Below are positions 1 through 64,000 of a DNA stretch of 64,000 nucleotides, one piece after another. The position numbers and the translations under genes were made by a program. The stretch is from NCBI GenBank assembly GCA_029881495.1, contig JAOUMJ010000010.1, positions 1-64,000 of the forward strand, in the 5' to 3' direction. Position 1 is the stretch's first letter. Each line of letters opens with the position of its first letter. Below the pieces are notes generated by a model. It was not told where the DNA came from, searched no databases, and worked only from the letters and a program-made list of their open reading frames with translations. The DNA comes from Nitrospinota bacterium. GTDB taxonomy: Bacteria; Nitrospinota_A; UBA7883; JACRGQ01.

Positions 1-829
1 AACTACTAAGCCAAAAAAGGGGTTTGCTTATTATGAAACCCCCACTTTCCAACAGAAATTTCCTTTCTTGCATCTCTTTAAGACCGTAATAGTTATTCCA
101 TACCAAAAGCGGAAGGAGTAAATTCGGAACATAATTAAAATAGGCCATCAGCATCCCAGATGGGATTGAAAGAAATATCATCAAAGGCAATTTCCAAAGA
201 CTATTCTTTGTAAACGCGTCTACAACTGGAGGAACAATTAAACTAAAAATAATGAAGAAAGCAACTGTTTCCAAACACAAATATATTGCGCTTGCAAGGT
301 TGCATGAAAGTTTGCCAGATTGAACCGGATTAGAACATGATTGCATATTCAGTAAACTCCAAGCATAAAAAGCCATTAGGCAGATAGCAAATAGCCCCAG
401 AAATATTTTGAATATTAGAAAACTACCTTTTTGATTAGGTAAAACACCTTCTTCTTTCATTTTTCTACGCCAGAATTGTTCACTTTCTATGTACTTACTC
501 GCCACCTTAATAGTATCTAATCCTAGGCCAGAAATTAGGGCTACGCACGAATGGGCTACTTTGTCGCTCTTTTCTTTTTCTCCGTTCAAGTGAGCCCAAG
601 CAGAATTGAACGACGAACGCTTCATGTAATTTTGAATTTGCGAAATCTCATACTCACTTAAAGAGAATCTTTCACCTTCTTCGGATCCCCAACTTGCAGG
701 TAGCCCAATTTTTATTTCATTTTTAGTATTTTCGTATACTTCAGCTAACTTTTTGGGAGCATTATGCATAACGCTTTCCTGTATCGTAATAATTTCAGAG
801 ATTTCCCCTATGATTTCATCTTTGTCCAT
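1..829 (-). CDS. Unrecognised membrane protein, 3' end cut by window edge
   Basis: An open frame of 276 codons starts at an ATG at 829 and reaches position 1 without a stop, so the C-terminus is missing. GGGAAAG lies just upstream of the ATG. The first ~130 residues are soluble and charged. Hydrophobic segments follow at about 136-160, 178-201, 212-232 and 234-250, giving a cytoplasmic head on a multi-span membrane anchor. I recognise no family. The DNA is clearly more AT-rich than the housekeeping genes from valS onward, and the gene sits with another unrecognised AT-rich gene (964-1371), which suggests acquired DNA. The frame is real in that it is long, uninterrupted and has coherent membrane segments; function is unknown. 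Confidence 0.7.
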   Translation of the reverse strand, partial: MDKDEIIGEISEIITIQESVMHNAPKKLAEVYENTKNEIKIGLPASWGSEEGERFSLSEYEISQIQNYMKRSSFNSAWAHLNGEKEKSDKVAHSCVALISGLGLDTIKVASKYIESEQFWRRKMKEEGVLPNQKGSFLIFKIFLGLFAICLMAFYAWSLLNMQSCSNPVQSGKLSCNLASAIYLCLETVAFFIIFSLIVPPVVDAFTKNSLWKLPLMIFLSIPSGMLMAYFNYVPNLLLPLLVWNNYYGLKEMQERKFLLESGGFIISKPLFWLSS

Positions 830-837
830 GCGCTTTC

Positions 838-865
838 CCTATAATAATAGTTTTACTAGCGTCAA
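838..865 (-). promoter_or_regulatory. Possible sigma70 promoter for the left-edge membrane gene
   Basis: Read on the minus strand, TTGACG (860-865) is followed after 16 bp by TATAGG (838-843). The -10 lies only 8 nt before the ATG at 829, so the transcript would be nearly leaderless, or the true -10 is slightly further upstream. Tentative in this AT-rich stretch. Confidence 0.3.
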
Positions 866-963
866 ATTAGACGGCAAGATCTTCCGCATACTCCAAATCA
901 TATTCTAAGTTGGAAAATGTAGTATTATGTTATCGCTGATTTTTACTTTGCTGTTTTTTAAGC

Positions 964-1371
964 TCAGAACCTTCGACCATTTTCGATAAACTGAATTATT
1001 TTCCAGCTAGTCTCCATAATGGGAGGTTTTCCCGTAACAAAAGAGTTTATGCAAAAATCCAACAATTCCGGATGAATAAAAACAGAAAGGGCAGCATGTT
1101 CACCTTGCACCCATTGCCAAGCACCACTCTTTAATAACCATGGATAAAGTTCCAATAGAAAGTCTTTGCCAATGTCATGTTTTTTTAAGATTTTCTTTAT
1201 TTCAGAATTTTCAAAGCACAAATCAAAATATTCCTCCAAAGCTTTCTCTTTTTTTCCTGAAAACAAGGAATGAAAGGTTTCTTTAGTTAGAGAGGGGTGG
1301 ATAACTCTTTGCAGTTTATAAGCTTTATAAAGCCATACCCTTGCTCTACACCAATTAAGAATATTTCCCAT
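964..1371 (-). CDS. Small hypothetical protein (135 aa)
   Basis: A 135-codon frame starts with ATG at 1371. The product is basic in its first 40 residues, helical, rich in Trp, Phe and Leu, and has no signal peptide or membrane segment. I recognise no domain. Like the neighbouring gene at 1-829 it is AT-rich and on the minus strand, with 134 bp between them, so they could be co-transcribed. It may be part of an acquired segment at the left edge. It could also be a decaying gene, since nothing independent confirms expression. Confidence 0.5.
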   Translation of the reverse strand: MGNILNWCRARVWLYKAYKLQRVIHPSLTKETFHSLFSGKKEKALEEYFDLCFENSEIKKILKKHDIGKDFLLELYPWLLKSGAWQWVQGEHAALSVFIHPELLDFCINSFVTGKPPIMETSWKIIQFIENGRRF

Positions 1372-1486
1372 ACTGCTTTCTGCCCCAACGATTAAAGTCT
1401 CTGTAAATATAACTGGCTGTAAACGACATGATACAATACAAATTATGTTGGCAATTCTAACATTTTCCAGTTAGATTTCCATTTAA

Positions 1487-1507
1487 AAAAGGGGAGCATC
1501 CCCTTTT
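1487..1507 (-). terminator. Rho-independent terminator downstream of the valS 3' remnant
   Basis: AAAAGGGGA (1487-1495), loop GCA, TCCCCTTTT (1499-1507) is a perfect 9-bp stem. On the minus strand the right arm runs into a six-T tract, as expected for an intrinsic terminator. It lies 12 bp beyond the stop of the valS 3' copy at 1519. This suggests it is the original valS terminator, now separated from the intact gene by the terC segment. Confidence 0.65.
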
Positions 1508-1518
1508 AAAAAAGGAAT

Positions 1519-1707
1519 CTACGAGAGGCGGGAGACGGAGTCTTTGAGGCCGGCCTTATGTTTCAGCTCTTCGTTCTTCGCCATGTCCTTTTCGAGGACA
1601 TCCTTCGGCGCGTTCTTCACAAAATTTTCATTTGAGAATTTTTTCTCGAAATGCCCAATATCGGTCTCGACCTTTGCTACCTCTTTTTTCAGGCGTTCCA
1701 GCTCCGC
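1519..1707 (-). pseudogene. valS: Duplicated 3' end of valS (remnant)
   Basis: This 189-bp segment matches the last 192 bp of the intact valS (3135-3326) with a few substitutions and one 3-bp deletion. It encodes the same C-terminal coiled-coil tail: AELERLKKEVAKVETDIGHF is shared, and near the end the intact NKLAGL reads HKAGL. Its frame runs upstream into unrelated sequence as far as about 1815, so it is not a functional gene. A terminator follows directly. Together with the intact copy it brackets terC, which is what insertion or recombination at the 3' end of valS leaves behind. Confidence 0.85.
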
Positions 1708-1782
1708 CCTTTGTTCACGCCGCTTTCGCCGGAACAACACGGTGAATCCGGCAATAATGCAAATGCTTCCCGATTGATTATT

Positions 1783-1811
1783 TTGGATATTCCGGGTGGA
1801 TTTGATAAAAT
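1783..1811 (+). promoter_or_regulatory. Possible promoter for terC
   Basis: TTGGAT (1783-1788), a 17-bp spacer and TAAAAT (1806-1811) lie about 72 bp before the terC start at 1884. The -10 is good and the -35 matches only at TTG. I see no obvious manganese riboswitch (yybP-ykoY type) in the short leader. Tentative. Confidence 0.3.
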
Positions 1812-1883
1812 CCATTCATCAGAAAAAATAGCGAGAATTTATAAACCTGTTTAACCATACTTGGGTCTGCTGACGGCAAAGCG

Positions 1884-3101
1884 ATGCTGATCTGGATAGT
1901 TTTCATACTGTTCGTACTGTTGATGCTTGCCCTTGATCTCGGAATTTTTCACCGCGAACCCAAGGCTCCGTCAATAACCGAGGCGCTCGGCTGGACCTTG
2001 GTTTGGGTGATGCTTGCGCTAGGTTTCAACATTTGCGTATATTTCATGTACGAACGTCATCTATTCGGCCTTGGCCTCGCCGGGGGGGATGAACTCACCG
2101 GAACGGAGGCGGCCCTTCAGTTTTTTACAGGATACGTCATTGAAAAATCACTGAGCCTCGATAACATTTTCATTATCGCCCTCATATTCTCCTATTTCAG
2201 CGTAGACCTTAAATATCAGCACCGTCTTCTTTTCTGGGGAATCATCGGAGCGCTCATAATGCGAGGGATAATGATCGCGCTCGGTTACGCGCTGTTCACG
2301 ACTTTTTGGTGGACAAGTTCCCTGTTCGGCGCGATTCTTATCGCGACCGCCGTAAAGATGCTTATTGCCCATCACGACAACCTTGAGCCGGAAAAGAATC
2401 CCGTTGTGCGTTTCGTAAAAAGGTTCTACCCTGTGACCGGTTCTTCGGACGGCGCCTTCTTTGCCGAAATTGACGGCAAAAAGGGGGTGACGTCGCTTTT
2501 CCTGGCGCTTGTAATGATTGAAAGCACCGATTTACTTTTTGCCATCGATTCCATCCCGGCCATTTTCGCAATAACAAGCGACCCGTTTCTTGTGTACACC
2601 TCGAATGTCTTTGCGATACTTGGCCTCAGATCACTTTATTTCGCACTTGCCGCCATGCTGGAGAAGTTCCGATACATGAAGACAAGCCTCGTTTTCCTGC
2701 TGGCATTCGTTGGTGTGAAAATGATCATGATCCCTCACTACCATATGCCTACCCACATTTCCCTGTCGCTGATAGCGGGGATACTCTCTGTAGGAATACT
2801 GGCTTCGCTTGTCGGAAAAAAGGGGGGGGATACTGCCCAGCTTGTTTCACCGCTGGCAGAGGAAATGACTAACCTGGCTATAACGACCTACAAAGCAGCC
2901 CGCCGGCTGGCGGTCGGCATCATCGGTTCAACCGTAGTCCTTGTCGGGATTATAATGATTTTCCTCCCCGGCCCTGCCATTGTGGTCATTCCGGCTGGCC
3001 TGACCATACTTGCGGGGGAGTTCGTTTGGGCCAAAAGACTTCTACGAAAAACAAAACTTACCATGAACCGACAGCTCAATAATTTCAAAAACAATAAATG
3101 A
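1884..3101 (+). CDS. TerC-family metal/ion exporter with C-terminal PGPGW domain
   Basis: This 405-residue integral membrane protein belongs to the TerC/Alx family, members of which export manganese or are tied to tellurite and pH responses. The TerC part (about 1-310) shows the expected acidic membrane motifs, for example the IEKSLSLDNIF stretch and the later IESTDLLFAIDSIPAI stretch. Residues about 325-395 form a second module, with two membrane segments around FLPGPAIVVIPAGLTILAGE, resembling the PGPGW transmembrane domain. The gene is convergent with valS, with only 33 bp between stops, and is bracketed by copies of the valS 3' end. Substrate cannot be read from sequence; Mn2+ is the best guess from family knowledge. 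Confidence 0.88.
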   Translation: MLIWIVFILFVLLMLALDLGIFHREPKAPSITEALGWTLVWVMLALGFNICVYFMYERHLFGLGLAGGDELTGTEAALQFFTGYVIEKSLSLDNIFIIALIFSYFSVDLKYQHRLLFWGIIGALIMRGIMIALGYALFTTFWWTSSLFGAILIATAVKMLIAHHDNLEPEKNPVVRFVKRFYPVTGSSDGAFFAEIDGKKGVTSLFLALVMIESTDLLFAIDSIPAIFAITSDPFLVYTSNVFAILGLRSLYFALAAMLEKFRYMKTSLVFLLAFVGVKMIMIPHYHMPTHISLSLIAGILSVGILASLVGKKGGDTAQLVSPLAEEMTNLAITTYKAARRLAVGIIGSTVVLVGIIMIFLPGPAIVVIPAGLTILAGEFVWAKRLLRKTKLTMNRQLNNFKNNK

Positions 3102-3134
3102 CAACAAAGAGGATTCCACCTTTTGGGGCGGGGT

Positions 3135-3326
3135 TTACGAGAGCCTGTTGACGGAGTCTTTGAGGCCGGCGAGTTTGTTTTTCAGCTCTTCGTTCTTCGC
3201 CATGTCCTTTTCGAGGACATCCTTGGGCGCGTTCTTCACAAAATTTTCGTTTGAGAATTTCTTTTCGAAATGCCCGATATCGGTCTCGACCTTTGCTACC
3301 TCTTTTTTCAGGCGTTCCAGCTCCGC
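3135..3326 (-). repeat. Second (in-gene) copy of the valS 3' direct repeat
   Basis: This is the last 192 bp of the intact valS and pairs with the remnant at 1519-1707 in the same orientation. Identity is high up to the shared GCTCCGC and stops abruptly there, which marks the outer boundary of the duplication. No clear intrinsic terminator follows this copy, whereas the remnant has one. Confidence 0.85.
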
Positions 3327-5774
3327 TTCGATATCTATTATCCCCTCTAGAGGGATGTAAAGCTCCGCGTCTGGATATACGGCGGTGGCGGACTTCTCCG
3401 GCCTCTTTACATTTTCAGAAACTTCCAGGCTTGAAAGCCGCCCCATGGAACTTATCGTCCTTCCGCTGTGAAGGATCCTTTTCACGTTCGCGGTGTTTGC
3501 CCGTACCAGCCCATTCAATTCGGTCTTGGGGGGTATCTTCAGCTCCGCGCGGATCGAGCGTATCGAGTTCAGTATCTCCATGACCAGCCCCATCTCCTTT
3601 TCCGCTTCCTCGTCGATGAGCTTCCCGTCATACACCGGATACGGCTCTATCATTATCGATTCGCCATGCACAGGCAGTTTTTGATATATCTCTTCGGTAA
3701 CGAAAGGCATTACCGGATGAAGGAGCCTTAAGAGATTATCGAGAACATATACAAGGACTGCCTGCGACGTCCCCCTCTGTTCCGCGTTATCGGATAAGAG
3801 CCTCGGCTTCTGAAACTCTATATACCAGTCGCAGAACTCGTTCCATGTAAACGCATAAAGGGTATTCGCAAGATCGTTATACCTGAACTTCGTAAGCGCG
3901 TCTTCCGCAGATGTTATCGTTCGTTGAAGCCTGGAGAGTATCCACTTGTCGCTGACGTCGAGCTTCAGTCCGGAAATATCGGCGCCACCCTTGAATCCAT
4001 CGAGATTCATGAATACGAATCTCGACGCGTTCCAAAGTTTGTTTACGAAGTTGCGGTAACCTTCGATACGTTTTTCCGACATCCTCGCGTCGCGCCCCTG
4101 CGACTCTCCTGCACAGAGGGTAAAGCGGAGCGCGTCGGAGCCGTATTCGAACATGATATCGAGAGGGTCTATAACGTTCCCTTTCGATTTGCTCATCTTC
4201 TTCCCTTCCGCGTCCCGTATGAGGGCGTGGATGTAGACCTTTTTGAACGGCGGTTTGCCGGTGAACTTCAATCCCATCATTATCATACGGGCTACCCAGA
4301 AGAATATGATGTCGAACCCGGTTATCAATAGCGACGTGGGGTAGTATGCTTCCAGCGATTTCGTTTTTTCGGGCCAGCCGAGCGTGGAGAAGGGCCAGAG
4401 CGCGGAGGAGAACCAAGTATCGAGAACGTCGGTCTCCTGCCTAAGGTTGTTGTTTCCGCATTTCTGGCATTTGTCTATGTTGTTCCGGGATACATTTATC
4501 TCTCCGCAGTCGTCGCAGAACCAAGCCGGTATCCTGTGCCCCCACCATATTTGCCTGCTGATGCACCAATCGCGGATGTTCCCCATCCATTCGAAGTAGG
4601 TGTTCTCCCAAGATTTCGGCACGAACTCTATATCGCCGTTCCGTACCGCCTTTATAGCCTCTTCGGCGAGCGGTTTTGTCTTTACGAACCACTGGAGGCT
4701 TAGAGCCGGCTCTATTACCGTCTTGCACCGGTAGCAGTCGCCGACGGAGTGGGCGTGCGGTTTTACCTCTTTGAGAAAACCGCGGCTTTCGAGGTCCTCC
4801 ACCACCTTCTTTCGGCACTCCTCGCGGCTCAGACCTTCGTAATCGGAGGGGACGTTTATCATCTTCGCCTCTTGGTCCATTACTTTCACTATTTCAAGGG
4901 AGTGTCGCGCCCCTATTTCAAAGTCGTTCGGATCGTGCGCGGGGGTCACCTTCAGCGCGCCGGTCCCGAAATCCATCGCGACGTATGAATCCCCTATGAC
5001 CGGTATCTCCCTTTCCGTTAAGGGGAGCTTAACTTTTTTCCCTATATATTTTTTATATCGGTCGTCCTCCGGGTTGACCGCTACGGCGGTATCGCCGAGC
5101 ATCGTCTCCGGCCTGGTGGTGGCAACCGTGAGCGCGCCGCTCCCGTCGGCCAGCGGATAATCTATCTCGTAGATATGCCCTTTCCTGTCGGCGTACTCCA
5201 CTTCAAGGTCTGAGAGTGCGGTGTGGCACCTTGGGCACCAGTTGGTCATATATTCGGCGCGGTAGATGAGCCCTTCCTCGTAGAGTGAGACGAAAACCTC
5301 GCGCACTGCGTCGGAGAGCCCTTCGTCCATCGTAAAGCGGAGCCTCTCCCAGTCGCACGATGCGCCGAGCTCCTTCAGCTGTTCGATTATCTTTCCGCCG
5401 TACTTCTCTTTCCACTCCCATACCGTCTCGATGAACTTCTCGCGTCCGAGGTCGTGACGCGAAATCCCATCTTTCTTTAGCTCCTTTTCGACAACGTTCT
5501 GCGTGGCGATCCCTGCATGGTCGGTACCCGGCTGCCAGAGCGTGTTGAAACCTTTCATCCTCCTGTGGCGGATAACGATGTCCTGCAGTGTCGCGTCGAG
5601 CGCGTGCCCAAGATGAAGAGAGCCAGTTACATTCGGCGGTGGTATGACGAGAGAGAAACAATCCTTTTCGGAATTCTCATCCGCGCGGAAGTAGCCTTTT
5701 TCGAGCCAGTAGCTATACCAGCGTTTCCCCACTTCCTTGGGATCGTACCGTTTTTCCAGTTCTTCGTTGCTCAA
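3135..5774 (-). CDS. valS: Valyl-tRNA synthetase
   Basis: A class I aminoacyl-tRNA synthetase that charges tRNA-Val. At 879 residues it is the usual bacterial length. The HIGH signature is HLGH at residues 54-57 after PPPNVTGS, and KMSKS lies at 526-530. Between them is the editing (CP1) domain with TTRPETMLGDTAV at about 219-231. Zinc-type Cys pairs occur at CPRC (180-183) and near 420-440. The anticodon-binding domain follows, and the protein ends in the ValRS-type coiled-coil tail of about 65 residues. The 3' end of the gene is duplicated at 1519-1707. It is transcribed alone here. Confidence 0.98.
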   Translation of the reverse strand: MSNEELEKRYDPKEVGKRWYSYWLEKGYFRADENSEKDCFSLVIPPPNVTGSLHLGHALDATLQDIVIRHRRMKGFNTLWQPGTDHAGIATQNVVEKELKKDGISRHDLGREKFIETVWEWKEKYGGKIIEQLKELGASCDWERLRFTMDEGLSDAVREVFVSLYEEGLIYRAEYMTNWCPRCHTALSDLEVEYADRKGHIYEIDYPLADGSGALTVATTRPETMLGDTAVAVNPEDDRYKKYIGKKVKLPLTEREIPVIGDSYVAMDFGTGALKVTPAHDPNDFEIGARHSLEIVKVMDQEAKMINVPSDYEGLSREECRKKVVEDLESRGFLKEVKPHAHSVGDCYRCKTVIEPALSLQWFVKTKPLAEEAIKAVRNGDIEFVPKSWENTYFEWMGNIRDWCISRQIWWGHRIPAWFCDDCGEINVSRNNIDKCQKCGNNNLRQETDVLDTWFSSALWPFSTLGWPEKTKSLEAYYPTSLLITGFDIIFFWVARMIMMGLKFTGKPPFKKVYIHALIRDAEGKKMSKSKGNVIDPLDIMFEYGSDALRFTLCAGESQGRDARMSEKRIEGYRNFVNKLWNASRFVFMNLDGFKGGADISGLKLDVSDKWILSRLQRTITSAEDALTKFRYNDLANTLYAFTWNEFCDWYIEFQKPRLLSDNAEQRGTSQAVLVYVLDNLLRLLHPVMPFVTEEIYQKLPVHGESIMIEPYPVYDGKLIDEEAEKEMGLVMEILNSIRSIRAELKIPPKTELNGLVRANTANVKRILHSGRTISSMGRLSSLEVSENVKRPEKSATAVYPDAELYIPLEGIIDIEAELERLKKEVAKVETDIGHFEKKFSNENFVKNAPKDVLEKDMAKNEELKNKLAGLKDSVNRLS

Positions 5775-5998
5775 TTTGCCCGTTTCATAAATAAGTGTGT
5801 GCGGCAGTTATTGCCAGATTGTTTCGAGAGTGGGATTTTACCCCGCATCGGGTGAATAATCACATCTTTTTTCTCGCGGATACCGATTCTCATGCCTTTT
5901 GGGAAGGAGGGGAAGCGGCTGAAGAGTTGCCGCCATTATTGAGTGTTAATCGGTATGCCAGCATGCGGCTTCCACCGAAGCCGGAACGGGAAGGGGCG

Positions 5999-8569
5999 TT
6001 ATGCTTCCCCTTTTTTTATCTGGTCGATCGCGCTCTTTATCATCTGTTCGGCTATCTTGGGTGTTATCTGTGTTGTTATTTTCCCGACCATTCCTATAAG
6101 CTCCGGCATTGCCAGCTGAAAACTCTGCCCTACCATTTTGGATATCTCTTCCTTTACGGAATCCTCAACCTGCCTTTCGATGATGGATCTTACGCTCTGG
6201 TCGACAGCCTCCTTGATGGCGTGCTTTAAAATATCGTTACCTTCGCCGGTGATGAGGTTCCTTATGGCGTTTTCAAGCGCCTGCGCGGGGATGGTCGGCA
6301 GCGCCGACTCCGATTCATCGCCGTATTCGGGCATCGGGAGCCTTGGGGCCCTTTCGCGCGCTTCATCCTTATGTTCCTCCTGCAGGTAGTCCCACAGGGC
6401 ATCCAGATCTGTTTCGTGATCCTTATGGTCGTCTTCTTCATGGTAGGTGGAATCAATTTCCGACAGCTTTTTTTCCGCTTCCTTTATCAGGTCGCTCGCT
6501 TCCTGCATCAATTCCGGCTCTTTTGAGGCGGCATCCCATAACCTCTCTTCATCGGATTTCTCATCTTCTTGCGGTTCCTCTACAAGGTTGTCCACCGAAA
6601 TGGTTTCTCCACCGCCAGGCCCGAAAAGATCGTCGTCCGCTCCGGAATCCGAATCCCCAAGAACTCCTCCTCCAAACTCAGCCAGAACGTCTTCAAATTC
6701 GTCATGATCTTCGCCGTCATGGCTTATGTCGTAATCCGTCATCGATTCATCTTCCGGTTCCCCGCCGAAAGGGGGGGTATCGTCGCCGTAGGCTATCTCT
6801 TCCGAAGCCGGAGGAGCTGAGGCAATATTTTCAGCCGTATCGGAGATATCAAGATCGAGATCAAGCCGTTTCCTAGGCTTTTCCTCTTCATGCCAATCTG
6901 TATACATGGAACTTGAGAGCGGATTTTTCCCAAGCGGATCATCATCCGCTACGCCTGAGGCGGCGAAAGCCGGGGCTTCGATGTCGTAATCGATATCAAG
7001 ATCTGTCTTGTCATCAGGCAATGAGTCGAGGTCGCTCTCTTCGGTCGTATCGTCTATATCGAGGTCGAGTTTTGAGGCTCTGTCGCCGTAGGTATCGAGA
7101 TCCATCTCAGCATTCTCATCCAGACCGAAATCCGTTTCACTCTCTGCAAGCGGTTCGTCGATATCAATATCCAGGTCGAGTTTTGAAGCTCTGTCGCCGT
7201 AGGTATCGAGATCCATCTCAGCATTCTCATCCAGACCGAAATCCGTTTCACTCTCTGCAAGCGGTTCGTCGATATCAATATCCAAGTCGAGTTTTGAAGC
7301 TCTGTCGCCGTAGGTATCGAGATCCAACTCCGCCTTCTCATCCAGGCCGAAATCCGGTTCACTCTCCTCAAGCGGTTCGCTGCTATCAAGGTCGAGGTCG
7401 AGTTTGGAGGCCCTTCCAACCGGCTTTTCATCAATGTCGAGGTCAGTGACATCTCCATTATCGAATGACATCTGCCCCGTTTCATCTTCAAGTGATGTAA
7501 GGCCGAAGTCATCCACAAGCTCATCCGTGCCCGATTCAATACCGGCGGATGCCATTTCATTAAATTCCTTTTCCGCATCAAAAACCGGAATATCGCCACC
7601 TGCCGAAGCTACTCCTCCGTCAAACTGCTTGTAGGAATCAAGATCGCTCATTTCTGAAAGCGGCTCCATATCAATCCTGTCGAAATCTATATCGCTCGCC
7701 GTATCCTCCTCTACATCGGGAAGCTCTTCGATCTCCTCCGGAGCAGCCCCTGCCGGTGCAAGATCTTTTCTCCTATTAGAGAAAGGGATAGTAAACTCGT
7801 CCCCCTGAATGCCTATCGGCGGAAATATCCCCTTCCTTTTCGGGGCTTCCTTCTTCTTGTCGCCATTATCATCACTTTCCATTTCATACCTGTTCAATTT
7901 CGAAGAGACTACCGGCGCGTCGAACGGGCTTGTATAGGCCTCTATTTCACCCAAATCATCCAGTTCGTTGTCCAGGTCTTCGTCAAAATCGTCGTCCAGG
8001 TCATCGTCCAGATCGTTGTCCTCTTCCTCTATCTCCAGTTCCTCCTCATCGTCAATGCCAGACGAGACCGACGCGCCAACCACCCTTTTGGAGGTATCAA
8101 GCGTGATTATCTTCACAGGTTCATCGAATGACGAAACGCCGCTGAAATAATCAGCCTTGGCGGATGCCATAACCTCTTCAGCTTCCGTATGAGCCGCCGC
8201 TTTTGCCTTTATGTAGCTATGGAGCGTAGAGATAAATTCTTCGGACTTGAAAGGTTTTGTGATGTGGCCGTCGGCTCCTGCCTCCTCCCCTTTTTTGTCG
8301 TCATATTTTTCCAGTTCCCCGGAAATAAGTACGAAGGGGATTTTATTCGTTTCAGGATTGCCCTTTACCTGGCGGCAAAATTCAAATCCATCCATTTCCG
8401 GCATTGAGACATCGGAAATGATAATATCCGGGATATCGTTTTTAATAGCCTCAAGCGCTTCGCTACCGTTACCTGCAATTACAACATCGACATCCTCATT
8501 CTCAAGGGTGAGCTGTATCACCTTTTGCATGGTAACCGAATCATCGGCGAAGAGCAGTTTCATAGCCAA
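5999..8569 (-). CDS. Receiver protein with long acidic repeat linker and helical C-terminal domain
   Basis: 856 residues, last gene of the chemosensory operon. Residues 1-122 are a CheY-like receiver with the acidic pocket at D9-D10, phosphoacceptor D53 (ISDVSMPEMDGF) and the KPF lysine. About 600 residues of low-complexity, very acidic, probably disordered linker follow. It contains a 37-residue unit (RASKLDLDIDIDEPLAESE and onward) in three tandem copies plus a partial fourth. The last ~100 residues form an amphipathic helical domain (ALENAIRNLITGEG ... KIAEQMIKSAIDQIKKGE) somewhat like the oligomerising tail of PopZ-type proteins. No DNA-binding or enzymatic output domain is present, so I infer a scaffold or localisation role. 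It lies 123 bp downstream of cheB. Confidence 0.8.
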   Translation of the reverse strand: MAMKLLFADDSVTMQKVIQLTLENEDVDVVIAGNGSEALEAIKNDIPDIIISDVSMPEMDGFEFCRQVKGNPETNKIPFVLISGELEKYDDKKGEEAGADGHITKPFKSEEFISTLHSYIKAKAAAHTEAEEVMASAKADYFSGVSSFDEPVKIITLDTSKRVVGASVSSGIDDEEELEIEEEDNDLDDDLDDDFDEDLDNELDDLGEIEAYTSPFDAPVVSSKLNRYEMESDDNGDKKKEAPKRKGIFPPIGIQGDEFTIPFSNRRKDLAPAGAAPEEIEELPDVEEDTASDIDFDRIDMEPLSEMSDLDSYKQFDGGVASAGGDIPVFDAEKEFNEMASAGIESGTDELVDDFGLTSLEDETGQMSFDNGDVTDLDIDEKPVGRASKLDLDLDSSEPLEESEPDFGLDEKAELDLDTYGDRASKLDLDIDIDEPLAESETDFGLDENAEMDLDTYGDRASKLDLDIDIDEPLAESETDFGLDENAEMDLDTYGDRASKLDLDIDDTTEESDLDSLPDDKTDLDIDYDIEAPAFAASGVADDDPLGKNPLSSSMYTDWHEEEKPRKRLDLDLDISDTAENIASAPPASEEIAYGDDTPPFGGEPEDESMTDYDISHDGEDHDEFEDVLAEFGGGVLGDSDSGADDDLFGPGGGETISVDNLVEEPQEDEKSDEERLWDAASKEPELMQEASDLIKEAEKKLSEIDSTYHEEDDHKDHETDLDALWDYLQEEHKDEARERAPRLPMPEYGDESESALPTIPAQALENAIRNLITGEGNDILKHAIKEAVDQSVRSIIERQVEDSVKEEISKMVGQSFQLAMPELIGMVGKITTQITPKIAEQMIKSAIDQIKKGEA
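7069..7401 (-). repeat. Three tandem 111-bp in-frame repeats
   Basis: Units at 7069-7179, 7180-7290 and 7291-7401. The first two differ at only two of 111 positions; the third is more diverged. Each encodes 37 residues, so copy-number changes keep the frame. The near-identity of two units implies a recent duplication within the linker of the receiver protein. Confidence 0.95.
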
Positions 8570-8692
8570 ATTAATATTCCCGGAAAATTAATAATTCAAA
8601 CATCCCACTACCATTATAGCTTAATACAATATCGTCTGCCTTTGCCCGAACATTAAGATAATGGGTTAAAAAAGCCAAAAAAAACAACATCT

Positions 8693-9727
8693 TTACAGGG
8701 CTTTTAAGATGAGAGACGGGATATCGGAAAGGTGGGCCACCTTGTCCACTCCACCCAGCTTTATCGCCTCTTTCGGCATCCCGAATACGACGCATGACTG
8801 CTCGTCCTGGGCAATATTGTATGCCCCCGCCTTTTTCATCTCGAGCATGCCGGATGAACCGTCGCCCCCCATTCCGGTAAGCATTACGCCTACCGCATTT
8901 GAGCCGGCATATTTGGCGGCGGAGGTGAATAGCACTTCAACGGAAGGCCTGTGCCTCATCACGAGCGGCCCCTGCTTTACTTCCACGCTGTATCTCGCGC
9001 CGCTCCTTCTGAAGAGCATGTGACTGTGACCAGGGGCAATAAGCACCCTCCCCGGAATTACAGAATCGCCATCCTTTGCTTCCACAATTTCCATCTCGCA
9101 CAGGTCGTTGAGCCTTTTCGCGAAGGCGTTCGTAAATCCTTCCGGCATATGCTGTACTATGCAGATGCCCGGCGTGGAGACCGGGAGCCGCATAAGCACG
9201 TCCTTGATCGCCTCTGTACCCCCTGTGGAAGCGCCTATGAATATTACCTTGTCGGTGGTTTTTATCATGGACGAAGCGAGCACTTTCGGTTTGCCCGGCG
9301 GCTTTGCGTGCTGATGCACGGACATGTTTACCTTTGAGGCGGCCTTCACCTTATCTATGATCTCTGTTGTCATTTCGTCGAGACCACGCTTTACGTCGAT
9401 TTCCGGCTTTGCGACAATTTCCACCGCGCCAGCCTCCATGGCCGCCATCGTAGTTTCGGCGCCATGCTGAGTTAATGAACTTACCATGACGACAGGCATG
9501 GGCTTTGACGCCATAAGTTTCCTGAGGAATGTGACGCCGTCCATTTTCGGCATCTCCACATCCAGGGTCAGGACATCCGGTTTTAGCTGTACTATTTTAT
9601 CTCTGGCAATATATGGATCGGGAGCAGTGCCGACAACTTCTATTTGAGGATCCTTTGAGAGGGCTTCCGAGAGGACATTACGTACTACCGCCGAATCGTC
9701 GATAATAAGAACTCTTATTTTTGCCAT
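8693..9727 (-). CDS. cheB: Chemotaxis response regulator protein-glutamate methylesterase CheB
   Basis: Demethylates, and can deamidate, receptor glutamates during adaptation; activated by CheA phosphorylation. The N-terminal receiver has D10-D11 and phosphoacceptor D56 (LTLDVEMPKMDG). The C-terminal methylesterase domain shows the triad S167 (GASTGG), H193 (VQHMPEGF) and D289 (TGMGGDG). At 344 residues it has the usual length. The start ATG at 9727 has AGGGGGA 5 nt upstream. It lies 8 bp after the Hpt-CheW gene and is clearly in the same operon. The paired methyltransferase CheR is at 12946-13818. Confidence 0.96.
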   Translation of the reverse strand: MAKIRVLIIDDSAVVRNVLSEALSKDPQIEVVGTAPDPYIARDKIVQLKPDVLTLDVEMPKMDGVTFLRKLMASKPMPVVMVSSLTQHGAETTMAAMEAGAVEIVAKPEIDVKRGLDEMTTEIIDKVKAASKVNMSVHQHAKPPGKPKVLASSMIKTTDKVIFIGASTGGTEAIKDVLMRLPVSTPGICIVQHMPEGFTNAFAKRLNDLCEMEIVEAKDGDSVIPGRVLIAPGHSHMLFRRSGARYSVEVKQGPLVMRHRPSVEVLFTSAAKYAGSNAVGVMLTGMGGDGSSGMLEMKKAGAYNIAQDEQSCVVFGMPKEAIKLGGVDKVAHLSDIPSLILKAL

Positions 9728-9735
9728 GTGTCCCC

Positions 9736-10707
9736 CTAGAAATATTCTTCTTTTGAATCACAAAATGTTTTTATGTCCAGAAGCAAAATGGTCTTATCTT
9801 CCGTCTTTCCGACTCCTTGAATAAAATCGGTATTGATCCCGCCCAGCGCCTGCTCTGCGGAGACGATCATATCATCCTTGAATCTGACGATATCATCGAC
9901 AAAGTCGACAAGTATTCCGGTGCGAAGACCGTCATTCTCAATAATGATAATATTTTCCCATTCGGAAGATTTACCCGATACATGCACCGATGCCGTACCA
10001 TTGCCGCCAGCTGCATTTCCTGAGGCAAACTTCAGCTTTTTCCGCGCATTTATCACGGGGATGACCATTCCCCTCAAATTCATTATCCCCGACACAAATC
10101 CCTTTGCATGGGGAACCCTTGTCAAATTCTTGTTCAGGATAATCTCCATTACCTTGTTGATATCTACGCCATATCTTTCCTTCCCTAGTTGAAAGGTAAG
10201 AAACGCCTCCATCTTCTTCTCTTGAGGGGTGGAAGCATCTTTTTCAACAGTCCCCTCCGCCTCTAGGCTGACTCCCTTATCCGCAGGCCCGGTTTTCTTT
10301 TCTGATGCTGGAGATTCCTTCCCAGTCTGCTTACCGTCAGCCATTTTTGCGTTCTCCTGCTGACCACTCCCCCTTATTTCCATGCCGCTCTCATGGGCGG
10401 CTTTTTCCATAAGGGAGTGCATGTTATCCAGAAATTCGAACAGCCTGTCCAGATCCTTCTGGCTGACCGGGGTTTTTTCCTTCCTGAGCTTATCGAGCAT
10501 GGTTTCCATCACTGTCGAAATAGTATGTATTTCTTTTAACCCAACAAGACCGGCATTCCCCTTTATGCTGTGCACAATACGGAAGAGCTCGCCTACATAC
10601 CCGGCATTCGCATTGTCTTTCTCCAATGCCAGAAGAGCTGTTTCCAACTCATCCATATGGGTTTCCGTCTCTTCAAAAAACGCCAACAACGCCGGTGATA
10701 AAGTCAT
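9736..10707 (-). CDS. Hpt-CheW fusion protein
   Basis: 323 residues. Residues 1-110 form a histidine phosphotransfer domain with H46 in RIVHSIKGNAGLVG. A charged linker of about 55 residues follows, then a CheW/SH3-like coupling domain from about 168 (FLTFQLGKERYGVDINKVME). CheW domains couple CheA to receptors. The fused Hpt offers an extra phosphorylatable histidine without a kinase core, so it could be a phosphate sink or relay. The gene starts on the base next to the CheA stop codon, implying translational coupling. Standalone CheW is normally about 160 residues, so this is a genuine fusion and not a truncated CheA: no dimerisation or ATPase domain lies between. Confidence 0.88.
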   Translation of the reverse strand: MTLSPALLAFFEETETHMDELETALLALEKDNANAGYVGELFRIVHSIKGNAGLVGLKEIHTISTVMETMLDKLRKEKTPVSQKDLDRLFEFLDNMHSLMEKAAHESGMEIRGSGQQENAKMADGKQTGKESPASEKKTGPADKGVSLEAEGTVEKDASTPQEKKMEAFLTFQLGKERYGVDINKVMEIILNKNLTRVPHAKGFVSGIMNLRGMVIPVINARKKLKFASGNAAGGNGTASVHVSGKSSEWENIIIIENDGLRTGILVDFVDDIVRFKDDMIVSAEQALGGINTDFIQGVGKTEDKTILLLDIKTFCDSKEEYF

Positions 10708-12735
10708 TTATTGCTCTCCAACCAGTCCGCCAACGCTTAAGACCAATCCAATGGATCCATCGCCCAGGATCGCTCCCCCCATGAGAGCCTTTACATGATG
10801 GAACACTTTGCCCAGGTCCTTGAGAACCACATTCTGCTGTTCAACGATCGCATCGGCCAGCACGCAACAGCTCTTTCCATTCTTCTGAATGATGAGACAC
10901 ACACCATCGCTAGGCTCTGATACCTTGGTTGGGATATTGAAAAGCGAATGCAATCTTACCAAGGGATAGATCTCCCCCCTGATATTAACCATTTCCGACT
11001 TTTCCTTGAGGGTGAATATCTCCCCTTTTCTAGGGCGTATCGACTCCCGCACATCTTCCACCGGAAAGATGAATTTGCTTTTCCCGACAGAGGTAACCAA
11101 TCCGTTGATGGTGATGAGGGTAGTTGAAACCGGAACGGAAATTATGAATTCCGATCCTTTGCCGAAGGTCGATTCGATCTCGATTTTCCCCTTTGTGTCG
11201 ATAATGGCGCCCTTCACAACATCCATACCGACGCCACGGCCTGAAATATCCGTAACTTTTTCCGCTGTCGAAAACCCCGGATTGAATATGAAGTCATAAA
11301 CTTCCTTGTCCTGTAACTGGCTCCCTGCCTGCTGTGTGATCAGCCCTTTGCTTATGGCCTTTTCCAATATCTTATCTCTTGAAATCCCTGCGCCGTCATC
11401 CTTCAGCTTGATGAACAGGTTTTCTCCCTGTATTTCTGCCGAGATCACCACTTTTCCCCGTTCCTTTTTCCCGGCGGCTTTTCTCTTCTCGGGAGTTTCA
11501 ACTCCATGGTCGACCGCGTTCCGAACCATATGGATTATCGGGCTTTCAAGCTTTTCCACGAGGCTCTTGTCGAGCATCACTTCCTCGCCGATCATCTCCA
11601 CTTCTACATCCTTGCCGATAGCGGTGGCGACGTCCCTGATAATCCTGGGAATTTTCTGAAAGATGCTTTTGATAGCCACTTTTCGCACCTCGGAAAGCCC
11701 GTGTTGCAGTCTTAGCGTCAGCTCGGAATAGTTGAGGTTTGCGATTTTAAATTCCTTTGAAACGTGCTCTCCACCTTCGATAGTGCTCAGCTTTTTCTCC
11801 AGGTAGTTGAACACCTCGGATATGATTATCAACTCGCCTACATGATCCATGAACTCATCGACTTTTTCTTCCGATATGCGCATCGTTTTCTGGGAAGCGA
11901 TGTTTTTCTTGAACTTCTGTTCCTCTTCCTTTTCTGATTCCTGTATTTTCAAGGCCTCCTTGATGTCTTCCTTTTTAACAACGCCCTTGGCTATGAGGTA
12001 TTCGCCTGTCTTTTCATCCGGTTTCTTTCCTATCAGCGCCTTGCCAAGCGCGGTCCTGTCGACCTTCCCCATTTTTATAAGTATTTCACCTAGCTTTCCC
12101 ACCTCCGGCACGACAGCGGCCTCCTCTCTCGGTTCTTCGCGCCTGTCGACTATCACCTTGCCAGATTCAATCGCAATGGCGGCGCCGCCAACAAGGTTTT
12201 GCGCCTTGCGAAGACTGTCTGAGAGTCTGTCGAGGATGGCAGCATCAACCTGTGAGGAACTTCGAATTTCATCCAGAACGAGAAAAGCTTCATTCAGGTG
12301 ATCACTTACCGCCTTGAAATTATCCTTCTCTTTGCCGCTATCGACCGATATTCTCGCTTCGAGATTTTCAATGAATTCCTTCTCGTCCGGTAAAAGCTCA
12401 TAATGTGTATCCCCTTCAGCGACTCTGTCGAACATCGCCTTCAGGTAATCTGTCCCCTTTAGCAGGTTATCGATGACAACCGGTCTCGCTTCCATCTTCC
12501 CTTTCCGTATGTCGTCCAGCAGATTCTCCAGCTTATGGGAGAACGACTGGATATGGAGAAGACCGAAAAAGGCGGAACTCCCTTTTATGCTGTGGACGGG
12601 GCGAAATATGGAATCGACTATTTTGACTTCGCCAGGATTTTTTTCCAGTTGTACGAACTTTTCATCAAGACCGTCAAGCGATTCAAAGACCTCTGCCAGA
12701 TACTCTTTAAATATATCCGCGTCGTTTTCACTCAT
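10708..12735 (-). CDS. cheA: Chemotaxis histidine kinase CheA (copy 1)
   Basis: 675 residues. The P1/Hpt domain has phosphohistidine H48 (PVHSIKGSSAFFG). A GSPII_E_N-like helical insert follows (LGEILIKMGKVDRTALGKAL and onward, about 225-275). Next come the P3 dimerisation helix (VGELIIISE), the P4 ATPase with N box HMVRNAVDHGVE and G box GRGVGMDVV, and the CheW-like P5 at the C-terminus. I place the start at ATG 12735, which has GGAAAAGG 5 nt upstream; a TTG at 12777 would add 14 poorly conserved-looking residues. It is 210 bp after cheR and abuts the Hpt-CheW gene. It is one of two full CheA kinases in this operon. Confidence 0.95.
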   Translation of the reverse strand: MSENDADIFKEYLAEVFESLDGLDEKFVQLEKNPGEVKIVDSIFRPVHSIKGSSAFFGLLHIQSFSHKLENLLDDIRKGKMEARPVVIDNLLKGTDYLKAMFDRVAEGDTHYELLPDEKEFIENLEARISVDSGKEKDNFKAVSDHLNEAFLVLDEIRSSSQVDAAILDRLSDSLRKAQNLVGGAAIAIESGKVIVDRREEPREEAAVVPEVGKLGEILIKMGKVDRTALGKALIGKKPDEKTGEYLIAKGVVKKEDIKEALKIQESEKEEEQKFKKNIASQKTMRISEEKVDEFMDHVGELIIISEVFNYLEKKLSTIEGGEHVSKEFKIANLNYSELTLRLQHGLSEVRKVAIKSIFQKIPRIIRDVATAIGKDVEVEMIGEEVMLDKSLVEKLESPIIHMVRNAVDHGVETPEKRKAAGKKERGKVVISAEIQGENLFIKLKDDGAGISRDKILEKAISKGLITQQAGSQLQDKEVYDFIFNPGFSTAEKVTDISGRGVGMDVVKGAIIDTKGKIEIESTFGKGSEFIISVPVSTTLITINGLVTSVGKSKFIFPVEDVRESIRPRKGEIFTLKEKSEMVNIRGEIYPLVRLHSLFNIPTKVSEPSDGVCLIIQKNGKSCCVLADAIVEQQNVVLKDLGKVFHHVKALMGGAILGDGSIGLVLSVGGLVGEQ

Positions 12736-12945
12736 ATTGGCCTTTTCCCAGTACCTTTTAAAACCATACTTTCCCAAATGCCCGGAATGCCGATGCCGCC
12801 GGACAACAGAAGATCAACCTGTCGCCTAATTTTATCGAAAAATGTAACATTCATTCCTGAAAAATATCTTCCCTCATTCAACTGCACAATGTAACAGATA
12901 AATACTACTATATCGGCAAAAACCCCGATATGCTTAACAGACCAC

Positions 12946-13818
12946 CTATTTCTGATAAATAGTAGGTTGGATATATTTAAAATCGTTTTTCAGGCCGGTG
13001 AGGCTTTCAGAATGCCCGATGAACAGGTATCCCCCCGGCTTCAGGTGACGATGGAACTTCGCGACAAGCACCTCTTGAGTCGGCCTGTCAAAATATATCA
13101 TGACGTTTCGGCAAAAGATGAAATCAAACTGGTATTTAAAGGGGAACAGATGATTCATCAGGTTAAACCTTTTAAAGGTTAAATACTTTCTGACGTCGGG
13201 CCGTACCCTCACCATCTCCCTGTTTTTAACAGGTTCGCCCTTTTGGAAATATGCCTTGAAATAATCAGGCGGGACACCATCCGTTTTTTCCTTCGGATAG
13301 ATGCCGAGATAGGCTTTTTTAAGAACTTCGGTAGAGATGTCTGTCGCCAGGTATTTAATGTCCCAAGGGGGCATATTAGTATGCAAATGTGCCAGCAGGG
13401 TAAACATGATCGAATACGGTTCTTCGCCTGTTGAACAGCCTGCGCTCCAGACCCTGAAAACCGTATCGCGTGCCTTACCCTTTCTCTCTATCCACTCCGG
13501 TAAAACCGAATTCAGGAAGTTGAAGTGATTCATCTCCCGGAAGAATGATGTCAGGTTTGTAGAAATGTCATCCAGAAGCGGGATGAGCGCTTCACCGCTC
13601 TTATCACTGCTTACGAAATTATAATAGTCCCGGTACGATTTATAACCTTCTCTTGTAAGCCTCGCCCTAAGCCTTGTTCTTAAAAGCTCTTTCTTTGACT
13701 GGTTGAGCGATATCCCGCTCTGTTCGTATATCAGTTTGCGAAAAAGCTCGAAATCCTTGTCTGTAAGATCCTTCAGCTCAGGACGCAACTCTATTTTTTC
13801 AGAAGAAAATAATCCCAT
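12946..13818 (-). CDS. cheR: Chemotaxis protein methyltransferase CheR
   Basis: 290 residues. It uses S-adenosylmethionine to methylate receptor glutamates. An N-terminal all-helical domain (about 15-95) precedes the methyltransferase fold. The SAM site is WSAGCSTGEEPYS, and the downstream FDFIFCRNVMIYFD motif is typical of CheR. The C-terminus ends in HSESLTGLKNDF. No TPR extension is present. It stands between cheW and the first cheA with about 210 bp on each side; I see no gene in those gaps. Confidence 0.95.
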   Translation of the reverse strand: MGLFSSEKIELRPELKDLTDKDFELFRKLIYEQSGISLNQSKKELLRTRLRARLTREGYKSYRDYYNFVSSDKSGEALIPLLDDISTNLTSFFREMNHFNFLNSVLPEWIERKGKARDTVFRVWSAGCSTGEEPYSIMFTLLAHLHTNMPPWDIKYLATDISTEVLKKAYLGIYPKEKTDGVPPDYFKAYFQKGEPVKNREMVRVRPDVRKYLTFKRFNLMNHLFPFKYQFDFIFCRNVMIYFDRPTQEVLVAKFHRHLKPGGYLFIGHSESLTGLKNDFKYIQPTIYQK

Positions 13819-14027
13819 ATGCCTTCACAATTGAAATAGTCCTGTTTATCATAATGTTTAAATTCATCTGACCCGACAAGGCAAATACCTTTTTCCCTAC
13901 TCAATCTTTCTCCAATAGACCTTGGCAGATACAAGCCTTAGTTTGTGCGCATACTTCCTGTTCTCACCGATTCCGCGATTAACTGCGATGCGCAGCTGCA
14001 AGGCCGCGAAGAAACTGTGGAAAATAC

Positions 14028-14555
14028 CTACTTTTCTTCCACTTTTGCCACCATTTCAAGCTCTGAGACTGACAGCACTTTTTCAATATCAAGGAGTATC
14101 TTCACCTTTTCCTTTACCTTGCCCATCCCAAGTATGAAATTCGTATCTACGGAGCTTCCGAATGAAGGCGGGGGGTCTATATTTTCTTTGGCAATATCTA
14201 AAACCTCGGCAACTGTATCGACTACTATGCCCAAAAGGAGATTGTTTACATTTACTACGATAATGCATGTCTCTCTGGTATATTCAACAGCCGGCATTCC
14301 GAATTTCAGACGCAGATCAATAACCGGAATAACCTTGCCTCGAAGGTTTATTACCCCTTTGATAAAATCCGGAACTTGCGGTACTTCGGTTATTTCCATA
14401 ACGCTAATAATTTCACGGACTTTCAATATTTCCAGCCCATACTCCTCGTCCCCAAGAACGAAGGTTAAATATTTCCCTTCATTTGCCGACAAGTCGGCTT
14501 TTGCTTTTCTCACTTCCTCGGATCGAACATCGGCTTCGCTGACAGTGTCTTTCAT
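14028..14555 (-). CDS. cheW: Chemotaxis coupling protein CheW
   Basis: 175 residues, a single CheW domain (YLTFVLGDEEYGLEILKVRE, then FIKGVINLRGKVIPVIDLR). It links CheA to receptors at the inner membrane. The start ATG at 14555 has a strong GGAGG about 10 nt upstream. A short charged N-terminal extension of about 30 residues precedes the domain. It follows the second cheA by 63 bp. Confidence 0.95.
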   Translation of the reverse strand: MKDTVSEADVRSEEVRKAKADLSANEGKYLTFVLGDEEYGLEILKVREIISVMEITEVPQVPDFIKGVINLRGKVIPVIDLRLKFGMPAVEYTRETCIIVVNVNNLLLGIVVDTVAEVLDIAKENIDPPPSFGSSVDTNFILGMGKVKEKVKILLDIEKVLSVSELEMVAKVEEK

Positions 14556-14618
14556 CTTATTTAACCTCCACTGGTTGGTTTCTTTTTACTTATTATCTTC
14601 CGCACTCCATTTTATCCT

Positions 14619-16928
14619 TTATGAGGACACTAAATCAAAGACTCCTCCAACATCAATAATTAACCCAACAAGTCCGTCCCCCAGGATCGAACTTCCTGAA
14701 AAACTTTTTATCCCCTGAAGCCGTCTGTCCAGATTTTTTATCACAACCTGTTGCTGGCCCAGAAGGTCGTCCACCAAAAAACCTTTCCGTTTGGATTCGG
14801 TTGCAACTACTATCACAAGGGACTCTGTAACGTCTTTATTTCCGTTAGAACAGCCGAAAAGCCTGTTAAGACGAACAAGGGGAATAAGCTCGCCGCGCAC
14901 GTTTACCATCTCCCCTTTTTCAACCACTGTGGTGAGTTGCGACTTTGTTGGCCGAATAGACTCCGCGATTGAGATGGTGGGGATTATGTACCTTTCATCC
15001 CCTACACGGACAAGCATACCGTCGACAATGGCCATTGTCAGCGGGAGTTTAATGAAAAATGTGCTGCCAACTCCAGATTTGGTTGTCACATCAACCTTCC
15101 CCCCAAGTTTTTCAACGTTCCTTTTGACAACATCCATCCCGACGCCCCGTCCTGATATCTCAGTTGCAACTTTTTGCGTAGAAAGACCGGCTTCAAATAT
15201 GAGTGAAGTTATCTCTGCTTCGGAATACTCTCGGCCCGATTCGATAAGGCCGCGCTCCAATGCCTTTTCCTTTATTCTCTCGAGATTCAAACCCCTGCCG
15301 TTATCCTGAACCTCGATAACGACATTCCCCCCTTTATGGTAGGCTTTCAGCAAAATCGTGCCGTTCGGCGACTTGCCGACCGCAACCCTCTCCTCAATGG
15401 AATCTATACCATGATCGACGGCGTTCCTGAGAAGATGAACGAGGGGGTCATTCAATTCGTCCACTATCGTCCTGTCTATTTCGGTATCTTCGCCCTCTAT
15501 CAGGAAATCGACCTGTTTTCCGGTTTTCCTGGCAAGATCCCTCACAAGCCGGTTCATTTTGCTGAAAGTCTGTTTCAGCGGAACCATCCTCAGACCCATG
15601 ATCTGGTCCTGGATGCCATTGGTAATTTTTGCCATCTCGTTAATGTCTTTTAATAGCTTATTGTTCTGCTCGTTTTTCAAGACCTGGTTTTCACTGATTA
15701 TCGCCTGCGCAATTACCAGCTCCCCCACCAGCTCCAGCACCAGGTTCAGCTTGCTGGTGTCAACCTTCACGGAATGCGCTACTACGCCCTTCTTTTTTAT
15801 CAGCTGTTCCTGGACGGCTTTATCAACCGCCTGCTTGCTCGTGGCCCCCATTTCAACAAGAACTTCGCCAATCGGTTTTTCCTTTCGCTCCAGGGCCTCC
15901 TTCAGCTGTCTTGGAGTAACCGCGTTTTCCTGAATGAGGATTTCACCCAGCCGGGGATTTGTATCGTCGTCGTCATCCGCCTCCTTTGAAGCAAGGAAGA
16001 GTTTTTTATCGATGAGATCGACAAGAGGCTCCACGTTTATGCTTTCGCAAAATCCCTTGAAGTTCGGAAGCTTCTTTTTTCCCACTTCAACAGTTTCGCT
16101 TATCGCGGTAAGGCCTTTTTCAAGCATGTCCCTCGCCGCCAAAAGGATATCTATCACTTCACTGTCTACTGTGAGTATCGATTTTCTGGCCTGGTCCAGC
16201 ATATTTTCAGTTTCGTGGCAGAAATAGTTTATTTCGTTCATCCCGAGAAACCCTGCGGCACCCTTGAGGCTGTGAAAGGCGCGAAAGAGGGAGTTTAGTA
16301 TATCCATGTTACCCGTATTTTCTTCAAGCGCTATCAGGTCGGACTCGATTTTATTCAGAAGATCCGTCCCCTCATCCAGAAATCCTTCATAGATGACAAC
16401 ATCATTCTCGTCCAACAGCGTAATTTCCGTACGCGTAACTTTTTTCCCCTTCACCTTGTCCGCGTCTTGAGACGCTTCTTTTAGCATTGACGCGGTTAAA
16501 TCCTCAATATTCATATCCAGGGAAACAGTTGCGGGCTCTACTTCCGGCTTTGATTTCGCAAAAGGTATCTCAATGCTGAACAGCTCCTTAAAACTGCCGA
16601 TTAGCACCTCGACACGGGGAAGGATGTCTGAAATTATCGAGGTACCCTGCAGTACGTTCTTGGTTATTTCAACCCCTTCGTTGGTCAGTTTGATTACCTC
16701 CGGCCCCTTGCCAGCTTCGCCGTAACCCAGGATGTATTTTTCAAATACCTTGGATAGCCCTTTGAAAATTGCACAGAATTCCGGATTGTCGGACTTTGAA
16801 AAGATATCCCTCAGCTCGTCTATTTTCTGGCTTGCTTCGGCTATCTGCATCAAGTCGCCGAGCTTATCGTCCATCATCATGCAATGGACCGCGAGTTTAT
16901 CCAGCTTCTCTAATATTTCTTCAGACAT
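14619..16928 (-). CDS. cheA: Chemotaxis histidine kinase CheA (copy 2), N-terminally extended
   Basis: 769 residues, first gene of the chemosensory operon. About 165 helical N-terminal residues of unknown role precede the Hpt domain, whose histidine is H219 (RAFHSLKGAAGFLG). A GSPII_E_N-like module follows (LGEILIQENAVTPRQLKEAL and a second half with IGEVLVEMG, about 335-390). The kinase core then shows dimerisation (LELVGELVIAQ), the N box LLRNAVDHGID, the G box GRGVGMDVV and a CheW-like P5. The extension and central module separate it from textbook CheA. The upstream gap to thyX is 121 bp and probably holds the operon promoter, though I see no convincing hexamer pair. Confidence 0.95.
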   Translation of the reverse strand: MSEEILEKLDKLAVHCMMMDDKLGDLMQIAEASQKIDELRDIFSKSDNPEFCAIFKGLSKVFEKYILGYGEAGKGPEVIKLTNEGVEITKNVLQGTSIISDILPRVEVLIGSFKELFSIEIPFAKSKPEVEPATVSLDMNIEDLTASMLKEASQDADKVKGKKVTRTEITLLDENDVVIYEGFLDEGTDLLNKIESDLIALEENTGNMDILNSLFRAFHSLKGAAGFLGMNEINYFCHETENMLDQARKSILTVDSEVIDILLAARDMLEKGLTAISETVEVGKKKLPNFKGFCESINVEPLVDLIDKKLFLASKEADDDDDTNPRLGEILIQENAVTPRQLKEALERKEKPIGEVLVEMGATSKQAVDKAVQEQLIKKKGVVAHSVKVDTSKLNLVLELVGELVIAQAIISENQVLKNEQNNKLLKDINEMAKITNGIQDQIMGLRMVPLKQTFSKMNRLVRDLARKTGKQVDFLIEGEDTEIDRTIVDELNDPLVHLLRNAVDHGIDSIEERVAVGKSPNGTILLKAYHKGGNVVIEVQDNGRGLNLERIKEKALERGLIESGREYSEAEITSLIFEAGLSTQKVATEISGRGVGMDVVKRNVEKLGGKVDVTTKSGVGSTFFIKLPLTMAIVDGMLVRVGDERYIIPTISIAESIRPTKSQLTTVVEKGEMVNVRGELIPLVRLNRLFGCSNGNKDVTESLVIVVATESKRKGFLVDDLLGQQQVVIKNLDRRLQGIKSFSGSSILGDGLVGLIIDVGGVFDLVSS

Positions 16929-17049
16929 ACCTGGCTTCGGTTCTCTCCATCTCTACGCTAGAGTTGTTCAAGGATATTACAATTTTTCCTTAGGCACCAA
17001 AATGGACAATGACTTCTTTTGAATATCCATTTTAACTGTAAAAAAAGGG

Positions 17050-17664
17050 CTAATCAAGCAAGTCTCCAAATACAGCTGGCGCTTCCGTCACGAGCCGTTC
17101 CAGAATTTTCCTGGAAATTTCCCTTATTTCCCACTGCGCGTTCTTCTCGGTCCTTATTGAAAGGATCAGCCTCCATTCCCTGAAATTGGCAGTTATAACG
17201 ATCTCTGAACTTACCGCGTTCGGCAGGACAAAGCGGGCGTCCTCCTTGCGTATATCCATCCCTTTCAGCTTGCTGTATGCGATTCGGCTCTGCTCCATCG
17301 CCTCCCTGAATACCTTAAGCGCCTCGGGATTCGACGCGATCGAAGGGGGGGTAACTACCTTGAAATCCTCTTCGCTCACGTATCGCTGGGACTGCTGGGA
17401 AAAGGAAGCAAGCCTGTGCCTCACCAGCTGGTGCGTAAAGGCTCTGGAACCCCCTTTTATCCTGAAAGTTGCCGAGGCGTGCTCCAGAACCGAGTGATGT
17501 CCGCTCTTTACCAGCATCTGGATAAACCGCTTTGCGGAATCGTCGGTCATCTTCTCGAACGAGAGGTAACATGTTCTCCCCGCCTCCTCAATCAACCTCT
17601 CCGCATTCGGTGTTATTGAAAGAAGTTCTACCTCTGCCGCGCCTGATTCTTCCTGATTTTTCAT
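17050..17664 (-). CDS. thyX: Flavin-dependent thymidylate synthase
   Basis: Makes dTMP from dUMP using methylenetetrahydrofolate and FADH2/NADPH. The ThyX signature RHRxxSxxxxSxR is present as RHRLASFSQQSQR. The dUMP/FAD-contacting GHHSVLEHA stretch lies upstream. At 204 residues it has the usual length. I favour ATG 17664; a TTG at 17673 has a better spaced AAGGGA and would add three residues. No thyA is visible in the window. Confidence 0.95.
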   Translation of the reverse strand: MKNQEESGAAEVELLSITPNAERLIEEAGRTCYLSFEKMTDDSAKRFIQMLVKSGHHSVLEHASATFRIKGGSRAFTHQLVRHRLASFSQQSQRYVSEEDFKVVTPPSIASNPEALKVFREAMEQSRIAYSKLKGMDIRKEDARFVLPNAVSSEIVITANFREWRLILSIRTEKNAQWEIREISRKILERLVTEAPAVFGDLLD

Positions 17665-17830
17665 ATTCCACAAAGTCCCTTTTTATGAATGATATTTAGA
17701 TTCACTTCCCTGAAATTCTACCAATACTTCATCTCCGAGGCTTGTGAAAAGTTTCCAAAATACCGGGATTACGCTCTATCGGCAGATATCAGGAAATAAT
17801 GAATCCCCCAAATATGATATAAACATCCGG

Positions 17831-18592
17831 ATGAAGGGAATGATACTCGCCGCGGGGCGGGGAAACAGGCTGAGACCGGAAACGGACACGCTACCCAAAC
17901 CGCTCTTCAAGATAGGCAATACCAACATGATAAGGAACGCCCTGGGATACCTCCTGGCGAGCGGCATCACCGATATCGCCGTGAACCTTCATCATCTCGG
18001 CAAACTGATCGAGAAAGAGCTTTCATGGAACGTCCGCGACAGGATAAACCTTCATCTTGTGCACGAAGAGATAATGATGGGAACGGCTGGCGGAATAAAA
18101 GGGGCCGAAGATTTCCTTTCGGGCTCTACCTTCGCTGTCATCAACAGCGATATCCTCACCGACATCAACCTTGAGGAAGCGATTGCGATACACCGCTCCA
18201 ACAACGCCTTGGCTACCCTGGTCGTGCGCGACAATCCGCAACCATCCAGCATCAGCACCCTCAGCGCACATACCGACGGGAGGCTTGCGCGGTTCATCGA
18301 CACGAAAGCCCCATGCTACAACCTGGAAAATCTTGACCCCGTGCTCAAAATGTTCACGGGGGTTGCCGTCTATTCTCCTGAAATTTTTAAGCATATCCCC
18401 GGCGGGAGGCCGTGCGACATCAGCACGGAAGTTTTTCCGAAATTAATTGAGGCAGACCTCCCCGTTTACACTTATAATCACAAAGGTTACTGGGCGGATA
18501 TAGGAACCCACCAGAGTTTCACCGCCGCCAGGATGGATGTTGCCTTGGGCAAATTTAAAACTTTTCCAATACAGGATACGCATAAGGAATGA
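17831..18592 (+). CDS. Sugar-1-phosphate nucleotidyltransferase
   Basis: 253 residues from ATG 17831, which begins MKGMILAAGRGNRLRP, the nucleotide-binding signature of NDP-sugar pyrophosphorylases. PKPLFKIG follows, with the catalytic/metal region INSDILTD at mid-protein. The product would be an NDP-sugar for envelope glycans. MurNAc-1-phosphate uridylyltransferase (MurU) and mannose-1-phosphate guanylyltransferase families are the nearest by motif; I cannot choose. A longer frame from 17744 adds 29 residues that do not look like the family. The stop overlaps the next start by 4 bp, so the two are co-translated. Confidence 0.85.
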   Translation: MKGMILAAGRGNRLRPETDTLPKPLFKIGNTNMIRNALGYLLASGITDIAVNLHHLGKLIEKELSWNVRDRINLHLVHEEIMMGTAGGIKGAEDFLSGSTFAVINSDILTDINLEEAIAIHRSNNALATLVVRDNPQPSSISTLSAHTDGRLARFIDTKAPCYNLENLDPVLKMFTGVAVYSPEIFKHIPGGRPCDISTEVFPKLIEADLPVYTYNHKGYWADIGTHQSFTAARMDVALGKFKTFPIQDTHKE

Positions 18593-19554
18593 AGGCACTT
18601 TACTACGAAAAAAAACTTGCGTTTCGCGATGATCTCCCAAAACCGACGCCGAAGAACGGCGACGCGCTGGTCAAGGTCGTAAAAAGCGGAATATGCCGGA
18701 CAGATATTGAGATCGCCAAAGGGTACATGGACTTTACCGGCATACCGGGGCATGAATTCGTCGGTATCGTGGAAGATGCATCCGACAAGTCACTCATCGG
18801 TGACAGGGTCGTAGGGGAGATAAACTGCGGCTGTGGAGAGTGCTACGATTGCAAATCAGGCAACCACCACCACTGCAACAGCAGAACCGTTCTCGGCATC
18901 AAGAACCACAACGGCTCGTTCGCGGAATACCTCACGATCCCTGAAAAGAACCTGCATCACATTCCAGAAGCGCTGAGCGACGACGAAGCGATGTTCGTGG
19001 AGCCTCTCGCCGCCGCTTTTCGCGTGGCCGAGCAGGTGGTCGTGATGAATACCGATTCGCTGGTACTGGGTGATGGCAAGCTCGGCATACTGATAGCCCA
19101 GATAATCGCATTCCTCAAGGGGGACGTGACGCTTTGCGGAAAATACCCTGAAAAGATGAAACTGGTTGATGGAAAGAATATCGCGACCTTAACTCTCGAC
19201 GAACTGAAGGAAAAGAGGCTTTACTCCATTGTAGTAGATGCTACCGGCAATCCGGACGGGATCAAGACAGCCCTCGCCCACACCAAGCCGAGGGGAACAT
19301 TGATACTCAAAACCACAATCGCCGCGAATGAACCACCGCAGATCGGCCCGGCGGAACTGAACCATATCGTCATAAACGAAATAACGGTGAAGGGCTCAAG
19401 GTGCGGCCCGTTCGTCCACGCCATCACGCTTCTGGAACAGCAGTTGATAGCCGTCACGCCGCTCATCGAGAAAACCTTCCCGCTTGAAAAAGGGCTTGAA
19501 GCGTTCGAAGCGGCAAAAAGGCCGGGCGCGCTGAAGATTTTGATAGGTAATTGA
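18589..19554 (+). CDS. Zinc-dependent medium-chain dehydrogenase
   Basis: 321 residues. The GroES-like N-terminal domain carries the catalytic zinc ligands (SGICRTD, GHEFVG). A structural-zinc Cys cluster lies at about 80-100 (CGCGECYDCKSG then CNS). The Rossmann half includes VLGDGKLGIL. It oxidises an alcohol or polyol, or works in reverse, with NAD(P); the substrate cannot be read. It overlaps the nucleotidyltransferase by 4 bp and ends 4 bp before lgt, so the three form one plus-strand operon. Confidence 0.85.
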   Translation: MKALYYEKKLAFRDDLPKPTPKNGDALVKVVKSGICRTDIEIAKGYMDFTGIPGHEFVGIVEDASDKSLIGDRVVGEINCGCGECYDCKSGNHHHCNSRTVLGIKNHNGSFAEYLTIPEKNLHHIPEALSDDEAMFVEPLAAAFRVAEQVVVMNTDSLVLGDGKLGILIAQIIAFLKGDVTLCGKYPEKMKLVDGKNIATLTLDELKEKRLYSIVVDATGNPDGIKTALAHTKPRGTLILKTTIAANEPPQIGPAELNHIVINEITVKGSRCGPFVHAITLLEQQLIAVTPLIEKTFPLEKGLEAFEAAKRPGALKILIGN

Positions 19555-19558
19555 AGAG

Positions 19559-20332
19559 ATGTTTCCGGTATTGCTTAAAATCGGCCCGGTAACCCTTTAC
19601 TCGTACGGGCTGATGATCGCGACCGCGTTCCTTGTCGGCGCACTGCTCATTTCAAAACGCGCAGAGATCGAAGGTGAAGATCCGCAAAAAGCGCTAGACC
19701 TCGCCTTCTACTGCATCGTCGCCGCGCTTATCGGCTCGCGCCTCCTCTATGTAATTGTTGAATGGGAATCGTACATCTCAAGGCCGCTGAACGTCTTCAA
19801 GGTTTGGGAAGGTGGTCTCGTATTCTACGGCGGATTCATCGGCGCCGCCCTTACCGGATTCTGGTTTGTGCGGAAGGAGAAACTTCATCCGTGGAAAATG
19901 GCCGACCTCGCCGCGCCATCCATCGCTCTTGGCCACTCCATCGGGAGGCTCGGTTGCCTCTTTGCCGGGTGCTGTTACGGCGGCCCGACCGATTCATGGA
20001 TAGGTATCACCTTTACCGACCCTATGGCTATCGCGCCGAAAGGTATCGCGCTCTACCCTACCCAGCTTTTCGAGTCGTTTGTAGAGTTCAGCATATTCCT
20101 GGTATTGATAGCGGTACGCCCGCACAAGAAATTCCACGGACAGCTCTTCCTTATGTGGATGTTCCTCTACGCGCTCGGCAGGTTTATCGTCGAATTCTTC
20201 AGGGGGGATGACAGGGGAGCGTTCATGTTCGGCTTCAGCCCTTCGCAAAGCATCGCCATTGCGGTATTTCTTCTGGCAGGCATTCTCCTCACTAAACTCC
20301 TATCATCAAACAGGAACTCCAAGAAACTCTAG
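19559..20332 (+). CDS. lgt: Prolipoprotein diacylglyceryl transferase
   Basis: 257 residues, multi-span inner membrane enzyme that transfers diacylglycerol from phosphatidylglycerol to the lipobox cysteine of prolipoproteins. The Lgt signature HSIGRLGCLFAGCCYGG is intact, and the conserved YPTQLFES motif follows at about 160. Seven hydrophobic segments fit the family. Its substrates in this window would include the two beta-propeller lipoproteins and the Spy-like protein. Confidence 0.97.
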   Translation: MFPVLLKIGPVTLYSYGLMIATAFLVGALLISKRAEIEGEDPQKALDLAFYCIVAALIGSRLLYVIVEWESYISRPLNVFKVWEGGLVFYGGFIGAALTGFWFVRKEKLHPWKMADLAAPSIALGHSIGRLGCLFAGCCYGGPTDSWIGITFTDPMAIAPKGIALYPTQLFESFVEFSIFLVLIAVRPHKKFHGQLFLMWMFLYALGRFIVEFFRGDDRGAFMFGFSPSQSIAIAVFLLAGILLTKLLSSNRNSKKL

Positions 20333-20442
20333 CCCCCTTTCCCAATAGGTGAAAAGGGAGATAATGCTCCAGAAACCATTCTTTACAATTTATTACCAAA
20401 TAGATCGGTGAGATAGCCCTTTAACAGATAAAATATATCAAG

Positions 20443-21051
20443 ATGAAAAAAGAGACGGCACCGGAAACCAGCGGATTGACAATCCGTTATGCGCGCGCAT
20501 ACGACTTGATGTTGACCGCCATGACCTTCGGTCTGGAAAAAAGTTTCAGGAAGACGTTCCTCGATCTCGTCTCACTTAAAACGGGGGAATCGGTTCTCGA
20601 TGTCGGCTGCGGTACAGGTACACTTGCCATCGCCGCGAAGAACCTTGTCGACGAAACCGGCTCTGTATCCGGAATAGACGCGGCGCCTGAGATGGTCGAA
20701 CGCGCGAGGAAAAAAGCTGAAAGGGATGGAGCGAAGATAGATTTCCAGACTGCCGTTGCGGAAAAGCTTCCATACCCAGATGGGCATTTTGATGTAGTTC
20801 TCAATACGCTGATCATGCATCACCTTCCGGCAGATATACGCGGAAGTGCATTGGAGGAGATGCGGAGAGTGCTGAAACCTTCCGGCAGGATGCTGTCAGT
20901 CGATTTTCAGCTGCCGAGGTTTTTCCAAAAGGAGAACGCACACGGCGGATGGATACGAAACGCCATTGAGAAAGCTGGATTCAATGTTACTGAAAGCGGA
21001 CGCACCAGGTTCATGATCCTCGCCTACGTCCTATCCACCCCCGGCAAGTGA
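20443..21051 (+). CDS. Class I SAM-dependent methyltransferase
   Basis: 202 residues. The SAM site VLDVGCGTGTLAIAAKNL lies at about 50-67, with the acidic GIDAAPEM after it and the VLNTLIMHHLP region typical of UbiE/arsenite-methyltransferase-like proteins. The acceptor is unknown. The last codons (PGK-stop) are repeated at 22435-22443 as part of the downstream duplication. About 110 bp separate it from lgt. Confidence 0.8.
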   Translation: MKKETAPETSGLTIRYARAYDLMLTAMTFGLEKSFRKTFLDLVSLKTGESVLDVGCGTGTLAIAAKNLVDETGSVSGIDAAPEMVERARKKAERDGAKIDFQTAVAEKLPYPDGHFDVVLNTLIMHHLPADIRGSALEEMRRVLKPSGRMLSVDFQLPRFFQKENAHGGWIRNAIEKAGFNVTESGRTRFMILAYVLSTPGK

Positions 21052-21126
21052 TCGGTTGAAATTTTTTAAATAATAGACCGATTCAGTGAGAACTGCCTGA
21101 TCCTCACATTTTGAATCGCCACTTCT
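21043..21126 (-). repeat. 3' flank repeat, copy A
   Basis: About 84 bp that match 22435-22518 with roughly seven mismatches. The unit covers the end of the methyltransferase gene, the spacer with ATCGGT/ACCGAT arms, and the last codons (KWRFKM-stop) of the lipoprotein gene. Confidence 0.85.
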
Positions 21127-22219
21127 CCTTACCTGTGACCGCATTTATCGCAAACAGGAAATCTTTAGCGGTTGCAAAATAGGCGGTATCATCTACTACC
21201 ACTGCGCGTGATTCTATCTCACCATATGCTCTAGTTTCCATAACATCAAATTTCCATTTATGACGCCCGGTGTATGCGTCCAACGCAAAAAGATCGTAAT
21301 ATGTAAAGTAGGCCATATCGCCGTAGGCTGATACCGCGTATGCCCCTCCGGTGCACTCTCCCTTGTTTATGTTCCACTTTTCCTTGCCGGTATTTGTATC
21401 TATTGCATAGTCATGCCCCCACGAATCGTCAGTCCATCTTTCTGCTCCGTAATATGCGATACCGTTGTGGATCACTGGTGAGGAGGTTAAACCTTGCATA
21501 GCCTCATATCTATCTTTTTCAACGCCTGTATAAGCATCAAAAATAAACAAGAAGTTATCCCATAGATAAACGAGGCCATTCGTTACCGTGAATTTAGAGG
21601 GCACCTCCGTTTCACCTGCATATCGCCACTTCTCGTTGCCCGTGATGGCGTCGAGCGCGTAGAGGCTATTATTTTCACCGCCGTTCACATATATGATCCC
21701 GTTGGCGTAGCTCATCGTTGAAATATTCTTTGCAAAATTACCCCACTCCACGGAATATTCCCACCGCAGACTTTCAGTCACCAAATCGAAAGCGTACACG
21801 CTTTTGGAATCGTGATAATAGAACATTCCGTTGGCAACGGCAGGGTGGGCTTGTATGCTCCCAAATCCAGTATCAAATTCCCGGACCACAACGCCGGTAT
21901 CTATGTTAAGGCCACGGATCATCCCTTCGGCTTCCACAAACCATAAGAGACCGTTGTATATGGCGACGCCGGTAATTCTTGGTTGATAATAACTATCTTT
22001 CGCAAAGGTTAAGGCGAACTTCCACTTCTCAACCCCGGTATCGGCATCGACCGCGTATATGAAACCGCTATTGCTTGCCAGAAAAAGAGTGCCTCCAAAA
22101 ACGAGTGATATCTCCCTTTCAATTGGCCTGTATCCAGAATAGGCGCAGTCCTTACCGTATTGGCAACCTGAAAGGAGGAACATGGCAAAACAGGCAATAA
22201 CGAACAGCGGTTTTCTCAA
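21104..22219 (-). CDS. PQQ-type beta-propeller lipoprotein (copy A)
   Basis: 371 residues. A signal peptide ends in the lipobox LLSGC (C19), so the product is a membrane-anchored lipoprotein facing the periplasm or surface. The rest is made of seven to eight blades of the PQQ/BamB type, each with a YAxDxxTGxEKW-like strand end such as FIYAVDADTGVEKWKF. I see no enzymatic residues, and such propellers usually mediate protein contacts. BamB itself is possible, but the lack of a bam or der neighbour and the paralogue next door argue against it. The start is TTG 22219, fixed by GGATGG upstream and by alignment with copy B. Confidence 0.85.
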   Translation of the reverse strand: MRKPLFVIACFAMFLLSGCQYGKDCAYSGYRPIEREISLVFGGTLFLASNSGFIYAVDADTGVEKWKFALTFAKDSYYQPRITGVAIYNGLLWFVEAEGMIRGLNIDTGVVVREFDTGFGSIQAHPAVANGMFYYHDSKSVYAFDLVTESLRWEYSVEWGNFAKNISTMSYANGIIYVNGGENNSLYALDAITGNEKWRYAGETEVPSKFTVTNGLVYLWDNFLFIFDAYTGVEKDRYEAMQGLTSSPVIHNGIAYYGAERWTDDSWGHDYAIDTNTGKEKWNINKGECTGGAYAVSAYGDMAYFTYYDLFALDAYTGRHKWKFDVMETRAYGEIESRAVVVDDTAYFATAKDFLFAINAVTGKEKWRFKM

Positions 22220-22310
22220 TGTAAACCATCCTTTGTCTGCTTAAGGACTTTTATCAGGCAAAGATGCGGGGAGTAGTTATGCGACGCTCAACGGTCTTAA
22301 TTATAGCACT
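22211..22310 (-). repeat. 5' flank repeat, copy A
   Basis: About 100 bp containing the promoter -10, leader and ribosome site of the first propeller gene. It aligns with 23591-23690 at roughly 85-90 percent identity, much higher than the coding regions share. Confidence 0.85.
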
Positions 22311-22328
22311 CCGGCGCAATCATATCAA
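22300..22328 (-). promoter_or_regulatory. Sigma70 promoter of propeller gene A
   Basis: On the minus strand TTGATA (22323-22328), 17 bp, TATAAT (22300-22305). This near-consensus promoter gives a leader of about 75 nt. The same hexamers and spacing recur before copy B. Confidence 0.75.
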
Positions 22329-22434
22329 AAAGGAAATTCTCAGATCATCTATACATTCATTGACAACTTTAAATTGCTGGAATCCTATAGTTTTCCCACT
22401 AGCAAATTTCGCCTATTATTACACCTCCGCCCCA

Positions 22435-22518
22435 GGCAAGTGATCGGTTGAAACTTTTTAAGCTATAGACCGATTCAGTGAAAACTTCCTGATCCTCACA
22501 TTTTGAATCGCCACTTCT
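22435..22518 (-). repeat. 3' flank repeat, copy B
   Basis: Partner of 21043-21126, offset by 1392 bp. It includes the PGK-stop codons of the methyltransferase gene as a remnant, which shows that the duplication began inside that gene's 3' end. Confidence 0.85.
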
Positions 22519-23599
22519 CTTCACCCGTGACGGCATCTACGGCGTAGAGGTAACCACCTTTTTCAGCATACCGTGCCCGAAAATATATCGTGCCTTCGGA
22601 GATGACAAGGGGAGAACTTGCAACATTTTCCGGTTTAAACTCCCATTTTTTTCGGCCTGTCTCTGCGTCATGCGCGTATATGTCCCAAATTGAGTAATAG
22701 GCGGTATTGCCGGATGCGGCGGCAGTTACTGGAGCATGCGTGCATTCTCCCCTATTGATCTTCCATTTCTCGCTCCCATCAGTTACGTTGACCGCGTAAA
22801 AATACCCGGTGGGTGATTGATTATGGCTTGCGCCGAAGAATGCAGCCCCGCCTGAAACTGCCGGAGGAGTAGTTATGTATGATTGCGCCTGAAACCTCCA
22901 CTTTTCCAAACCGGCGCTATTATCAAGAGCAAAAAGAGTATTATCGCCTCGAAGGAAAACAGAGTCACTTGATACTACTATAGGATCCCGCAAGGTTTCA
23001 CCCAGAACATTGCTCCATCTCTTCTCCAGTGTCGTTTCGTCAAGCGCAGTGATGGAACCGACGCCTTCCCGGGAGAGATAGATCAAGCCTCCTGTAGATA
23101 AAACAGGAAATCCATAATCAAAAATGGCGGGGACAATAGGCTGTTCGGTTTCGATATCTATCGCGTAGAAGTTGCCGGAGACTGAATAGTAGATCACTCC
23201 GCCGGCTATTGTGATCTTGCCGTTAAAAATAGGGATCTCTGTCTGAATCCCCTTTAGCTTATCTCCGGTATCAGGATCGATCCCAAATATCTTTCCATCG
23301 GAATCAAGAAACCACACCAGGGAGTTGTAAACAACCATATTGGAGCTTGCTGGATAATAGTGAGGATAGGTATCAGTCAAGGCCTCATATCTCCACTTCT
23401 CAAGGCCGGTAACAATATCTACCGCGTAAAAGTTGCCATCTTCTCCTGCCAGATATGCAGTCCCGTTATATATTAACGGTGTATCTCCGTCAGCACGGGG
23501 CGGTGAATCCATACCGCAAGAGCCTGACGTAGCTCCGCATGAACTGATCGCAATACCGGCAAGTGCGACACAGGCGATGACGAACAGCGATTTTTTCAT
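22496..23599 (-). CDS. PQQ-type beta-propeller lipoprotein (copy B)
   Basis: 367 residues, paralogue of copy A with roughly 40 percent protein identity by eye. ATG 23599 begins MKKSLFVIACVALAGIAISS with the lipobox cysteine at 21; GGATGG lies 6 nt upstream. An in-frame start 42 bp earlier would put charged residues before the signal peptide and is unlikely. The blades carry the repeated YAVD..TG.EKW strand ends, and the last residues KWRFKM are the same as in copy A. Membrane-anchored, function unknown, probably a protein-binding scaffold. Confidence 0.85.
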   Translation of the reverse strand: MKKSLFVIACVALAGIAISSCGATSGSCGMDSPPRADGDTPLIYNGTAYLAGEDGNFYAVDIVTGLEKWRYEALTDTYPHYYPASSNMVVYNSLVWFLDSDGKIFGIDPDTGDKLKGIQTEIPIFNGKITIAGGVIYYSVSGNFYAIDIETEQPIVPAIFDYGFPVLSTGGLIYLSREGVGSITALDETTLEKRWSNVLGETLRDPIVVSSDSVFLRGDNTLFALDNSAGLEKWRFQAQSYITTPPAVSGGAAFFGASHNQSPTGYFYAVNVTDGSEKWKINRGECTHAPVTAAASGNTAYYSIWDIYAHDAETGRKKWEFKPENVASSPLVISEGTIYFRARYAEKGGYLYAVDAVTGEEKWRFKM

Positions 23600-23690
23600 G
23601 GTTAACCATCCTTTATCTGTTTGAGGACTGTTATCAGGCAAAGATGCGGTGAAGTGATTATGCGACGCTCAACGGTCTTAATTCTAGCAC
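23591..23690 (-). repeat. 5' flank repeat, copy B
   Basis: Partner of 22211-22310. It contains the leader, ribosome site and -10 of the second propeller gene. Confidence 0.85.
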
Positions 23691-23709
23691 TTTCGCATAC
23701 TCCTATCAA
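23681..23709 (-). promoter_or_regulatory. Sigma70 promoter of propeller gene B
   Basis: On the minus strand TTGATA (23704-23709), 17 bp, TAGAAT (23681-23686). Spacing is the same as for copy A; the -10 differs at one base. Confidence 0.7.
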
Positions 23710-23857
23710 GAAACATGTCCCATATTGAACGAATATCAATTGGTGATTAAAGCGTTTTTAACGATGGCATTTCCGGATGCTTGATAGCTTGAATTGAACA
23801 ACAATTCAAAGAACCCGGCCTGAAAAATATACAAAGCCCCTTTTCTCCTTAAAAGAC

Positions 23858-23863
23858 TATAAT
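23858..23863 (+). promoter_or_regulatory. -10 box of rluD, implying a leaderless transcript
   Basis: TATAAT ends 7 bp before the GTG start at 23871, which would place transcription start at or next to the first codon. There is no Shine-Dalgarno sequence before the GTG. A clear -35 is missing. Confidence 0.5.
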
Positions 23864-23870
23864 AGCCGCG

Positions 23871-24788
23871 GTGAGAACAATTACTGTTGCCGTGGACGAA
23901 GGAGAAGAGAACGAGAGGCTCGATTCCTTTCTTGCAAAGAAGATAAGAAAGCTTAGCCGCTCGGCGGTCGCGAGGCTTATCAAGGAAGGGGCGATCGTCC
24001 TTAACGAAAAAAGTGTCACCGCAAACCAAAAAACCAAATCAGGCGAGACATTCACTGTAAACATCCCCGCGCCGGAGCCGCTTGAAGCTGAACCGGAAAA
24101 CATCCCCTTGGATATCGTCTATGAGGACGACGACATAATCGTTGTGAACAAGCAGGCCGGCCTCGTGGTCCATCCTGCCAAGGGGAACAGCCGGGGGACG
24201 CTTGTAAACGCCCTTCTCTACCACTGCAAGAACCTCTCCGGCATAGGCGGAAAACTCCGCCCCGGCATTGTCCACAGGCTCGACAAGGATACGAGCGGAC
24301 TTATCGCCATCGCCAAAAATGACGAAGCGCACCACTCCCTGAGCGAACAGCTTAAATCAAGGAGCATGGGGAGGGAGTATGTCGCCATCGTAAGGGGCCT
24401 GCTAAAAAAAGAGAGGGGTATCATCAACGACGCCATCGGGCGACATCCCCAATACAGGAAAAAGATGTCGATACGGACGGAAAAACCCCGCGAGGCTCTC
24501 ACGGAGTACGAAGTGATCGAGAGGTTCGCCGAACATACATATGTAAGATTAAGACTGAAAACAGGGAGGACGCATCAGATAAGGGTGCATCTCTCGTCGA
24601 AAAACCATCCTGTGCTGGGGGACATGCTTTACGGAAAACAAAAAACCGGTCTGATAGACCGCCCCGCCCTTCACGCAAGGAAGATGACGCTGATCCACCC
24701 AAAAAGCGGCGAGAAGATGGAATTCGAGGCGTCGATCCCAGGCGATATAGAGGAACTCCTCGCGCAATTGAGGAAACAGGGCGACTGA
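23871..24788 (+). CDS. rluD: RluD-type 23S rRNA pseudouridine synthase
   Basis: 305 residues. An S4 RNA-binding domain (about 12-75) precedes the RluA/RluD catalytic domain, with HRLDKDTSGL carrying the catalytic aspartate. The C-terminal TGRTHQIRVH motif is also present. Its length fits RluD, which modifies helix 69 of 23S rRNA (U1911, 1915, 1917 in E. coli numbering). The GTG start is supported by the S4-domain boundary and the -10 just upstream. It stands alone, convergent with the GGDEF gene. Confidence 0.9.
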   Translation: MRTITVAVDEGEENERLDSFLAKKIRKLSRSAVARLIKEGAIVLNEKSVTANQKTKSGETFTVNIPAPEPLEAEPENIPLDIVYEDDDIIVVNKQAGLVVHPAKGNSRGTLVNALLYHCKNLSGIGGKLRPGIVHRLDKDTSGLIAIAKNDEAHHSLSEQLKSRSMGREYVAIVRGLLKKERGIINDAIGRHPQYRKKMSIRTEKPREALTEYEVIERFAEHTYVRLRLKTGRTHQIRVHLSSKNHPVLGDMLYGKQKTGLIDRPALHARKMTLIHPKSGEKMEFEASIPGDIEELLAQLRKQGD

Positions 24789-24865
24789 TGGCGATGATCA
24801 AGGAAGATATTTCAGGAATTGAGAAGCAGGCCGCGTGTTGTGGATGATATTTGAACTGTCTGCCT

Positions 24866-26986
24866 TTATTTTTTCCCCAACTGCCTCTTGGCGATCTTGT
24901 AGGTATTTCCGCCGCTCTTTTTCGCCTCATACATCGCGTCATCAGCCCTCTTGATAAGGAATTCCGGCTTGTCGCCATCCCACGGGAATATGCTTATCCC
25001 GATGCTCAGCCCTACCTGCAACTGAAAACCGTTAACGGCATACGGACTTTTAACCGCTTTAACCAGCTTTTCGGCAACATGTTTTTCATCCCCTATCCTC
25101 TCTATTTTTGATAGAAGAACTATAAACTCGTCGCCGCCGAGCCTTGAAACGGAATCGTCCTCCCTCAAACAGCTCTTGATCCTCAATGCGACTTCCTTAA
25201 GAAGGATGTCCCCGACATCGTGACCATACTTGTCGTTCACACCCTTAAATGAATCCAGATCCATGAAGAGTAGCGCACCTGTGGTTTTGTTCCTCTTTGA
25301 ATGGGCAAGCTCCAGTTCAAAACGGTCGTGGAAAGTCCTCCTGTTCGGGAGACCGGTCAGCGAATCATGATAGGCCATGTAGCTGATCTTCTCTTCGTGC
25401 CTTTTCTGGTCGGTAACATCCCTGATAATGCCGTGAAAACCGATAATCTCCCCCTCGATGTTCCTCTGAACGGCGGCCGTTACCAACGTGTGGATATGGT
25501 TCCCGCTCCTGTCTTTCAAATCAAGCTGGTAATCCTTGACGTATTTGTTTTCCAGCGTCATTTTCACGAAATTATCTCTCTCTTCGGCATTTGCGTAAAA
25601 GGAGACCACATTCATGTTCAGAAGTTCTTCCTTGGGATACTTGAAAAGCTCCTCCCCGGCAGAATTGATGTCAAGAATCATCCCTTCCTTTGACGTTATA
25701 TAAACAACGTCTCTTGAGTTCTCAAAGATCGAGCGGTACTTGAATTCGTTTTCGCGCAGAGCCCTCTCCTCGATCCTTTGGTTTGTCACATCCTTCACCA
25801 TTATCATGAAACCCTTCAGCTCCTGCTTCACATCCCATGTGTCCTTCAAAGGGGATACGCGAAGTTCAAATATCTTTTTTTCACCGTCGATCGGATATTC
25901 ATTCATCCCGGTATATTCGCCTTTTCCCCACGCCTGTTTTACAACCTGTTCGAAAGTGATCTCTCCGAATATATCCGCGATACCGCTCTCCTGTATGGTC
26001 TTCCCGGCGGCCTCTCTTGACGAGATGCCGAAGATATTCTCGGCAGTGAGATTCAGATAGGAAATGGTGTAATCCAGGTTTAAAGCGACTATTCCGATCT
26101 CCATCCCCGAGTAAAGGATGCTGTCGAGAAACAAGGTTTTCTCGATCAATGTTTGCTCAGTACGCTTGAGCAGTCTCTCTTTCTCCCTTACCGCCTCCAT
26201 CAGGGACTCCACATATTTCCCTTCCAGCAAGCCGTTAACGATATCCTTTTGAGAGATCAGTCCTGAAATAAGCCCGTGTTCATCCACAACGATAAGATGG
26301 CTATGCCCTTTGAGGCTCATTATCCTTGCCGCCTCATGAACGGGGGTCATCTCATCTATAACGACAGGGTATTTCCCCATAACATTGAAAACTTGAATCT
26401 CTTCAAGATTCTTCATGCGGTCGATCATCGAGGTAATATCGTTTTCCGTCACGATACCTATTGGACGTCGCTCCTCTTCCACCACCACACAACCTATCGA
26501 TTTCCTTATTATCACTTCAAGCGCCTCCAGCAAAGACGCATCTTTTTGAACGGTATGCACAGGTGCAGACATGATCCTGGAAATTCTCCTCGCCTCGCCA
26601 AATTCCAGATTGAGGTTATTGAGGATGTCGGAATTGGAAACTATCCCTTTTATGCTTCCGTTGTCACCTGTGGCTATTATGTAGCGCGTTTTACTTGCGG
26701 AGAGCACCTGATACGCTTCAAAGGTGTTAAGCTCCCCGATTGCCATGCATACGGGAGCCCTCATCACATCGCGGATAGATGAAGTTTTAAAATCGAGATT
26801 CCTTGAGGCGAGATTGAGCACGTCCCTTGCCGTTATGATCCCTATCGGCCTTTCACCGTCGATCGCCACGAGGCAACTGGTCTGTCCATTTGACATTTTA
26901 AAGACAGCCTCGGAAAGGGAGATGTCTGGGGATACAGTAACTACGTTCTCAAGAAAACCTTCAAAACCGTTGTAGAGAGATTCCAT
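24866..26986 (-). CDS. Diguanylate cyclase with four CBS, two PAS and a GGDEF domain
   Basis: 706 residues, no membrane segment. Four CBS motifs fill about 10-265 and form two Bateman modules, which usually bind adenine nucleotides. Two PAS domains follow (about 290-400 and 415-525). The C-terminal GGDEF domain has an intact active site (RLGGDEFIVLL) and an RxxD inhibitory site, REDD, five residues upstream, so it should make cyclic-di-GMP with product feedback. No EAL domain is present. I infer a cytoplasmic enzyme linking energy charge (CBS) and a second cue (PAS) to c-di-GMP. It is transcribed alone. Confidence 0.93.
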   Translation of the reverse strand: MESLYNGFEGFLENVVTVSPDISLSEAVFKMSNGQTSCLVAIDGERPIGIITARDVLNLASRNLDFKTSSIRDVMRAPVCMAIGELNTFEAYQVLSASKTRYIIATGDNGSIKGIVSNSDILNNLNLEFGEARRISRIMSAPVHTVQKDASLLEALEVIIRKSIGCVVVEEERRPIGIVTENDITSMIDRMKNLEEIQVFNVMGKYPVVIDEMTPVHEAARIMSLKGHSHLIVVDEHGLISGLISQKDIVNGLLEGKYVESLMEAVREKERLLKRTEQTLIEKTLFLDSILYSGMEIGIVALNLDYTISYLNLTAENIFGISSREAAGKTIQESGIADIFGEITFEQVVKQAWGKGEYTGMNEYPIDGEKKIFELRVSPLKDTWDVKQELKGFMIMVKDVTNQRIEERALRENEFKYRSIFENSRDVVYITSKEGMILDINSAGEELFKYPKEELLNMNVVSFYANAEERDNFVKMTLENKYVKDYQLDLKDRSGNHIHTLVTAAVQRNIEGEIIGFHGIIRDVTDQKRHEEKISYMAYHDSLTGLPNRRTFHDRFELELAHSKRNKTTGALLFMDLDSFKGVNDKYGHDVGDILLKEVALRIKSCLREDDSVSRLGGDEFIVLLSKIERIGDEKHVAEKLVKAVKSPYAVNGFQLQVGLSIGISIFPWDGDKPEFLIKRADDAMYEAKKSGGNTYKIAKRQLGKK

Positions 26987-27197
26987 CTATTACCGCTTCC
27001 CGAATAATTGTCTATATTCTCGTGTTTAGTTTATTCCCCAACGTTTGATTGCTTTATTCTGCTAAGTATACCATATAGTTCCATTAATTCAGATGTGATT
27101 TTTTATGTTACTTTTTTTTCATTTAATGTTGGGCGCAACTTTTGCGCATGAATACAGGGATTCGCTGTTTTTACAGAACCTTATAGAAACGGAGGGT

Positions 27198-28388
27198 CTA
27201 TTTCAGACTATCGCAGAATTTCCTTAATCTCGCCATTCCTTCGTTCATCTCGTCTGTATCCATAGCGTAACTGAAACGGAGGAAGTTTACAGACCCGAAA
27301 GCGGAACCCGGAACCGGCGCAATTCCCGCTTTTTCGATAAGCAGCTCCGTCAGATGGAGATCATCCTTGATGGCGATTCCGTCAATCGTTTTCCCTATCC
27401 AGCCGGAGAAATCGGCAAAGGCGTAAAAAGCCCCTTTTGGTACGTTGCACGAGACCCCTTGCATGGCGTTCAGCGCGTCCACCATCTGATCCCGCCTCTC
27501 CTTGAATTTGGCAACCCGCTCCGGGATGAAAGAAAGATCAGAAAGGGCGGCTACCCCCCCGAACTGCAGAGGCGTTGCGGGATTGGAAGTGCACTGCCCC
27601 TGTATCTTGTTCATCGCGGATATTATGTCCGCTCGCCCGACGGTGAAGCCAAGCCTCCATCCAGTCATTGAAAATGTCTTGGAAAAGCCGTTTACCACCA
27701 ATGTCCTCTTCTTTACTTCCTCGCTTATGGTCGCGGGAGCGAGCACTTTTGCGCCGTCATAGACTATCTGGTCGTAAATCTCGTCGGAGATAAGTAACAG
27801 GTCCTTTTCCACGACGATCTTCGCGATGGCCCGTATCGTCTCCTCTGAATACACTGCGCCGCTCGGATTTCCCGGGGAGTTCAGTATTATTGCCCTAGTT
27901 CTGGCCGTAATACTGCTTTTAAGTTTATCAATGTCTGGATTGAAATCATTCTTTGCGTCGCAATCGAGGATTACAGGCGTTGCTCCGGCGAGTTGAATCT
28001 GGTCCGGGTAGGTCACCCAATACGGGGAAAAAACAATGACCTCATCCCCCTCTTCGAAGAGAACCTGGGTTATGTTGTAAAGCGAGTGTTTCGCCCCGCA
28101 TGAAAGGATTACCTCGTTTTTTCTGTAATCGATACCGTAATGGCTTTTCATGAACTCGATTACTGCGGTTTTTATGGCGTCGTTTCCCGGCACCGGAGTG
28201 TACTTGTTGTAACCGTCCCTGATAGCCTTTATCGCGGCTTCCTTGATGAAATCGGGCACATCGAAATCTGGCTCGCCCGCAGAAAAACCGATTATATTCT
28301 TCCCCTGAGCCTGAAGCTCCGTAACCTTGCCGCTTATAGCCATAGTGGCCGACGGCGCGAAACTAGACATTCTCTTTGCCAGCTTCAT
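27198..28388 (-). CDS. Class I pyridoxal-phosphate aminotransferase (aspartate type)
   Basis: 396 residues from ATG 28388, which has AGAGGGAT at ideal spacing. Fold type I aminotransferase of the Ib aspartate family: SAGEPDFDVP near the N-terminus, NSPGNPSGAVYS in the middle, and the PLP lysine in NGFSKTFSMTGWR. It most likely transfers amino groups between aspartate and 2-oxoglutarate; prephenate or related substrates are possible in this subgroup. Starts upstream of 28388 lie inside coaD and can be discarded. Last gene of the tkt-coaD operon. Confidence 0.92.
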   Translation of the reverse strand: MKLAKRMSSFAPSATMAISGKVTELQAQGKNIIGFSAGEPDFDVPDFIKEAAIKAIRDGYNKYTPVPGNDAIKTAVIEFMKSHYGIDYRKNEVILSCGAKHSLYNITQVLFEEGDEVIVFSPYWVTYPDQIQLAGATPVILDCDAKNDFNPDIDKLKSSITARTRAIILNSPGNPSGAVYSEETIRAIAKIVVEKDLLLISDEIYDQIVYDGAKVLAPATISEEVKKRTLVVNGFSKTFSMTGWRLGFTVGRADIISAMNKIQGQCTSNPATPLQFGGVAALSDLSFIPERVAKFKERRDQMVDALNAMQGVSCNVPKGAFYAFADFSGWIGKTIDGIAIKDDLHLTELLIEKAGIAPVPGSAFGSVNFLRFSYAMDTDEMNEGMARLRKFCDSLK

Positions 28389-28399
28389 ACTTAATCCCT

Positions 28400-28876
28400 C
28401 TATTTGAATTTTTCTTTTAACGCCTTGCTTACTACCGGCGGTACGAGGCACGATACATCGCCGCCGTAACTTGCTACCTCTTTAATCAGCCCCGAACTGA
28501 TATAAGTGTACTCCTGGCCGGGCATCATGAAAACAGTTTCTATGCTTTCATTCAATTTTCTGTTCATCTGATTCATCTGCAACTCGTATTCAAAATCGGA
28601 AACGGCTCGCAATCCGCGGATAAGGAGGTTCAGCCCCAGTTCCTGACAGAATTGGGTGGTTAACGTATCAAACGCCACCACCTCCACGTTCCCTATCCCC
28701 TTGGTCACCTCTTTCAAGAGCATAACCCTCTCATTGACATCGAATACAGGATTCTTTTTTGGATTCTTTGCCACGGCGACTACCACCCTGTCGAAAACTC
28801 CGAGAGCCCGGGTAATAAGGTCCAGATGTCCGTTGGTTACAGGGTCGAATGTCCCGGGGTAGACTGCCGACTTCAT
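28400..28876 (-). CDS. coaD: Phosphopantetheine adenylyltransferase
   Basis: 158 residues, standard length. Catalyses the penultimate step of coenzyme A synthesis, joining ATP and 4'-phosphopantetheine. Signature YPGTFDPVTNGHLDL at the N-terminus with the nucleotidyl-transfer histidine, and the conserved YTYISSGLIKEVA near the C-terminus. Its start overlaps the transketolase C-subunit stop by 4 bp. Confidence 0.97.
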   Translation of the reverse strand: MKSAVYPGTFDPVTNGHLDLITRALGVFDRVVVAVAKNPKKNPVFDVNERVMLLKEVTKGIGNVEVVAFDTLTTQFCQELGLNLLIRGLRAVSDFEYELQMNQMNRKLNESIETVFMMPGQEYTYISSGLIKEVASYGGDVSCLVPPVVSKALKEKFK

Positions 28877-29832
28877 TTTTTTCCGTTTTTCTTCATTTCA
28901 AGTGATGCGCGGGCCGCTTCAAGCACCGTTTTGACATTCAGATTGTAACACTCCACCAATTCCTCCGCGCTACCCGATGAGCAGAACCTGTCCAATACTC
29001 CAACGCGTTTTACCGGAACGGGATAGGAAGAGGATAAAGTCTCGCAAACAGCCCCGCCGAGGCCCCCTATTATCGAATGTTCCTCAACTGTTACTATCGC
29101 CCCGGTATCGCGGGCGGCGGAAACAACGGCTTTCTCATCAAGCGGTTTTATGCTCGACATATTAATGACTGCGGCGGAGAGACCCTCCTTTTCCAGCTGT
29201 TCGGCGGCTTCGAGGGCGGTGTGAACCATCAATCCGCAGGCGATGAACGTCAGGTCCTTCCCCTCCTTCACCTTGTCGGATTTGCCCAGCGTGAATTTCT
29301 TCTTTTCATCGTATATTACCGGGAACTTGTCTCTGGCGAGCCTTATGTAGATAGGCCCATCCATTTCCGCGGCGTATCTTACCGCCGCGACCGCCTCGTA
29401 GGCGTCTGCCGGTACAACCACGTTCATATACGGTATCGCCCTCATTATGGCGATATCCTCAAGCGCCTGATGCGACGGCCCGTCCGGGCCGACCGTCAAT
29501 CCCCCATGGGTCGCTACTATCTTTACATTCTGCTTCGGATAGCATACGGACTGCCTTATCTGCTCCCACGCCCTGCCTGTGGCGAACACCGCAAATGTCG
29601 AGGCAAACGGTATCTTCCCCCCTGCGGCAAGGCCTGCCGATGTGCCTATTAAATCCTGCTCGGAAATTCCCATATTGAAAAACCGATCGGGAAACTCCTT
29701 GGCGAAAGTGGAGGTTTTCGTGGAGCCGGACAGGTCGGCATCCAGCACGACAATATCCTTGTTCGCCTTGCCCAGTTCAACAAGGGTTTTACCGTAGAAC
29801 TCCCTTAGGGATAATGAAACCTTTTCGCCCAT
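28873..29832 (-). CDS. Transketolase, C-terminal subunit
   Basis: 319 residues: the pyrimidine-binding and C-terminal domains of transketolase as a separate polypeptide. It carries FFNMGISEQDLIGTSAGLA with the catalytic glutamate region and GPDGPSHQALEDIAIMR. With the N-terminal subunit encoded just upstream it forms the split transketolase found in many anaerobes and archaea, which moves two-carbon units between sugar phosphates with thiamine diphosphate. The split is natural: each half has its own start and the spacer is 24 bp. Confidence 0.93.
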   Translation of the reverse strand: MGEKVSLSLREFYGKTLVELGKANKDIVVLDADLSGSTKTSTFAKEFPDRFFNMGISEQDLIGTSAGLAAGGKIPFASTFAVFATGRAWEQIRQSVCYPKQNVKIVATHGGLTVGPDGPSHQALEDIAIMRAIPYMNVVVPADAYEAVAAVRYAAEMDGPIYIRLARDKFPVIYDEKKKFTLGKSDKVKEGKDLTFIACGLMVHTALEAAEQLEKEGLSAAVINMSSIKPLDEKAVVSAARDTGAIVTVEEHSIIGGLGGAVCETLSSSYPVPVKRVGVLDRFCSSGSAEELVECYNLNVKTVLEAARASLEMKKNGKK

Positions 29833-29856
29833 AATTACTCTTTCCCGCTATTCCTG

Positions 29857-30687
29857 TTACGAAAGCTCTTCAATAGCTTTCTTTAATTCTTCGTCATTCG
29901 GCGTAGCGCCGTGCCACTTTACGTTCCCTTCCATGAAGGAGACACCCTTCCCCTTTACCGTTCTGGCAATGATAACGGTAGGTTTTCCCTTTACCCCTTT
30001 CGCATTGTCTATCGCTTCTAGTATGGACGGGAAATGGTGTCCATCCGTCTCAAGCACGTTCCAGCCGAAAGATGCCCACTTCTCCGCAAGAGGCTCTATT
30101 TTCATGACATCCTCGACCTTTCCGTCGATCTGCAGGAGGTTGTTATCGATGATCGCAATCAGATTATCGAGCTTATAGTGCGACGCGGTCATCGCCGCCT
30201 CCCAAACCTGCCCCTCCTGGTTCTCGCCGTCCCCAAGGAGGCAGAATATTTTCGAATCGTGGTTGTTCAATCTGCTGGCGATTGCCAGACCGTTTGCCTG
30301 TGAAAGCCCCTGTCCAAGCGACCCGGTTGTAACCTCCACACCGGGGGTAGAAACGGAGTATGGGTGTCCGCTCAGCATGCTTTTCAGTTTCCTGAGGCGT
30401 GGGAGTTCGTCTTTGCTGAAATACCCCCATTCGGCAAGTACCGCGTAGAGCGCGGGAGCGGCGTGCCCTTTTGAAAGGACAAACTTGTCCCCTTTGTCGG
30501 CTTTTTTTCGTCCCTTGGCGTGGTCGAGCTTCGAAAAATAGAGCGCTACAAGTATATCGATGCACGAAAGCGATCCGCCTGAATGCCCCGAACCGGACGC
30601 ATTGAGCATCTTGAGGATGTCGATACGCATCCTTTGCGCGATCTTCCCCAACTCAACAGGGTCATTGGTAAATTTCAATTTTTCCAC
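29857..30687 (-). CDS. Transketolase, N-terminal subunit
   Basis: 276 residues carrying the thiamine-diphosphate domain. Visible are GHSGGSLSCIDILVALY, KGHAAPALYA and the GDG motif (LLGDGENQEGQVWEA ... NN). First gene of the operon tktN-tktC-coaD-aminotransferase. Together with the downstream subunit it should be active in the non-oxidative pentose phosphate pathway. Confidence 0.94.
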   Translation of the reverse strand: MEKLKFTNDPVELGKIAQRMRIDILKMLNASGSGHSGGSLSCIDILVALYFSKLDHAKGRKKADKGDKFVLSKGHAAPALYAVLAEWGYFSKDELPRLRKLKSMLSGHPYSVSTPGVEVTTGSLGQGLSQANGLAIASRLNNHDSKIFCLLGDGENQEGQVWEAAMTASHYKLDNLIAIIDNNLLQIDGKVEDVMKIEPLAEKWASFGWNVLETDGHHFPSILEAIDNAKGVKGKPTVIIARTVKGKGVSFMEGNVKWHGATPNDEELKKAIEELS

Positions 30688-30863
30688 CTTTTATATATGC
30701 CAAGGGGGAGAGATTATCACGGCAAAATGCTATGCGCAAACCTTTTTCAGGGAACGGGATAAATGATATCGGGTGAATCGAGAAATCAGCTGATTGCCTG
30801 TCTATGCAAATCCGGTTTCTCCCATAAAACGAAAATAGCGCTCCTTTTTAGCCCCCTTTGCCG

Positions 30864-32234
30864 TCACACTATTTTATTTATCTGAAACCTGATGGTGGCG
30901 GTTGTCCCTTCGCCCGGTTCGCTGATTATTGATATATCCCCCCCATGGGCCTCCATGATCTTTTTGCAGAGGCTCAATCCGAGGCCATAGCCGCCGGTCT
31001 TCCGGGAGCGGGATTTATCCGCCCGGTAAAAAGGCTCGAATATGTACGGGAGCTCATCTTTTGGAACACCCGCGCCAAAATCCCTTACCTTCACCACGCA
31101 CCTCTCCGACTCCATGAAGGCCGACACTTCCACCTTGCCGTTATCATGCGATGAGTATTTAACGGCGTTATCGAAAAGATTCTTCAAAACAAGTCTTGCC
31201 CTGTCGGCATCAATATCCGCATAAATCGCTTTTACTGGCGGGATGAAAACCACACCGGGAGCTATCTCCCGGTACCCTTCGACAGTTTCCCTAACCAGCG
31301 CCGACATGTCGGTTCTCGCCAGTTCAAGTTTCCCGTGTCCGCTGTTCAGTTTTTCAGTTTCAAGGAGTTCGGATATCATCTTCTCCATTTCCAGCAGGTC
31401 TTCCCTGATGCTCTCCGTCTTCCCGCCGTCCGGTGCCAGTTCCAAGGCGACCTTCATCCTCGTAATCGGGGAGCGGAGTTCGTGGCTTACATCCAGAAGC
31501 AGCTGCTCCTTGGAGCGGATCATCTCACCCACCCTTTTAGCCATGGAGTTGAACGACTCGGCCAGTTCACCAAGCTCATCCCTCCTACGCCTCACGGGGA
31601 TCCTGTGAGCAAGGTTGCCGTCGGCGATCTGTGCCACCCCCTCCTCGAGCCACTTTATCGGTTTAAGCACCCATCTTATCCCGAAGTACGCGCCCGCGAC
31701 TATGAACGTCAGCAATCCTATCAGAAGAAGCGTATACTCCTCTTCCCAGTTGAAAAACCGCTTCGCGTCCCCATACAAAATAAAGTTCCCATATTCCTTT
31801 TCCACCAGAAGGAAAAATTTACCACGACGCCCTCTAATCTTGTGACTGTGTTCACGCTCCTCCTTGTATTCATCTTCGTCGCCATGCTCGCGATGCCTAT
31901 GTTTGCGATACCTGTGATATTTCTCTATCTCCTCCACCTTAGGCACGGAGCTGGAAGTGGTCCAGCTCCCATTCCCTTCATAACGTATCTGGACGGAATA
32001 TCTCTCCGCGATATCTTTCGCTTTTGCGAGACTTGGGGGATTGCCGATGTCTCTGATTATGTATTCCGCGTAGTTCATCATATTGCGATGAAAAAGGTTT
32101 CGGGAAGAAGAGCGTTCCGACATCCTGTGAAAAGCGAATACGATAAAATTGATAACCATCCCGGTGGCCAATAGCACCAACAGGAGTTTAAGGAATATGG
32201 AACTCCTGAAGCGGCGTCTGTGCCTACCCCTCAT
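30864..32234 (-). CDS. Sensor histidine kinase, Cpx-like, with His-rich periplasmic loop
   Basis: 456 residues. Membrane helices at about 13-35 and 168-188 enclose a periplasmic domain of about 130 residues. Residues 107-131 are packed with His, Arg and Glu (for example HRYRKHRHREHGDEDEY), a possible metal-binding loop. HAMP follows at about 189-240, then HisKA with H251 (DVSHELRSPITR) and a HATPase domain (NLFDNAVKYS, GYGLGLSLC). Its start overlaps the response regulator by 11 bp. The arrangement and the Spy-like lipoprotein upstream resemble CpxA; metal sensing is inferred from the loop. Confidence 0.92.
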   Translation of the reverse strand: MRGRHRRRFRSSIFLKLLLVLLATGMVINFIVFAFHRMSERSSSRNLFHRNMMNYAEYIIRDIGNPPSLAKAKDIAERYSVQIRYEGNGSWTTSSSVPKVEEIEKYHRYRKHRHREHGDEDEYKEEREHSHKIRGRRGKFFLLVEKEYGNFILYGDAKRFFNWEEEYTLLLIGLLTFIVAGAYFGIRWVLKPIKWLEEGVAQIADGNLAHRIPVRRRRDELGELAESFNSMAKRVGEMIRSKEQLLLDVSHELRSPITRMKVALELAPDGGKTESIREDLLEMEKMISELLETEKLNSGHGKLELARTDMSALVRETVEGYREIAPGVVFIPPVKAIYADIDADRARLVLKNLFDNAVKYSSHDNGKVEVSAFMESERCVVKVRDFGAGVPKDELPYIFEPFYRADKSRSRKTGGYGLGLSLCKKIMEAHGGDISIISEPGEGTTATIRFQINKIV

Positions 32235-32922
32235 CCGTCGGCTCCTCTCCGATAAACATGTAGCCGGTACCCCAGATCGTCTTCAGGTATTTCGGTTTTT
32301 TCGGGGAGTCGTTGAGCTTCTGCCGGAGTCTGCTGATAAGGACATCTATCGACCTGTTATACGGTTCCCAGTCGATGCCGCTCACCTTATCGAGTATCGT
32401 ATCCCGGTTCAGGACAATACCGGGATTTTTAAGAAATACTGAGAGAATTTCAAATTCGGCTGTTGTAAGATCAAGCGCTTTTCCGTCCTCGTTGGCAATC
32501 CGTTTTTTAAAGTCGACTTCCAGCTTTCCGTACCGGAATATCTCCTTTTTCTGCTTTTCATTGCTTCTTCTCAAGATTGACTGGATACGCGCCACCAGCT
32601 CCCTCGGCTCAAAAGGTTTTGCGAGATAATCGTCCGCGCCGAGTTCCAGCCCGACTACCCTGTCGGTCACCTCTCCCCTGGCTGTCAGCATGATGATGGG
32701 AACCGTGTTGTCTTTTCTTATCTCTCTGCATACTTCGAATCCGTCCTTGCCGGGAAGCATTACATCGAGTACCACCAGGCCGGGCCGAAGCTCCTTTATC
32801 CCCCTCAGTCCGTCCACGGGGTTTGTAAAAGCCTTTACCTTGAAATGGAATCTGGAAAGATAATCGAAAAGGAGAGTGTTGAGCTTTTCATCATCGTCGA
32901 TGATTACGATTAATTCTTCCAT
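32224..32922 (-). CDS. OmpR-family response regulator, CpxR-like
   Basis: 232 residues. The receiver has D10-D11, phosphoacceptor D53 (VVLDVMLPGKDGF) and the KPF lysine. The winged-helix DNA-binding domain spans about 130-228 (LTTAEFEILSVFLKNPG ... RSIDVLISRLRQKL). It is coupled to the kinase by an 11-bp overlap and lies 95 bp downstream of the Spy-like gene. A GTACA-N5-GTAAA direct repeat at 33586-33600 is a plausible binding site. Confidence 0.94.
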   Translation of the reverse strand: MEELIVIIDDDEKLNTLLFDYLSRFHFKVKAFTNPVDGLRGIKELRPGLVVLDVMLPGKDGFEVCREIRKDNTVPIIMLTARGEVTDRVVGLELGADDYLAKPFEPRELVARIQSILRRSNEKQKKEIFRYGKLEVDFKKRIANEDGKALDLTTAEFEILSVFLKNPGIVLNRDTILDKVSGIDWEPYNRSIDVLISRLRQKLNDSPKKPKYLKTIWGTGYMFIGEEPTDEG

Positions 32923-33017
32923 ACCACATCAGCCTACCAGATATATGAGCCGTCGTCCTCATTCATTGGAAAGAGCAAGCGGGCTCCATTATTTTCCGGA
33001 ACCCGCTCAATGTCTGA

Positions 33018-33482
33018 CTATCTATCGCACCATTTCTGGCACTTCTGATTTTTCTTGTCTACCCACTCGGCAAGCTTTGCCTTTTGTTCCGGATCAAGCG
33101 ATTTGTGGAACTCAGCAAACCTAGCCACTGCCAGACTCCTCATCTCCTTCATATGAACCTCTTTTTTCTCAAAGAGAGAGTTTATCGCTGCCTGGTCTAT
33201 TTCATCCTTCTTCACCTGCGAGGCAAACTCATTCATAAGATCTTTTTTTCCGCCCTTGAATTCCCCTCTCTTTGCCAACATCTCCACCTTGATGTCGTTG
33301 AGGAGTTTCTGCTGTTCTTCGTTCAGATCCAGCTTTTTTGTGATCTTCTTTACAACATGGTCGGCCTTTTTTTCATTAAATCCGTGATGTCCCCAATGAC
33401 CATGCCTGTGAGAGCATCCGCCTGCGGTGAAAACAAGCCCGACTATCAGTAGCACCGAAACCAGCATAATTGTCTCTTTCAT
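33018..33482 (-). CDS. Spy/CpxP-like periplasmic lipoprotein with His-rich N-terminus
   Basis: 154 residues from ATG 33482, preceded by AAGGA 8 nt upstream; 13 extra codons further up would spoil the signal peptide. The signal sequence ends in the lipobox TAGGC (C23). The mature N-terminus is His-rich (SHRHGHWGHHG). The rest is helical with the LNEEQQ motif that corresponds to LTxxQ of Spy/CpxP chaperones. In Cpx systems such proteins bind misfolded envelope proteins or metals and feed back on the kinase. Its place just upstream of the regulator and kinase supports that role. Confidence 0.85.
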   Translation of the reverse strand: MKETIMLVSVLLIVGLVFTAGGCSHRHGHWGHHGFNEKKADHVVKKITKKLDLNEEQQKLLNDIKVEMLAKRGEFKGGKKDLMNEFASQVKKDEIDQAAINSLFEKKEVHMKEMRSLAVARFAEFHKSLDPEQKAKLAEWVDKKNQKCQKWCDR

Positions 33483-33585
33483 TTTTTCTGTCCTTTCCGA
33501 AAAGATTAATATTTTTACCAACGCTACTCACTCTGCTTTATGGTTTTAGACTATATAAAAGATGTGAACAGTCTATTGCGGAATT

Positions 33586-33600
33586 GTACAAAATTGTAAA
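33586..33600 (+). promoter_or_regulatory. CpxR-box-like direct repeat upstream of the spy-regulator-kinase operon
   Basis: GTACA (33586-33590), AAATT, GTAAA (33596-33600). The E. coli CpxR box is GTAAA-N5-GTAAA, so 9 of 10 box bases and the spacing match. It is about 104 bp before the Spy-like start, in the opposite orientation to the operon. The kinase and regulator probably respond to their own phosphorylated regulator here. Confidence 0.45.
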
Positions 33601-33680
33601 CACTCTTATAGCGCTGATAATAAGGGAGTTGCGTACTTAATGATTGAAACTATGTTCTGAAAACCAGTATCGGGAAGAGG

Positions 33681-36600
33681 TCAGTTGAAATGCCAGGTGC
33701 GTTTCATTTTTTCTATCTCTTCCTTCAGGACTTCCCCCACCTTTCCTCGGGAGGTGTCCTCCATGACCTCATTTAGCAGTCTGTCGAGAAACTTCTTCTT
33801 TTCCGCTTCATAGAAATTGTCGAGTTCCGATTTCTTTTTCATGACATCTGTCAGGATCTCCTGCCTTCTGGCGTACTCCTCTGCCTTCAGCTCTGTGTGA
33901 AGCTTCTCCATCTTTCTGCTCCGCTCAAGCTCCATCTCCTTGTCAAATATGGAGAGCCTCTTTTTCTTTTCAGCAAGTATCTCCCGCTCGAGACTGTTTT
34001 TCCGGTCAACCTCCCATTCGTGCAGGCTTTCCCGAAGATTTTTCCGCCTTCTTGAAATCTCTTCATCAAAACTTACCGTAGCCTGTTGCATCCTCTTTTG
34101 AAACTCGCCGGACAATTCTTCCTCCAGCGTATTGAGTCTCCTGGCCCTTTCTTCCTCAACCTCGGATATTATTTTATTTTTCATTACCAGCTTCTCTCTT
34201 TCAAGTTCCGCGATACTCTCCTTCACACGCTTTTCGCGAACCTTGGCCAGCTCATCTTGCATCTGCTCTTGCATATCCAAACGAACCCGCTGCGCCTCAA
34301 ACGCTGCTTCTTCCGTTCTTACCCTCAGCATATCCCTGTACCGCGCTTCAAGATTGATGTTTGCTTCATCCGCGAGCCTTTGGAAATACTCATCGATCTC
34401 CCTTCGTTTTTCGGCGCGGATCCCGGCAACTTCCGCCTTGATCGAAACGATTTTTTCCCCCTTCTCCTTTTCCAACTCCTTTTCAAGGTCGAGCATTTTT
34501 CTGCTTTTCTCTCTGGACATGAACCCTGCAAGAGCTATCAGCCTCTTTTCCTTTTCAACTTCATGCTCTTTATCCAGCTTTTGGAGCCGTCTCTGCTTTT
34601 CATTATCCAGTTCTTTTCTCACCGATTCCTCGATATCCGCTTTTTTCCGCTCCGACCACTCCTGGAGCTTGAGCTTTTCCTCTTCTTCCATTTTCCTTAT
34701 CTTGAGAGCATGAGCCTCCAGCATGTTTTTTCTCTCGCGCTCCAGACGGAGCGCCAAGATTTCTCTGCGCGCCTCCTCTTCTTTTTTCATCTGTCCCAGA
34801 AGTCCACGCATCATCGCCCCTTTTTCCTCGCCCTCCCACTCCAGAAGGGTCTTTTTCTTGAGTGATTTGAATATTTCAAGCTGTCGTTCCATCACTTCCA
34901 GCCGAGCCTTCTTCTCTTTTTCCACATGGGAGGCGATCTTGTCTTTCTCGTCATTCCTGTATCTGACAAGTGATTCATTTATGTCACGGCGCATCTCTTG
35001 CATCTCTTTTTCCAGGTTTGAGCTTATCTCAGAGCGGAATTTTACTTCTTCTGAAGCAAGCCTCTCTTCCATATTGGCGCGCATCTTATGCTCGGTTTCC
35101 TTCAAGGAGCTGAATACCGACTCAGTCCTTAGTCTTATCTCATTCTGCAGGCTCTTGTCTGTTTCCATCAGTCTGTTTTCCCTGATAGCCGAAAGCTCCT
35201 GTTCAAGCCTTTCAAGACTTCTCTCTCTGGTTATCTGTATCTCGTCGTTGAGATTTTCCTGCAGTCTTTTCCTTATGGCGTCAAGACTGGCGTGTATATC
35301 GTTCATCCTTCTCTCACGCTCCGTTGTCACCATGTGCTGAATAAGAGCTGTTTTCTTCTTTTTCTTGTCTGCGAATTCGCGCTCAAGCGTAGCGTGCAAT
35401 TTCTCTTCTTCCCTGATTATCCTTTCATGAAGCTCATTGCGGAGCTTTTCCTCCAGCTGGTCCAGATCTCTTCTAAGTTCGTGCTCCCGTGCCATGATGA
35501 TGGTTTTCACGTTCGCGTCTATCTCGGCGGTTTCCCGTTTCCTGTATTTAAGTATTTCATCCCGCGCCGTCTCCATGATCTTTGCCTTTTCCGCGGCTAT
35601 CTCCTTCTTCAGGCTTTCCTTCATATCCGTCCGCATCGTTTCCACTTCAGCCTTGAGCATTTTCAGCTTTTCGATTTTAGCGCTCTGGATAGTGCTCAAT
35701 ATCTCCTCGTTCTTCTCCCTCTCGTACCTTGCCACTTCCATGTCGATTTTCTTTCTTGCCCTATCCCTTTCGCCGCTAAGCTCATCTTCAGCTTTCAGGC
35801 GCAAGCCTTCCTTTCGGATTGTTTCATCAAGATCAAATGAAACGGAGGCTATCATCACATCCCTGAAAACATCTGCCATAAAATTTTCGCGCTGCATGGA
35901 TATCTCCTCGTACAGCCTTGATTCGAGCGCGCTTTTTTTCTGCTCTACATCCCTGTCCACTTCCCCATTCATGCTTGCGCGGTAGAGGGTCATGCTCTCA
36001 TCGATCTGATCCATTTTAGCTTTTCGCATCTCTTCAAGCTGTTGCCAAAGAACTTCCTTTACCTTGTCAATCTCTGCCGTCAGCTCGTTCTTTAGGTTTG
36101 CGAACCTCTTTTTCTTTACAAGCTCAACCTCATCCTCTATTTCGGATTCCCTCCTCCGCTTTTTCTGAAGCATTTCGGCATCGTATCCGGTTTTGGAATT
36201 TTGGTAATATCCCGCCAGATCCCGTTCCATCTCCTTTATCCGTTTTTCACGCAGGGTTTCAATTTCTTCCTCAATTTCCGTGGATCTCTTTTCGTATACG
36301 CGTGCCAGACCGGCTTCCATCTCCGCCCTTTTGGATTCCCCTTCCGCTTCAATTTTTTCGAGTTCCCTTTTCCAGGCCTCTGTGATATCTCCCTTAAGCG
36401 CGGCTTCCTTTTGAATGCGCGTTGATTCAACCTCTTCTTCCGCCACAATTTTTCTTTCGGCGATGCTTTTTTCGAGCTTCTTCGACATCTGGAAATATTT
36501 TTCTTCGCGTATCAGCTCCATTTCATTGTTAATCTTGCGCAACGCATCCAGCTCTTCCCGGGCGGATGTTACCTCTTTCACGCTTTGACCGGTCGGTCCT

Positions 36601-37568
36601 TCTTCCCCCTTAAAAGAGCCGAAAAGCACTTCGTAATCGAGTTCCACCGAACTGGTTTCATCCGGCCTCCCCCAGTTCAAGAGAGCTGAAACGATGTAGC
36701 TCCCCGCTTTTTTGAAATTATTTTCAATTGACGCATTTACGCTATCTCTTCCGCCTTTAACGCATTCAGGCATGAAAAATGTACCGCTTGCCTTGAAGTG
36801 GCTTGTGAGGAACATGTCTGAGAGCCTCCCTTTTATCAGCTCAACATGAGTAGGCGAGGCTACCCAATTTGCAACCAGGCTGATATCTGTAACTGCCTGA
36901 TGTTCCCTCCATGCGCCTTCCATGGATGGCATGAGCGTGCGCATTCGGGAGGCATACTTTAAAAGGCTTATGCCACGTTCACGCGCAAATTCATCCTTCA
37001 GCGCCAAGAGCGCTTCGAGCTCATCCCTCCCATATGCCTTGAAATTTTCAAATGACGATACGAGGATGGCGAATAGCAGTTCGTTCAGGCCTTCTTGAAA
37101 GTCTTCTTTCCCGTTCACTACAAGGAGTATCTTGTCCGCGCCCGCGTTCACTGCCAGCCTGCAACCGTCCGAAATGTTACCTGTATCGATGAGGACGAAA
37201 TCAAACTGAAGTTTTCTTATGTCCCTTAGAAGCTGGTTGCCATGATGCTGTTCCTTGAATCCTTCGAGAAAACGCCTCCCAGCTGAAATATAAAATACTC
37301 CTTCCTTCCCCGTCGCAGCGATGGCCTCGGAAAGTTTTCTGTCCTTTCTGAAATAGTCCTCAAGGAAGTATTCATGGTCGATCCCTTCCATGAAAGGGGT
37401 GATCTTCCGCAAGGAGCCCCCCATTTCCACAAGGAGTACTTTTTTACCGGATTCGGCCAGAAGTGAAGTAACCGCGACGGCAACGGAGCTTTTTCCAACC
37501 CCGCCCCCCGTACCGGTCACAGAGACGATCTTCGGCTGGGATTCCCTGCTTTTTTTAGCCAATGTCAT
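33681..37568 (-). CDS. ParA/MinD-like ATPase fused to a giant coiled coil
   Basis: 1295 residues. The first ~260 form a ParA/MinD-type P-loop ATPase: Walker A GTGGGVGKSS (19-28) and FDFVLIDTG with D128 as the Walker B-like strand. The signature lysine of the deviant Walker A (KGGxGKT) is replaced by glycine. From about 335 to 1290 almost every stretch is charged heptad-type coiled coil rich in Glu, Lys, Arg and Met, with no second globular domain that I can see. There is no membrane segment or signal. I know no named family with this layout; SMC and MukB have split ATPase heads and differ. ATG 37568 has AAGGA upstream. It is transcribed alone, divergent from the FlgM-like gene. Confidence 0.85.
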   Translation of the reverse strand: MTLAKKSRESQPKIVSVTGTGGGVGKSSVAVAVTSLLAESGKKVLLVEMGGSLRKITPFMEGIDHEYFLEDYFRKDRKLSEAIAATGKEGVFYISAGRRFLEGFKEQHHGNQLLRDIRKLQFDFVLIDTGNISDGCRLAVNAGADKILLVVNGKEDFQEGLNELLFAILVSSFENFKAYGRDELEALLALKDEFARERGISLLKYASRMRTLMPSMEGAWREHQAVTDISLVANWVASPTHVELIKGRLSDMFLTSHFKASGTFFMPECVKGGRDSVNASIENNFKKAGSYIVSALLNWGRPDETSSVELDYEVLFGSFKGEEGPTGQSVKEVTSAREELDALRKINNEMELIREEKYFQMSKKLEKSIAERKIVAEEEVESTRIQKEAALKGDITEAWKRELEKIEAEGESKRAEMEAGLARVYEKRSTEIEEEIETLREKRIKEMERDLAGYYQNSKTGYDAEMLQKKRRRESEIEDEVELVKKKRFANLKNELTAEIDKVKEVLWQQLEEMRKAKMDQIDESMTLYRASMNGEVDRDVEQKKSALESRLYEEISMQRENFMADVFRDVMIASVSFDLDETIRKEGLRLKAEDELSGERDRARKKIDMEVARYEREKNEEILSTIQSAKIEKLKMLKAEVETMRTDMKESLKKEIAAEKAKIMETARDEILKYRKRETAEIDANVKTIIMAREHELRRDLDQLEEKLRNELHERIIREEEKLHATLEREFADKKKKKTALIQHMVTTERERRMNDIHASLDAIRKRLQENLNDEIQITRERSLERLEQELSAIRENRLMETDKSLQNEIRLRTESVFSSLKETEHKMRANMEERLASEEVKFRSEISSNLEKEMQEMRRDINESLVRYRNDEKDKIASHVEKEKKARLEVMERQLEIFKSLKKKTLLEWEGEEKGAMMRGLLGQMKKEEEARREILALRLERERKNMLEAHALKIRKMEEEEKLKLQEWSERKKADIEESVRKELDNEKQRRLQKLDKEHEVEKEKRLIALAGFMSREKSRKMLDLEKELEKEKGEKIVSIKAEVAGIRAEKRREIDEYFQRLADEANINLEARYRDMLRVRTEEAAFEAQRVRLDMQEQMQDELAKVREKRVKESIAELEREKLVMKNKIISEVEEERARRLNTLEEELSGEFQKRMQQATVSFDEEISRRRKNLRESLHEWEVDRKNSLEREILAEKKKRLSIFDKEMELERSRKMEKLHTELKAEEYARRQEILTDVMKKKSELDNFYEAEKKKFLDRLLNEVMEDTSRGKVGEVLKEEIEKMKRTWHFN

Positions 37569-37603
37569 TAAATCCTTTTCGGTTTTTGAAGCTAATACCT
37601 TTA

Positions 37604-37631
37604 TTTATAGGCCATTTTACATTTAAAACAA
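37604..37631 (-). promoter_or_regulatory. Sigma70-like promoter of the ATPase-coiled-coil gene
   Basis: On the minus strand TTGTTT (37626-37631), 16 bp, TATAAA (37604-37609), about 36 bp before the ATG at 37568. Surrounding DNA is AT-rich, so chance matches are possible. Confidence 0.45.
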
Positions 37632-37717
37632 TATATTTTGGATTTTCCGAAAATACACCTTTTATCAATCCCGGATTATGACGATAAAAAAAAATGATGA
37701 TTTTTTTTGTTTCCCCC

Positions 37718-37745
37718 TAATGAAATAAGATTCGGCATCCGATAG
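37718..37745 (+). promoter_or_regulatory. Weak sigma28-like promoter before the FlgM-like gene
   Basis: TAAT (37718-37721), 16 bp, TCCGATAG (37738-37745). The FliA consensus is TAAA-N15-GCCGATAA, so the -10 matches at 6 of 8 bases and the -35 at 3 of 4. Suggestive because flgM is often under FliA control. Confidence 0.25.
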
Positions 37746-37796
37746 TAGGAATAGCAGAAAATCGCGTTTAGGGAAATTTAGCGAATAGGAAGTGTT

Positions 37797-37967
37797 GTGA
37801 ATAAGGTAACTGCCACGGATGGTATAAGGACTGATCTCATAAAAAAATATCGCAAAGCGATAAACGAGAAGAATTATGAGGTAAAGTCGATGGAAATCGC
37901 CGCCAAAATGGCCGACGAGCTGTTTAATTCAAAAAATACCGTAATTAGAACCAAGCTGAAAGTTTGA
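37797..37967 (+). CDS. Small FlgM-like anti-sigma-28 factor (56 aa)
   Basis: A 56-codon frame starts at GTG 37797, with AGGAAG about 6 nt upstream, and ends at TGA 37967. Residues about 15-44 (IKKYRKAINEKNYEVKSMEI then AAKMADEL) match the C-terminal pattern of FlgM, in which a basic helix with an AI pair, a G/N-Y turn, and a KIA-type helix contact FliA. FlgM is usually 90-100 residues, so this would be a short form with most of the disordered N-terminus missing. FlgM holds FliA inactive until the flagellar hook is complete. A chemosensory operon in the same window agrees with a motile cell, but no flagellar gene is adjacent. Moderate confidence because the match is by pattern only. Confidence 0.5.
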   Translation: MNKVTATDGIRTDLIKKYRKAINEKNYEVKSMEIAAKMADELFNSKNTVIRTKLKV

Positions 37968-37972
37968 TCTTT

Positions 37973-37988
37973 TATTCCCTTTAGGGAA
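37973..37988. other. Perfect short inverted repeat after the FlgM-like gene
   Basis: ATTCCC TTTA GGGAAT lies a few bases past the stop at 37967. It could end the FlgM-like transcript, but no T-run follows. The remaining sequence to 38213 (about 225 bp) shows no gene or motif that I can support. Confidence 0.4.
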
Positions 37989-38213
37989 TGGTTTTGAAAG
38001 GTTATTTGGATTATGGACTTAAAACCGGTTTATAAAGCGACCTTCCTTATCTTTGTGCTCGGCACATACTCGGTACACTACTCAATGAATTCCATAGCAC
38101 GATTCAAAAACAGGTTAATGAGATATGCCTTGCGATACTATCGCCTTTCCAGCCAGTGATCCTGAAAACTGAACCTGAAGAAGAGGTTCGATCCTGTTAT
38201 GAACCGGAGTTGA

Positions 38214-39266
38214 TCACGCAGGGAGTTCAGGGAAATATTGCCTTGCAAGCTGGCTGACCTCTTCCCGGATTTTCTGGTCGACAATTTCCGACAGGTTACC
38301 TGCTCCCGGTCTCCCCTTGTTTATCTGGGACTCATAGGCTATTGTGCCATCCTCCACATTGATCTTTGCGCCCCAGCAATCTTCGGCCCTGGAACCGTCC
38401 GCTACGAGAATATCTCTGGACTCGCTGTGCCATTTTGCCCCCGCCGCGACCTTTCTGGTTTTTATATCGGCGACTATTTTGATAATTCCTTCATGACCGA
38501 AGCTCATTGACGTCATCTCCTGCAGTGATACCGGCGCTTTTAATATCTTATTCGTGAACAGTCTGTTCCTCCTTCTCTCCCTGCTATTAACCCTTCTTTC
38601 GTGGCCGTCCCACCCTGTCACCGGTTTTTTTGCCAATCCCGGATCCGGCGGCGTTACCAGCCCCCCTGAGATGATCATCTTTATCCCCTCTTCAACTGTC
38701 ATCTCAAGTTCCGTTATCTGCGTCTTCGGGATAAGGAGAAAGAAACCAGATGTCGGGTTCGGGGTTGTCGGTAAAAACACGTTTACCATCTCCTTGTCTA
38801 CGACGGTTTTGACCTCCCCTTTCGATTCGCCGGTTATAAATGCCAGCGCGTAAATCCCTTCCCTCGGATATTCAATCATCACGACCTTGTTAAACGACGA
38901 GCCGAGCGAGTTTCCAAATGTTTCTAGCACTTGTTTCGCGCCGACATAGATATTCTTGAATATCGGTATCTTCACCAGCACCCCTTCGTACAGCTTGACG
39001 AACGTGCTTCCGATAATATTCTTGGTGAGGAGCCCAACAACGAAAATTATGATTATCAGCGCCACAAGCCCGATTCCGGGAATCAGGAATACCGTATGCT
39101 GAATAAGCCCTGTTTTAACCAGCAATTCATTTATTGCCGGCCCCAAGATTGCGTCAATGCGTATAAAAAGGAAACGGAGGAAGAATATTGTAATTGCCAG
39201 AGGCAAAGTTACCAGCAGTCCGGCAAAGAAGATATTTCTTATACTGTGTTTAGCTTTTGAAAACAT
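38214..39266 (-). CDS. DUF502-family membrane protein with C-terminal extension
   Basis: 350 residues. Residues 1-205 match the DUF502 family: two membrane segments at about 10-32 and 58-80, then the conserved soluble region with IPIFKNIYVGAKQV, LPTTPNPTSGFFLLIP and EEGIKMIISGG. DUF502 proteins are usually about 200-230 residues. Here about 140 residues follow, starting with a basic stretch (HERRVNSRERRRNRL) and continuing as a mixed alpha/beta region that I do not recognise. Inner membrane; function unknown. It is the last gene of an HDOD-metallohydrolase-DUF502 run on the minus strand. Confidence 0.85.
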   Translation of the reverse strand: MFSKAKHSIRNIFFAGLLVTLPLAITIFFLRFLFIRIDAILGPAINELLVKTGLIQHTVFLIPGIGLVALIIIIFVVGLLTKNIIGSTFVKLYEGVLVKIPIFKNIYVGAKQVLETFGNSLGSSFNKVVMIEYPREGIYALAFITGESKGEVKTVVDKEMVNVFLPTTPNPTSGFFLLIPKTQITELEMTVEEGIKMIISGGLVTPPDPGLAKKPVTGWDGHERRVNSRERRRNRLFTNKILKAPVSLQEMTSMSFGHEGIIKIVADIKTRKVAAGAKWHSESRDILVADGSRAEDCWGAKINVEDGTIAYESQINKGRPGAGNLSEIVDQKIREEVSQLARQYFPELPA

Positions 39267-39310
39267 AACAGGTTCCTTGCGCCAGGCATTTCAGGCGGCA
39301 ACAAAAAGTG

Positions 39311-40192
39311 TCATACTTCAACAAGCAGGCCTTCTCGCGACCCGAATATTTCCGTAAGCTCCTTGGAGTCGTTAAGGTGTACCTGCAAATTCGAGATTAT
39401 ACGTTTTTCATCCTCGTCGGTTCTGTCTGGGTCATGATGTGAAAGCGCAACTCTCTTTACGCCGGTTGCCAAAACAAGATCCATTGTATGCTTGGTGGAG
39501 CTATGCCCCCAGCCGACCTTGTTCACATACTCTTCCGGCGTGTACTGCGAATCCATGACAAGGAGAGTGGCATTCCGTACGAAGTTTTCCAGATGGGTAT
39601 TCTGCTCCTTGATGATCCGCTCCATCTCTTCACGGTTTTCCGTCTCCCCAAGGTAGTTGTAATAAGGCTCATGATCCGTGCAGTAAACAATGGACTTGCC
39701 TAGCTTCTCAAAGCGGTACCCAAGGCAGAGAACCGGATGGTTAAGATACTTCGTTTTTACCTTATATCCGCCAATTTCAAACTCTTCTTCCTTAAGTTCA
39801 TGGTAAACGATATTGGATGAAAGTTCCGAAACCCTGACGGGGAAATAGGTATATTCCATCTGCCTATCCAGAATCTCCTCGAGTGATTTTTCATAGTGGA
39901 CCGGCCCGTAGATATGAATATTGTACCCCTTGATAAGCAGAGGGACGAAGAACGGCAAACCCTGTATGTGATCCCAGTGAGTGTGCGAAAAGAAAATATG
40001 GATATCCTTTTGATCCTTTCGGTTGGTGAGAAGGTCATGGCCCAGCCCCCGGATGCCCGTGCCGGCATCGAGTATTATCTGCGGCTCGCCAGCGTCAAAT
40101 ATCTCCAAGCAGGAAGTGTTCCCCCCGAAGTGCACAGTCTTCGGGCCTGGCGTCGGTATCGAACCCCGTGTTCCCCAAAATCTTAGATTCAT
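39311..40192 (-). CDS. Metallo-beta-lactamase-fold hydrolase
   Basis: 293 residues. The N-terminus reads MNLRFWGTRGSIPTPGP, and the dinuclear-metal motif HTHWDH lies at about 73-78 within FFSHTHWDHIQG. Further ligands are suggested by YCTDHEPYYN and by ALSHHDPDRTDED near the C-terminus. This subgroup is the RNase Z/phosphodiesterase-like branch, sometimes linked to signalling (often beside HDOD or response regulator genes, as here). A cyclic-nucleotide or RNA substrate is possible; I cannot choose. It starts 12 bp after the HDOD stop. Confidence 0.85.
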   Translation of the reverse strand: MNLRFWGTRGSIPTPGPKTVHFGGNTSCLEIFDAGEPQIILDAGTGIRGLGHDLLTNRKDQKDIHIFFSHTHWDHIQGLPFFVPLLIKGYNIHIYGPVHYEKSLEEILDRQMEYTYFPVRVSELSSNIVYHELKEEEFEIGGYKVKTKYLNHPVLCLGYRFEKLGKSIVYCTDHEPYYNYLGETENREEMERIIKEQNTHLENFVRNATLLVMDSQYTPEEYVNKVGWGHSSTKHTMDLVLATGVKRVALSHHDPDRTDEDEKRIISNLQVHLNDSKELTEIFGSREGLLVEV

Positions 40193-40204
40193 TTGTCTCG
40201 ATTG

Positions 40205-41068
40205 TTAATGTGTTAAAAAAACCTTCGCTTCTTCCACAGTGTCTCGAAGGTCGGCAAAAAGTTCTCTTATTTCCTCTTCATTTTTCCCAAGAACCTCATA
40301 GGCCCTAGTATCCAAATCTTCCATTTCCACATTGTTTTCTATTCCCAGCTTCATCTCATTGCAGACATAATCCGCAATGTGAACCGCGGCTTTTATTCTA
40401 TCGTAACTGTCACCGGAAAGCGCAAGTTTATGATGCCCCGCAATTGTATCCGATAGCAGGTCGGGTAGCCTCCATTTTTTTGCCATCAAACTCCCCAGCT
40501 CGGCATGGGAAAGGCCGAACTCCTCGATCTCCAACTGGCTTCTCAACTCCCCCTTCCGGTTCTCTGGATCGAGTATCTTGGCGTATGCATCCGGAAAATG
40601 CTGGACAAATATAATTTTACCGATATCGTGCAGAAGACCGGCAATAAAATACTCCTCCCTGGCCTGCACTGGAATCCCCAATTCAGCAGCAATCATCTTT
40701 GAGGCTACGGCACACGCCAGGGAATGCTCCCAGAACTGGTCGCTGGTAAACCAGACGAAATCGTTCCTCATTTTTACCGACGAGATCATTGAATAGCTGA
40801 TCGCCACATTTTTAACGGTATTTATTCCAAGCATGACGACCGCCCTGCTAAGGGATACCACCTTGGTGGGCACGCCAAAGTAGGCTGAACTTATGAGCCT
40901 CAATATTTTCGCAGTCAGGCTCGGGTCGATACTTATAGTATGGATAAAATCTTTCGGCTGGGAATTCGGGTCGTTGGACAGCTGTATCACCTTCGATACT
41001 GTCGCATTGAACGCAGGTATCTGGTCAATATGTTTGACTATCTCTTCCCTTTTTGTAGCTCTCTCCAT
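40205..41068 (-). CDS. HDOD-domain protein
   Basis: 287 residues. The HDOD domain fills about 15-215: IPAFNATVSKVIQLSNDPN, then LTAKILRLISSAYFG, LGINTVKNVAIS and the remnant HD motif GLLHDIGKIIF. HDOD proteins relate to HD phosphohydrolases but usually act in signalling and post-transcriptional regulation without known activity. The HD pair itself (LLHDIGK) is kept here, so residual hydrolase activity cannot be excluded. First gene of the small operon with the metallohydrolase and DUF502. Confidence 0.9.
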   Translation of the reverse strand: MERATKREEIVKHIDQIPAFNATVSKVIQLSNDPNSQPKDFIHTISIDPSLTAKILRLISSAYFGVPTKVVSLSRAVVMLGINTVKNVAISYSMISSVKMRNDFVWFTSDQFWEHSLACAVASKMIAAELGIPVQAREEYFIAGLLHDIGKIIFVQHFPDAYAKILDPENRKGELRSQLEIEEFGLSHAELGSLMAKKWRLPDLLSDTIAGHHKLALSGDSYDRIKAAVHIADYVCNEMKLGIENNVEMEDLDTRAYEVLGKNEEEIRELFADLRDTVEEAKVFLTH

Positions 41069-41192
41069 TGGTAATCCTGGCGGTTAAGCCCCCCCTGCTG
41101 TTCAATTGGCAATATTTCTAGTTAACATATGTATTATATTGAATTTTTAAGTGAAACCCCAAATTTTCGGAAAAGCGGGATTCATAATGTTA

Positions 41193-43085
41193 TTACTTCC
41201 AGTCAAGACTTTCAAATTTACGGACAAGGGGAGCCGGGGGGAGTGAATCAATAAAACTTTTCCCGTAACTTTTTGTAACCATCCGGTTATCGGCGATCAT
41301 CATTATCCCTTTATCATTTCGGTGCCGGATCAGCCTCCCAAGCCCCTGTTTCAGAGCCAATACGGCGTATGGCACCTGATAATCTATAAAGGGATTCCCC
41401 CCTTTTTCCCTTACCCTGTCTATGCGGGCGGCCATTATCGGGTCTCCTGGGGACGCAAAAGGCAATCTGTCTATAATTACGCAACTTAAAGCTTCCCCCC
41501 TCACGTCGACACCCTGCCAGAAACTCGAAGTGGCAAAAAGCACCGACCCCACATCCAGCTTGAACTCTTCAAGGAGCAGATGTTTTGGTGCGTCCCCCTG
41601 CATAAGCACCGTATATTCCATTTTCCCGTGGAGGCGCTTTCTTGTCTCACGCATATTCTTGAACGAGGTGAAGAGAAACAGTGTCCTCCCCTTCACCAGC
41701 TGTATAAGCCTTAGTGATTCATCCGCCAAAGCCTCCAGAAACTCCTTGCTGTTCGGGTCTGGCATATCGGGGAGGTAAACCTTTGCCTGGCTTGCGTAGT
41801 CAAACGGCGTGGCCAGGGCGAGGGTCTCGGCATCATCAAGCCCCAGCCTTGAAACTATATAGCTGAAATCCCCTGCCGAAGCGAGTGTGGCCGACGTAAA
41901 TACCGAAATGCTTTTGCTGTAAAGGTGCCCCTTCATTATGTCTGAAACTTCAATGCTGGAGGCGTTCAGGAATATACCCCTCCCCCTCACCTCACCCCAG
42001 AAGATGTACTCCTTGTCATCCATTTTCAGGATCGCTTTGAGGTCTTCAGCAATGGTTCTGAAACGGTGGGCAATGTTTCTTATCTCGTCGGTCAACGCTT
42101 CGAGCCCCGAAAACTTCTCCTCAATGGCGGAAAGGGATGAGACGAGTATATCTGCCGCTTCCGGCTCCATATCAATGTTGGCCAGGCCGAAACGCCGCTC
42201 CCTTTCCGTTTCAAACGCGTGAAAAAAGCTTTTCGAGCGTGTATCGAGGTTGTCCAGATCTCTGGTGAATTCCTGCTTCTCCGCGGGGGTAAGCGGAGAC
42301 TGGTCGAGTTCCCTGACAGCGTCACGCACAAGCTCTTCGAAGCGGAAATTGCTTACGGAAAAACCGAAATAGTTGGACGCTATCTCCTCGACCTGGTGGG
42401 CCTCGTCGAAAATCGCCACCTCGTAATCGGGCAATACCCCGTTCCCGCTGCGCCCCCTTATGGCAAGGTCGGCGAAAAAGAGATGATGATTTACCACGAT
42501 TATCTGTGATGCCTCGGCCTCCTTCCTAAGAGCGCCGATATAACATTCGGTTGCGCGGGGGCACTTTTGCGAACCGCAGAAATCGGGATTGGAGCATATC
42601 TGGTTCCACAACTGGCTATCTTCGGGGAGGTCCGCCAACTCCGACCTGTCACCCGTCTTGGTGACCTTCATCCACCTGAATATTTCATCAAGCATCTTAG
42701 CTTCCCGGCCATCCCTGAAGATGGGGCGCTGGGTAAATTTCTGCATCCTTAAGGGGCAGAGGTAGTTTGAACGCCCTTTCATCATTACGGCAGAAAATTT
42801 TACGCCGAGATGTTTTCTGAGGAACGGGATATCCTTGAAGAATATCTGCTCCTGAAGGTTTTTCGTACCGGTAGAAACTACTACCTGTCTGCGGGAGAGG
42901 ATGGCAGGAACCAGGTACGCCAAAGTTTTACCGGTGCCGGTCCCCGCTTCAACCACAAGGTTTTGCGCCGAGTCGATCGATGCGGCAACCGCTTCGGCCA
43001 TTTTCAGCTGTTCGGGGCGATATTCATAATCGTCGAGGCTCCCCGCCAGTACGCCGTCCGGACCGAAGAGATTTGAAATTTCCAA
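41193..43085 (-). CDS. dinG: DinG-family ATP-dependent DNA helicase
   Basis: 630 residues, superfamily 2 XPD/DinG type, 5'-3' helicase that unwinds DNA and R-loops. Walker A EAGTGTGKT at about 44-52, DEAH box (FDEAHQVEEIA), and four cysteines between them (CPLRMQKF, then CSNPDFCGSQKCPRATEC) that can hold a 4Fe-4S cluster. C-terminal motif VI is GLGRLIRHRNDKG. Length fits YoaA/DinG. The start is TTG 43085. It is 82 bp after aroF on the same strand. Confidence 0.93.
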   Translation of the reverse strand: MEISNLFGPDGVLAGSLDDYEYRPEQLKMAEAVAASIDSAQNLVVEAGTGTGKTLAYLVPAILSRRQVVVSTGTKNLQEQIFFKDIPFLRKHLGVKFSAVMMKGRSNYLCPLRMQKFTQRPIFRDGREAKMLDEIFRWMKVTKTGDRSELADLPEDSQLWNQICSNPDFCGSQKCPRATECYIGALRKEAEASQIIVVNHHLFFADLAIRGRSGNGVLPDYEVAIFDEAHQVEEIASNYFGFSVSNFRFEELVRDAVRELDQSPLTPAEKQEFTRDLDNLDTRSKSFFHAFETERERRFGLANIDMEPEAADILVSSLSAIEEKFSGLEALTDEIRNIAHRFRTIAEDLKAILKMDDKEYIFWGEVRGRGIFLNASSIEVSDIMKGHLYSKSISVFTSATLASAGDFSYIVSRLGLDDAETLALATPFDYASQAKVYLPDMPDPNSKEFLEALADESLRLIQLVKGRTLFLFTSFKNMRETRKRLHGKMEYTVLMQGDAPKHLLLEEFKLDVGSVLFATSSFWQGVDVRGEALSCVIIDRLPFASPGDPIMAARIDRVREKGGNPFIDYQVPYAVLALKQGLGRLIRHRNDKGIMMIADNRMVTKSYGKSFIDSLPPAPLVRKFESLDWK

Positions 43086-43167
43086 GTATTTACCGCGGAA
43101 AAGAGGTTTGAAGCCACATATCAGCTATGCGAAAAACGGGGCAGGTATTCCCCTGCCCCAAAAATAT

Positions 43168-44187
43168 TTATCTGACTGTTCTTCCGACAGCCTTGGCTAT
43201 CGGCTCTATTTCCTTCATGAGCGCGGCGAATTTTTTCGGTTTAAGGGACTGCGCCCCGTCCGAAAATGCCACTTCGGGCCTGTCATGCACCTCGATCATC
43301 AGGCCATCGGCCCCTACCGCAACCGCCGCCCTTGAGAGCGAGGTTACATACTGCCAGTACCCCGCGCCATGGGATGGATCGATAATTATCGGGAGATGCG
43401 TCCTCTCCTTTATGACCGGTACACAGCTAAGGTCGAGGGTGTTCCTGGTAGCGGTCTCAAACGTCCTTATCCCCCTTTCACAAAGGATAACGCGCCTGTT
43501 CCCCTCCGCGAGGATATACTCCGCGGACATGAGGAATTCGTCGATCGTACTGCTCAACCCCCTTTTCAGGAGCACCGGTTTATCCATCTTGCCGACATCC
43601 TTGAGAAGCGAGAAGTTCTGCATGTTCCTCGCTCCGATTTGCAGGATATCTGAATATTTGTAAACCAGGTCGAGATCGCGAGGATTTAATACCTCGGTGA
43701 CGATAGGGAGGCCGGTTGCCTCTCTCGCCTTTGCAAGCAGCTTCAACCCATCTTCCGCCATCCCCTGGAAGGAGTATGGGGAGGTTCGAGGTTTAAACGC
43801 GCCGCCGCGCAGAATGGTCGCGCCGGCTTCCTTCACCGCCTGGGCTATACCGATTATCTGCTCTTCACCTTCAACGGAACATGGGCCTGCCATCACTGAC
43901 AGCCTCTTTCCACCAATGGCCGCGCCATCCACCTCTATAACCGAATCGCCGGAAATAGTCTCTCTGGAGGTCAATTTATACGGTTTCAAAATCGGCACTA
44001 CCTTCTCAACATGTTTTAACGATTCCATCGATTCAATTCGGGATTTCTCCCTGCCGTCCCCAATGGCGGCAATTACTGTCTGGATCTCACCCGCGATAAT
44101 GTGGGGCGTGTACCCTACTTCCTTGATAAGCTTTACTACCTCTTCCACCGCTTCCTTGGGGGAACCGGGTTTCATCACTACTATCAT
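43168..44187 (-). CDS. aroF: 3-deoxy-7-phosphoheptulonate synthase (DAHP synthase, type I beta)
   Basis: 339 residues. First enzyme of the shikimate pathway, joining phosphoenolpyruvate and erythrose-4-phosphate. An N-terminal ferredoxin-like regulatory domain (about 1-70) precedes the barrel, as in Thermotoga-type enzymes. Core motifs: [37 protein letters not shown] and [10 protein letters not shown]. The N-terminal domain is where tyrosine or phenylalanine feedback acts in relatives. A promoter-like pair lies at 44232-44260. Confidence 0.96.
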
Positions 44188-44486
44188 ATTTTTGCCATGC
44201 TCCTAAATTCACAGTTTTAAATCAATAAGACAAGATATTAAAAATTCAGAATTTAAGCAATCTGTATTAGCCATTTTTCGTTAAAAACCGATAATTGCCG
44301 CTCAATACGTTAAAAACCATTAAAAAACCGGTTCACATGGAATAAAACAGGCGGAAGCATCCTCTCATACAATCAATCTTGGTTAGGTAAACAACTGATT
44401 ACATATTAAAATGGAGGTGGACAAAAACCATTGGCACCAGGTCTTCCGTTTTATGTTTAAACAAATCTATTTGTGAGGGTAGAGCT
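44188..44486. other. AT-rich divergent intergenic region, aroF/gltA
   Basis: 299 bp between divergent aroF and gltA. It is AT-rich and holds two GTTAAAAACC repeats in its middle. A plausible aroF promoter is listed separately. For gltA I see GAGGGTAGAGCT as ribosome site but no convincing promoter pair. No small gene or riboswitch was found. Confidence 0.5.
44232..44260 (-). promoter_or_regulatory. Possible aroF promoter
   Basis: On the minus strand TTGCTT (44255-44260), 17 bp, TATCTT (44232-44237), giving a leader of about 38 nt. Both hexamers match at 4 of 6 bases. Confidence 0.35.
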
Positions 44487-45782
44487 ATGGGAAAAGATAC
44501 CGTAACGATCACTAATAACGCTACAGGACAGAGCGAGGAATTCCCCCTTCTCAAGGGGACGCATGGGCCGGACGTGTTCGATATCCGAAATTTGTACCCG
44601 AAGATGGGACTTTTCACATTTGATCCCGGATTCAAGTCCACTGCCAGCTGTGAAAGCAAGATCACATACATCGACGGCGAAGCGGGGATACTCCTTTACA
44701 GGGGTTATCCGATAGAGGAACTTGCCGAGAAAAGCAATTATCTCGAGGTCTGCTACCTCCTCCTATACGGCGAACTCCCTACCGAAAAGGAGTACAACAA
44801 ATTCGTCGATATTATCCTCCATCACTCGATGGTTCACGAAGGTTTCAAAACTTTTCTCTCCGGATTCAGACGCGACGCCCACCCGATGGCGATCATGGTC
44901 GGGATGGTAGGCGCGCTCAGCTCCTTCTATCACGACTCACTTGAGATAAACAATCCGCGCCACCAGGAGATCTCGGCCCACAGGCTCATAGCAAAAGCCC
45001 CCACCATAGCGGCGGCGGCATACAAGTATTCAATCGGACAGCCTATCGTCTATCCAAAGAATAAACTCGGCTACGCTGAAAACTTCCTCCATATGATGTT
45101 CTCCGTTCCTGCGGAAGATTACAAAGTCGACGAACTCCATGCCAAGGCGCTCGACCTGATACTGATACTTCACGCCGACCATGAGCAAAACGCATCCACA
45201 TCAACCGTAAGGCTCGCCGGCTCATCGGAAGCGAATCCGTTCGCGGCGGCATCGGCCGGCGTCGGCGCGCTCTGGGGCCCGGCACACGGCGGGGCGAACG
45301 AAGCGGTGGTGAACATGCTCGCGGAGATAGGCACCCCCGACCGCATCCCCCACTTCATAGCAAAAGCGAAAGACAAGGACGATCCGTTCCGCCTGATGGG
45401 ATTCGGGCACAGGGTTTATAAGAACTACGACCCGCGCGCGAAACTGATAAAGAGCATGTCGAGAAAGATCATCGAAAAGAGCGACGGAAACGATCCGCAA
45501 CTCGAAATTGCCATGAAACTCGAGGAGATCGCGCTGAAGGATGAATATTTCGTGGAGAGGAAACTCTTTCCGAACGTCGACTTCTATTCCGGCGTCACAT
45601 ACAGGGCGATAAACATACCGGTAAACATGTTCACCGTCATTTTTGCCATGGGGCGGATGGTCGGCTGGATGGCGCAGTGGGAAGAGATGATAAGCGACCC
45701 GAAACGGACCATCGGGAGGCCGAGACAGAATTACGTCGGCGCCGCCAAGCGCTCATACACACCGATAGGAAAAAGGAAGTAG
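44487..45782 (+). CDS. gltA: Citrate synthase
   Basis: 431 residues, type I (Gram-negative-like) citrate synthase of the TCA cycle, condensing acetyl-CoA and oxaloacetate. Motifs: [15 protein letters not shown], the catalytic region [20 protein letters not shown] and GPAHGGANE, and [13 protein letters not shown]. The N-terminal small domain and length fit the hexameric, NADH-sensitive class. It ends 27 bp before a strong terminator shared with radC on the other strand. Confidence 0.97.
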
Positions 45783-45808
45783 CGGGAAACACTCTGCTTT
45801 TTACTTCT

Positions 45809-45840
45809 CCCCTCCTTGCGCGACTGCGCATAAGGAGGGG
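45809..45840. terminator. Bidirectional terminator/palindromic repeat between gltA and radC
   Basis: CCCCTCCTT (45809-45817) and AAGGAGGGG (45832-45840) enclose GCGC-GACT-GCGC. The stem serves the convergent gltA and radC transcripts, with short T tracts on both sides. The same design recurs at 53041-53072 and 60682-60713. Confidence 0.7.
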
Positions 45841-45914
45841 ATTTCCACATTTAAAACAATGAAATTCCTGCTAATAGATGCCGCGGTCGAAAACTGAAAA
45901 ATACGAGATGATAT

Positions 45915-46667
45915 TCAGTAACCAAAACCCTTCTTCTGGAACTTGCGGAACTGCTCTTCATACTCGGCTATCATCCCCTCCTTCGAGAAGCTGAAGTGGT
46001 CATTCGGCGCAATAATGAGATGCTCCACAAGCCTCAGCTTCATCGTTCCGCATATGAATACAACCTCCCTCGTAATATCCTTGTCCTCTTCCGACGGGTC
46101 GGCCATCCCTCCGGGGTGGTTGTGCGCCAGCATGATCTTCACCGCCCCCTTTTTCACGGCCCGCTCGACTATCTGTTGAGGGGTTACCGGTACCTCCGTC
46201 GCCGTTCCGGTTGCTATCTCCTCCTCATCCACTATCGCGTTTGAGGCGTTCAGGTAGATTATCCTGAAAACTTCATGCGGCAATCCCCGCATTGAATGGT
46301 CGAGGTAGTCGAACACTTCATCCGACGAATTGAGAGCGTCTTTCGCGAGCATCCTTTCACGGAGGAATTTTCTGGAGACCTGATGGATGAGTTTTATGCC
46401 GAACGCGTTCGTATCCCCAATGCCGTCGACCTTCCGCAGTTCCTCGATATCCGCCTCAAGGACGTTTCGCAGGGAGCCGAACCGCTTCATCGCTTCCCTC
46501 GCCTGCTGTTTGCAGTCGCGCCTCGGCGTGGCAAGCGTAAGGAGAAGCTCCACTATCTCCTCGTCGGTGAATTTTTCAAGCCCGAAATCGAGGAACTTTT
46601 TTCGCAGACGGGCGCGATGCCCTTCCCTGGGGTCCTTGCCGTCGCTCTCGCCCGGCTTCCCGCTCAT
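45915..46667 (-). CDS. radC: RadC-family JAB/MPN domain protein
   Basis: 250 residues. A helix-hairpin-helix region (about 55-110) precedes the JAB domain with the metal motif HNHPGGMADPSEED. RadC proteins are conserved but their role in repair was withdrawn for E. coli; the JAMM motif suggests a metal-dependent hydrolase. The start overlaps the ubiA stop by 4 bp. Last gene of the operon VKOR-uvrD-ubiA-radC. Confidence 0.93.
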   Translation of the reverse strand: MSGKPGESDGKDPREGHRARLRKKFLDFGLEKFTDEEIVELLLTLATPRRDCKQQAREAMKRFGSLRNVLEADIEELRKVDGIGDTNAFGIKLIHQVSRKFLRERMLAKDALNSSDEVFDYLDHSMRGLPHEVFRIIYLNASNAIVDEEEIATGTATEVPVTPQQIVERAVKKGAVKIMLAHNHPGGMADPSEEDKDITREVVFICGTMKLRLVEHLIIAPNDHFSFSKEGMIAEYEEQFRKFQKKGFGY

Positions 46668-47515
46668 ACAAGGGTATCCGTTATCACGAAGAGCATCAGC
46701 CCCACCGATATGATCCCGTTCACGTTGAAGAACGCTATGTTTACCCTTTTCAGATCGTCTGGGCTGACTATGTGATGCTGATACCAGAGGAGCGACGCCG
46801 TGAGGAATACGCCGACCTGGTAGACCGTTCCAAGTCCGTCCGATACCATGTAAAGGACTACAAGAAAGATGATCATAAGTAGATGCGCCGCCGACGATAT
46901 GGCGAGCGCCTTTTTTATCCCGAAACGCGTAGGGATGGAATTCAGCCCCTCCTCCTTATCGTGATCGTAATCCTGGCAGGAGTAGATGATGTCTAGCCCC
47001 ACGAGCCAGAATATTACGGCCCCGCCAAGGAGGAGCGACTCCGCCGAAAACTCCCCCTTGATGGCCACCCACGCCCCAATAGGCGAGAGAGAAAGGGCGA
47101 GGCCGAGGAAGAAATGGGAATACGGCGTGAACCGCTTAGTAAACGAGTAGAAGAAAATTATCGCAAGCGCGAAGGGAGAGAGCTTGAACGCAAGGAAGTT
47201 GATATACATGCATGTGACGATGAACGCCGCGGAAGTTCCGACGACGAATAGAACGTAGACCGCCCTGTCGCCCGTTCCCGATGCGAGCGGGCGGTTTTTC
47301 GTTCTCGGATTGGTGCTATCGAAGCTGGCGTCCGACAGCCTGTTGAACGCCATCGCCGCGCTCCGCGCGAAAAAGAGCGCAAGCATGAGGAGGAGGAGCT
47401 CTCTTGCTCCCGGCATACCCCCGGCGGCAATGAAGGCGGACATCACCGCAAACGGCATCGCGAAGAGCGTATGCTCCACCTTTATATCCTTCAATAAATG
47501 CAAAAGATTTTTCAT
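46664..47515 (-). CDS. UbiA-family prenyltransferase (quinone biosynthesis)
   Basis: 283 residues, eight to nine membrane segments. The two Asp-rich prenyl-diphosphate sites are FNRLSDASFDSTNPRTKNR (about 60-78) and DYDHDKEEGLNSIP (about 180-193). Attaches a polyprenyl chain to an aromatic acid in the inner membrane. In lineages with menaquinone made by the futalosine route the corresponding enzyme is MqnP, close in sequence to UbiA; the substrate cannot be told here. Co-transcribed with uvrD, 8 bp upstream. Confidence 0.9.
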   Translation of the reverse strand: MKNLLHLLKDIKVEHTLFAMPFAVMSAFIAAGGMPGARELLLLMLALFFARSAAMAFNRLSDASFDSTNPRTKNRPLASGTGDRAVYVLFVVGTSAAFIVTCMYINFLAFKLSPFALAIIFFYSFTKRFTPYSHFFLGLALSLSPIGAWVAIKGEFSAESLLLGGAVIFWLVGLDIIYSCQDYDHDKEEGLNSIPTRFGIKKALAISSAAHLLMIIFLVVLYMVSDGLGTVYQVGVFLTASLLWYQHHIVSPDDLKRVNIAFFNVNGIISVGLMLFVITDTLV

Positions 47516-47523
47516 ATCCCCTT

Positions 47524-49674
47524 TCAGGCCGCAGGCTTTACGAACCTGCTTTTAAGTTTCTTTACACCCGCCTCGCGGAAAATTATCGTCAGCTTCATCT
47601 CGTCACCGGCACCTTCGCACTTTTTCACTATCCCTTTGCCGAAGATGTTGTGCACCACCTGTTTGCCCACTCCGAAAATATTGTCGGTAACGTTCACATA
47701 GGAAGGCTCGGATGAAGCGGAGGAATATCCCCTTGCCGGTTTTTCCCTTATCGGGATGCTCGTCGTGTATGCCGCCACCTGGCTGTCGATAATATCCGCC
47801 GGTATATCGTCGAGAAACGGCGAAGGCCTGTTCGTGCTGAGCTGTCCGTATATCCTCCTCACCGTTGCGTGCGTGAGATAAAGCTTTTTCATCGCCCTGG
47901 TTATCCCTACATAGCAAAGCCTCCTCTCCTCGTCCAGCTCTTCCATACTCTCCGTGGAGTTGAAGTGCGGGAGAAGGTTCTCCTCCATCCCCGCGATGAA
48001 GACATAGGGGAACTCCAGACCCTTCGATACATGAAGCGTCATAAGCGAAGTGTAATCGGCGGACTCTTCCACGTTATCCGCTTCGGCAAGAAGCGATATC
48101 CGCTCGAGGAAATCGACAAGCGTCTCCTCCTTGTGCGGCGCGCCCGCAAGCTCCTTGAGATTTTCGACGCGGGCGTTGTCCTGCGCCGTCCTCTTGGCGA
48201 GCAGTGCGGTGATAATTCCGCTCCTGTCGAGCGCCATCTCTATCACATCCGCCGCCGGGTCCGACGCCGCCCTCTTCCTTATTTCGAGGATGAGCGCTCC
48301 AAAATCGGCGAGCTTGGTTTTTGCCGCGCCCGAAATTCCGTTATCAGGGGCTGTCGAAGCCGCCGTAAGCGGTATCCCCTTTTCATTCGCGTAGCTTTTC
48401 AGTTTTTCAAGTGTTGCGGGGCCGATCCCGCGGGTCGGCATGGCGACCGCTCTCAGAAAGCTTACCTCTTCCATCTCATTCACCGCCACGCGGAAATAGG
48501 CAAGGATATCCTTGATCTCTTTTCTGTTGTAGAACTTTTGACCGCCGTAGATCCTGTAAGGGACGTACTGTCGGCTGAAGCACTCCTCTATCACGCGGGA
48601 TTGGGCGTTCGTGCGGTAGAAAACGGCAAAATCGCCGTACACCGCTTCCCCTCTCCTCACCATACCGGCAATCTCCCCTGCTATATAGTTCGCTTCGTCG
48701 ACTTCGCTTGATGCGGAATAGAGGGCTATCTTCTCCCCCTTGTCCTTGCTGGTAAAGAGGCTCTTCTCTTTTCTCCCTTCGATACCCTTTACGAGTTCCC
48801 CTCCCGCCTTAAGGATGTTGCCGGATGAGCGGTAGTTCTCTTCCAGCTTTACTACGATACAGCCGGGGAAATCCTTTTCGAACCCGAGGAGGTTCCCTAT
48901 CCTTGCTCCGCGCCACCTGTATATGGACTGGTCGTCATCGCCGACCACAAAAACGTTCCTGTGTTCCCCTCCGAGGAGTTTGATTATTTTGTACTGCACG
49001 AGGTTCGTATCCTGGAACTCGTCTACCATTATGTACTGGAAGAGGGCTCTGTATTTCGCAAGCACTTCCGGCTGGGATTGGAAAAGCTTTATCACATGCC
49101 AGAGGAGGTCGTCGAAATCGACCGCGTTGTTCCTTTTCAGCTCGTTGCTGTACTGCCTGTACGCTTCCGCTATCGAAAGTGAATCAGGGCCAAGAAGTTC
49201 CTCGGCCATCTGGTCCGGCCCTTTCATTTCGTTCTTGAACCTGCTTATCATGGAAAGCACCCGTGAGGCGGGGAGTTCTGCGTCGGTCTTCCCCATCCCC
49301 TTGATGATCGACTTTACGAGCGATTTCTGATCTGACGCGTCGAAAACCGCAGGCATTGCGGAGTAGCCGAGGTGCCGGAAATCTTCCTTGATGATTCGCA
49401 GGCACGAAGCGTGGAAAGTGGATATCCACAGCCCTGCGGTATTTATTCCAAGCATCCCCGATATCCTGTCCCTCATCTCCTTTGCCGCCTTGTTCGTGAA
49501 GGTGACGCAGAGGATGGACCATGGAGCAACGCCGGAAGTTATAAGCCGTACGACACGCGCGGTGATGACCCTTGTTTTGCCGGAGCCCGCTCCCGCAATT
49601 ATCAGGGCGGGGCCTTCGCCATGCTCCACCGCCTCCTGCTGTCTTTCGTTCAGGGAGATGACAGTTCCGCTCAT
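47524..49674 (-). CDS. UvrD/PcrA-type DNA helicase
   Basis: 716 residues, superfamily 1A 3'-5' helicase used in repair and replication restart. Motifs in order: Q motif LNERQQEAVEHGEGPALI, Walker A GAGSGKT, motif II VDEFQDTN, motif III DDDQSIYRWRGA, motif IV/V FLRAVAMPTRGIG and TLHVSKGLEFPYVF, motif VI LCYVGITRA. The C-terminal tail (FGVGKQVVHNIFGKGIVKK) matches the PcrA/UvrD Tudor-like tail that contacts RNA polymerase. Starts 26 bp after the VKOR gene stop. Confidence 0.95.
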   Translation of the reverse strand: MSGTVISLNERQQEAVEHGEGPALIIAGAGSGKTRVITARVVRLITSGVAPWSILCVTFTNKAAKEMRDRISGMLGINTAGLWISTFHASCLRIIKEDFRHLGYSAMPAVFDASDQKSLVKSIIKGMGKTDAELPASRVLSMISRFKNEMKGPDQMAEELLGPDSLSIAEAYRQYSNELKRNNAVDFDDLLWHVIKLFQSQPEVLAKYRALFQYIMVDEFQDTNLVQYKIIKLLGGEHRNVFVVGDDDQSIYRWRGARIGNLLGFEKDFPGCIVVKLEENYRSSGNILKAGGELVKGIEGRKEKSLFTSKDKGEKIALYSASSEVDEANYIAGEIAGMVRRGEAVYGDFAVFYRTNAQSRVIEECFSRQYVPYRIYGGQKFYNRKEIKDILAYFRVAVNEMEEVSFLRAVAMPTRGIGPATLEKLKSYANEKGIPLTAASTAPDNGISGAAKTKLADFGALILEIRKRAASDPAADVIEMALDRSGIITALLAKRTAQDNARVENLKELAGAPHKEETLVDFLERISLLAEADNVEESADYTSLMTLHVSKGLEFPYVFIAGMEENLLPHFNSTESMEELDEERRLCYVGITRAMKKLYLTHATVRRIYGQLSTNRPSPFLDDIPADIIDSQVAAYTTSIPIREKPARGYSSASSEPSYVNVTDNIFGVGKQVVHNIFGKGIVKKCEGAGDEMKLTIIFREAGVKKLKSRFVKPAA

Positions 49675-49700
49675 CGTTTAGTTATCCATCCGCAACATCG

Positions 49701-50717
49701 CTATTTCGCGAGGAGCGCATCAAGCTCGGGCTTCAATTGGGCATATGTCTTTGACCCGGAAAATTTCTTTACTATTTTCCCTTTTGCTATCAGCACTGTC
49801 GTCGGCGTACTCCTTACGCCGTGCCTTTTAGCCTCCTTGAAATCGGCAGAAAGCTTGTCCTTAACGGCGGCTTTCATGACCTCGTCATCCTTTATCGCTT
49901 CAAAGCGGGGGCGCAAATAGCTGAATAGATCCTTCTGGTTGTCGAATGTTTCAAACCTCGCCTTCAAATACATCTCCTTACCTTCGTAATACGCCACCGA
50001 GCCGGCATACGAGATCGCCATAGGAGAGAGTTTGTGGCCGCCGATTATGTAATCCCTGAACACTATCTGGATCTGCGGATAATTGGCGATAACATCCTTT
50101 ATTGCCTCATCGTATTTTTTACAGTGACCGCATTCATAATCTGAAAATATCTCCAACCTGTAACCGGTAGAAGGATCCCCCCAGCTTGTCAAGGTGTCCA
50201 CTTTTACGGCGATTGAACCTTCCGCCATCTTGTGGGGCACGAAAAAGGCCAGGAACGAGACCAGAATTATGCCAAGACCGGCGGCGCGGAATTTCTCGCT
50301 GGCATTCAATACCCCCGGAGGCGGATTGACAGTTGCGAATAGGAGAACATTGTTCGCGAGAACCGCGGAAAACTGGAGCAGACAGAGTGGGCACACCGTA
50401 TTTAGCACCGATACCATGACAAACAGGAAATAGAACTCCGCACCCATAAGGATGGCACCGAAAAGCATCGACCACCCCTGTTTTGAACGATAAAGGAATA
50501 TCCAGACACCGTAAGAAAGGAGCCCCCATATTCCAAGTGGAATTCCAAACAGCCTCGAATACTCCGATTCGCCAACCTGGGCGCACCCGCCGGTATCGCC
50601 TCCGCAAATCGCCCTCACCGCTGGCGACACCTTTTCAAGCTCGGTTAGAATTGAAGCGATTATGCCTACCGTGCAGAAGATATAAAAAAGACGTGTTCCC
50701 CATGATTTATTTTCCAA
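49701..50717 (-). CDS. VKOR-DsbA fusion, disulfide-forming protein
   Basis: 338 residues from TTG 50717, with GGAG upstream. The N-terminal half (about 1-140) has four membrane segments and the VKOR cysteines: the CGGDTGGC pair and VCPLC in the fourth segment. After a fifth segment (about 145-165) comes a thioredoxin-like periplasmic domain with active site CGHC (SDYECGHCKKYDEA) and the cis-Pro region RSTPTTVLIAKGK. The fusion oxidises cysteines in exported proteins and passes electrons to quinone, replacing DsbA plus DsbB. The nearby UbiA enzyme makes quinone, which fits. First gene of its operon. Confidence 0.93.
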   Translation of the reverse strand: MENKSWGTRLFYIFCTVGIIASILTELEKVSPAVRAICGGDTGGCAQVGESEYSRLFGIPLGIWGLLSYGVWIFLYRSKQGWSMLFGAILMGAEFYFLFVMVSVLNTVCPLCLLQFSAVLANNVLLFATVNPPPGVLNASEKFRAAGLGIILVSFLAFFVPHKMAEGSIAVKVDTLTSWGDPSTGYRLEIFSDYECGHCKKYDEAIKDVIANYPQIQIVFRDYIIGGHKLSPMAISYAGSVAYYEGKEMYLKARFETFDNQKDLFSYLRPRFEAIKDDEVMKAAVKDKLSADFKEAKRHGVRSTPTTVLIAKGKIVKKFSGSKTYAQLKPELDALLAK

Positions 50718-50910
50718 CTTCGCACTCCTTCTTTTTTAAAAAAGGAAACGGCGCCTGCGCCAGGCAACGTCTCCGAAACAGCCCTTGATAAAATGCCGCC
50801 AATGGTTACGCATAGCATTCTAACAAAATTTTTTATTTGGAGTTACACTCTACGCCTATTTACCGTTAAAATGTTAGACTGAATATTAAAAATAACGGAT
50901 TATCCCTTTT

Positions 50911-52095
50911 GTGAGTGGTGGCATGCCTAGAATTTCAACGATACTGATGGTAGACGACAGCCCTGACAACCTCTACCTTCTTGACCTGATAATGCAGGGA
51001 CAGAATTTCAAAACCCTTTCGGCCTCAAACGGCATTGAGGCTGTCGAATCTGTAAAGCAGAACAAGGTCGACCTTATCCTTATGGACGTCATGATGCCGG
51101 AGATGGACGGCTTTGAAGCGAGCAGGCATATCCGCAACAGGCAGGAATCTGCTCATATTCCGATCATTCTCATCACCGCGAAAAAAAGGGAGGCTGAAGA
51201 CGTAATACGGGGACTGGGCGAAGGTGCAGTCGAATACCTCACAAAACCTTTCGACGACGAGGAACTCCTGGCAAGGGTAAAGGCCATGCTGAGGATCAAG
51301 CATCTGCATGACGACAACCGTGAACTGCTCGCGCAGGTCACCGCGCAGAAAGAGCAGATGAAGAACGAACTAAAGATGGCGGAAGCTGTTCAGAGGCAGT
51401 TCCTCCCTTCAAAGGAGTTCATTGCCCAGTTCAAGGAGTGCAATATAGAGGCGCACTATCTTGCCGCGACGTCCATCGGCGGGGATATCTATGACTTTCT
51501 CCGCTACGGCGAGAAGCGCGTGGCATTCATGCTCGCCGACGTAACCGGGCACGGCCCGGCGGCGGCCCTTATCATGGCGCTGGCAAAGGCGCTGATGAAT
51601 ACCGAAAGCGCTGATTTCCCCTCTCCATCCGAGCTTGCAAAAAGGCTCAACGCCAAACTGCTGACAATGATACCGGAGAGCCATTTCATCACTCTCTTTT
51701 TCGGCATCGCCGACTTTAATACAAGACAACTCACATATATCACCGCGGGACACCCCTCTCCCTATATCGTTTCTGATAGGCTGAAGGAACCGATAACGCT
51801 GAAAAACACCGGTACGATAATCGGCATTTTCGACGAGTCGGAAGCAAAGTTCGGCGAAGATACGATTCCGTTTGAAAAGGGGGACAAGCTGGTCTTTTTC
51901 AGCGACGGCGTCTTTGAAGTTCGAAACGCCGCAGGTGAAATGTATGGCCTTAATAGATTAAGCGAATATGTCCACAGCAAGAGAGCCGGTTCCGCAAAGG
52001 AGATATCGGACGGAATCATCTCCACCGTTCAAGGTTTCTGGGACGGAAAGAGCGACCTGGACGACATCGCGGTCGTCGCCATTGAACTCCTCTGA
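50911..52095 (+). CDS. Response regulator with PP2C/SpoIIE-type phosphatase domain
   Basis: 394 residues from GTG 50911 (ATG 50923 is the alternative and would drop four residues). The receiver (about 8-125) has D15-D16, phosphoacceptor D59 (LILMDVMMPEMDGF) and the KPF lysine. A coiled linker leads to the RsbU-type phosphatase at about 195-392, with metal ligands in SIGGDIYDFL, LADVTGHGPAAA and SDGVFE, and DDIAVVAIE at the end. It probably dephosphorylates an anti-sigma antagonist (STAS protein) when the receiver is phosphorylated; no such partner lies next to it. The P1-type peptidase gene starts 2 bp after its stop. Confidence 0.93.
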   Translation: MSGGMPRISTILMVDDSPDNLYLLDLIMQGQNFKTLSASNGIEAVESVKQNKVDLILMDVMMPEMDGFEASRHIRNRQESAHIPIILITAKKREAEDVIRGLGEGAVEYLTKPFDDEELLARVKAMLRIKHLHDDNRELLAQVTAQKEQMKNELKMAEAVQRQFLPSKEFIAQFKECNIEAHYLAATSIGGDIYDFLRYGEKRVAFMLADVTGHGPAAALIMALAKALMNTESADFPSPSELAKRLNAKLLTMIPESHFITLFFGIADFNTRQLTYITAGHPSPYIVSDRLKEPITLKNTGTIIGIFDESEAKFGEDTIPFEKGDKLVFFSDGVFEVRNAAGEMYGLNRLSEYVHSKRAGSAKEISDGIISTVQGFWDGKSDLDDIAVVAIELL

Positions 52096-52097
52096 AA

Positions 52098-53018
52098 ATG
52101 CCGCGGAAAATTCCTTTACAAAAGCCCGGCATGGTCTCCTTTGATATCCTCGGCACCAAGATCGGACATCAAACGCTAAAGGCCGAAAGAACCGGATGTA
52201 CCGTCCTCATATTCGACAAACCTGCCGTATGCGGGGTATCCATCACAGGGGCCGCCCCCGGCACAAGAGAGACCGATTCGCTGGACCCAACCGCGCTGGT
52301 AAACGGCGTGGACGCAATACTCCTTACGGGCGGGAGCGCGTTCGGCCTCGCCTCGGCTGACGGCGTAATGCGCTATCTCCATGAAAAAGGGAGAGGATTC
52401 CGTGTGAGGGATGATAACGTGCCGATAGTACCCGGCGCCGTTATCTACGACCGGGGGATCGGGAAAAAATCCTTCCCGTCATCAAATGATGGTTACCGCG
52501 CGTGCGAAGGAGCCGGTTACGACACCCCCGCCTCCGGACAGATAGGTGGAGGCACAGGGGCGACCGTTGGAAAATGGTCAGACAGACATCTCCCCTCCTC
52601 CGGCGGGCTCTCGGCTATCGTCCGAAAATTCGGAAATCTAAATCTCGGTATCGTTATAGTGGTCAACTCCTACGGAAATGTGGTCGACCCTGCGAGCGGC
52701 ATCTCCGTATCGGGGGCAAAGGATAAGAGCGGAAACATAATCCCTTTCTCTGCCAAAGGGGCGGCCCCCTCCCCGATGGGGAACACGATCATAGGGGCGA
52801 TTGTCACCGACGCAAATCTGACAAAGAGCGAGGCGAAAAGGATCGCCATGGCGGCGCACGACGGAATTGCGCGCGCCGTATACCCTTCCCATACGATGTA
52901 CGACGGCGACACCCTTTTTGTGGCAAGTACCGGGAGGAAAAAGAGGGATATCAATCTGCTCTGCGGTTTCGCGGCCGATATTACCGCTGAAGGGATTTTA
53001 AAAGCCGTAGCTGTTTAG
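52098..53018 (+). CDS. P1-family (S58, DmpA-like) peptidase
   Basis: 306 residues. Ntn-hydrolase fold of the DmpA/BapA family, cleaved by itself at an internal Ser/Thr to give two chains. Family features: LTGGSAFGLASADGVMRYLHEK, GAVIYD, GGGTGATVGKW and VVNSYGNVVDPASG, then the C-terminal GDTLFVASTG. Family members hydrolyse D- and beta-amino-acid amides or small peptides; the substrate is not known here. The stop/start spacing with the phosphatase gene implies co-transcription, but no functional link is evident. Confidence 0.9.
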   Translation: MPRKIPLQKPGMVSFDILGTKIGHQTLKAERTGCTVLIFDKPAVCGVSITGAAPGTRETDSLDPTALVNGVDAILLTGGSAFGLASADGVMRYLHEKGRGFRVRDDNVPIVPGAVIYDRGIGKKSFPSSNDGYRACEGAGYDTPASGQIGGGTGATVGKWSDRHLPSSGGLSAIVRKFGNLNLGIVIVVNSYGNVVDPASGISVSGAKDKSGNIIPFSAKGAAPSPMGNTIIGAIVTDANLTKSEAKRIAMAAHDGIARAVYPSHTMYDGDTLFVASTGRKKRDINLLCGFAADITAEGILKAVAV

Positions 53019-53040
53019 GGGAGCGCTAACCACCCCTGCG

Positions 53041-53072
53041 CCCCTCCATAGGCGCTGACGCGCAAGGAGGGG
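53041..53072. terminator. Palindromic repeat/terminator after the P1 peptidase gene
   Basis: CCCCTCC (53041-53047) and GGAGGGG (53066-53072) enclose GCGC-TGAC-GCGC. It is the reverse-oriented relative of 45809-45840. GATTTTA follows on the plus strand, so it probably ends the convergent 52098-53018 and 53089-53682 transcripts. Confidence 0.65.
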
Positions 53073-53088
53073 AGATTTTACAAGGTGC

Positions 53089-53682
53089 TTAGGTTGCGGA
53101 GAGCATCTTCTCCTTTACTTTAGCCAGAACGTCGTTTGAGCAGTAATTGTTCAGCTCAAGGTAATCCGCCAGCCCGTTCACCTTCTGCACCCTTCTGGCT
53201 TTATCCAGGTCGTCTTCCGTTATTTTCTTTTTCAGCACCAGCCATTCCCCCAGTTTGAATCCGCGAAACCTGTTGTTGAACAGCTTCATGAAGTGATCCT
53301 TCGTCATTATGTCGAGCTCATCAAGGAGCGATACAACGGAGACTTCCATTGTGTCGTGCACATCCCTGAATTCCACCAGCTTTTCGGGGAGGATATAACC
53401 CTCATTAGCGAGTGTCTCCAGGAACTCAAGATGCTGGATGTCATGCTCCTTCATGTACTCCTCCACGTCGCCGTCCTTTATCATCCCCATGTTTATAAGG
53501 ACTTCTCCAAGATAGGTCTTTCCTGTTTCATCGCGGGAAATTTTGAAATCTACGAATTTCTGGAGGATCTCTTCAGTTATCAGGCTCTCTTTCAGGAGGG
53601 CTTTGGCCAACGCCCGCTCATCCTCATCGAGAATATTGAAGTAACTATCCTCCAAGTCGTCCATATCGGGAATATCAGTCAT
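53089..53682 (-). CDS. Tandem GSPII_E_N-like helical protein, function unknown
   Basis: 197 residues, soluble, all helical. It contains at least three copies of a short helix pattern: YLGEVLINMGMIKDGDVEEY (about 55-75), LEFLETLANEGYILPEKLVE (about 85-110) and KLGEWLVLKKKITEDDLDKA (about 145-165). This L-x-E-x-L ... I-x-x-x-x-L pattern is that of the type II secretion ATPase N-terminal (GSPII_E_N/MshEN) domain, which in some proteins binds cyclic-di-GMP. The same module occurs inside both CheA proteins of this window. No secretion ATPase is fused. I infer an adaptor, possibly c-di-GMP-linked. Confidence 0.7.
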   Translation of the reverse strand: MTDIPDMDDLEDSYFNILDEDERALAKALLKESLITEEILQKFVDFKISRDETGKTYLGEVLINMGMIKDGDVEEYMKEHDIQHLEFLETLANEGYILPEKLVEFRDVHDTMEVSVVSLLDELDIMTKDHFMKLFNNRFRGFKLGEWLVLKKKITEDDLDKARRVQKVNGLADYLELNNYCSNDVLAKVKEKMLSAT

Positions 53683-53783
53683 GCAACCGATTTTACCAAC
53701 TTTTTATACATGGCACGACCCTTTTAATGAAAATATCGATTTGACTCCATTAAAAAAAGAGACGGGAAACAGCCTGTTGAACA

Positions 53784-53813
53784 TTGACTTTGTTTTGACG
53801 GTGACGATATAGT
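53784..53813 (+). promoter_or_regulatory. Promoter of the ilvBNC-psd-pssA operon
   Basis: TTGACT (53784-53789), 18 bp, TATAGT (53808-53813). Transcription would start near 53820, leaving about 22 nt before the GTG. The leader is too short for an attenuator or T-box, and none is visible. Confidence 0.6.
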
Positions 53814-53841
53814 ATTTAATTCAATTTTTAAGGAAATCTTT

Positions 53842-55539
53842 GTGAAACAAGGCAAATTGACCGGCGCTCAGATATTTGTGGAAAGCCTCCTCGCGGAAGG
53901 TGTCGAAATGATTTTCGGCTATCCTGGCGGCGCCGTTCTCCCATTGTACGACGTACTATACGATTCCAAACTGCGCCATTACCGCGTCCGCCATGAGCAG
54001 GGTGCCGTACATATGGCCGACGGATACTCCCGCGCGACGGGAAAGTGCGGGGTTTGCCTCGTCACCAGCGGCCCGGGCGCCACGAATACCGTAACAGGTA
54101 TCGCAAACGCCTACATGGATTCCATCCCGATAATTGTTTTCACGGGACAGGTAAACGTATCCCTCATAGGGAACGACGCCTTCCAGGAAGCCGACATAAT
54201 AGGTATTACAAGGCCGTGCACAAAGCACTCCTTCCTCGTGAGGGATACGAACGACCTTGCAATGACCATCAAAAAGGCGTTCTATATCGCAACCACTGGC
54301 AAGCCGGGACCGGTTGTTATCGACCTCCCGAAAGATATCCTTGGCGAAGCCGTGCCGTTTGAATACCCGAAAAGCGTCTCCATAAGGAGCTACAACCCGA
54401 ACGTAGAGGGGCACCCGGCGCAGGTAAAAAAAGCGTTCACCGCCATGCGGGAAGCCAAAAAGCCGGTCTTTTACATCGGCGGAGGCCTTATCAGCGCGAA
54501 CGGAAGCAAGGAGCTTTTCTCGATAGCCACCGCTACGCATATTCCGGTAACCACCACTCTGATGGCGATGGGCGCCTTTCCAAGCGACAACTCCCTTTCG
54601 CTCGGCATGCTTGGAATGCACGGCACGTATACCGCGAACATGGTTATGCACCAGTCGGATCTTATCATCTCCCTTGGCTCCCGTTTCGACGACAGGGTTA
54701 CGGGGAAACTGGATGAGTTCGCGCCAAACGCGAAGATAATCCATGTTGATATAGACCCCGGCTCGATAGGTAAAAACGTCGCCGTAGACATACCTGTCGT
54801 TGGCGACCTTGGCGACGTTCTTAAAAAACTGAACGCCCACGTCAAGAAGGAGAAGACCGATTGGATCGGCAAACATGCCGAGTGGCTGAAGGCAATTGAA
54901 GGGTGGAAAAACGCGCATCCGCTCAAATATGAAAAATCGGATACGAAGATCAAGCCGCAGTACGTCATTGAGCGGATCGACGAGCTGACAAGGAAGCAGG
55001 ACCCGATCTACACAACCGAGGTCGGACAATCACAGATGTGGGCGGCCCAGTTCATCAACTTCCAGAATCCCCGCACCTTCATTACTTCCGGCGGGCTTGG
55101 GACGATGGGCTTCGGATTTCCGGCGGCGCTCGGCGCGCAGGCGGCATTCCCGGACAGGCTCGTAATAGACATCGCGGGGGACGGAAGCATCCAGATGAAC
55201 ATTCAGGAGCTCGGCACCGCTATCGAGAACGGACTTAATACGAAAGTCGCAATACTTAACAACAATTCGCTCGGCATGGTTCGCCAGTGGCAGAAGTTTT
55301 TCTTCAACGAGCGATATTCGTCCTCGATAATGCCGAGCTATCCCGACTTCGTTAAGCTGGCGGAGAGCTACGGCGCGGTCGGCCTCAGGGCGGAAAAACC
55401 GTCCGACGTCGACCCGGTCATAAAAGAGGCGCTTGCGGTAAAGAAACCGGTATTGATGGATTTCATTGTAGATCCGGAGGAAAACGTTTTCCCGATGGTA
55501 CCGGCAGGAAAAACAATCAAAGATATCATGTTGGCCTGA
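53842..55539 (+). CDS. ilvB: Acetolactate synthase, large subunit
   Basis: 565 residues. Thiamine-diphosphate enzyme that makes acetolactate or acetohydroxybutyrate, first common step of Val, Leu and Ile synthesis. The TPP glutamate lies in [22 protein letters not shown] ... NN ([20 protein letters not shown]) binds the diphosphate. The FAD-linked central domain is intact. The start is GTG 53842 with AAGGAAA upstream. First gene of the operon ilvB-ilvN-ilvC-psd-pssA. Confidence 0.97.
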
Positions 55540-55544
55540 GGATT

Positions 55545-57121
<1,577 letters not shown>

Positions 57122-57128
57122 TCAAACA

Positions 57129-57758
57129 ATGAAAATTGCAAGCGACGCATGGATGTTTGTTATCCCGCTCCTTCTTGGGGGCGGGATCGTTTACGCAACC
57201 GGATACAGGGGTGCGAGCCTCGTATTTATCGCCCTCGCGTTATTCGTTATGTTCTTCTTCCGCGATCCGGAGAGAGAAATCCCGCAGGACGCAAACGGCA
57301 TCGTCTCCCCAGCCGACGGAACCATCGTAAGGATAGATCACGACTGGCTGGACGATTCAACCGGGGAGAAGAAAACCAGAGTTTCGATATTTCTCTCCAT
57401 TTTCAATGTCCACATAAACCGCTACCCTATAGCGGGCAAGGTGATAAAGAAAGAGTTCATTAATGGCAAGTTCCTCGCCGCTTTCAACCATATGGCCTCG
57501 GAAGAGAATTCCCGCACCGTGGTAGTCATCGACACCCCCTATGGGAAAGTGACAATCAAACAGATTGTCGGCCTGATTGCGAGGCGGATAGTATGCAGTA
57601 CCAACGTTGGGGATACCGTCGCAAAAGGGGAAAGGTTCGGCCTTATGAGGTTCGGCTCCCGTATGGATGTAATCTTCCCTTCAACCGCCGAAGTAAAGGT
57701 AAAGCTGAAGGACAAGGTTCAGGGCGGGATATCCACCATCGCAATTCTTGCGAAATAA
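57129..57758 (+). CDS. psd: Phosphatidylserine decarboxylase (short, type II)
   Basis: 209 residues. Pyruvoyl enzyme that converts phosphatidylserine to phosphatidylethanolamine. Two N-terminal membrane segments (about 8-45), the PADGTI motif, and the self-cleavage Gly-Ser in LMRFGSRMDVIFP (about 175-180). The length fits the compact Psd of Geobacter-like bacteria. Seven bp after ilvC, 29 bp before pssA. Confidence 0.95.
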   Translation: MKIASDAWMFVIPLLLGGGIVYATGYRGASLVFIALALFVMFFFRDPEREIPQDANGIVSPADGTIVRIDHDWLDDSTGEKKTRVSIFLSIFNVHINRYPIAGKVIKKEFINGKFLAAFNHMASEENSRTVVVIDTPYGKVTIKQIVGLIARRIVCSTNVGDTVAKGERFGLMRFGSRMDVIFPSTAEVKVKLKDKVQGGISTIAILAK

Positions 57759-57787
57759 CCACCTTTTTGGTGTAAAATCTAGCTGAT

Positions 57788-58570
57788 ATGGATGAATTAC
57801 AGGAAACCGATTCACCCAAACTCGGCAACAGGCTGAAAAAGGGTGTCTATCTCCTCCCGTCGCTAATCACCACGATGGGCTTTTTCAGCGGCTTCTACGC
57901 CCTGATCGCGGTGTTCAACGAAAACTACTACTACGCCGCATGGGCCATCATCTTTGCCGGCCTCTGCGATTTCCTCGACGGCAAGGTAGCCCGGATGACA
58001 AATACGACCTCAGAATTTGGAATGCAGTACGATTCGATGTCCGACCTTATGGCCTTCGGTATCGCTCCGGCATTCCTCGCCTACTCGTGGGTTCTGCAAC
58101 CCTATGGCCGAGTAGGCTGGATGGCGGCATTCCTATACGCGATATGCGGCGCGCTCCGCCTCGCCCGTTTCAATACCCACGCTTCCACCGGGACGCTTGA
58201 CGACAAGTTCCTCGGCCTCCCTATACCGGCGGCGGCGGGATTCATCGCAACGCTTGTCATACTCACAAAGGATTTCCTTGTGATCGAAAAAGTGCATCCA
58301 ATGATAATCGTTGCCACCGTTTACATGCTCGCGTTCCTCATGGTCAGCAACATCCGCTACATCTCATTTAAGAAGCTTGGATTCAGCAAAAGGAGGCCGT
58401 TCCGGTTCCTGGTCTCGACGATTCTATTCATATATGTTATCGCCACAATACCGGAGCTGATGCTCTTCGTCATGGCGGTTATCTATGTCTCTTCCGGCCC
58501 GGTCGACTGGATCTATCGCAGGTGGTTCAAGAAAAACTACGAGGAAGAAGAGCCGATCTCTCATATATGA
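57788..58570 (+). CDS. pssA: CDP-diacylglycerol-serine O-phosphatidyltransferase
   Basis: 260 residues, integral membrane enzyme that makes phosphatidylserine from CDP-diacylglycerol and serine, the substrate of Psd. The CDP-alcohol phosphatidyltransferase motif DGx2ARx8Gx3Dx3D is present: DFLDGKVARMTNTTSEFG then YDSMSDLMAFG. Six or more hydrophobic segments follow. TAAAAT at 57773-57778 is a possible internal -10. In Geobacter-type genomes leuA usually follows; here the repeat and tRNA-Pro region does. Confidence 0.95.
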   Translation: MDELQETDSPKLGNRLKKGVYLLPSLITTMGFFSGFYALIAVFNENYYYAAWAIIFAGLCDFLDGKVARMTNTTSEFGMQYDSMSDLMAFGIAPAFLAYSWVLQPYGRVGWMAAFLYAICGALRLARFNTHASTGTLDDKFLGLPIPAAAGFIATLVILTKDFLVIEKVHPMIIVATVYMLAFLMVSNIRYISFKKLGFSKRRPFRFLVSTILFIYVIATIPELMLFVMAVIYVSSGPVDWIYRRWFKKNYEEEEPISHI

Positions 58571-58710
58571 TCTCGTCGTCCCCACCTGGGACGTGCCGCA
58601 CTACCCTCTCCCCTAGCTCAACACTCAATCGGTAAAACCCGTCAGGTTCTCTTGCCAGGTGTAAGACCGTTGTCTCTGGGAAATATCTCTTCATCTTGCC
58701 GGTGAGAGGA

Positions 58711-58812
58711 GCAGTACGCTTCAAATCCTCTCGGTTCAGATATCAATCTTTTCAGCTTGATGGAATTGTGGGACTTCATCGAATCAGTTTATGGTCGGGA
58801 TGAGAGGATTTG
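58711..58812. repeat. 102-bp direct repeat, copy 1
   Basis: Identical to 58910-59011, offset 199 bp. Its last 21 bp (58792-58812) reproduce the 3' end of the tRNA-Pro gene with CCA. A tRNA fragment at the distal end of a direct repeat is what integration and excision at a tRNA leave behind. Confidence 0.95.
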
Positions 58813-58820
58813 TCACTCTC

Positions 58821-58841
58821 GCGGCAACATCGTGTTGCCGC
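58821..58841. other. Perfect hairpin between the two repeats (1)
   Basis: GCGGCAACA (58821-58829), loop TCG, TGTTGCCGC (58833-58841): a 9-bp perfect stem. No T-run follows, so it does not look like a normal terminator. Confidence 0.8.
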
Positions 58842-58865
58842 TCCAGCGACCCCGACTCCCTGCCT

Positions 58866-58886
58866 AAATTGACTTCCTGTCAATTT
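58866..58886. other. Perfect hairpin between the two repeats (2)
   Basis: AAATTGAC (58866-58873), loop TTCCT, GTCAATTT (58879-58886): an 8-bp perfect stem. With the first hairpin it fills much of the 97-bp spacer between the direct repeats. Confidence 0.8.
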
Positions 58887-58909
58887 GCCCTCCTTGTTCG
58901 GTCGGCCCG

Positions 58910-59011
58910 GCAGTACGCTTCAAATCCTCTCGGTTCAGATATCAATCTTTTCAGCTTGATGGAATTGTGGGACTTCATCGAATCAGTTTATGGTCGGGAT
59001 GAGAGGATTTG
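58910..59011. repeat. 102-bp direct repeat, copy 2 (ends inside tRNA-Pro)
   Basis: Identical to 58711-58812. The last 21 bp (58991-59011) are the CCA end and T arm of the intact tRNA-Pro gene. The repeat also starts with TTCAAATCCTCTC, the reverse complement of its own end, so each unit has inverted-repeat ends. Confidence 0.95.
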
Positions 59012-59067
59012 AACCTCCGACCCCTCGCTCCCGAAGCGAGTACTCTACCAGACTGAGCCACATCCCG
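58991..59067 (-). tRNA. tRNA-Pro (anticodon CGG)
   Basis: 77 nt read on the minus strand. Acceptor arms CGGGATG and CATCCCG, D arm GGCTCAG...GGTAGAG, anticodon stem CTCGC/GCGAG around loop TTCGGGA with anticodon CGG (codon CCG), T arm with GGTTCAAATCC, and encoded CCA. The 3' 21 nt are duplicated at 58792-58812. No consensus -35 is visible upstream; TAGAAT lies about 10 bp before the 5' end. Confidence 0.95.
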
Positions 59068-59090
59068 ACTAGGTAGCCAATTCTAGCATA

Positions 59091-59120
59091 AAGCGGGATA
59101 CTCATGGTATTCCGCTTTTT
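59091..59120 (+). terminator. Intrinsic terminator on the plus strand
   Basis: AAGCGGGATAC (59091-59101), loop TCATG, GTATTCCGCTT (59107-59117), one G-U pair, then TTT. It could end read-through from pssA. It lies upstream of the tRNA-Pro gene, which is on the other strand. Confidence 0.6.
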
Positions 59121-59271
59121 CCAATTAGAGCTTCGAGAAAATATGCTGGTTGTCAAAACAGAAAATTTTTCAATATACGAGACTCAAATAAGGATTCAAA
59201 TATTGAAAAACATTTCTCTTGCCTAAACCGACAGGCTTTAATACGCTTGGACAATACCCTTGGAGAGACAG

Positions 59272-59670
59272 ATGAACAGTAAACATATTTTAATCGGTGC
59301 AATAATCGCGGCTGTATCAATGGCATCACTCTATACTTCCGTAAGCCACGCCCCGAAACATGAGCGCCATACCGGAAAGGCAATTCCTGGAGAGATCGAA
59401 ATAAGGGAGATCCTCGCACGTGAGGGTGGAGGGATACATGGGTACAACAGGGTCAGCGGCATGCTCACCGATATATTGAGAGAACAAAAACGCCTTTTTA
59501 AAAACGCGCATGGCGATGTACCTAATGAGATTGCGGACAGGGTTGAAGTAATGGTAAACGATGCCGGCCTCTACGCCAGCCAGAAAAATTACGATAAATG
59601 CTATCGCTCGCTAGAAGAGGCGCTCGACACTCTTGCAATAGCAATAACGGAATTGAACGGAGAAAAGTAA
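59272..59670 (+). CDS. Small exported protein, unknown function
   Basis: 132 residues from ATG 59272, with GGAGAG just upstream; a TTG at 59260 would add four residues. The N-terminus (MNSKHILIGAIIAAVSMASL) is a signal peptide, cleaved probably after VSHA. The mature part is helical with a tetratricopeptide-like feel (YDKCYRSLEEALDTLAIAI) and no recognised domain. Probably periplasmic. It ends 9 bp before the PanE-like gene and may be co-transcribed with it. Confidence 0.7.
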   Translation: MNSKHILIGAIIAAVSMASLYTSVSHAPKHERHTGKAIPGEIEIREILAREGGGIHGYNRVSGMLTDILREQKRLFKNAHGDVPNEIADRVEVMVNDAGLYASQKNYDKCYRSLEEALDTLAIAITELNGEK

Positions 59671-59679
59671 TTCCGCCTG

Positions 59680-60636
59680 ATGACCTCCGCCAATAATATT
59701 GAAAATCTCTGCATCTACGGTGTCGGCGGAGTCGGGGGTTATTTTGGAGGAAAGATACTCAGCAGCGCCCTCAAAAATCAAAACGGTTTTCCAAAGACAT
59801 ACTTTATCGCGCGCGGAGAACATCTAAACGCTATCCGGCGCAGCGGACTCTCCCTCGTTACCCCGTCCGCCACATTTACCGGAAAACCAACAGTTGCCAC
59901 CGACGACGTAGAGAGTATCCCATGCCCCGACTTGATCCTCCTCTGCGTAAAAAGTTATGGACTTGATGAAGCTATGAATGCCTTAAAGAAAAAGGTGAAG
60001 GAAAACACGGTGATAATTCCACTTTTGAACGGCGTAGACATCTACGAGAGGATCAGGACACATATCAACGTCGGCATTCTCTTCCCTGCCTGCGTATTCG
60101 TCGGAACGCATATTGATTCCCCCGGGATCATCAGACAGAACGGAGGTAACGGCAGGATCCTTTTCGGCAGGGATCCTCAACACCCGGAATTCATCCCGGA
60201 AAGCTCAATAGATTTCTTCAAGAAAGCCGAAATTGATTTCAGCTGGATGGACGACCCATATCCCGCCATATGGGGGAAATTCATTTTCATCGCGGCGTTC
60301 GGCCTTGTTACTGCACGATCTGGCTGCACCCTCGGGGAACTTATGAAGGATGATGCTCAGGTGAGAAGTGTACTTGAAGTGATGGGTGAAATTAAAGTGA
60401 TCGCGCAGGCGAAGGGTATTCTCCTGCCTGAAAATATTATTGGTGAATCACTGGCAAAAGCAAACAACTTCCCGCCGGAAACAAAAACTTCCTATCAAAG
60501 GGATATCGAATCAGGAGGGGGGAAAAATGAAGGGGACCTTTTCGGCGGTACCATAATCAGGCTAGGGGAAGAGCTTTCGGTTCCCACACCGGTGACGAAA
60601 ACCATCTACTCGGATATCCATCGACGCTTCCCCTAG
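59680..60636 (+). CDS. Ketopantoate reductase family protein (PanE/ApbA)
   Basis: 318 residues. The N-terminal Rossmann fold starts YGVGGVGGYFGG, followed by VKSYGLDEA and LLNGVDIYERI. The C-terminal helical domain has KTSYQRDIESGG with the family's conserved Ser-Arg-Asp region. Likely reduces 2-dehydropantoate to pantoate with NADPH, a step towards coenzyme A; this is a broad family and other 2-oxo acids are possible. No panB or panC nearby. Confidence 0.85.
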   Translation: MTSANNIENLCIYGVGGVGGYFGGKILSSALKNQNGFPKTYFIARGEHLNAIRRSGLSLVTPSATFTGKPTVATDDVESIPCPDLILLCVKSYGLDEAMNALKKKVKENTVIIPLLNGVDIYERIRTHINVGILFPACVFVGTHIDSPGIIRQNGGNGRILFGRDPQHPEFIPESSIDFFKKAEIDFSWMDDPYPAIWGKFIFIAAFGLVTARSGCTLGELMKDDAQVRSVLEVMGEIKVIAQAKGILLPENIIGESLAKANNFPPETKTSYQRDIESGGGKNEGDLFGGTIIRLGEELSVPTPVTKTIYSDIHRRFP

Positions 60637-60681
60637 CTTCTTCTAAGTTTAAATTTTCTGAATGGTTCTTTCTGCTTCCAT

Positions 60682-60713
60682 CCCTTCCTTGCGCGGAAGC
60701 GCTTAAGGAGGGG
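60682..60713. repeat. Palindromic repeat related to 45809-45840
   Basis: CCCTTCCTT, GCGC-GGAA-GCGC, TT, AAGGAGGGG. Same layout as the other two copies, with a G-T mismatch in the stem. Located between the PanE-like gene and the SRAP gene; no T-run follows on the plus strand. Confidence 0.7.
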
Positions 60714-60744
60714 CCGGGGGTGGTTTGCATTTATCATTCGCAAT

Positions 60745-60764
60745 TGTCGAATCATGACACGACA
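60745..60764 (+). promoter_or_regulatory. Inverted repeat over the SRAP promoter
   Basis: TGTCG (60745-60749), 10 bp, CGACA (60760-60764). It lies just before TATTAT (60770-60775), the likely -10, which ends 6 bp before the ATG at 60782. It could be an operator. The arms are only 5 bp, so chance is possible. Confidence 0.35.
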
Positions 60765-60781
60765 GGATGTATTATGTAGTT

Positions 60782-61438
60782 ATGTGCGGAAGGTTCACCC
60801 AAACGGCAACCACGGAACAGCTTATCGAAGAGTTCATGCTCGACGAATCGTTCGAAGCGGAAGCGCGATACAACATAGCCCCGACGCAGACTGTCGCCGC
60901 CGTTCGTGAGAGCGAAGGGAAAAGAAAGCTCGCCCTCCTCAAGTGGGGACTTGTCCCGTCATGGTCGAAAGATCCCACCATTGGCGTAAGGATGATAAAC
61001 GCGCGCTCAGAAACGGTCGCCGAAAAACCGTCATTCAGGTCGGCATTCAAGAAGAGGCGGTGCATCGTCCCGTCCACCGGTTTCTACGAATGGCAGAAGG
61101 TGGATGCGAAAAAGGAACCCTACTTCATCGGGATGCGGGGAAGAAATGTGTTCGGCATCGCCGGGCTATGGGAATCGTGGGAGGGGCCGGACGGCTATCT
61201 CGAAACCTGCACACTTCTGACAACATCGGCCAACGAACTTGTAAAGAGTATTCACGAACGAATGCCGGTAATACTTTCGCACGATGATTACGGGAGATGG
61301 CTTGATATGAAAACAACGGCTGACGAACTCCACGCTCTCTTTCGTCCTTTCTCAACGGAGATGATGGAGATGTACAGGGTCGATAAACATGTAAACTCCC
61401 CAAAGAACGACGACCCCTCCTGCATTGCGCCGGTTTGA
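60782..61438 (+). CDS. SRAP-family protein (HMCES/YedK-like)
   Basis: 218 residues from ATG 60782, which begins MCGRFT. SRAP proteins use Cys2, exposed after Met removal, to form a stable thiazolidine crosslink with abasic sites in single-stranded DNA and protect forks. The other conserved pieces are present: YNIAPTQTVAAVRE, MINARSETVAEKPSFR with the active Asn, FYEWQ and SIHERMPVIL with the active His. An ATG at 60767 would place Cys at position 7, so it must be wrong. It faces a DnaE-type polymerase gene 418 bp away. Confidence 0.95.
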   Translation: MCGRFTQTATTEQLIEEFMLDESFEAEARYNIAPTQTVAAVRESEGKRKLALLKWGLVPSWSKDPTIGVRMINARSETVAEKPSFRSAFKKRRCIVPSTGFYEWQKVDAKKEPYFIGMRGRNVFGIAGLWESWEGPDGYLETCTLLTTSANELVKSIHERMPVILSHDDYGRWLDMKTTADELHALFRPFSTEMMEMYRVDKHVNSPKNDDPSCIAPV

Positions 61439-61476
61439 TTTACCTATAGCGGAATATCAGTCATCGCAATACAGTT

Positions 61477-61550
61477 GTCATTCCCGCGAAGGCGGGAATC
61501 CAGACCTTTTTTTTCACGAACACTGGATCCCCGTCTGCTCGGGGATGACA
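61477..61550. repeat. REP/BIME-like composite palindrome
   Basis: Two hairpins, ATTCCCGC-GAAG-GCGGGAAT (61480-61499) and ATCCCCG-TCTGCT-CGGGGAT (61527-61546), are inverted copies of one another, bounded by TGTCAT and ATGACA. This is the widely scattered TCATTCCCGC...GGCGGGAATCCAG type. No REP-associated transposase gene is in the window. Confidence 0.8.
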
Positions 61551-61610
61551 AAATAAATATACCGACAATCTACGCAACGTGAAACTCTACTGCGCTTTTG
61601 AGGAGAGATT

Positions 61611-61844
61611 GCTTCGCTGCGCTCGCAATGACGTGACACAGAAATAAGTTGCTCCTTCGGAGCAAACACAGACTGAAGTCTATGCTACCAAAGAAAGACG
61701 GCTTCGCTGCGCTCGCAATGACGTGGCACAGAAATAAGTTGCTCCTTCGGAGCAAACACAGACTAAAGTCTATGCTACCAAGAGCAAACACAGACTAAAG
61801 TCTATGCTACCAAAGAAAGACGGCTTCGCTACGCTCGCAATGAA
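61611..61844. repeat. 90-bp tandem intergenic repeat with partial copies
   Basis: Unit 61611-61700 (GCTTCGCTGCGCTCGCAATG at its start) is followed by 61701-61781, differing at a few bases, then a partial copy at 61782-61822 and the start of another to 61844. Each unit has a perfect TTGCTCC-TTC-GGAGCAA hairpin. The frame that runs through it on the minus strand encodes a repeat-derived peptide and is not a gene. With 61439-61610 it fills the gap between SRAP and the polymerase; no gene is there. Confidence 0.85.
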
Positions 61845-61856
61845 TTGAATACAAAC

Positions 61857-64000
61857 CTACAGCGCGCGTAGCGATTCGACGTTGAGCGTCACCGCGCCGA
61901 ATTCCACCTCCACCTTCCCGCGGACGAAGTACGGCTTGTGGCTCTCAAGTATCCCTATGTACTTGTCGTAGACCTTCGGAAAGAAGACTGTCTCGAGTAT
62001 CCCGGTCTCATCCTCGAAGGTTATGAACTTCATCGCCTCCCCCTTTTTCGTCTGCACCGTCTTCCCGGTTATCAGCCACCCTGCCAGCCCCACCCTCTTG
62101 CCGATATGCTTCTCGATATCCTTGACCTTTACCGGCTTCGCCTCCGCTACCGTTTTCTCGTAAAGAACTATCGGATGGCACCCGCACAAAAAACCTAGCG
62201 ATGAATACTCTCTTCGCACTTTTTCGATCTCCGTCTCCGGCGGAAGTTTCAGTTCCCTTACCGATGCGTCGCCGTCGAAAATGCCCGACGCTCCCCCCTC
62301 TTCCCTCCTCTTGCGCCATAAGGCAAGTTGCCACAAAAGTTCCGCCTGGCTCCTCCCCTTCTCCAGAGATTCAAACGCGCGTGAGTATATGAGGGAGCGC
62401 GCCTCGTCCTCCGCCGGAATAACGAGCGAAAGAAAATCGCTAAAACTCCGATACCCATCTGCCGGGCGCGCGAAAACAGTTCTCTCCATCGTTGCGGTGC
62501 TCAGATTCGACACCGATTGCAAACCGACGCGCATCCGCTTCGCATTCCCCTTCCATTTGATATCGCTTTCATTTATGTCCGGCGGGAGCACTACACACCC
62601 CATACGCTTCGCTTCGGATACATAGGCGAACTCGCTGTAAAATCCGCCGCGGTTGCTTATCACCGCCGCCATGAACTCCGCGGGGAAATGGCTCTTCAAG
62701 TATGCCGACTGGAACGACACCCTCGCGTAGCTCGCGCTGTGCGGTTTGCAGAACGAGTAGCCGTCGAAACTGAGTATCATCCGCCATATCTCATCTATCT
62801 GCTTCTGCGTCACCCCGTTCTTCGCGGCGCCGGAGGCGAATTTCTCCTTCAACTGCTCAAGCTTCCCCCCCTTGTCCTTCTTCGACATTATCTTCCTCAG
62901 GAGGTCCGCCGCCGAATGCGAGAAACCGGCAAGCGAAACCGCCACCTTCGATACGTCCTCCTGATAGACCATGATGCCGTACGTTTCATCGAGCACATTC
63001 TCAAGGAGCGGATGAATAGGCTCCCACTCTCCCCCATGCAGACGTCGTAGATACTCGCGCAGAAATTCGTTCGCCGCCGGGCGGATGATGGAGCTGTGTA
63101 TGACCATATGTTCGAAATCCCCCGTTCCAGCCTTCTTCTGCAACAGCCGCGTGGCGGGACTTTCTATGTAAAAACAGCCCATCGTATCCCCCTTCGAAAC
63201 CGACTTCTGCGTTTCGGGATCATCCTCCGGCTCCCACCGCGATTCGTCGAAGTGACGGCCGTTCCTCCTTATCTCCGCTATGGCGTCTCGTATCACTCCA
63301 AGGCTCCGGTTGCCGAGGAGATCTATCTTCACCAGCCCCCCCTCCTCCGCACCTTCTTTCTCCCACTGGATGACAGGTACACCTTTCCTTGCCATCTCCA
63401 GCGGGACGTAGCCGTCGATACGCTTCGGCGTTATCACCACGCCGCCGGGATGCACCGAGAGGTTGCGGGGTGTGCCGACAAGCATCGACGCCAGTTTCAG
63501 AATTTCCGGCCAGGGGTATCCGAAATCGATCCCCCGCATCTGCGGCATGCTTTTGAACACCGTCTCCATTCCGGTGCTCCTGTCGTGATAAGTCCACGGC
63601 ACCTTTTTTGAGACGTTTGATATCTCCCGCTCGCCGAGGCCGAACACCTTCGCCGTCTCCCTCACCGCCATGCGCGGCTGGAAAAAAACATGATTGCATA
63701 CCATCGCCGAATGCCCAACGTGCTCTTCGAGTACCGACGCGATTACATCGTCCCGCTCGTCCCAGGCGAAATCGACATCGATGTCCGGCGGATCGACGCG
63801 ACCCGGATTGAGAAAACGCTCGAAGTAGAGGTTGTGCTTCAGCGGGCAGACATTCGTGATGCCGAGCGCGTACGCCACGAGCGACGCCGCGCCGGAACCG
63901 CGGCCGCATATGCGCGGGCTTCGCCTCACGATGTCGCGCACCACGAGGAAGTAGGCGGAAAAACCTTTCTCTCCTATCACCTTCAGTTCATACTCGAGCC
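61857..64000 (-). CDS. DnaE-family DNA polymerase III alpha subunit (possibly error-prone type), 5' end cut
   Basis: 714 codons are visible, from the stop at 61857 to the window edge; the frame is still open there, so the PHP domain and N-terminal palm lie outside. Present are the catalytic aspartates PPDIDVDFAWDERDD, the fingers region (GYSFCKPHSASYARVSFQSA, HFPAEFMAAVISNRGGFYSE), the helix-hairpin-helix region and a C-terminal OB domain (VGLAGWLITGKTVQTKKGEA). The GGFYSE element and the compact size after the palm resemble DnaE2-type translesion polymerases; a second replicative-type DnaE is equally possible. No imuA/imuB partner is visible. The neighbouring SRAP gene suggests DNA-damage handling. 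Confidence 0.88.
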   Translation of the reverse strand, partial: LEYELKVIGEKGFSAYFLVVRDIVRRSPRICGRGSGAASLVAYALGITNVCPLKHNLYFERFLNPGRVDPPDIDVDFAWDERDDVIASVLEEHVGHSAMVCNHVFFQPRMAVRETAKVFGLGEREISNVSKKVPWTYHDRSTGMETVFKSMPQMRGIDFGYPWPEILKLASMLVGTPRNLSVHPGGVVITPKRIDGYVPLEMARKGVPVIQWEKEGAEEGGLVKIDLLGNRSLGVIRDAIAEIRRNGRHFDESRWEPEDDPETQKSVSKGDTMGCFYIESPATRLLQKKAGTGDFEHMVIHSSIIRPAANEFLREYLRRLHGGEWEPIHPLLENVLDETYGIMVYQEDVSKVAVSLAGFSHSAADLLRKIMSKKDKGGKLEQLKEKFASGAAKNGVTQKQIDEIWRMILSFDGYSFCKPHSASYARVSFQSAYLKSHFPAEFMAAVISNRGGFYSEFAYVSEAKRMGCVVLPPDINESDIKWKGNAKRMRVGLQSVSNLSTATMERTVFARPADGYRSFSDFLSLVIPAEDEARSLIYSRAFESLEKGRSQAELLWQLALWRKRREEGGASGIFDGDASVRELKLPPETEIEKVRREYSSLGFLCGCHPIVLYEKTVAEAKPVKVKDIEKHIGKRVGLAGWLITGKTVQTKKGEAMKFITFEDETGILETVFFPKVYDKYIGILESHKPYFVRGKVEVEFGAVTLNVESLRAL

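Follow-up and report, generated by a model that had tools for sequence, protein, structure and literature searches.

The gene at 33681-37568 on the minus strand of the window (the whole stretch of Nitrospinota DNA that was analysed, 64,000 nucleotides) encodes a protein of 1295 amino acids with the look of a cell-internal strut or scaffold that has so far gone unrecognised. It joins a ParA/MinD-like head, in which two hallmark residues of that family are missing, to a very long helical rod of about 60 consecutive 15-residue repeats ending in a conserved tip. The reading we favour, with a probability of roughly 0.48, is that of a class-specific cytoplasmic strut or scaffold of fixed length with a non-cycling pseudo-ParA anchor. 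Its features are as follows.

33681-37568, minus strand: whole gene, 1295 codons plus stop; one uninterrupted ORF with an ATG start
36579-37568, minus strand: ParA/MinD-like head, residues ~1-330 (from Pfam, the AF2 model and Foldseek)
37485-37520, minus strand: Walker A, VTGTGGGVGKSS, residues 17-28; P-loop Lys kept, signature Lys replaced by Gly
37413-37439, minus strand: switch I equivalent, VLLVEMGGS, residues 44-52; Gly in place of the catalytic Asp, Glu in place of the Asp before it
37176-37199, minus strand: Walker B / switch II, residues 124-131; Asp 128 unchanged throughout the family
33759-36566, minus strand: pentadecad rod, residues 335-1270 (from the periodicity analysis)
35814-36083, minus strand: conserved mid-rod patches, residues 496-585 (EVxxIREMVWQELEE; EVM..S.FD motif)
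33684-36047, minus strand: section of constant length, W508 to N1295; the C-terminus is 796 residues past the Trp in 16/18 homologues and 787 past it here
35543-35544, minus strand: place of an 11-residue deletion, after residue 675, common to the window protein and the sister genus (G001)
33684-33971, minus strand: conserved C-terminal tip, residues 1200-1295; a long and a short helix joined by a loop, with Asn as the last residue

A preliminary description of this DNA had taken the gene for a ParA/MinD-type ATPase joined to about 950 residues of continuous coiled coil, and had raised the concern that head and rod might be two genes misjoined in assembly. Open frames of head-plus-rod orthologues in same-class genomes run from 1113 to 1382 aa, and full-length versions occur in all four of the families in which the whole gene can be read (f1, f3, f4 and f5); since the layout recurs in other genera and families, an assembly chimaera is ruled out and the head-plus-long-rod observation is confirmed. 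After the head, about 935 residues of helix continue up to the C-terminus, with residues 346-1295 comprising 0 Pro, 24% Asp/Glu, 23% Lys/Arg and 28% hydrophobic residues. At 0.15 nm per residue the rod would measure ~140 nm, in keeping with the 100-nm scale first estimated and, as a general idea, with the tether- or filament-like role first proposed. Also as first supposed, no family with this layout was found in the Pfam, NCBIfam and PADLOC libraries, by which the head alone is recognised. PADLOC profiles gave no match to three family members and viral contigs held no relative of the protein; an anti-phage defence system and a phage origin, respectively, were rejected on these grounds.

The hydrophobic residues of the rod recur with a period of 3.750 residues (15/4, a pentadecad) at a power of 69.6, compared with a maximum of 13.1 in 1000 shuffles, while the power is 1.0 at the heptad period (3.5) and 0.0 at the hendecad period (11/3). 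Of the coiled coil first described, the charged helix running to the C-terminus thus stands, but not as a heptad coiled coil. All homologues peak at the same period, with powers of 50-77, and among those listed of the 525 ORFs of 200 aa or longer found in the loci, all with periods near 3.75 belong to the rod family. The phase is coherent, with a gentle drift, along ~900 rod residues, where the insertion of a single residue would displace it by 96 degrees. In the 15-residue profile, which has an a/d/h/l core, hydrophobic residues make up 87% and 81% at two core positions, and at the remaining two they are interspersed with Arg and Glu. With a 15/4 repeat the supercoil is right-handed and about as strong as the left-handed one of heptads (PMC9858780); the period therefore implies a right-handed supercoil here, and we infer that the rod forms a parallel oligomer. 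The classic example of such a repeat, the VASP tetramerisation domain, is a right-handed tetramer (Kuhnel 2004, as cited in PMC4721544), though it is a short eukaryotic oligomerisation domain, as against ~60 repeats here.

The length of the main part of the rod is held very closely. In 16 of 18 homologues, headless ones included, an invariant Trp (W508 here) stands exactly 796 residues ahead of the C-terminus. The other two are the window protein and its sister-genus homologue (locus L037), in which the C-terminus lies 787 residues past W508 or its equivalent; the difference is made up of the 11-residue deletion after residue 675, which is the sole rod indel in the fixed section and nearly preserves the phase of a 3.75 period, and of two residues inserted in the inter-helix loop of the tip. 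Window residues 700-1265 have zero gap columns (17 sequences), while the head-proximal rod, residues 335-496, is gapped in 139 of 193 columns, so that being helical does not by itself dictate a constant length in these same proteins. Compared with the other families, f1 shows identities of ~0.21 in the rod, 0.21 in the head and 0.34 in the tip. In a control, a comparable span of the SMC proteins took six values, 1172-1183, across nine of the same genomes; this too is a narrow range, and the rod, though more strictly held than SMC, is not in a different league.

The tip is the best conserved part of the protein; the AF2 model gives a continuous helix, then a short loop and a second helix, and the last residue is Asn in 18/18 homologues. 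It looks like a docking site. In two homologues an otherwise intact rod gene carries one in-frame stop, with the tip still in frame downstream (TAA at L037:12648-12650 in G001; TAG at rod-frame residue 1069 of L044 in G019); these may be sequencing errors or recent decay.

A profile of the last 140 residues detected one orthologue in each of 19 of the 24 genomes of the phylum and none in 361 genomes outside it, and the scan of named genomes gave two Colwellia loci alone, both weak P-loop matches. The five genomes without the gene (G002, G007, G006, G014 and G023) gave nothing at E <= 1 with a mid-rod profile either. One of these, G023, belongs to another class of the phylum, and over the genomes searched the rod gene is thus specific to one bacterial class. 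Within that class it has been lost about three times (in G002/G007, G006 and G014) and is therefore dispensable; the genomes without it are mostly small (rank test p 0.006, uncorrected for relatedness). Many of the genomes are in fragments; in G021 and G022 rod and tip are present and the contigs end ahead of the head position. In family f2 (G011 and G018), the orthologues, of 893 and 919 aa, start directly in the rod and keep both rod and tip. Because f2 is nested among head-bearing families on the FlhA tree, taken as the species tree and rooted with G023, the ancestor of the class most likely had the head, and f2 lost it; evolution has treated rod and tip as the core of this protein and the head as optional. 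The stand-alone ParA paralogues of f2 (L084:2743-3999 and L103:6958-7941) have GRT rather than GKT in the P-loop and Asn in place of the switch I Asp, and in G011 such a degenerate paralogue lies 2.1 kb from the headless rod gene.

The closest working parallel is Scy of Streptomyces, a non-canonical coiled coil of >1000 residues (PMC9858780) which recruits ParA to the hyphal tips and, in a functional interaction, limits its polymerisation (PMC3718342). Like the rod family, the Streptomyces polar coiled coils Scy and FilP have long rods of non-canonical repeats; unlike it, they have hendecad or 51-residue repeats rather than pentadecads, and a DivIVA-like N-terminus (PMC9858780), and Scy works with ParA as a separate protein, whereas here a ParA-like domain lies in the same chain. 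With no DivIVA-like N-terminal motif, no Pfam match to DivIVA at E <= 1 and no hendecad power, the window protein is, by the features tested, not a Scy/DivIVA member. A self-assembling cytoskeletal filament resembling Scy, FilP or crescentin, whose lateral bundles would stiffen or polarise the cell while the head only nucleates or caps them, seems to us possible but rather unlikely. The extreme regularity of the rod and its intolerance of indels would suit lateral registration, f2 does without a head, and the rod of Scy is analogous (PMC9858780); however, a charge analysis of the rod revealed no long-period stagger above the block-shuffle null beyond the 15-residue repeat itself, and conservation is highest in a distinct terminal tip and not in the rod, which docking fits better.

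The head has the Rossmann-like fold of the ParA/MinD proteins. Pfam assigns it to AAA_31 (E 8e-10) and CbiA (E 7e-8), NCBIfam gives MinD and BcsQ, both far under their cut-offs, and the AF2 model (mean pLDDT 78.7, pTM 0.82) has FlhG, Soj and MinD as its closest Foldseek matches in the PDB, at E 1e-9 to 1e-8. In the genomes searched, the head is most closely related to stand-alone ParA-like proteins from the same phylum (profile E ~1e-40; for example G000:C30, from the window's own genome, and L096:8661-9578), which resemble the head in fold and length but are of 300-420 aa and lack a rod; a BY-kinase that fell among the heads in one tree is taken as a long-branch artefact. With FlhG, MinD and Soj (ParA) the head has the fold, the P-loop and Walker B in common, but it is attached to a rod of ~940 residues and lacks both the signature Lys and the catalytic Asp. 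Hydrolysis in the MinD/ParA family uses the second Asp of switch I (MinD D40). That residue is gone in 15/15 heads, with Ser, Ala, Gly, Asn or Thr instead, and the signature Lys (KGGxGK[ST]) in all 14 readable heads; among the stand-alone paralogues, the signature Lys is present in 10/10 and the switch I Asp in 7/10. (An E. coli MinD row served solely for column numbering; the comparison with paralogues is of retrieved sequences.) The P-loop Lys is retained in 13 of 14 heads, including that of the window protein, and is Ala in L042 (G004), while the Walker B Asp is retained in all 15.

The preliminary description was therefore right about the P-loop and the fold but wrong in calling the ATPase intact, and the ATP-dependent dimerisation that it suggested is not supported by the residues present across the family. 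The best explanation of these sequences is that the head descends from a MinD/ParA-type ATPase and has lost the residues by which such an enzyme forms an ATP-sandwich dimer and hydrolyses ATP. As the P-loop Lys is so widely kept, the head probably retains some function with nucleotides. Loss of the signature Lys alone would be no proof of inactivity: type 1 beta-McdA, which positions carboxysomes with McdB, also lacks it (PMC6328274, PMC8262871) and yet, with no rod, has strong ATPase activity (PMC6328274). What points to a domain that does not cycle is the absence of both residues together. An active ParA-type positioning ATPase on a tether, with the head cycling on nucleoid or membrane and dragging a cargo bound to the tip, has in its favour the retained P-loop Lys and Walker B and the fact that McdA functions without the signature Lys (PMC6328274), but the additional loss of the catalytic Asp in every head, that of the P-loop Lys in L042 and the headless f2 proteins make it improbable.

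The neighbours of the rod gene are ordinary and differ between families; an operon was rejected for this reason, and the lack of conserved neighbours fits a stand-alone structural gene. Transketolase genes adjoin the rod gene or lie near it in G000, G001, G017 and G020, as does infC in G011 and G016, which is read as old synteny. The neighbour described earlier as FlgM-like is a true Pfam FlgM match (E 1e-5), but among the loci read it is adjacent in G000 and G001 only, within a longer shared gene order, and is not conserved in other genera. The polar or motility role guessed from it fares badly: over the 24 genomes, FlhA and the rod gene are both found in 15, the rod gene only in four (G004, G015, G016 and G022), FlhA only in three (G002, G007 and G023) and neither in two (Fisher p 0.57). 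A flagellar or polar motility protein is thus very improbable even though most members of the lineage have flagella, the FlhA distribution contradicting the link. An SMC/RecN-like DNA-bridging machine, despite the NTP-binding head and long helical arm, was rejected on domain content (a single N-terminal ParA-fold head with no C-terminal ABC half and no split ABC head, no Pfam SMC match, a tip of two helices only, and ordinary SMC and RecN in the same genomes), in accord with the difference from SMC, MukB and RecN that had been remarked on at the outset.

Three other observations were made in and around these loci. A second long regular coiled coil, of 773 aa, is encoded at L044:1718-4039 (+), with a 31-residue repeat (period 3.455, power 83.5) and a homologue in the window's own genome at G000:C9:4561-6807 (+). 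It is found in 18/24 genomes of the phylum and in one outside (G054), and lies on the rod-gene contig, ~5-50 kb off, in G008, G011, G013, G019 and G021; it tracks FlhA (17 both, 5 neither, 1 + 1 discordant; Fisher p 0.0008, uncorrected for relatedness) and so may be flagella-linked. In the window, an LTXXQ/CpxP-type periplasmic protein (33018-33458, minus strand) lies beside a response regulator (32224-32922) and a histidine kinase (30864-32234), the set at 30864-33458 being plausibly an envelope-stress module. Finally, one ORF at 38214-39266 (minus strand) combines a DUF502 membrane domain with a C-terminal DUF5674; in L037 these parts are separate, slightly overlapping ORFs, at 7649-8314 and 8304-8654.

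For the fixed-length strut or scaffold that we favour, the mechanism would be as follows. Chains would associate in parallel through the right-handed 15-residue-repeat coiled coil, ~140 nm long, and the heads would thereby cluster at one end, with the conserved tips gathered at the opposite end. The head would most likely be a static, perhaps nucleotide-binding, anchor on the nucleoid, the membrane or a true ParA partner; the tip would bind a second partner; and the rod would keep both ends at a fixed distance or pack side by side in register, which on this proposal is why its length does not drift. Besides the lack of conserved neighbours, the period and its phase, the 796-residue length, the identity of the tip, the keeping of rod and tip in f2, the double motif loss and the precedent of Scy count for such a strut, while the P-loop Lys kept in 13/14 heads, the McdA precedent, the dispensability of the gene and the absence of a charge stagger period count against it. 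More speculative, and in our judgement rather doubtful, is a new bacterial cytoskeletal or ruler protein with a section of 796 residues (~118 nm) frozen throughout the class and, in its original form, a domesticated and catalytically dead ParA anchor; if this were true, the rod would set a physical distance or lattice in the cell, and in f2 the degenerate stand-alone ParA paralogue may have taken over the role of the head in trans.

Long coiled-coil scaffolds and ParA-type ATPases are two main organisers of bacterial cell space; in Streptomyces, as Scy and ParA, they cooperate as separate proteins, and here a scaffold and a ParA-like domain are fused in one chain. The head is a naturally occurring example of a ParA domain that outlasted its ATPase hallmarks and was then discarded in f2. 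The rod is unusual both in its number of repeats and in that its main section is held at 796 residues while about four-fifths of the residues differ between families, so that what the length of the rod measures becomes a testable question.
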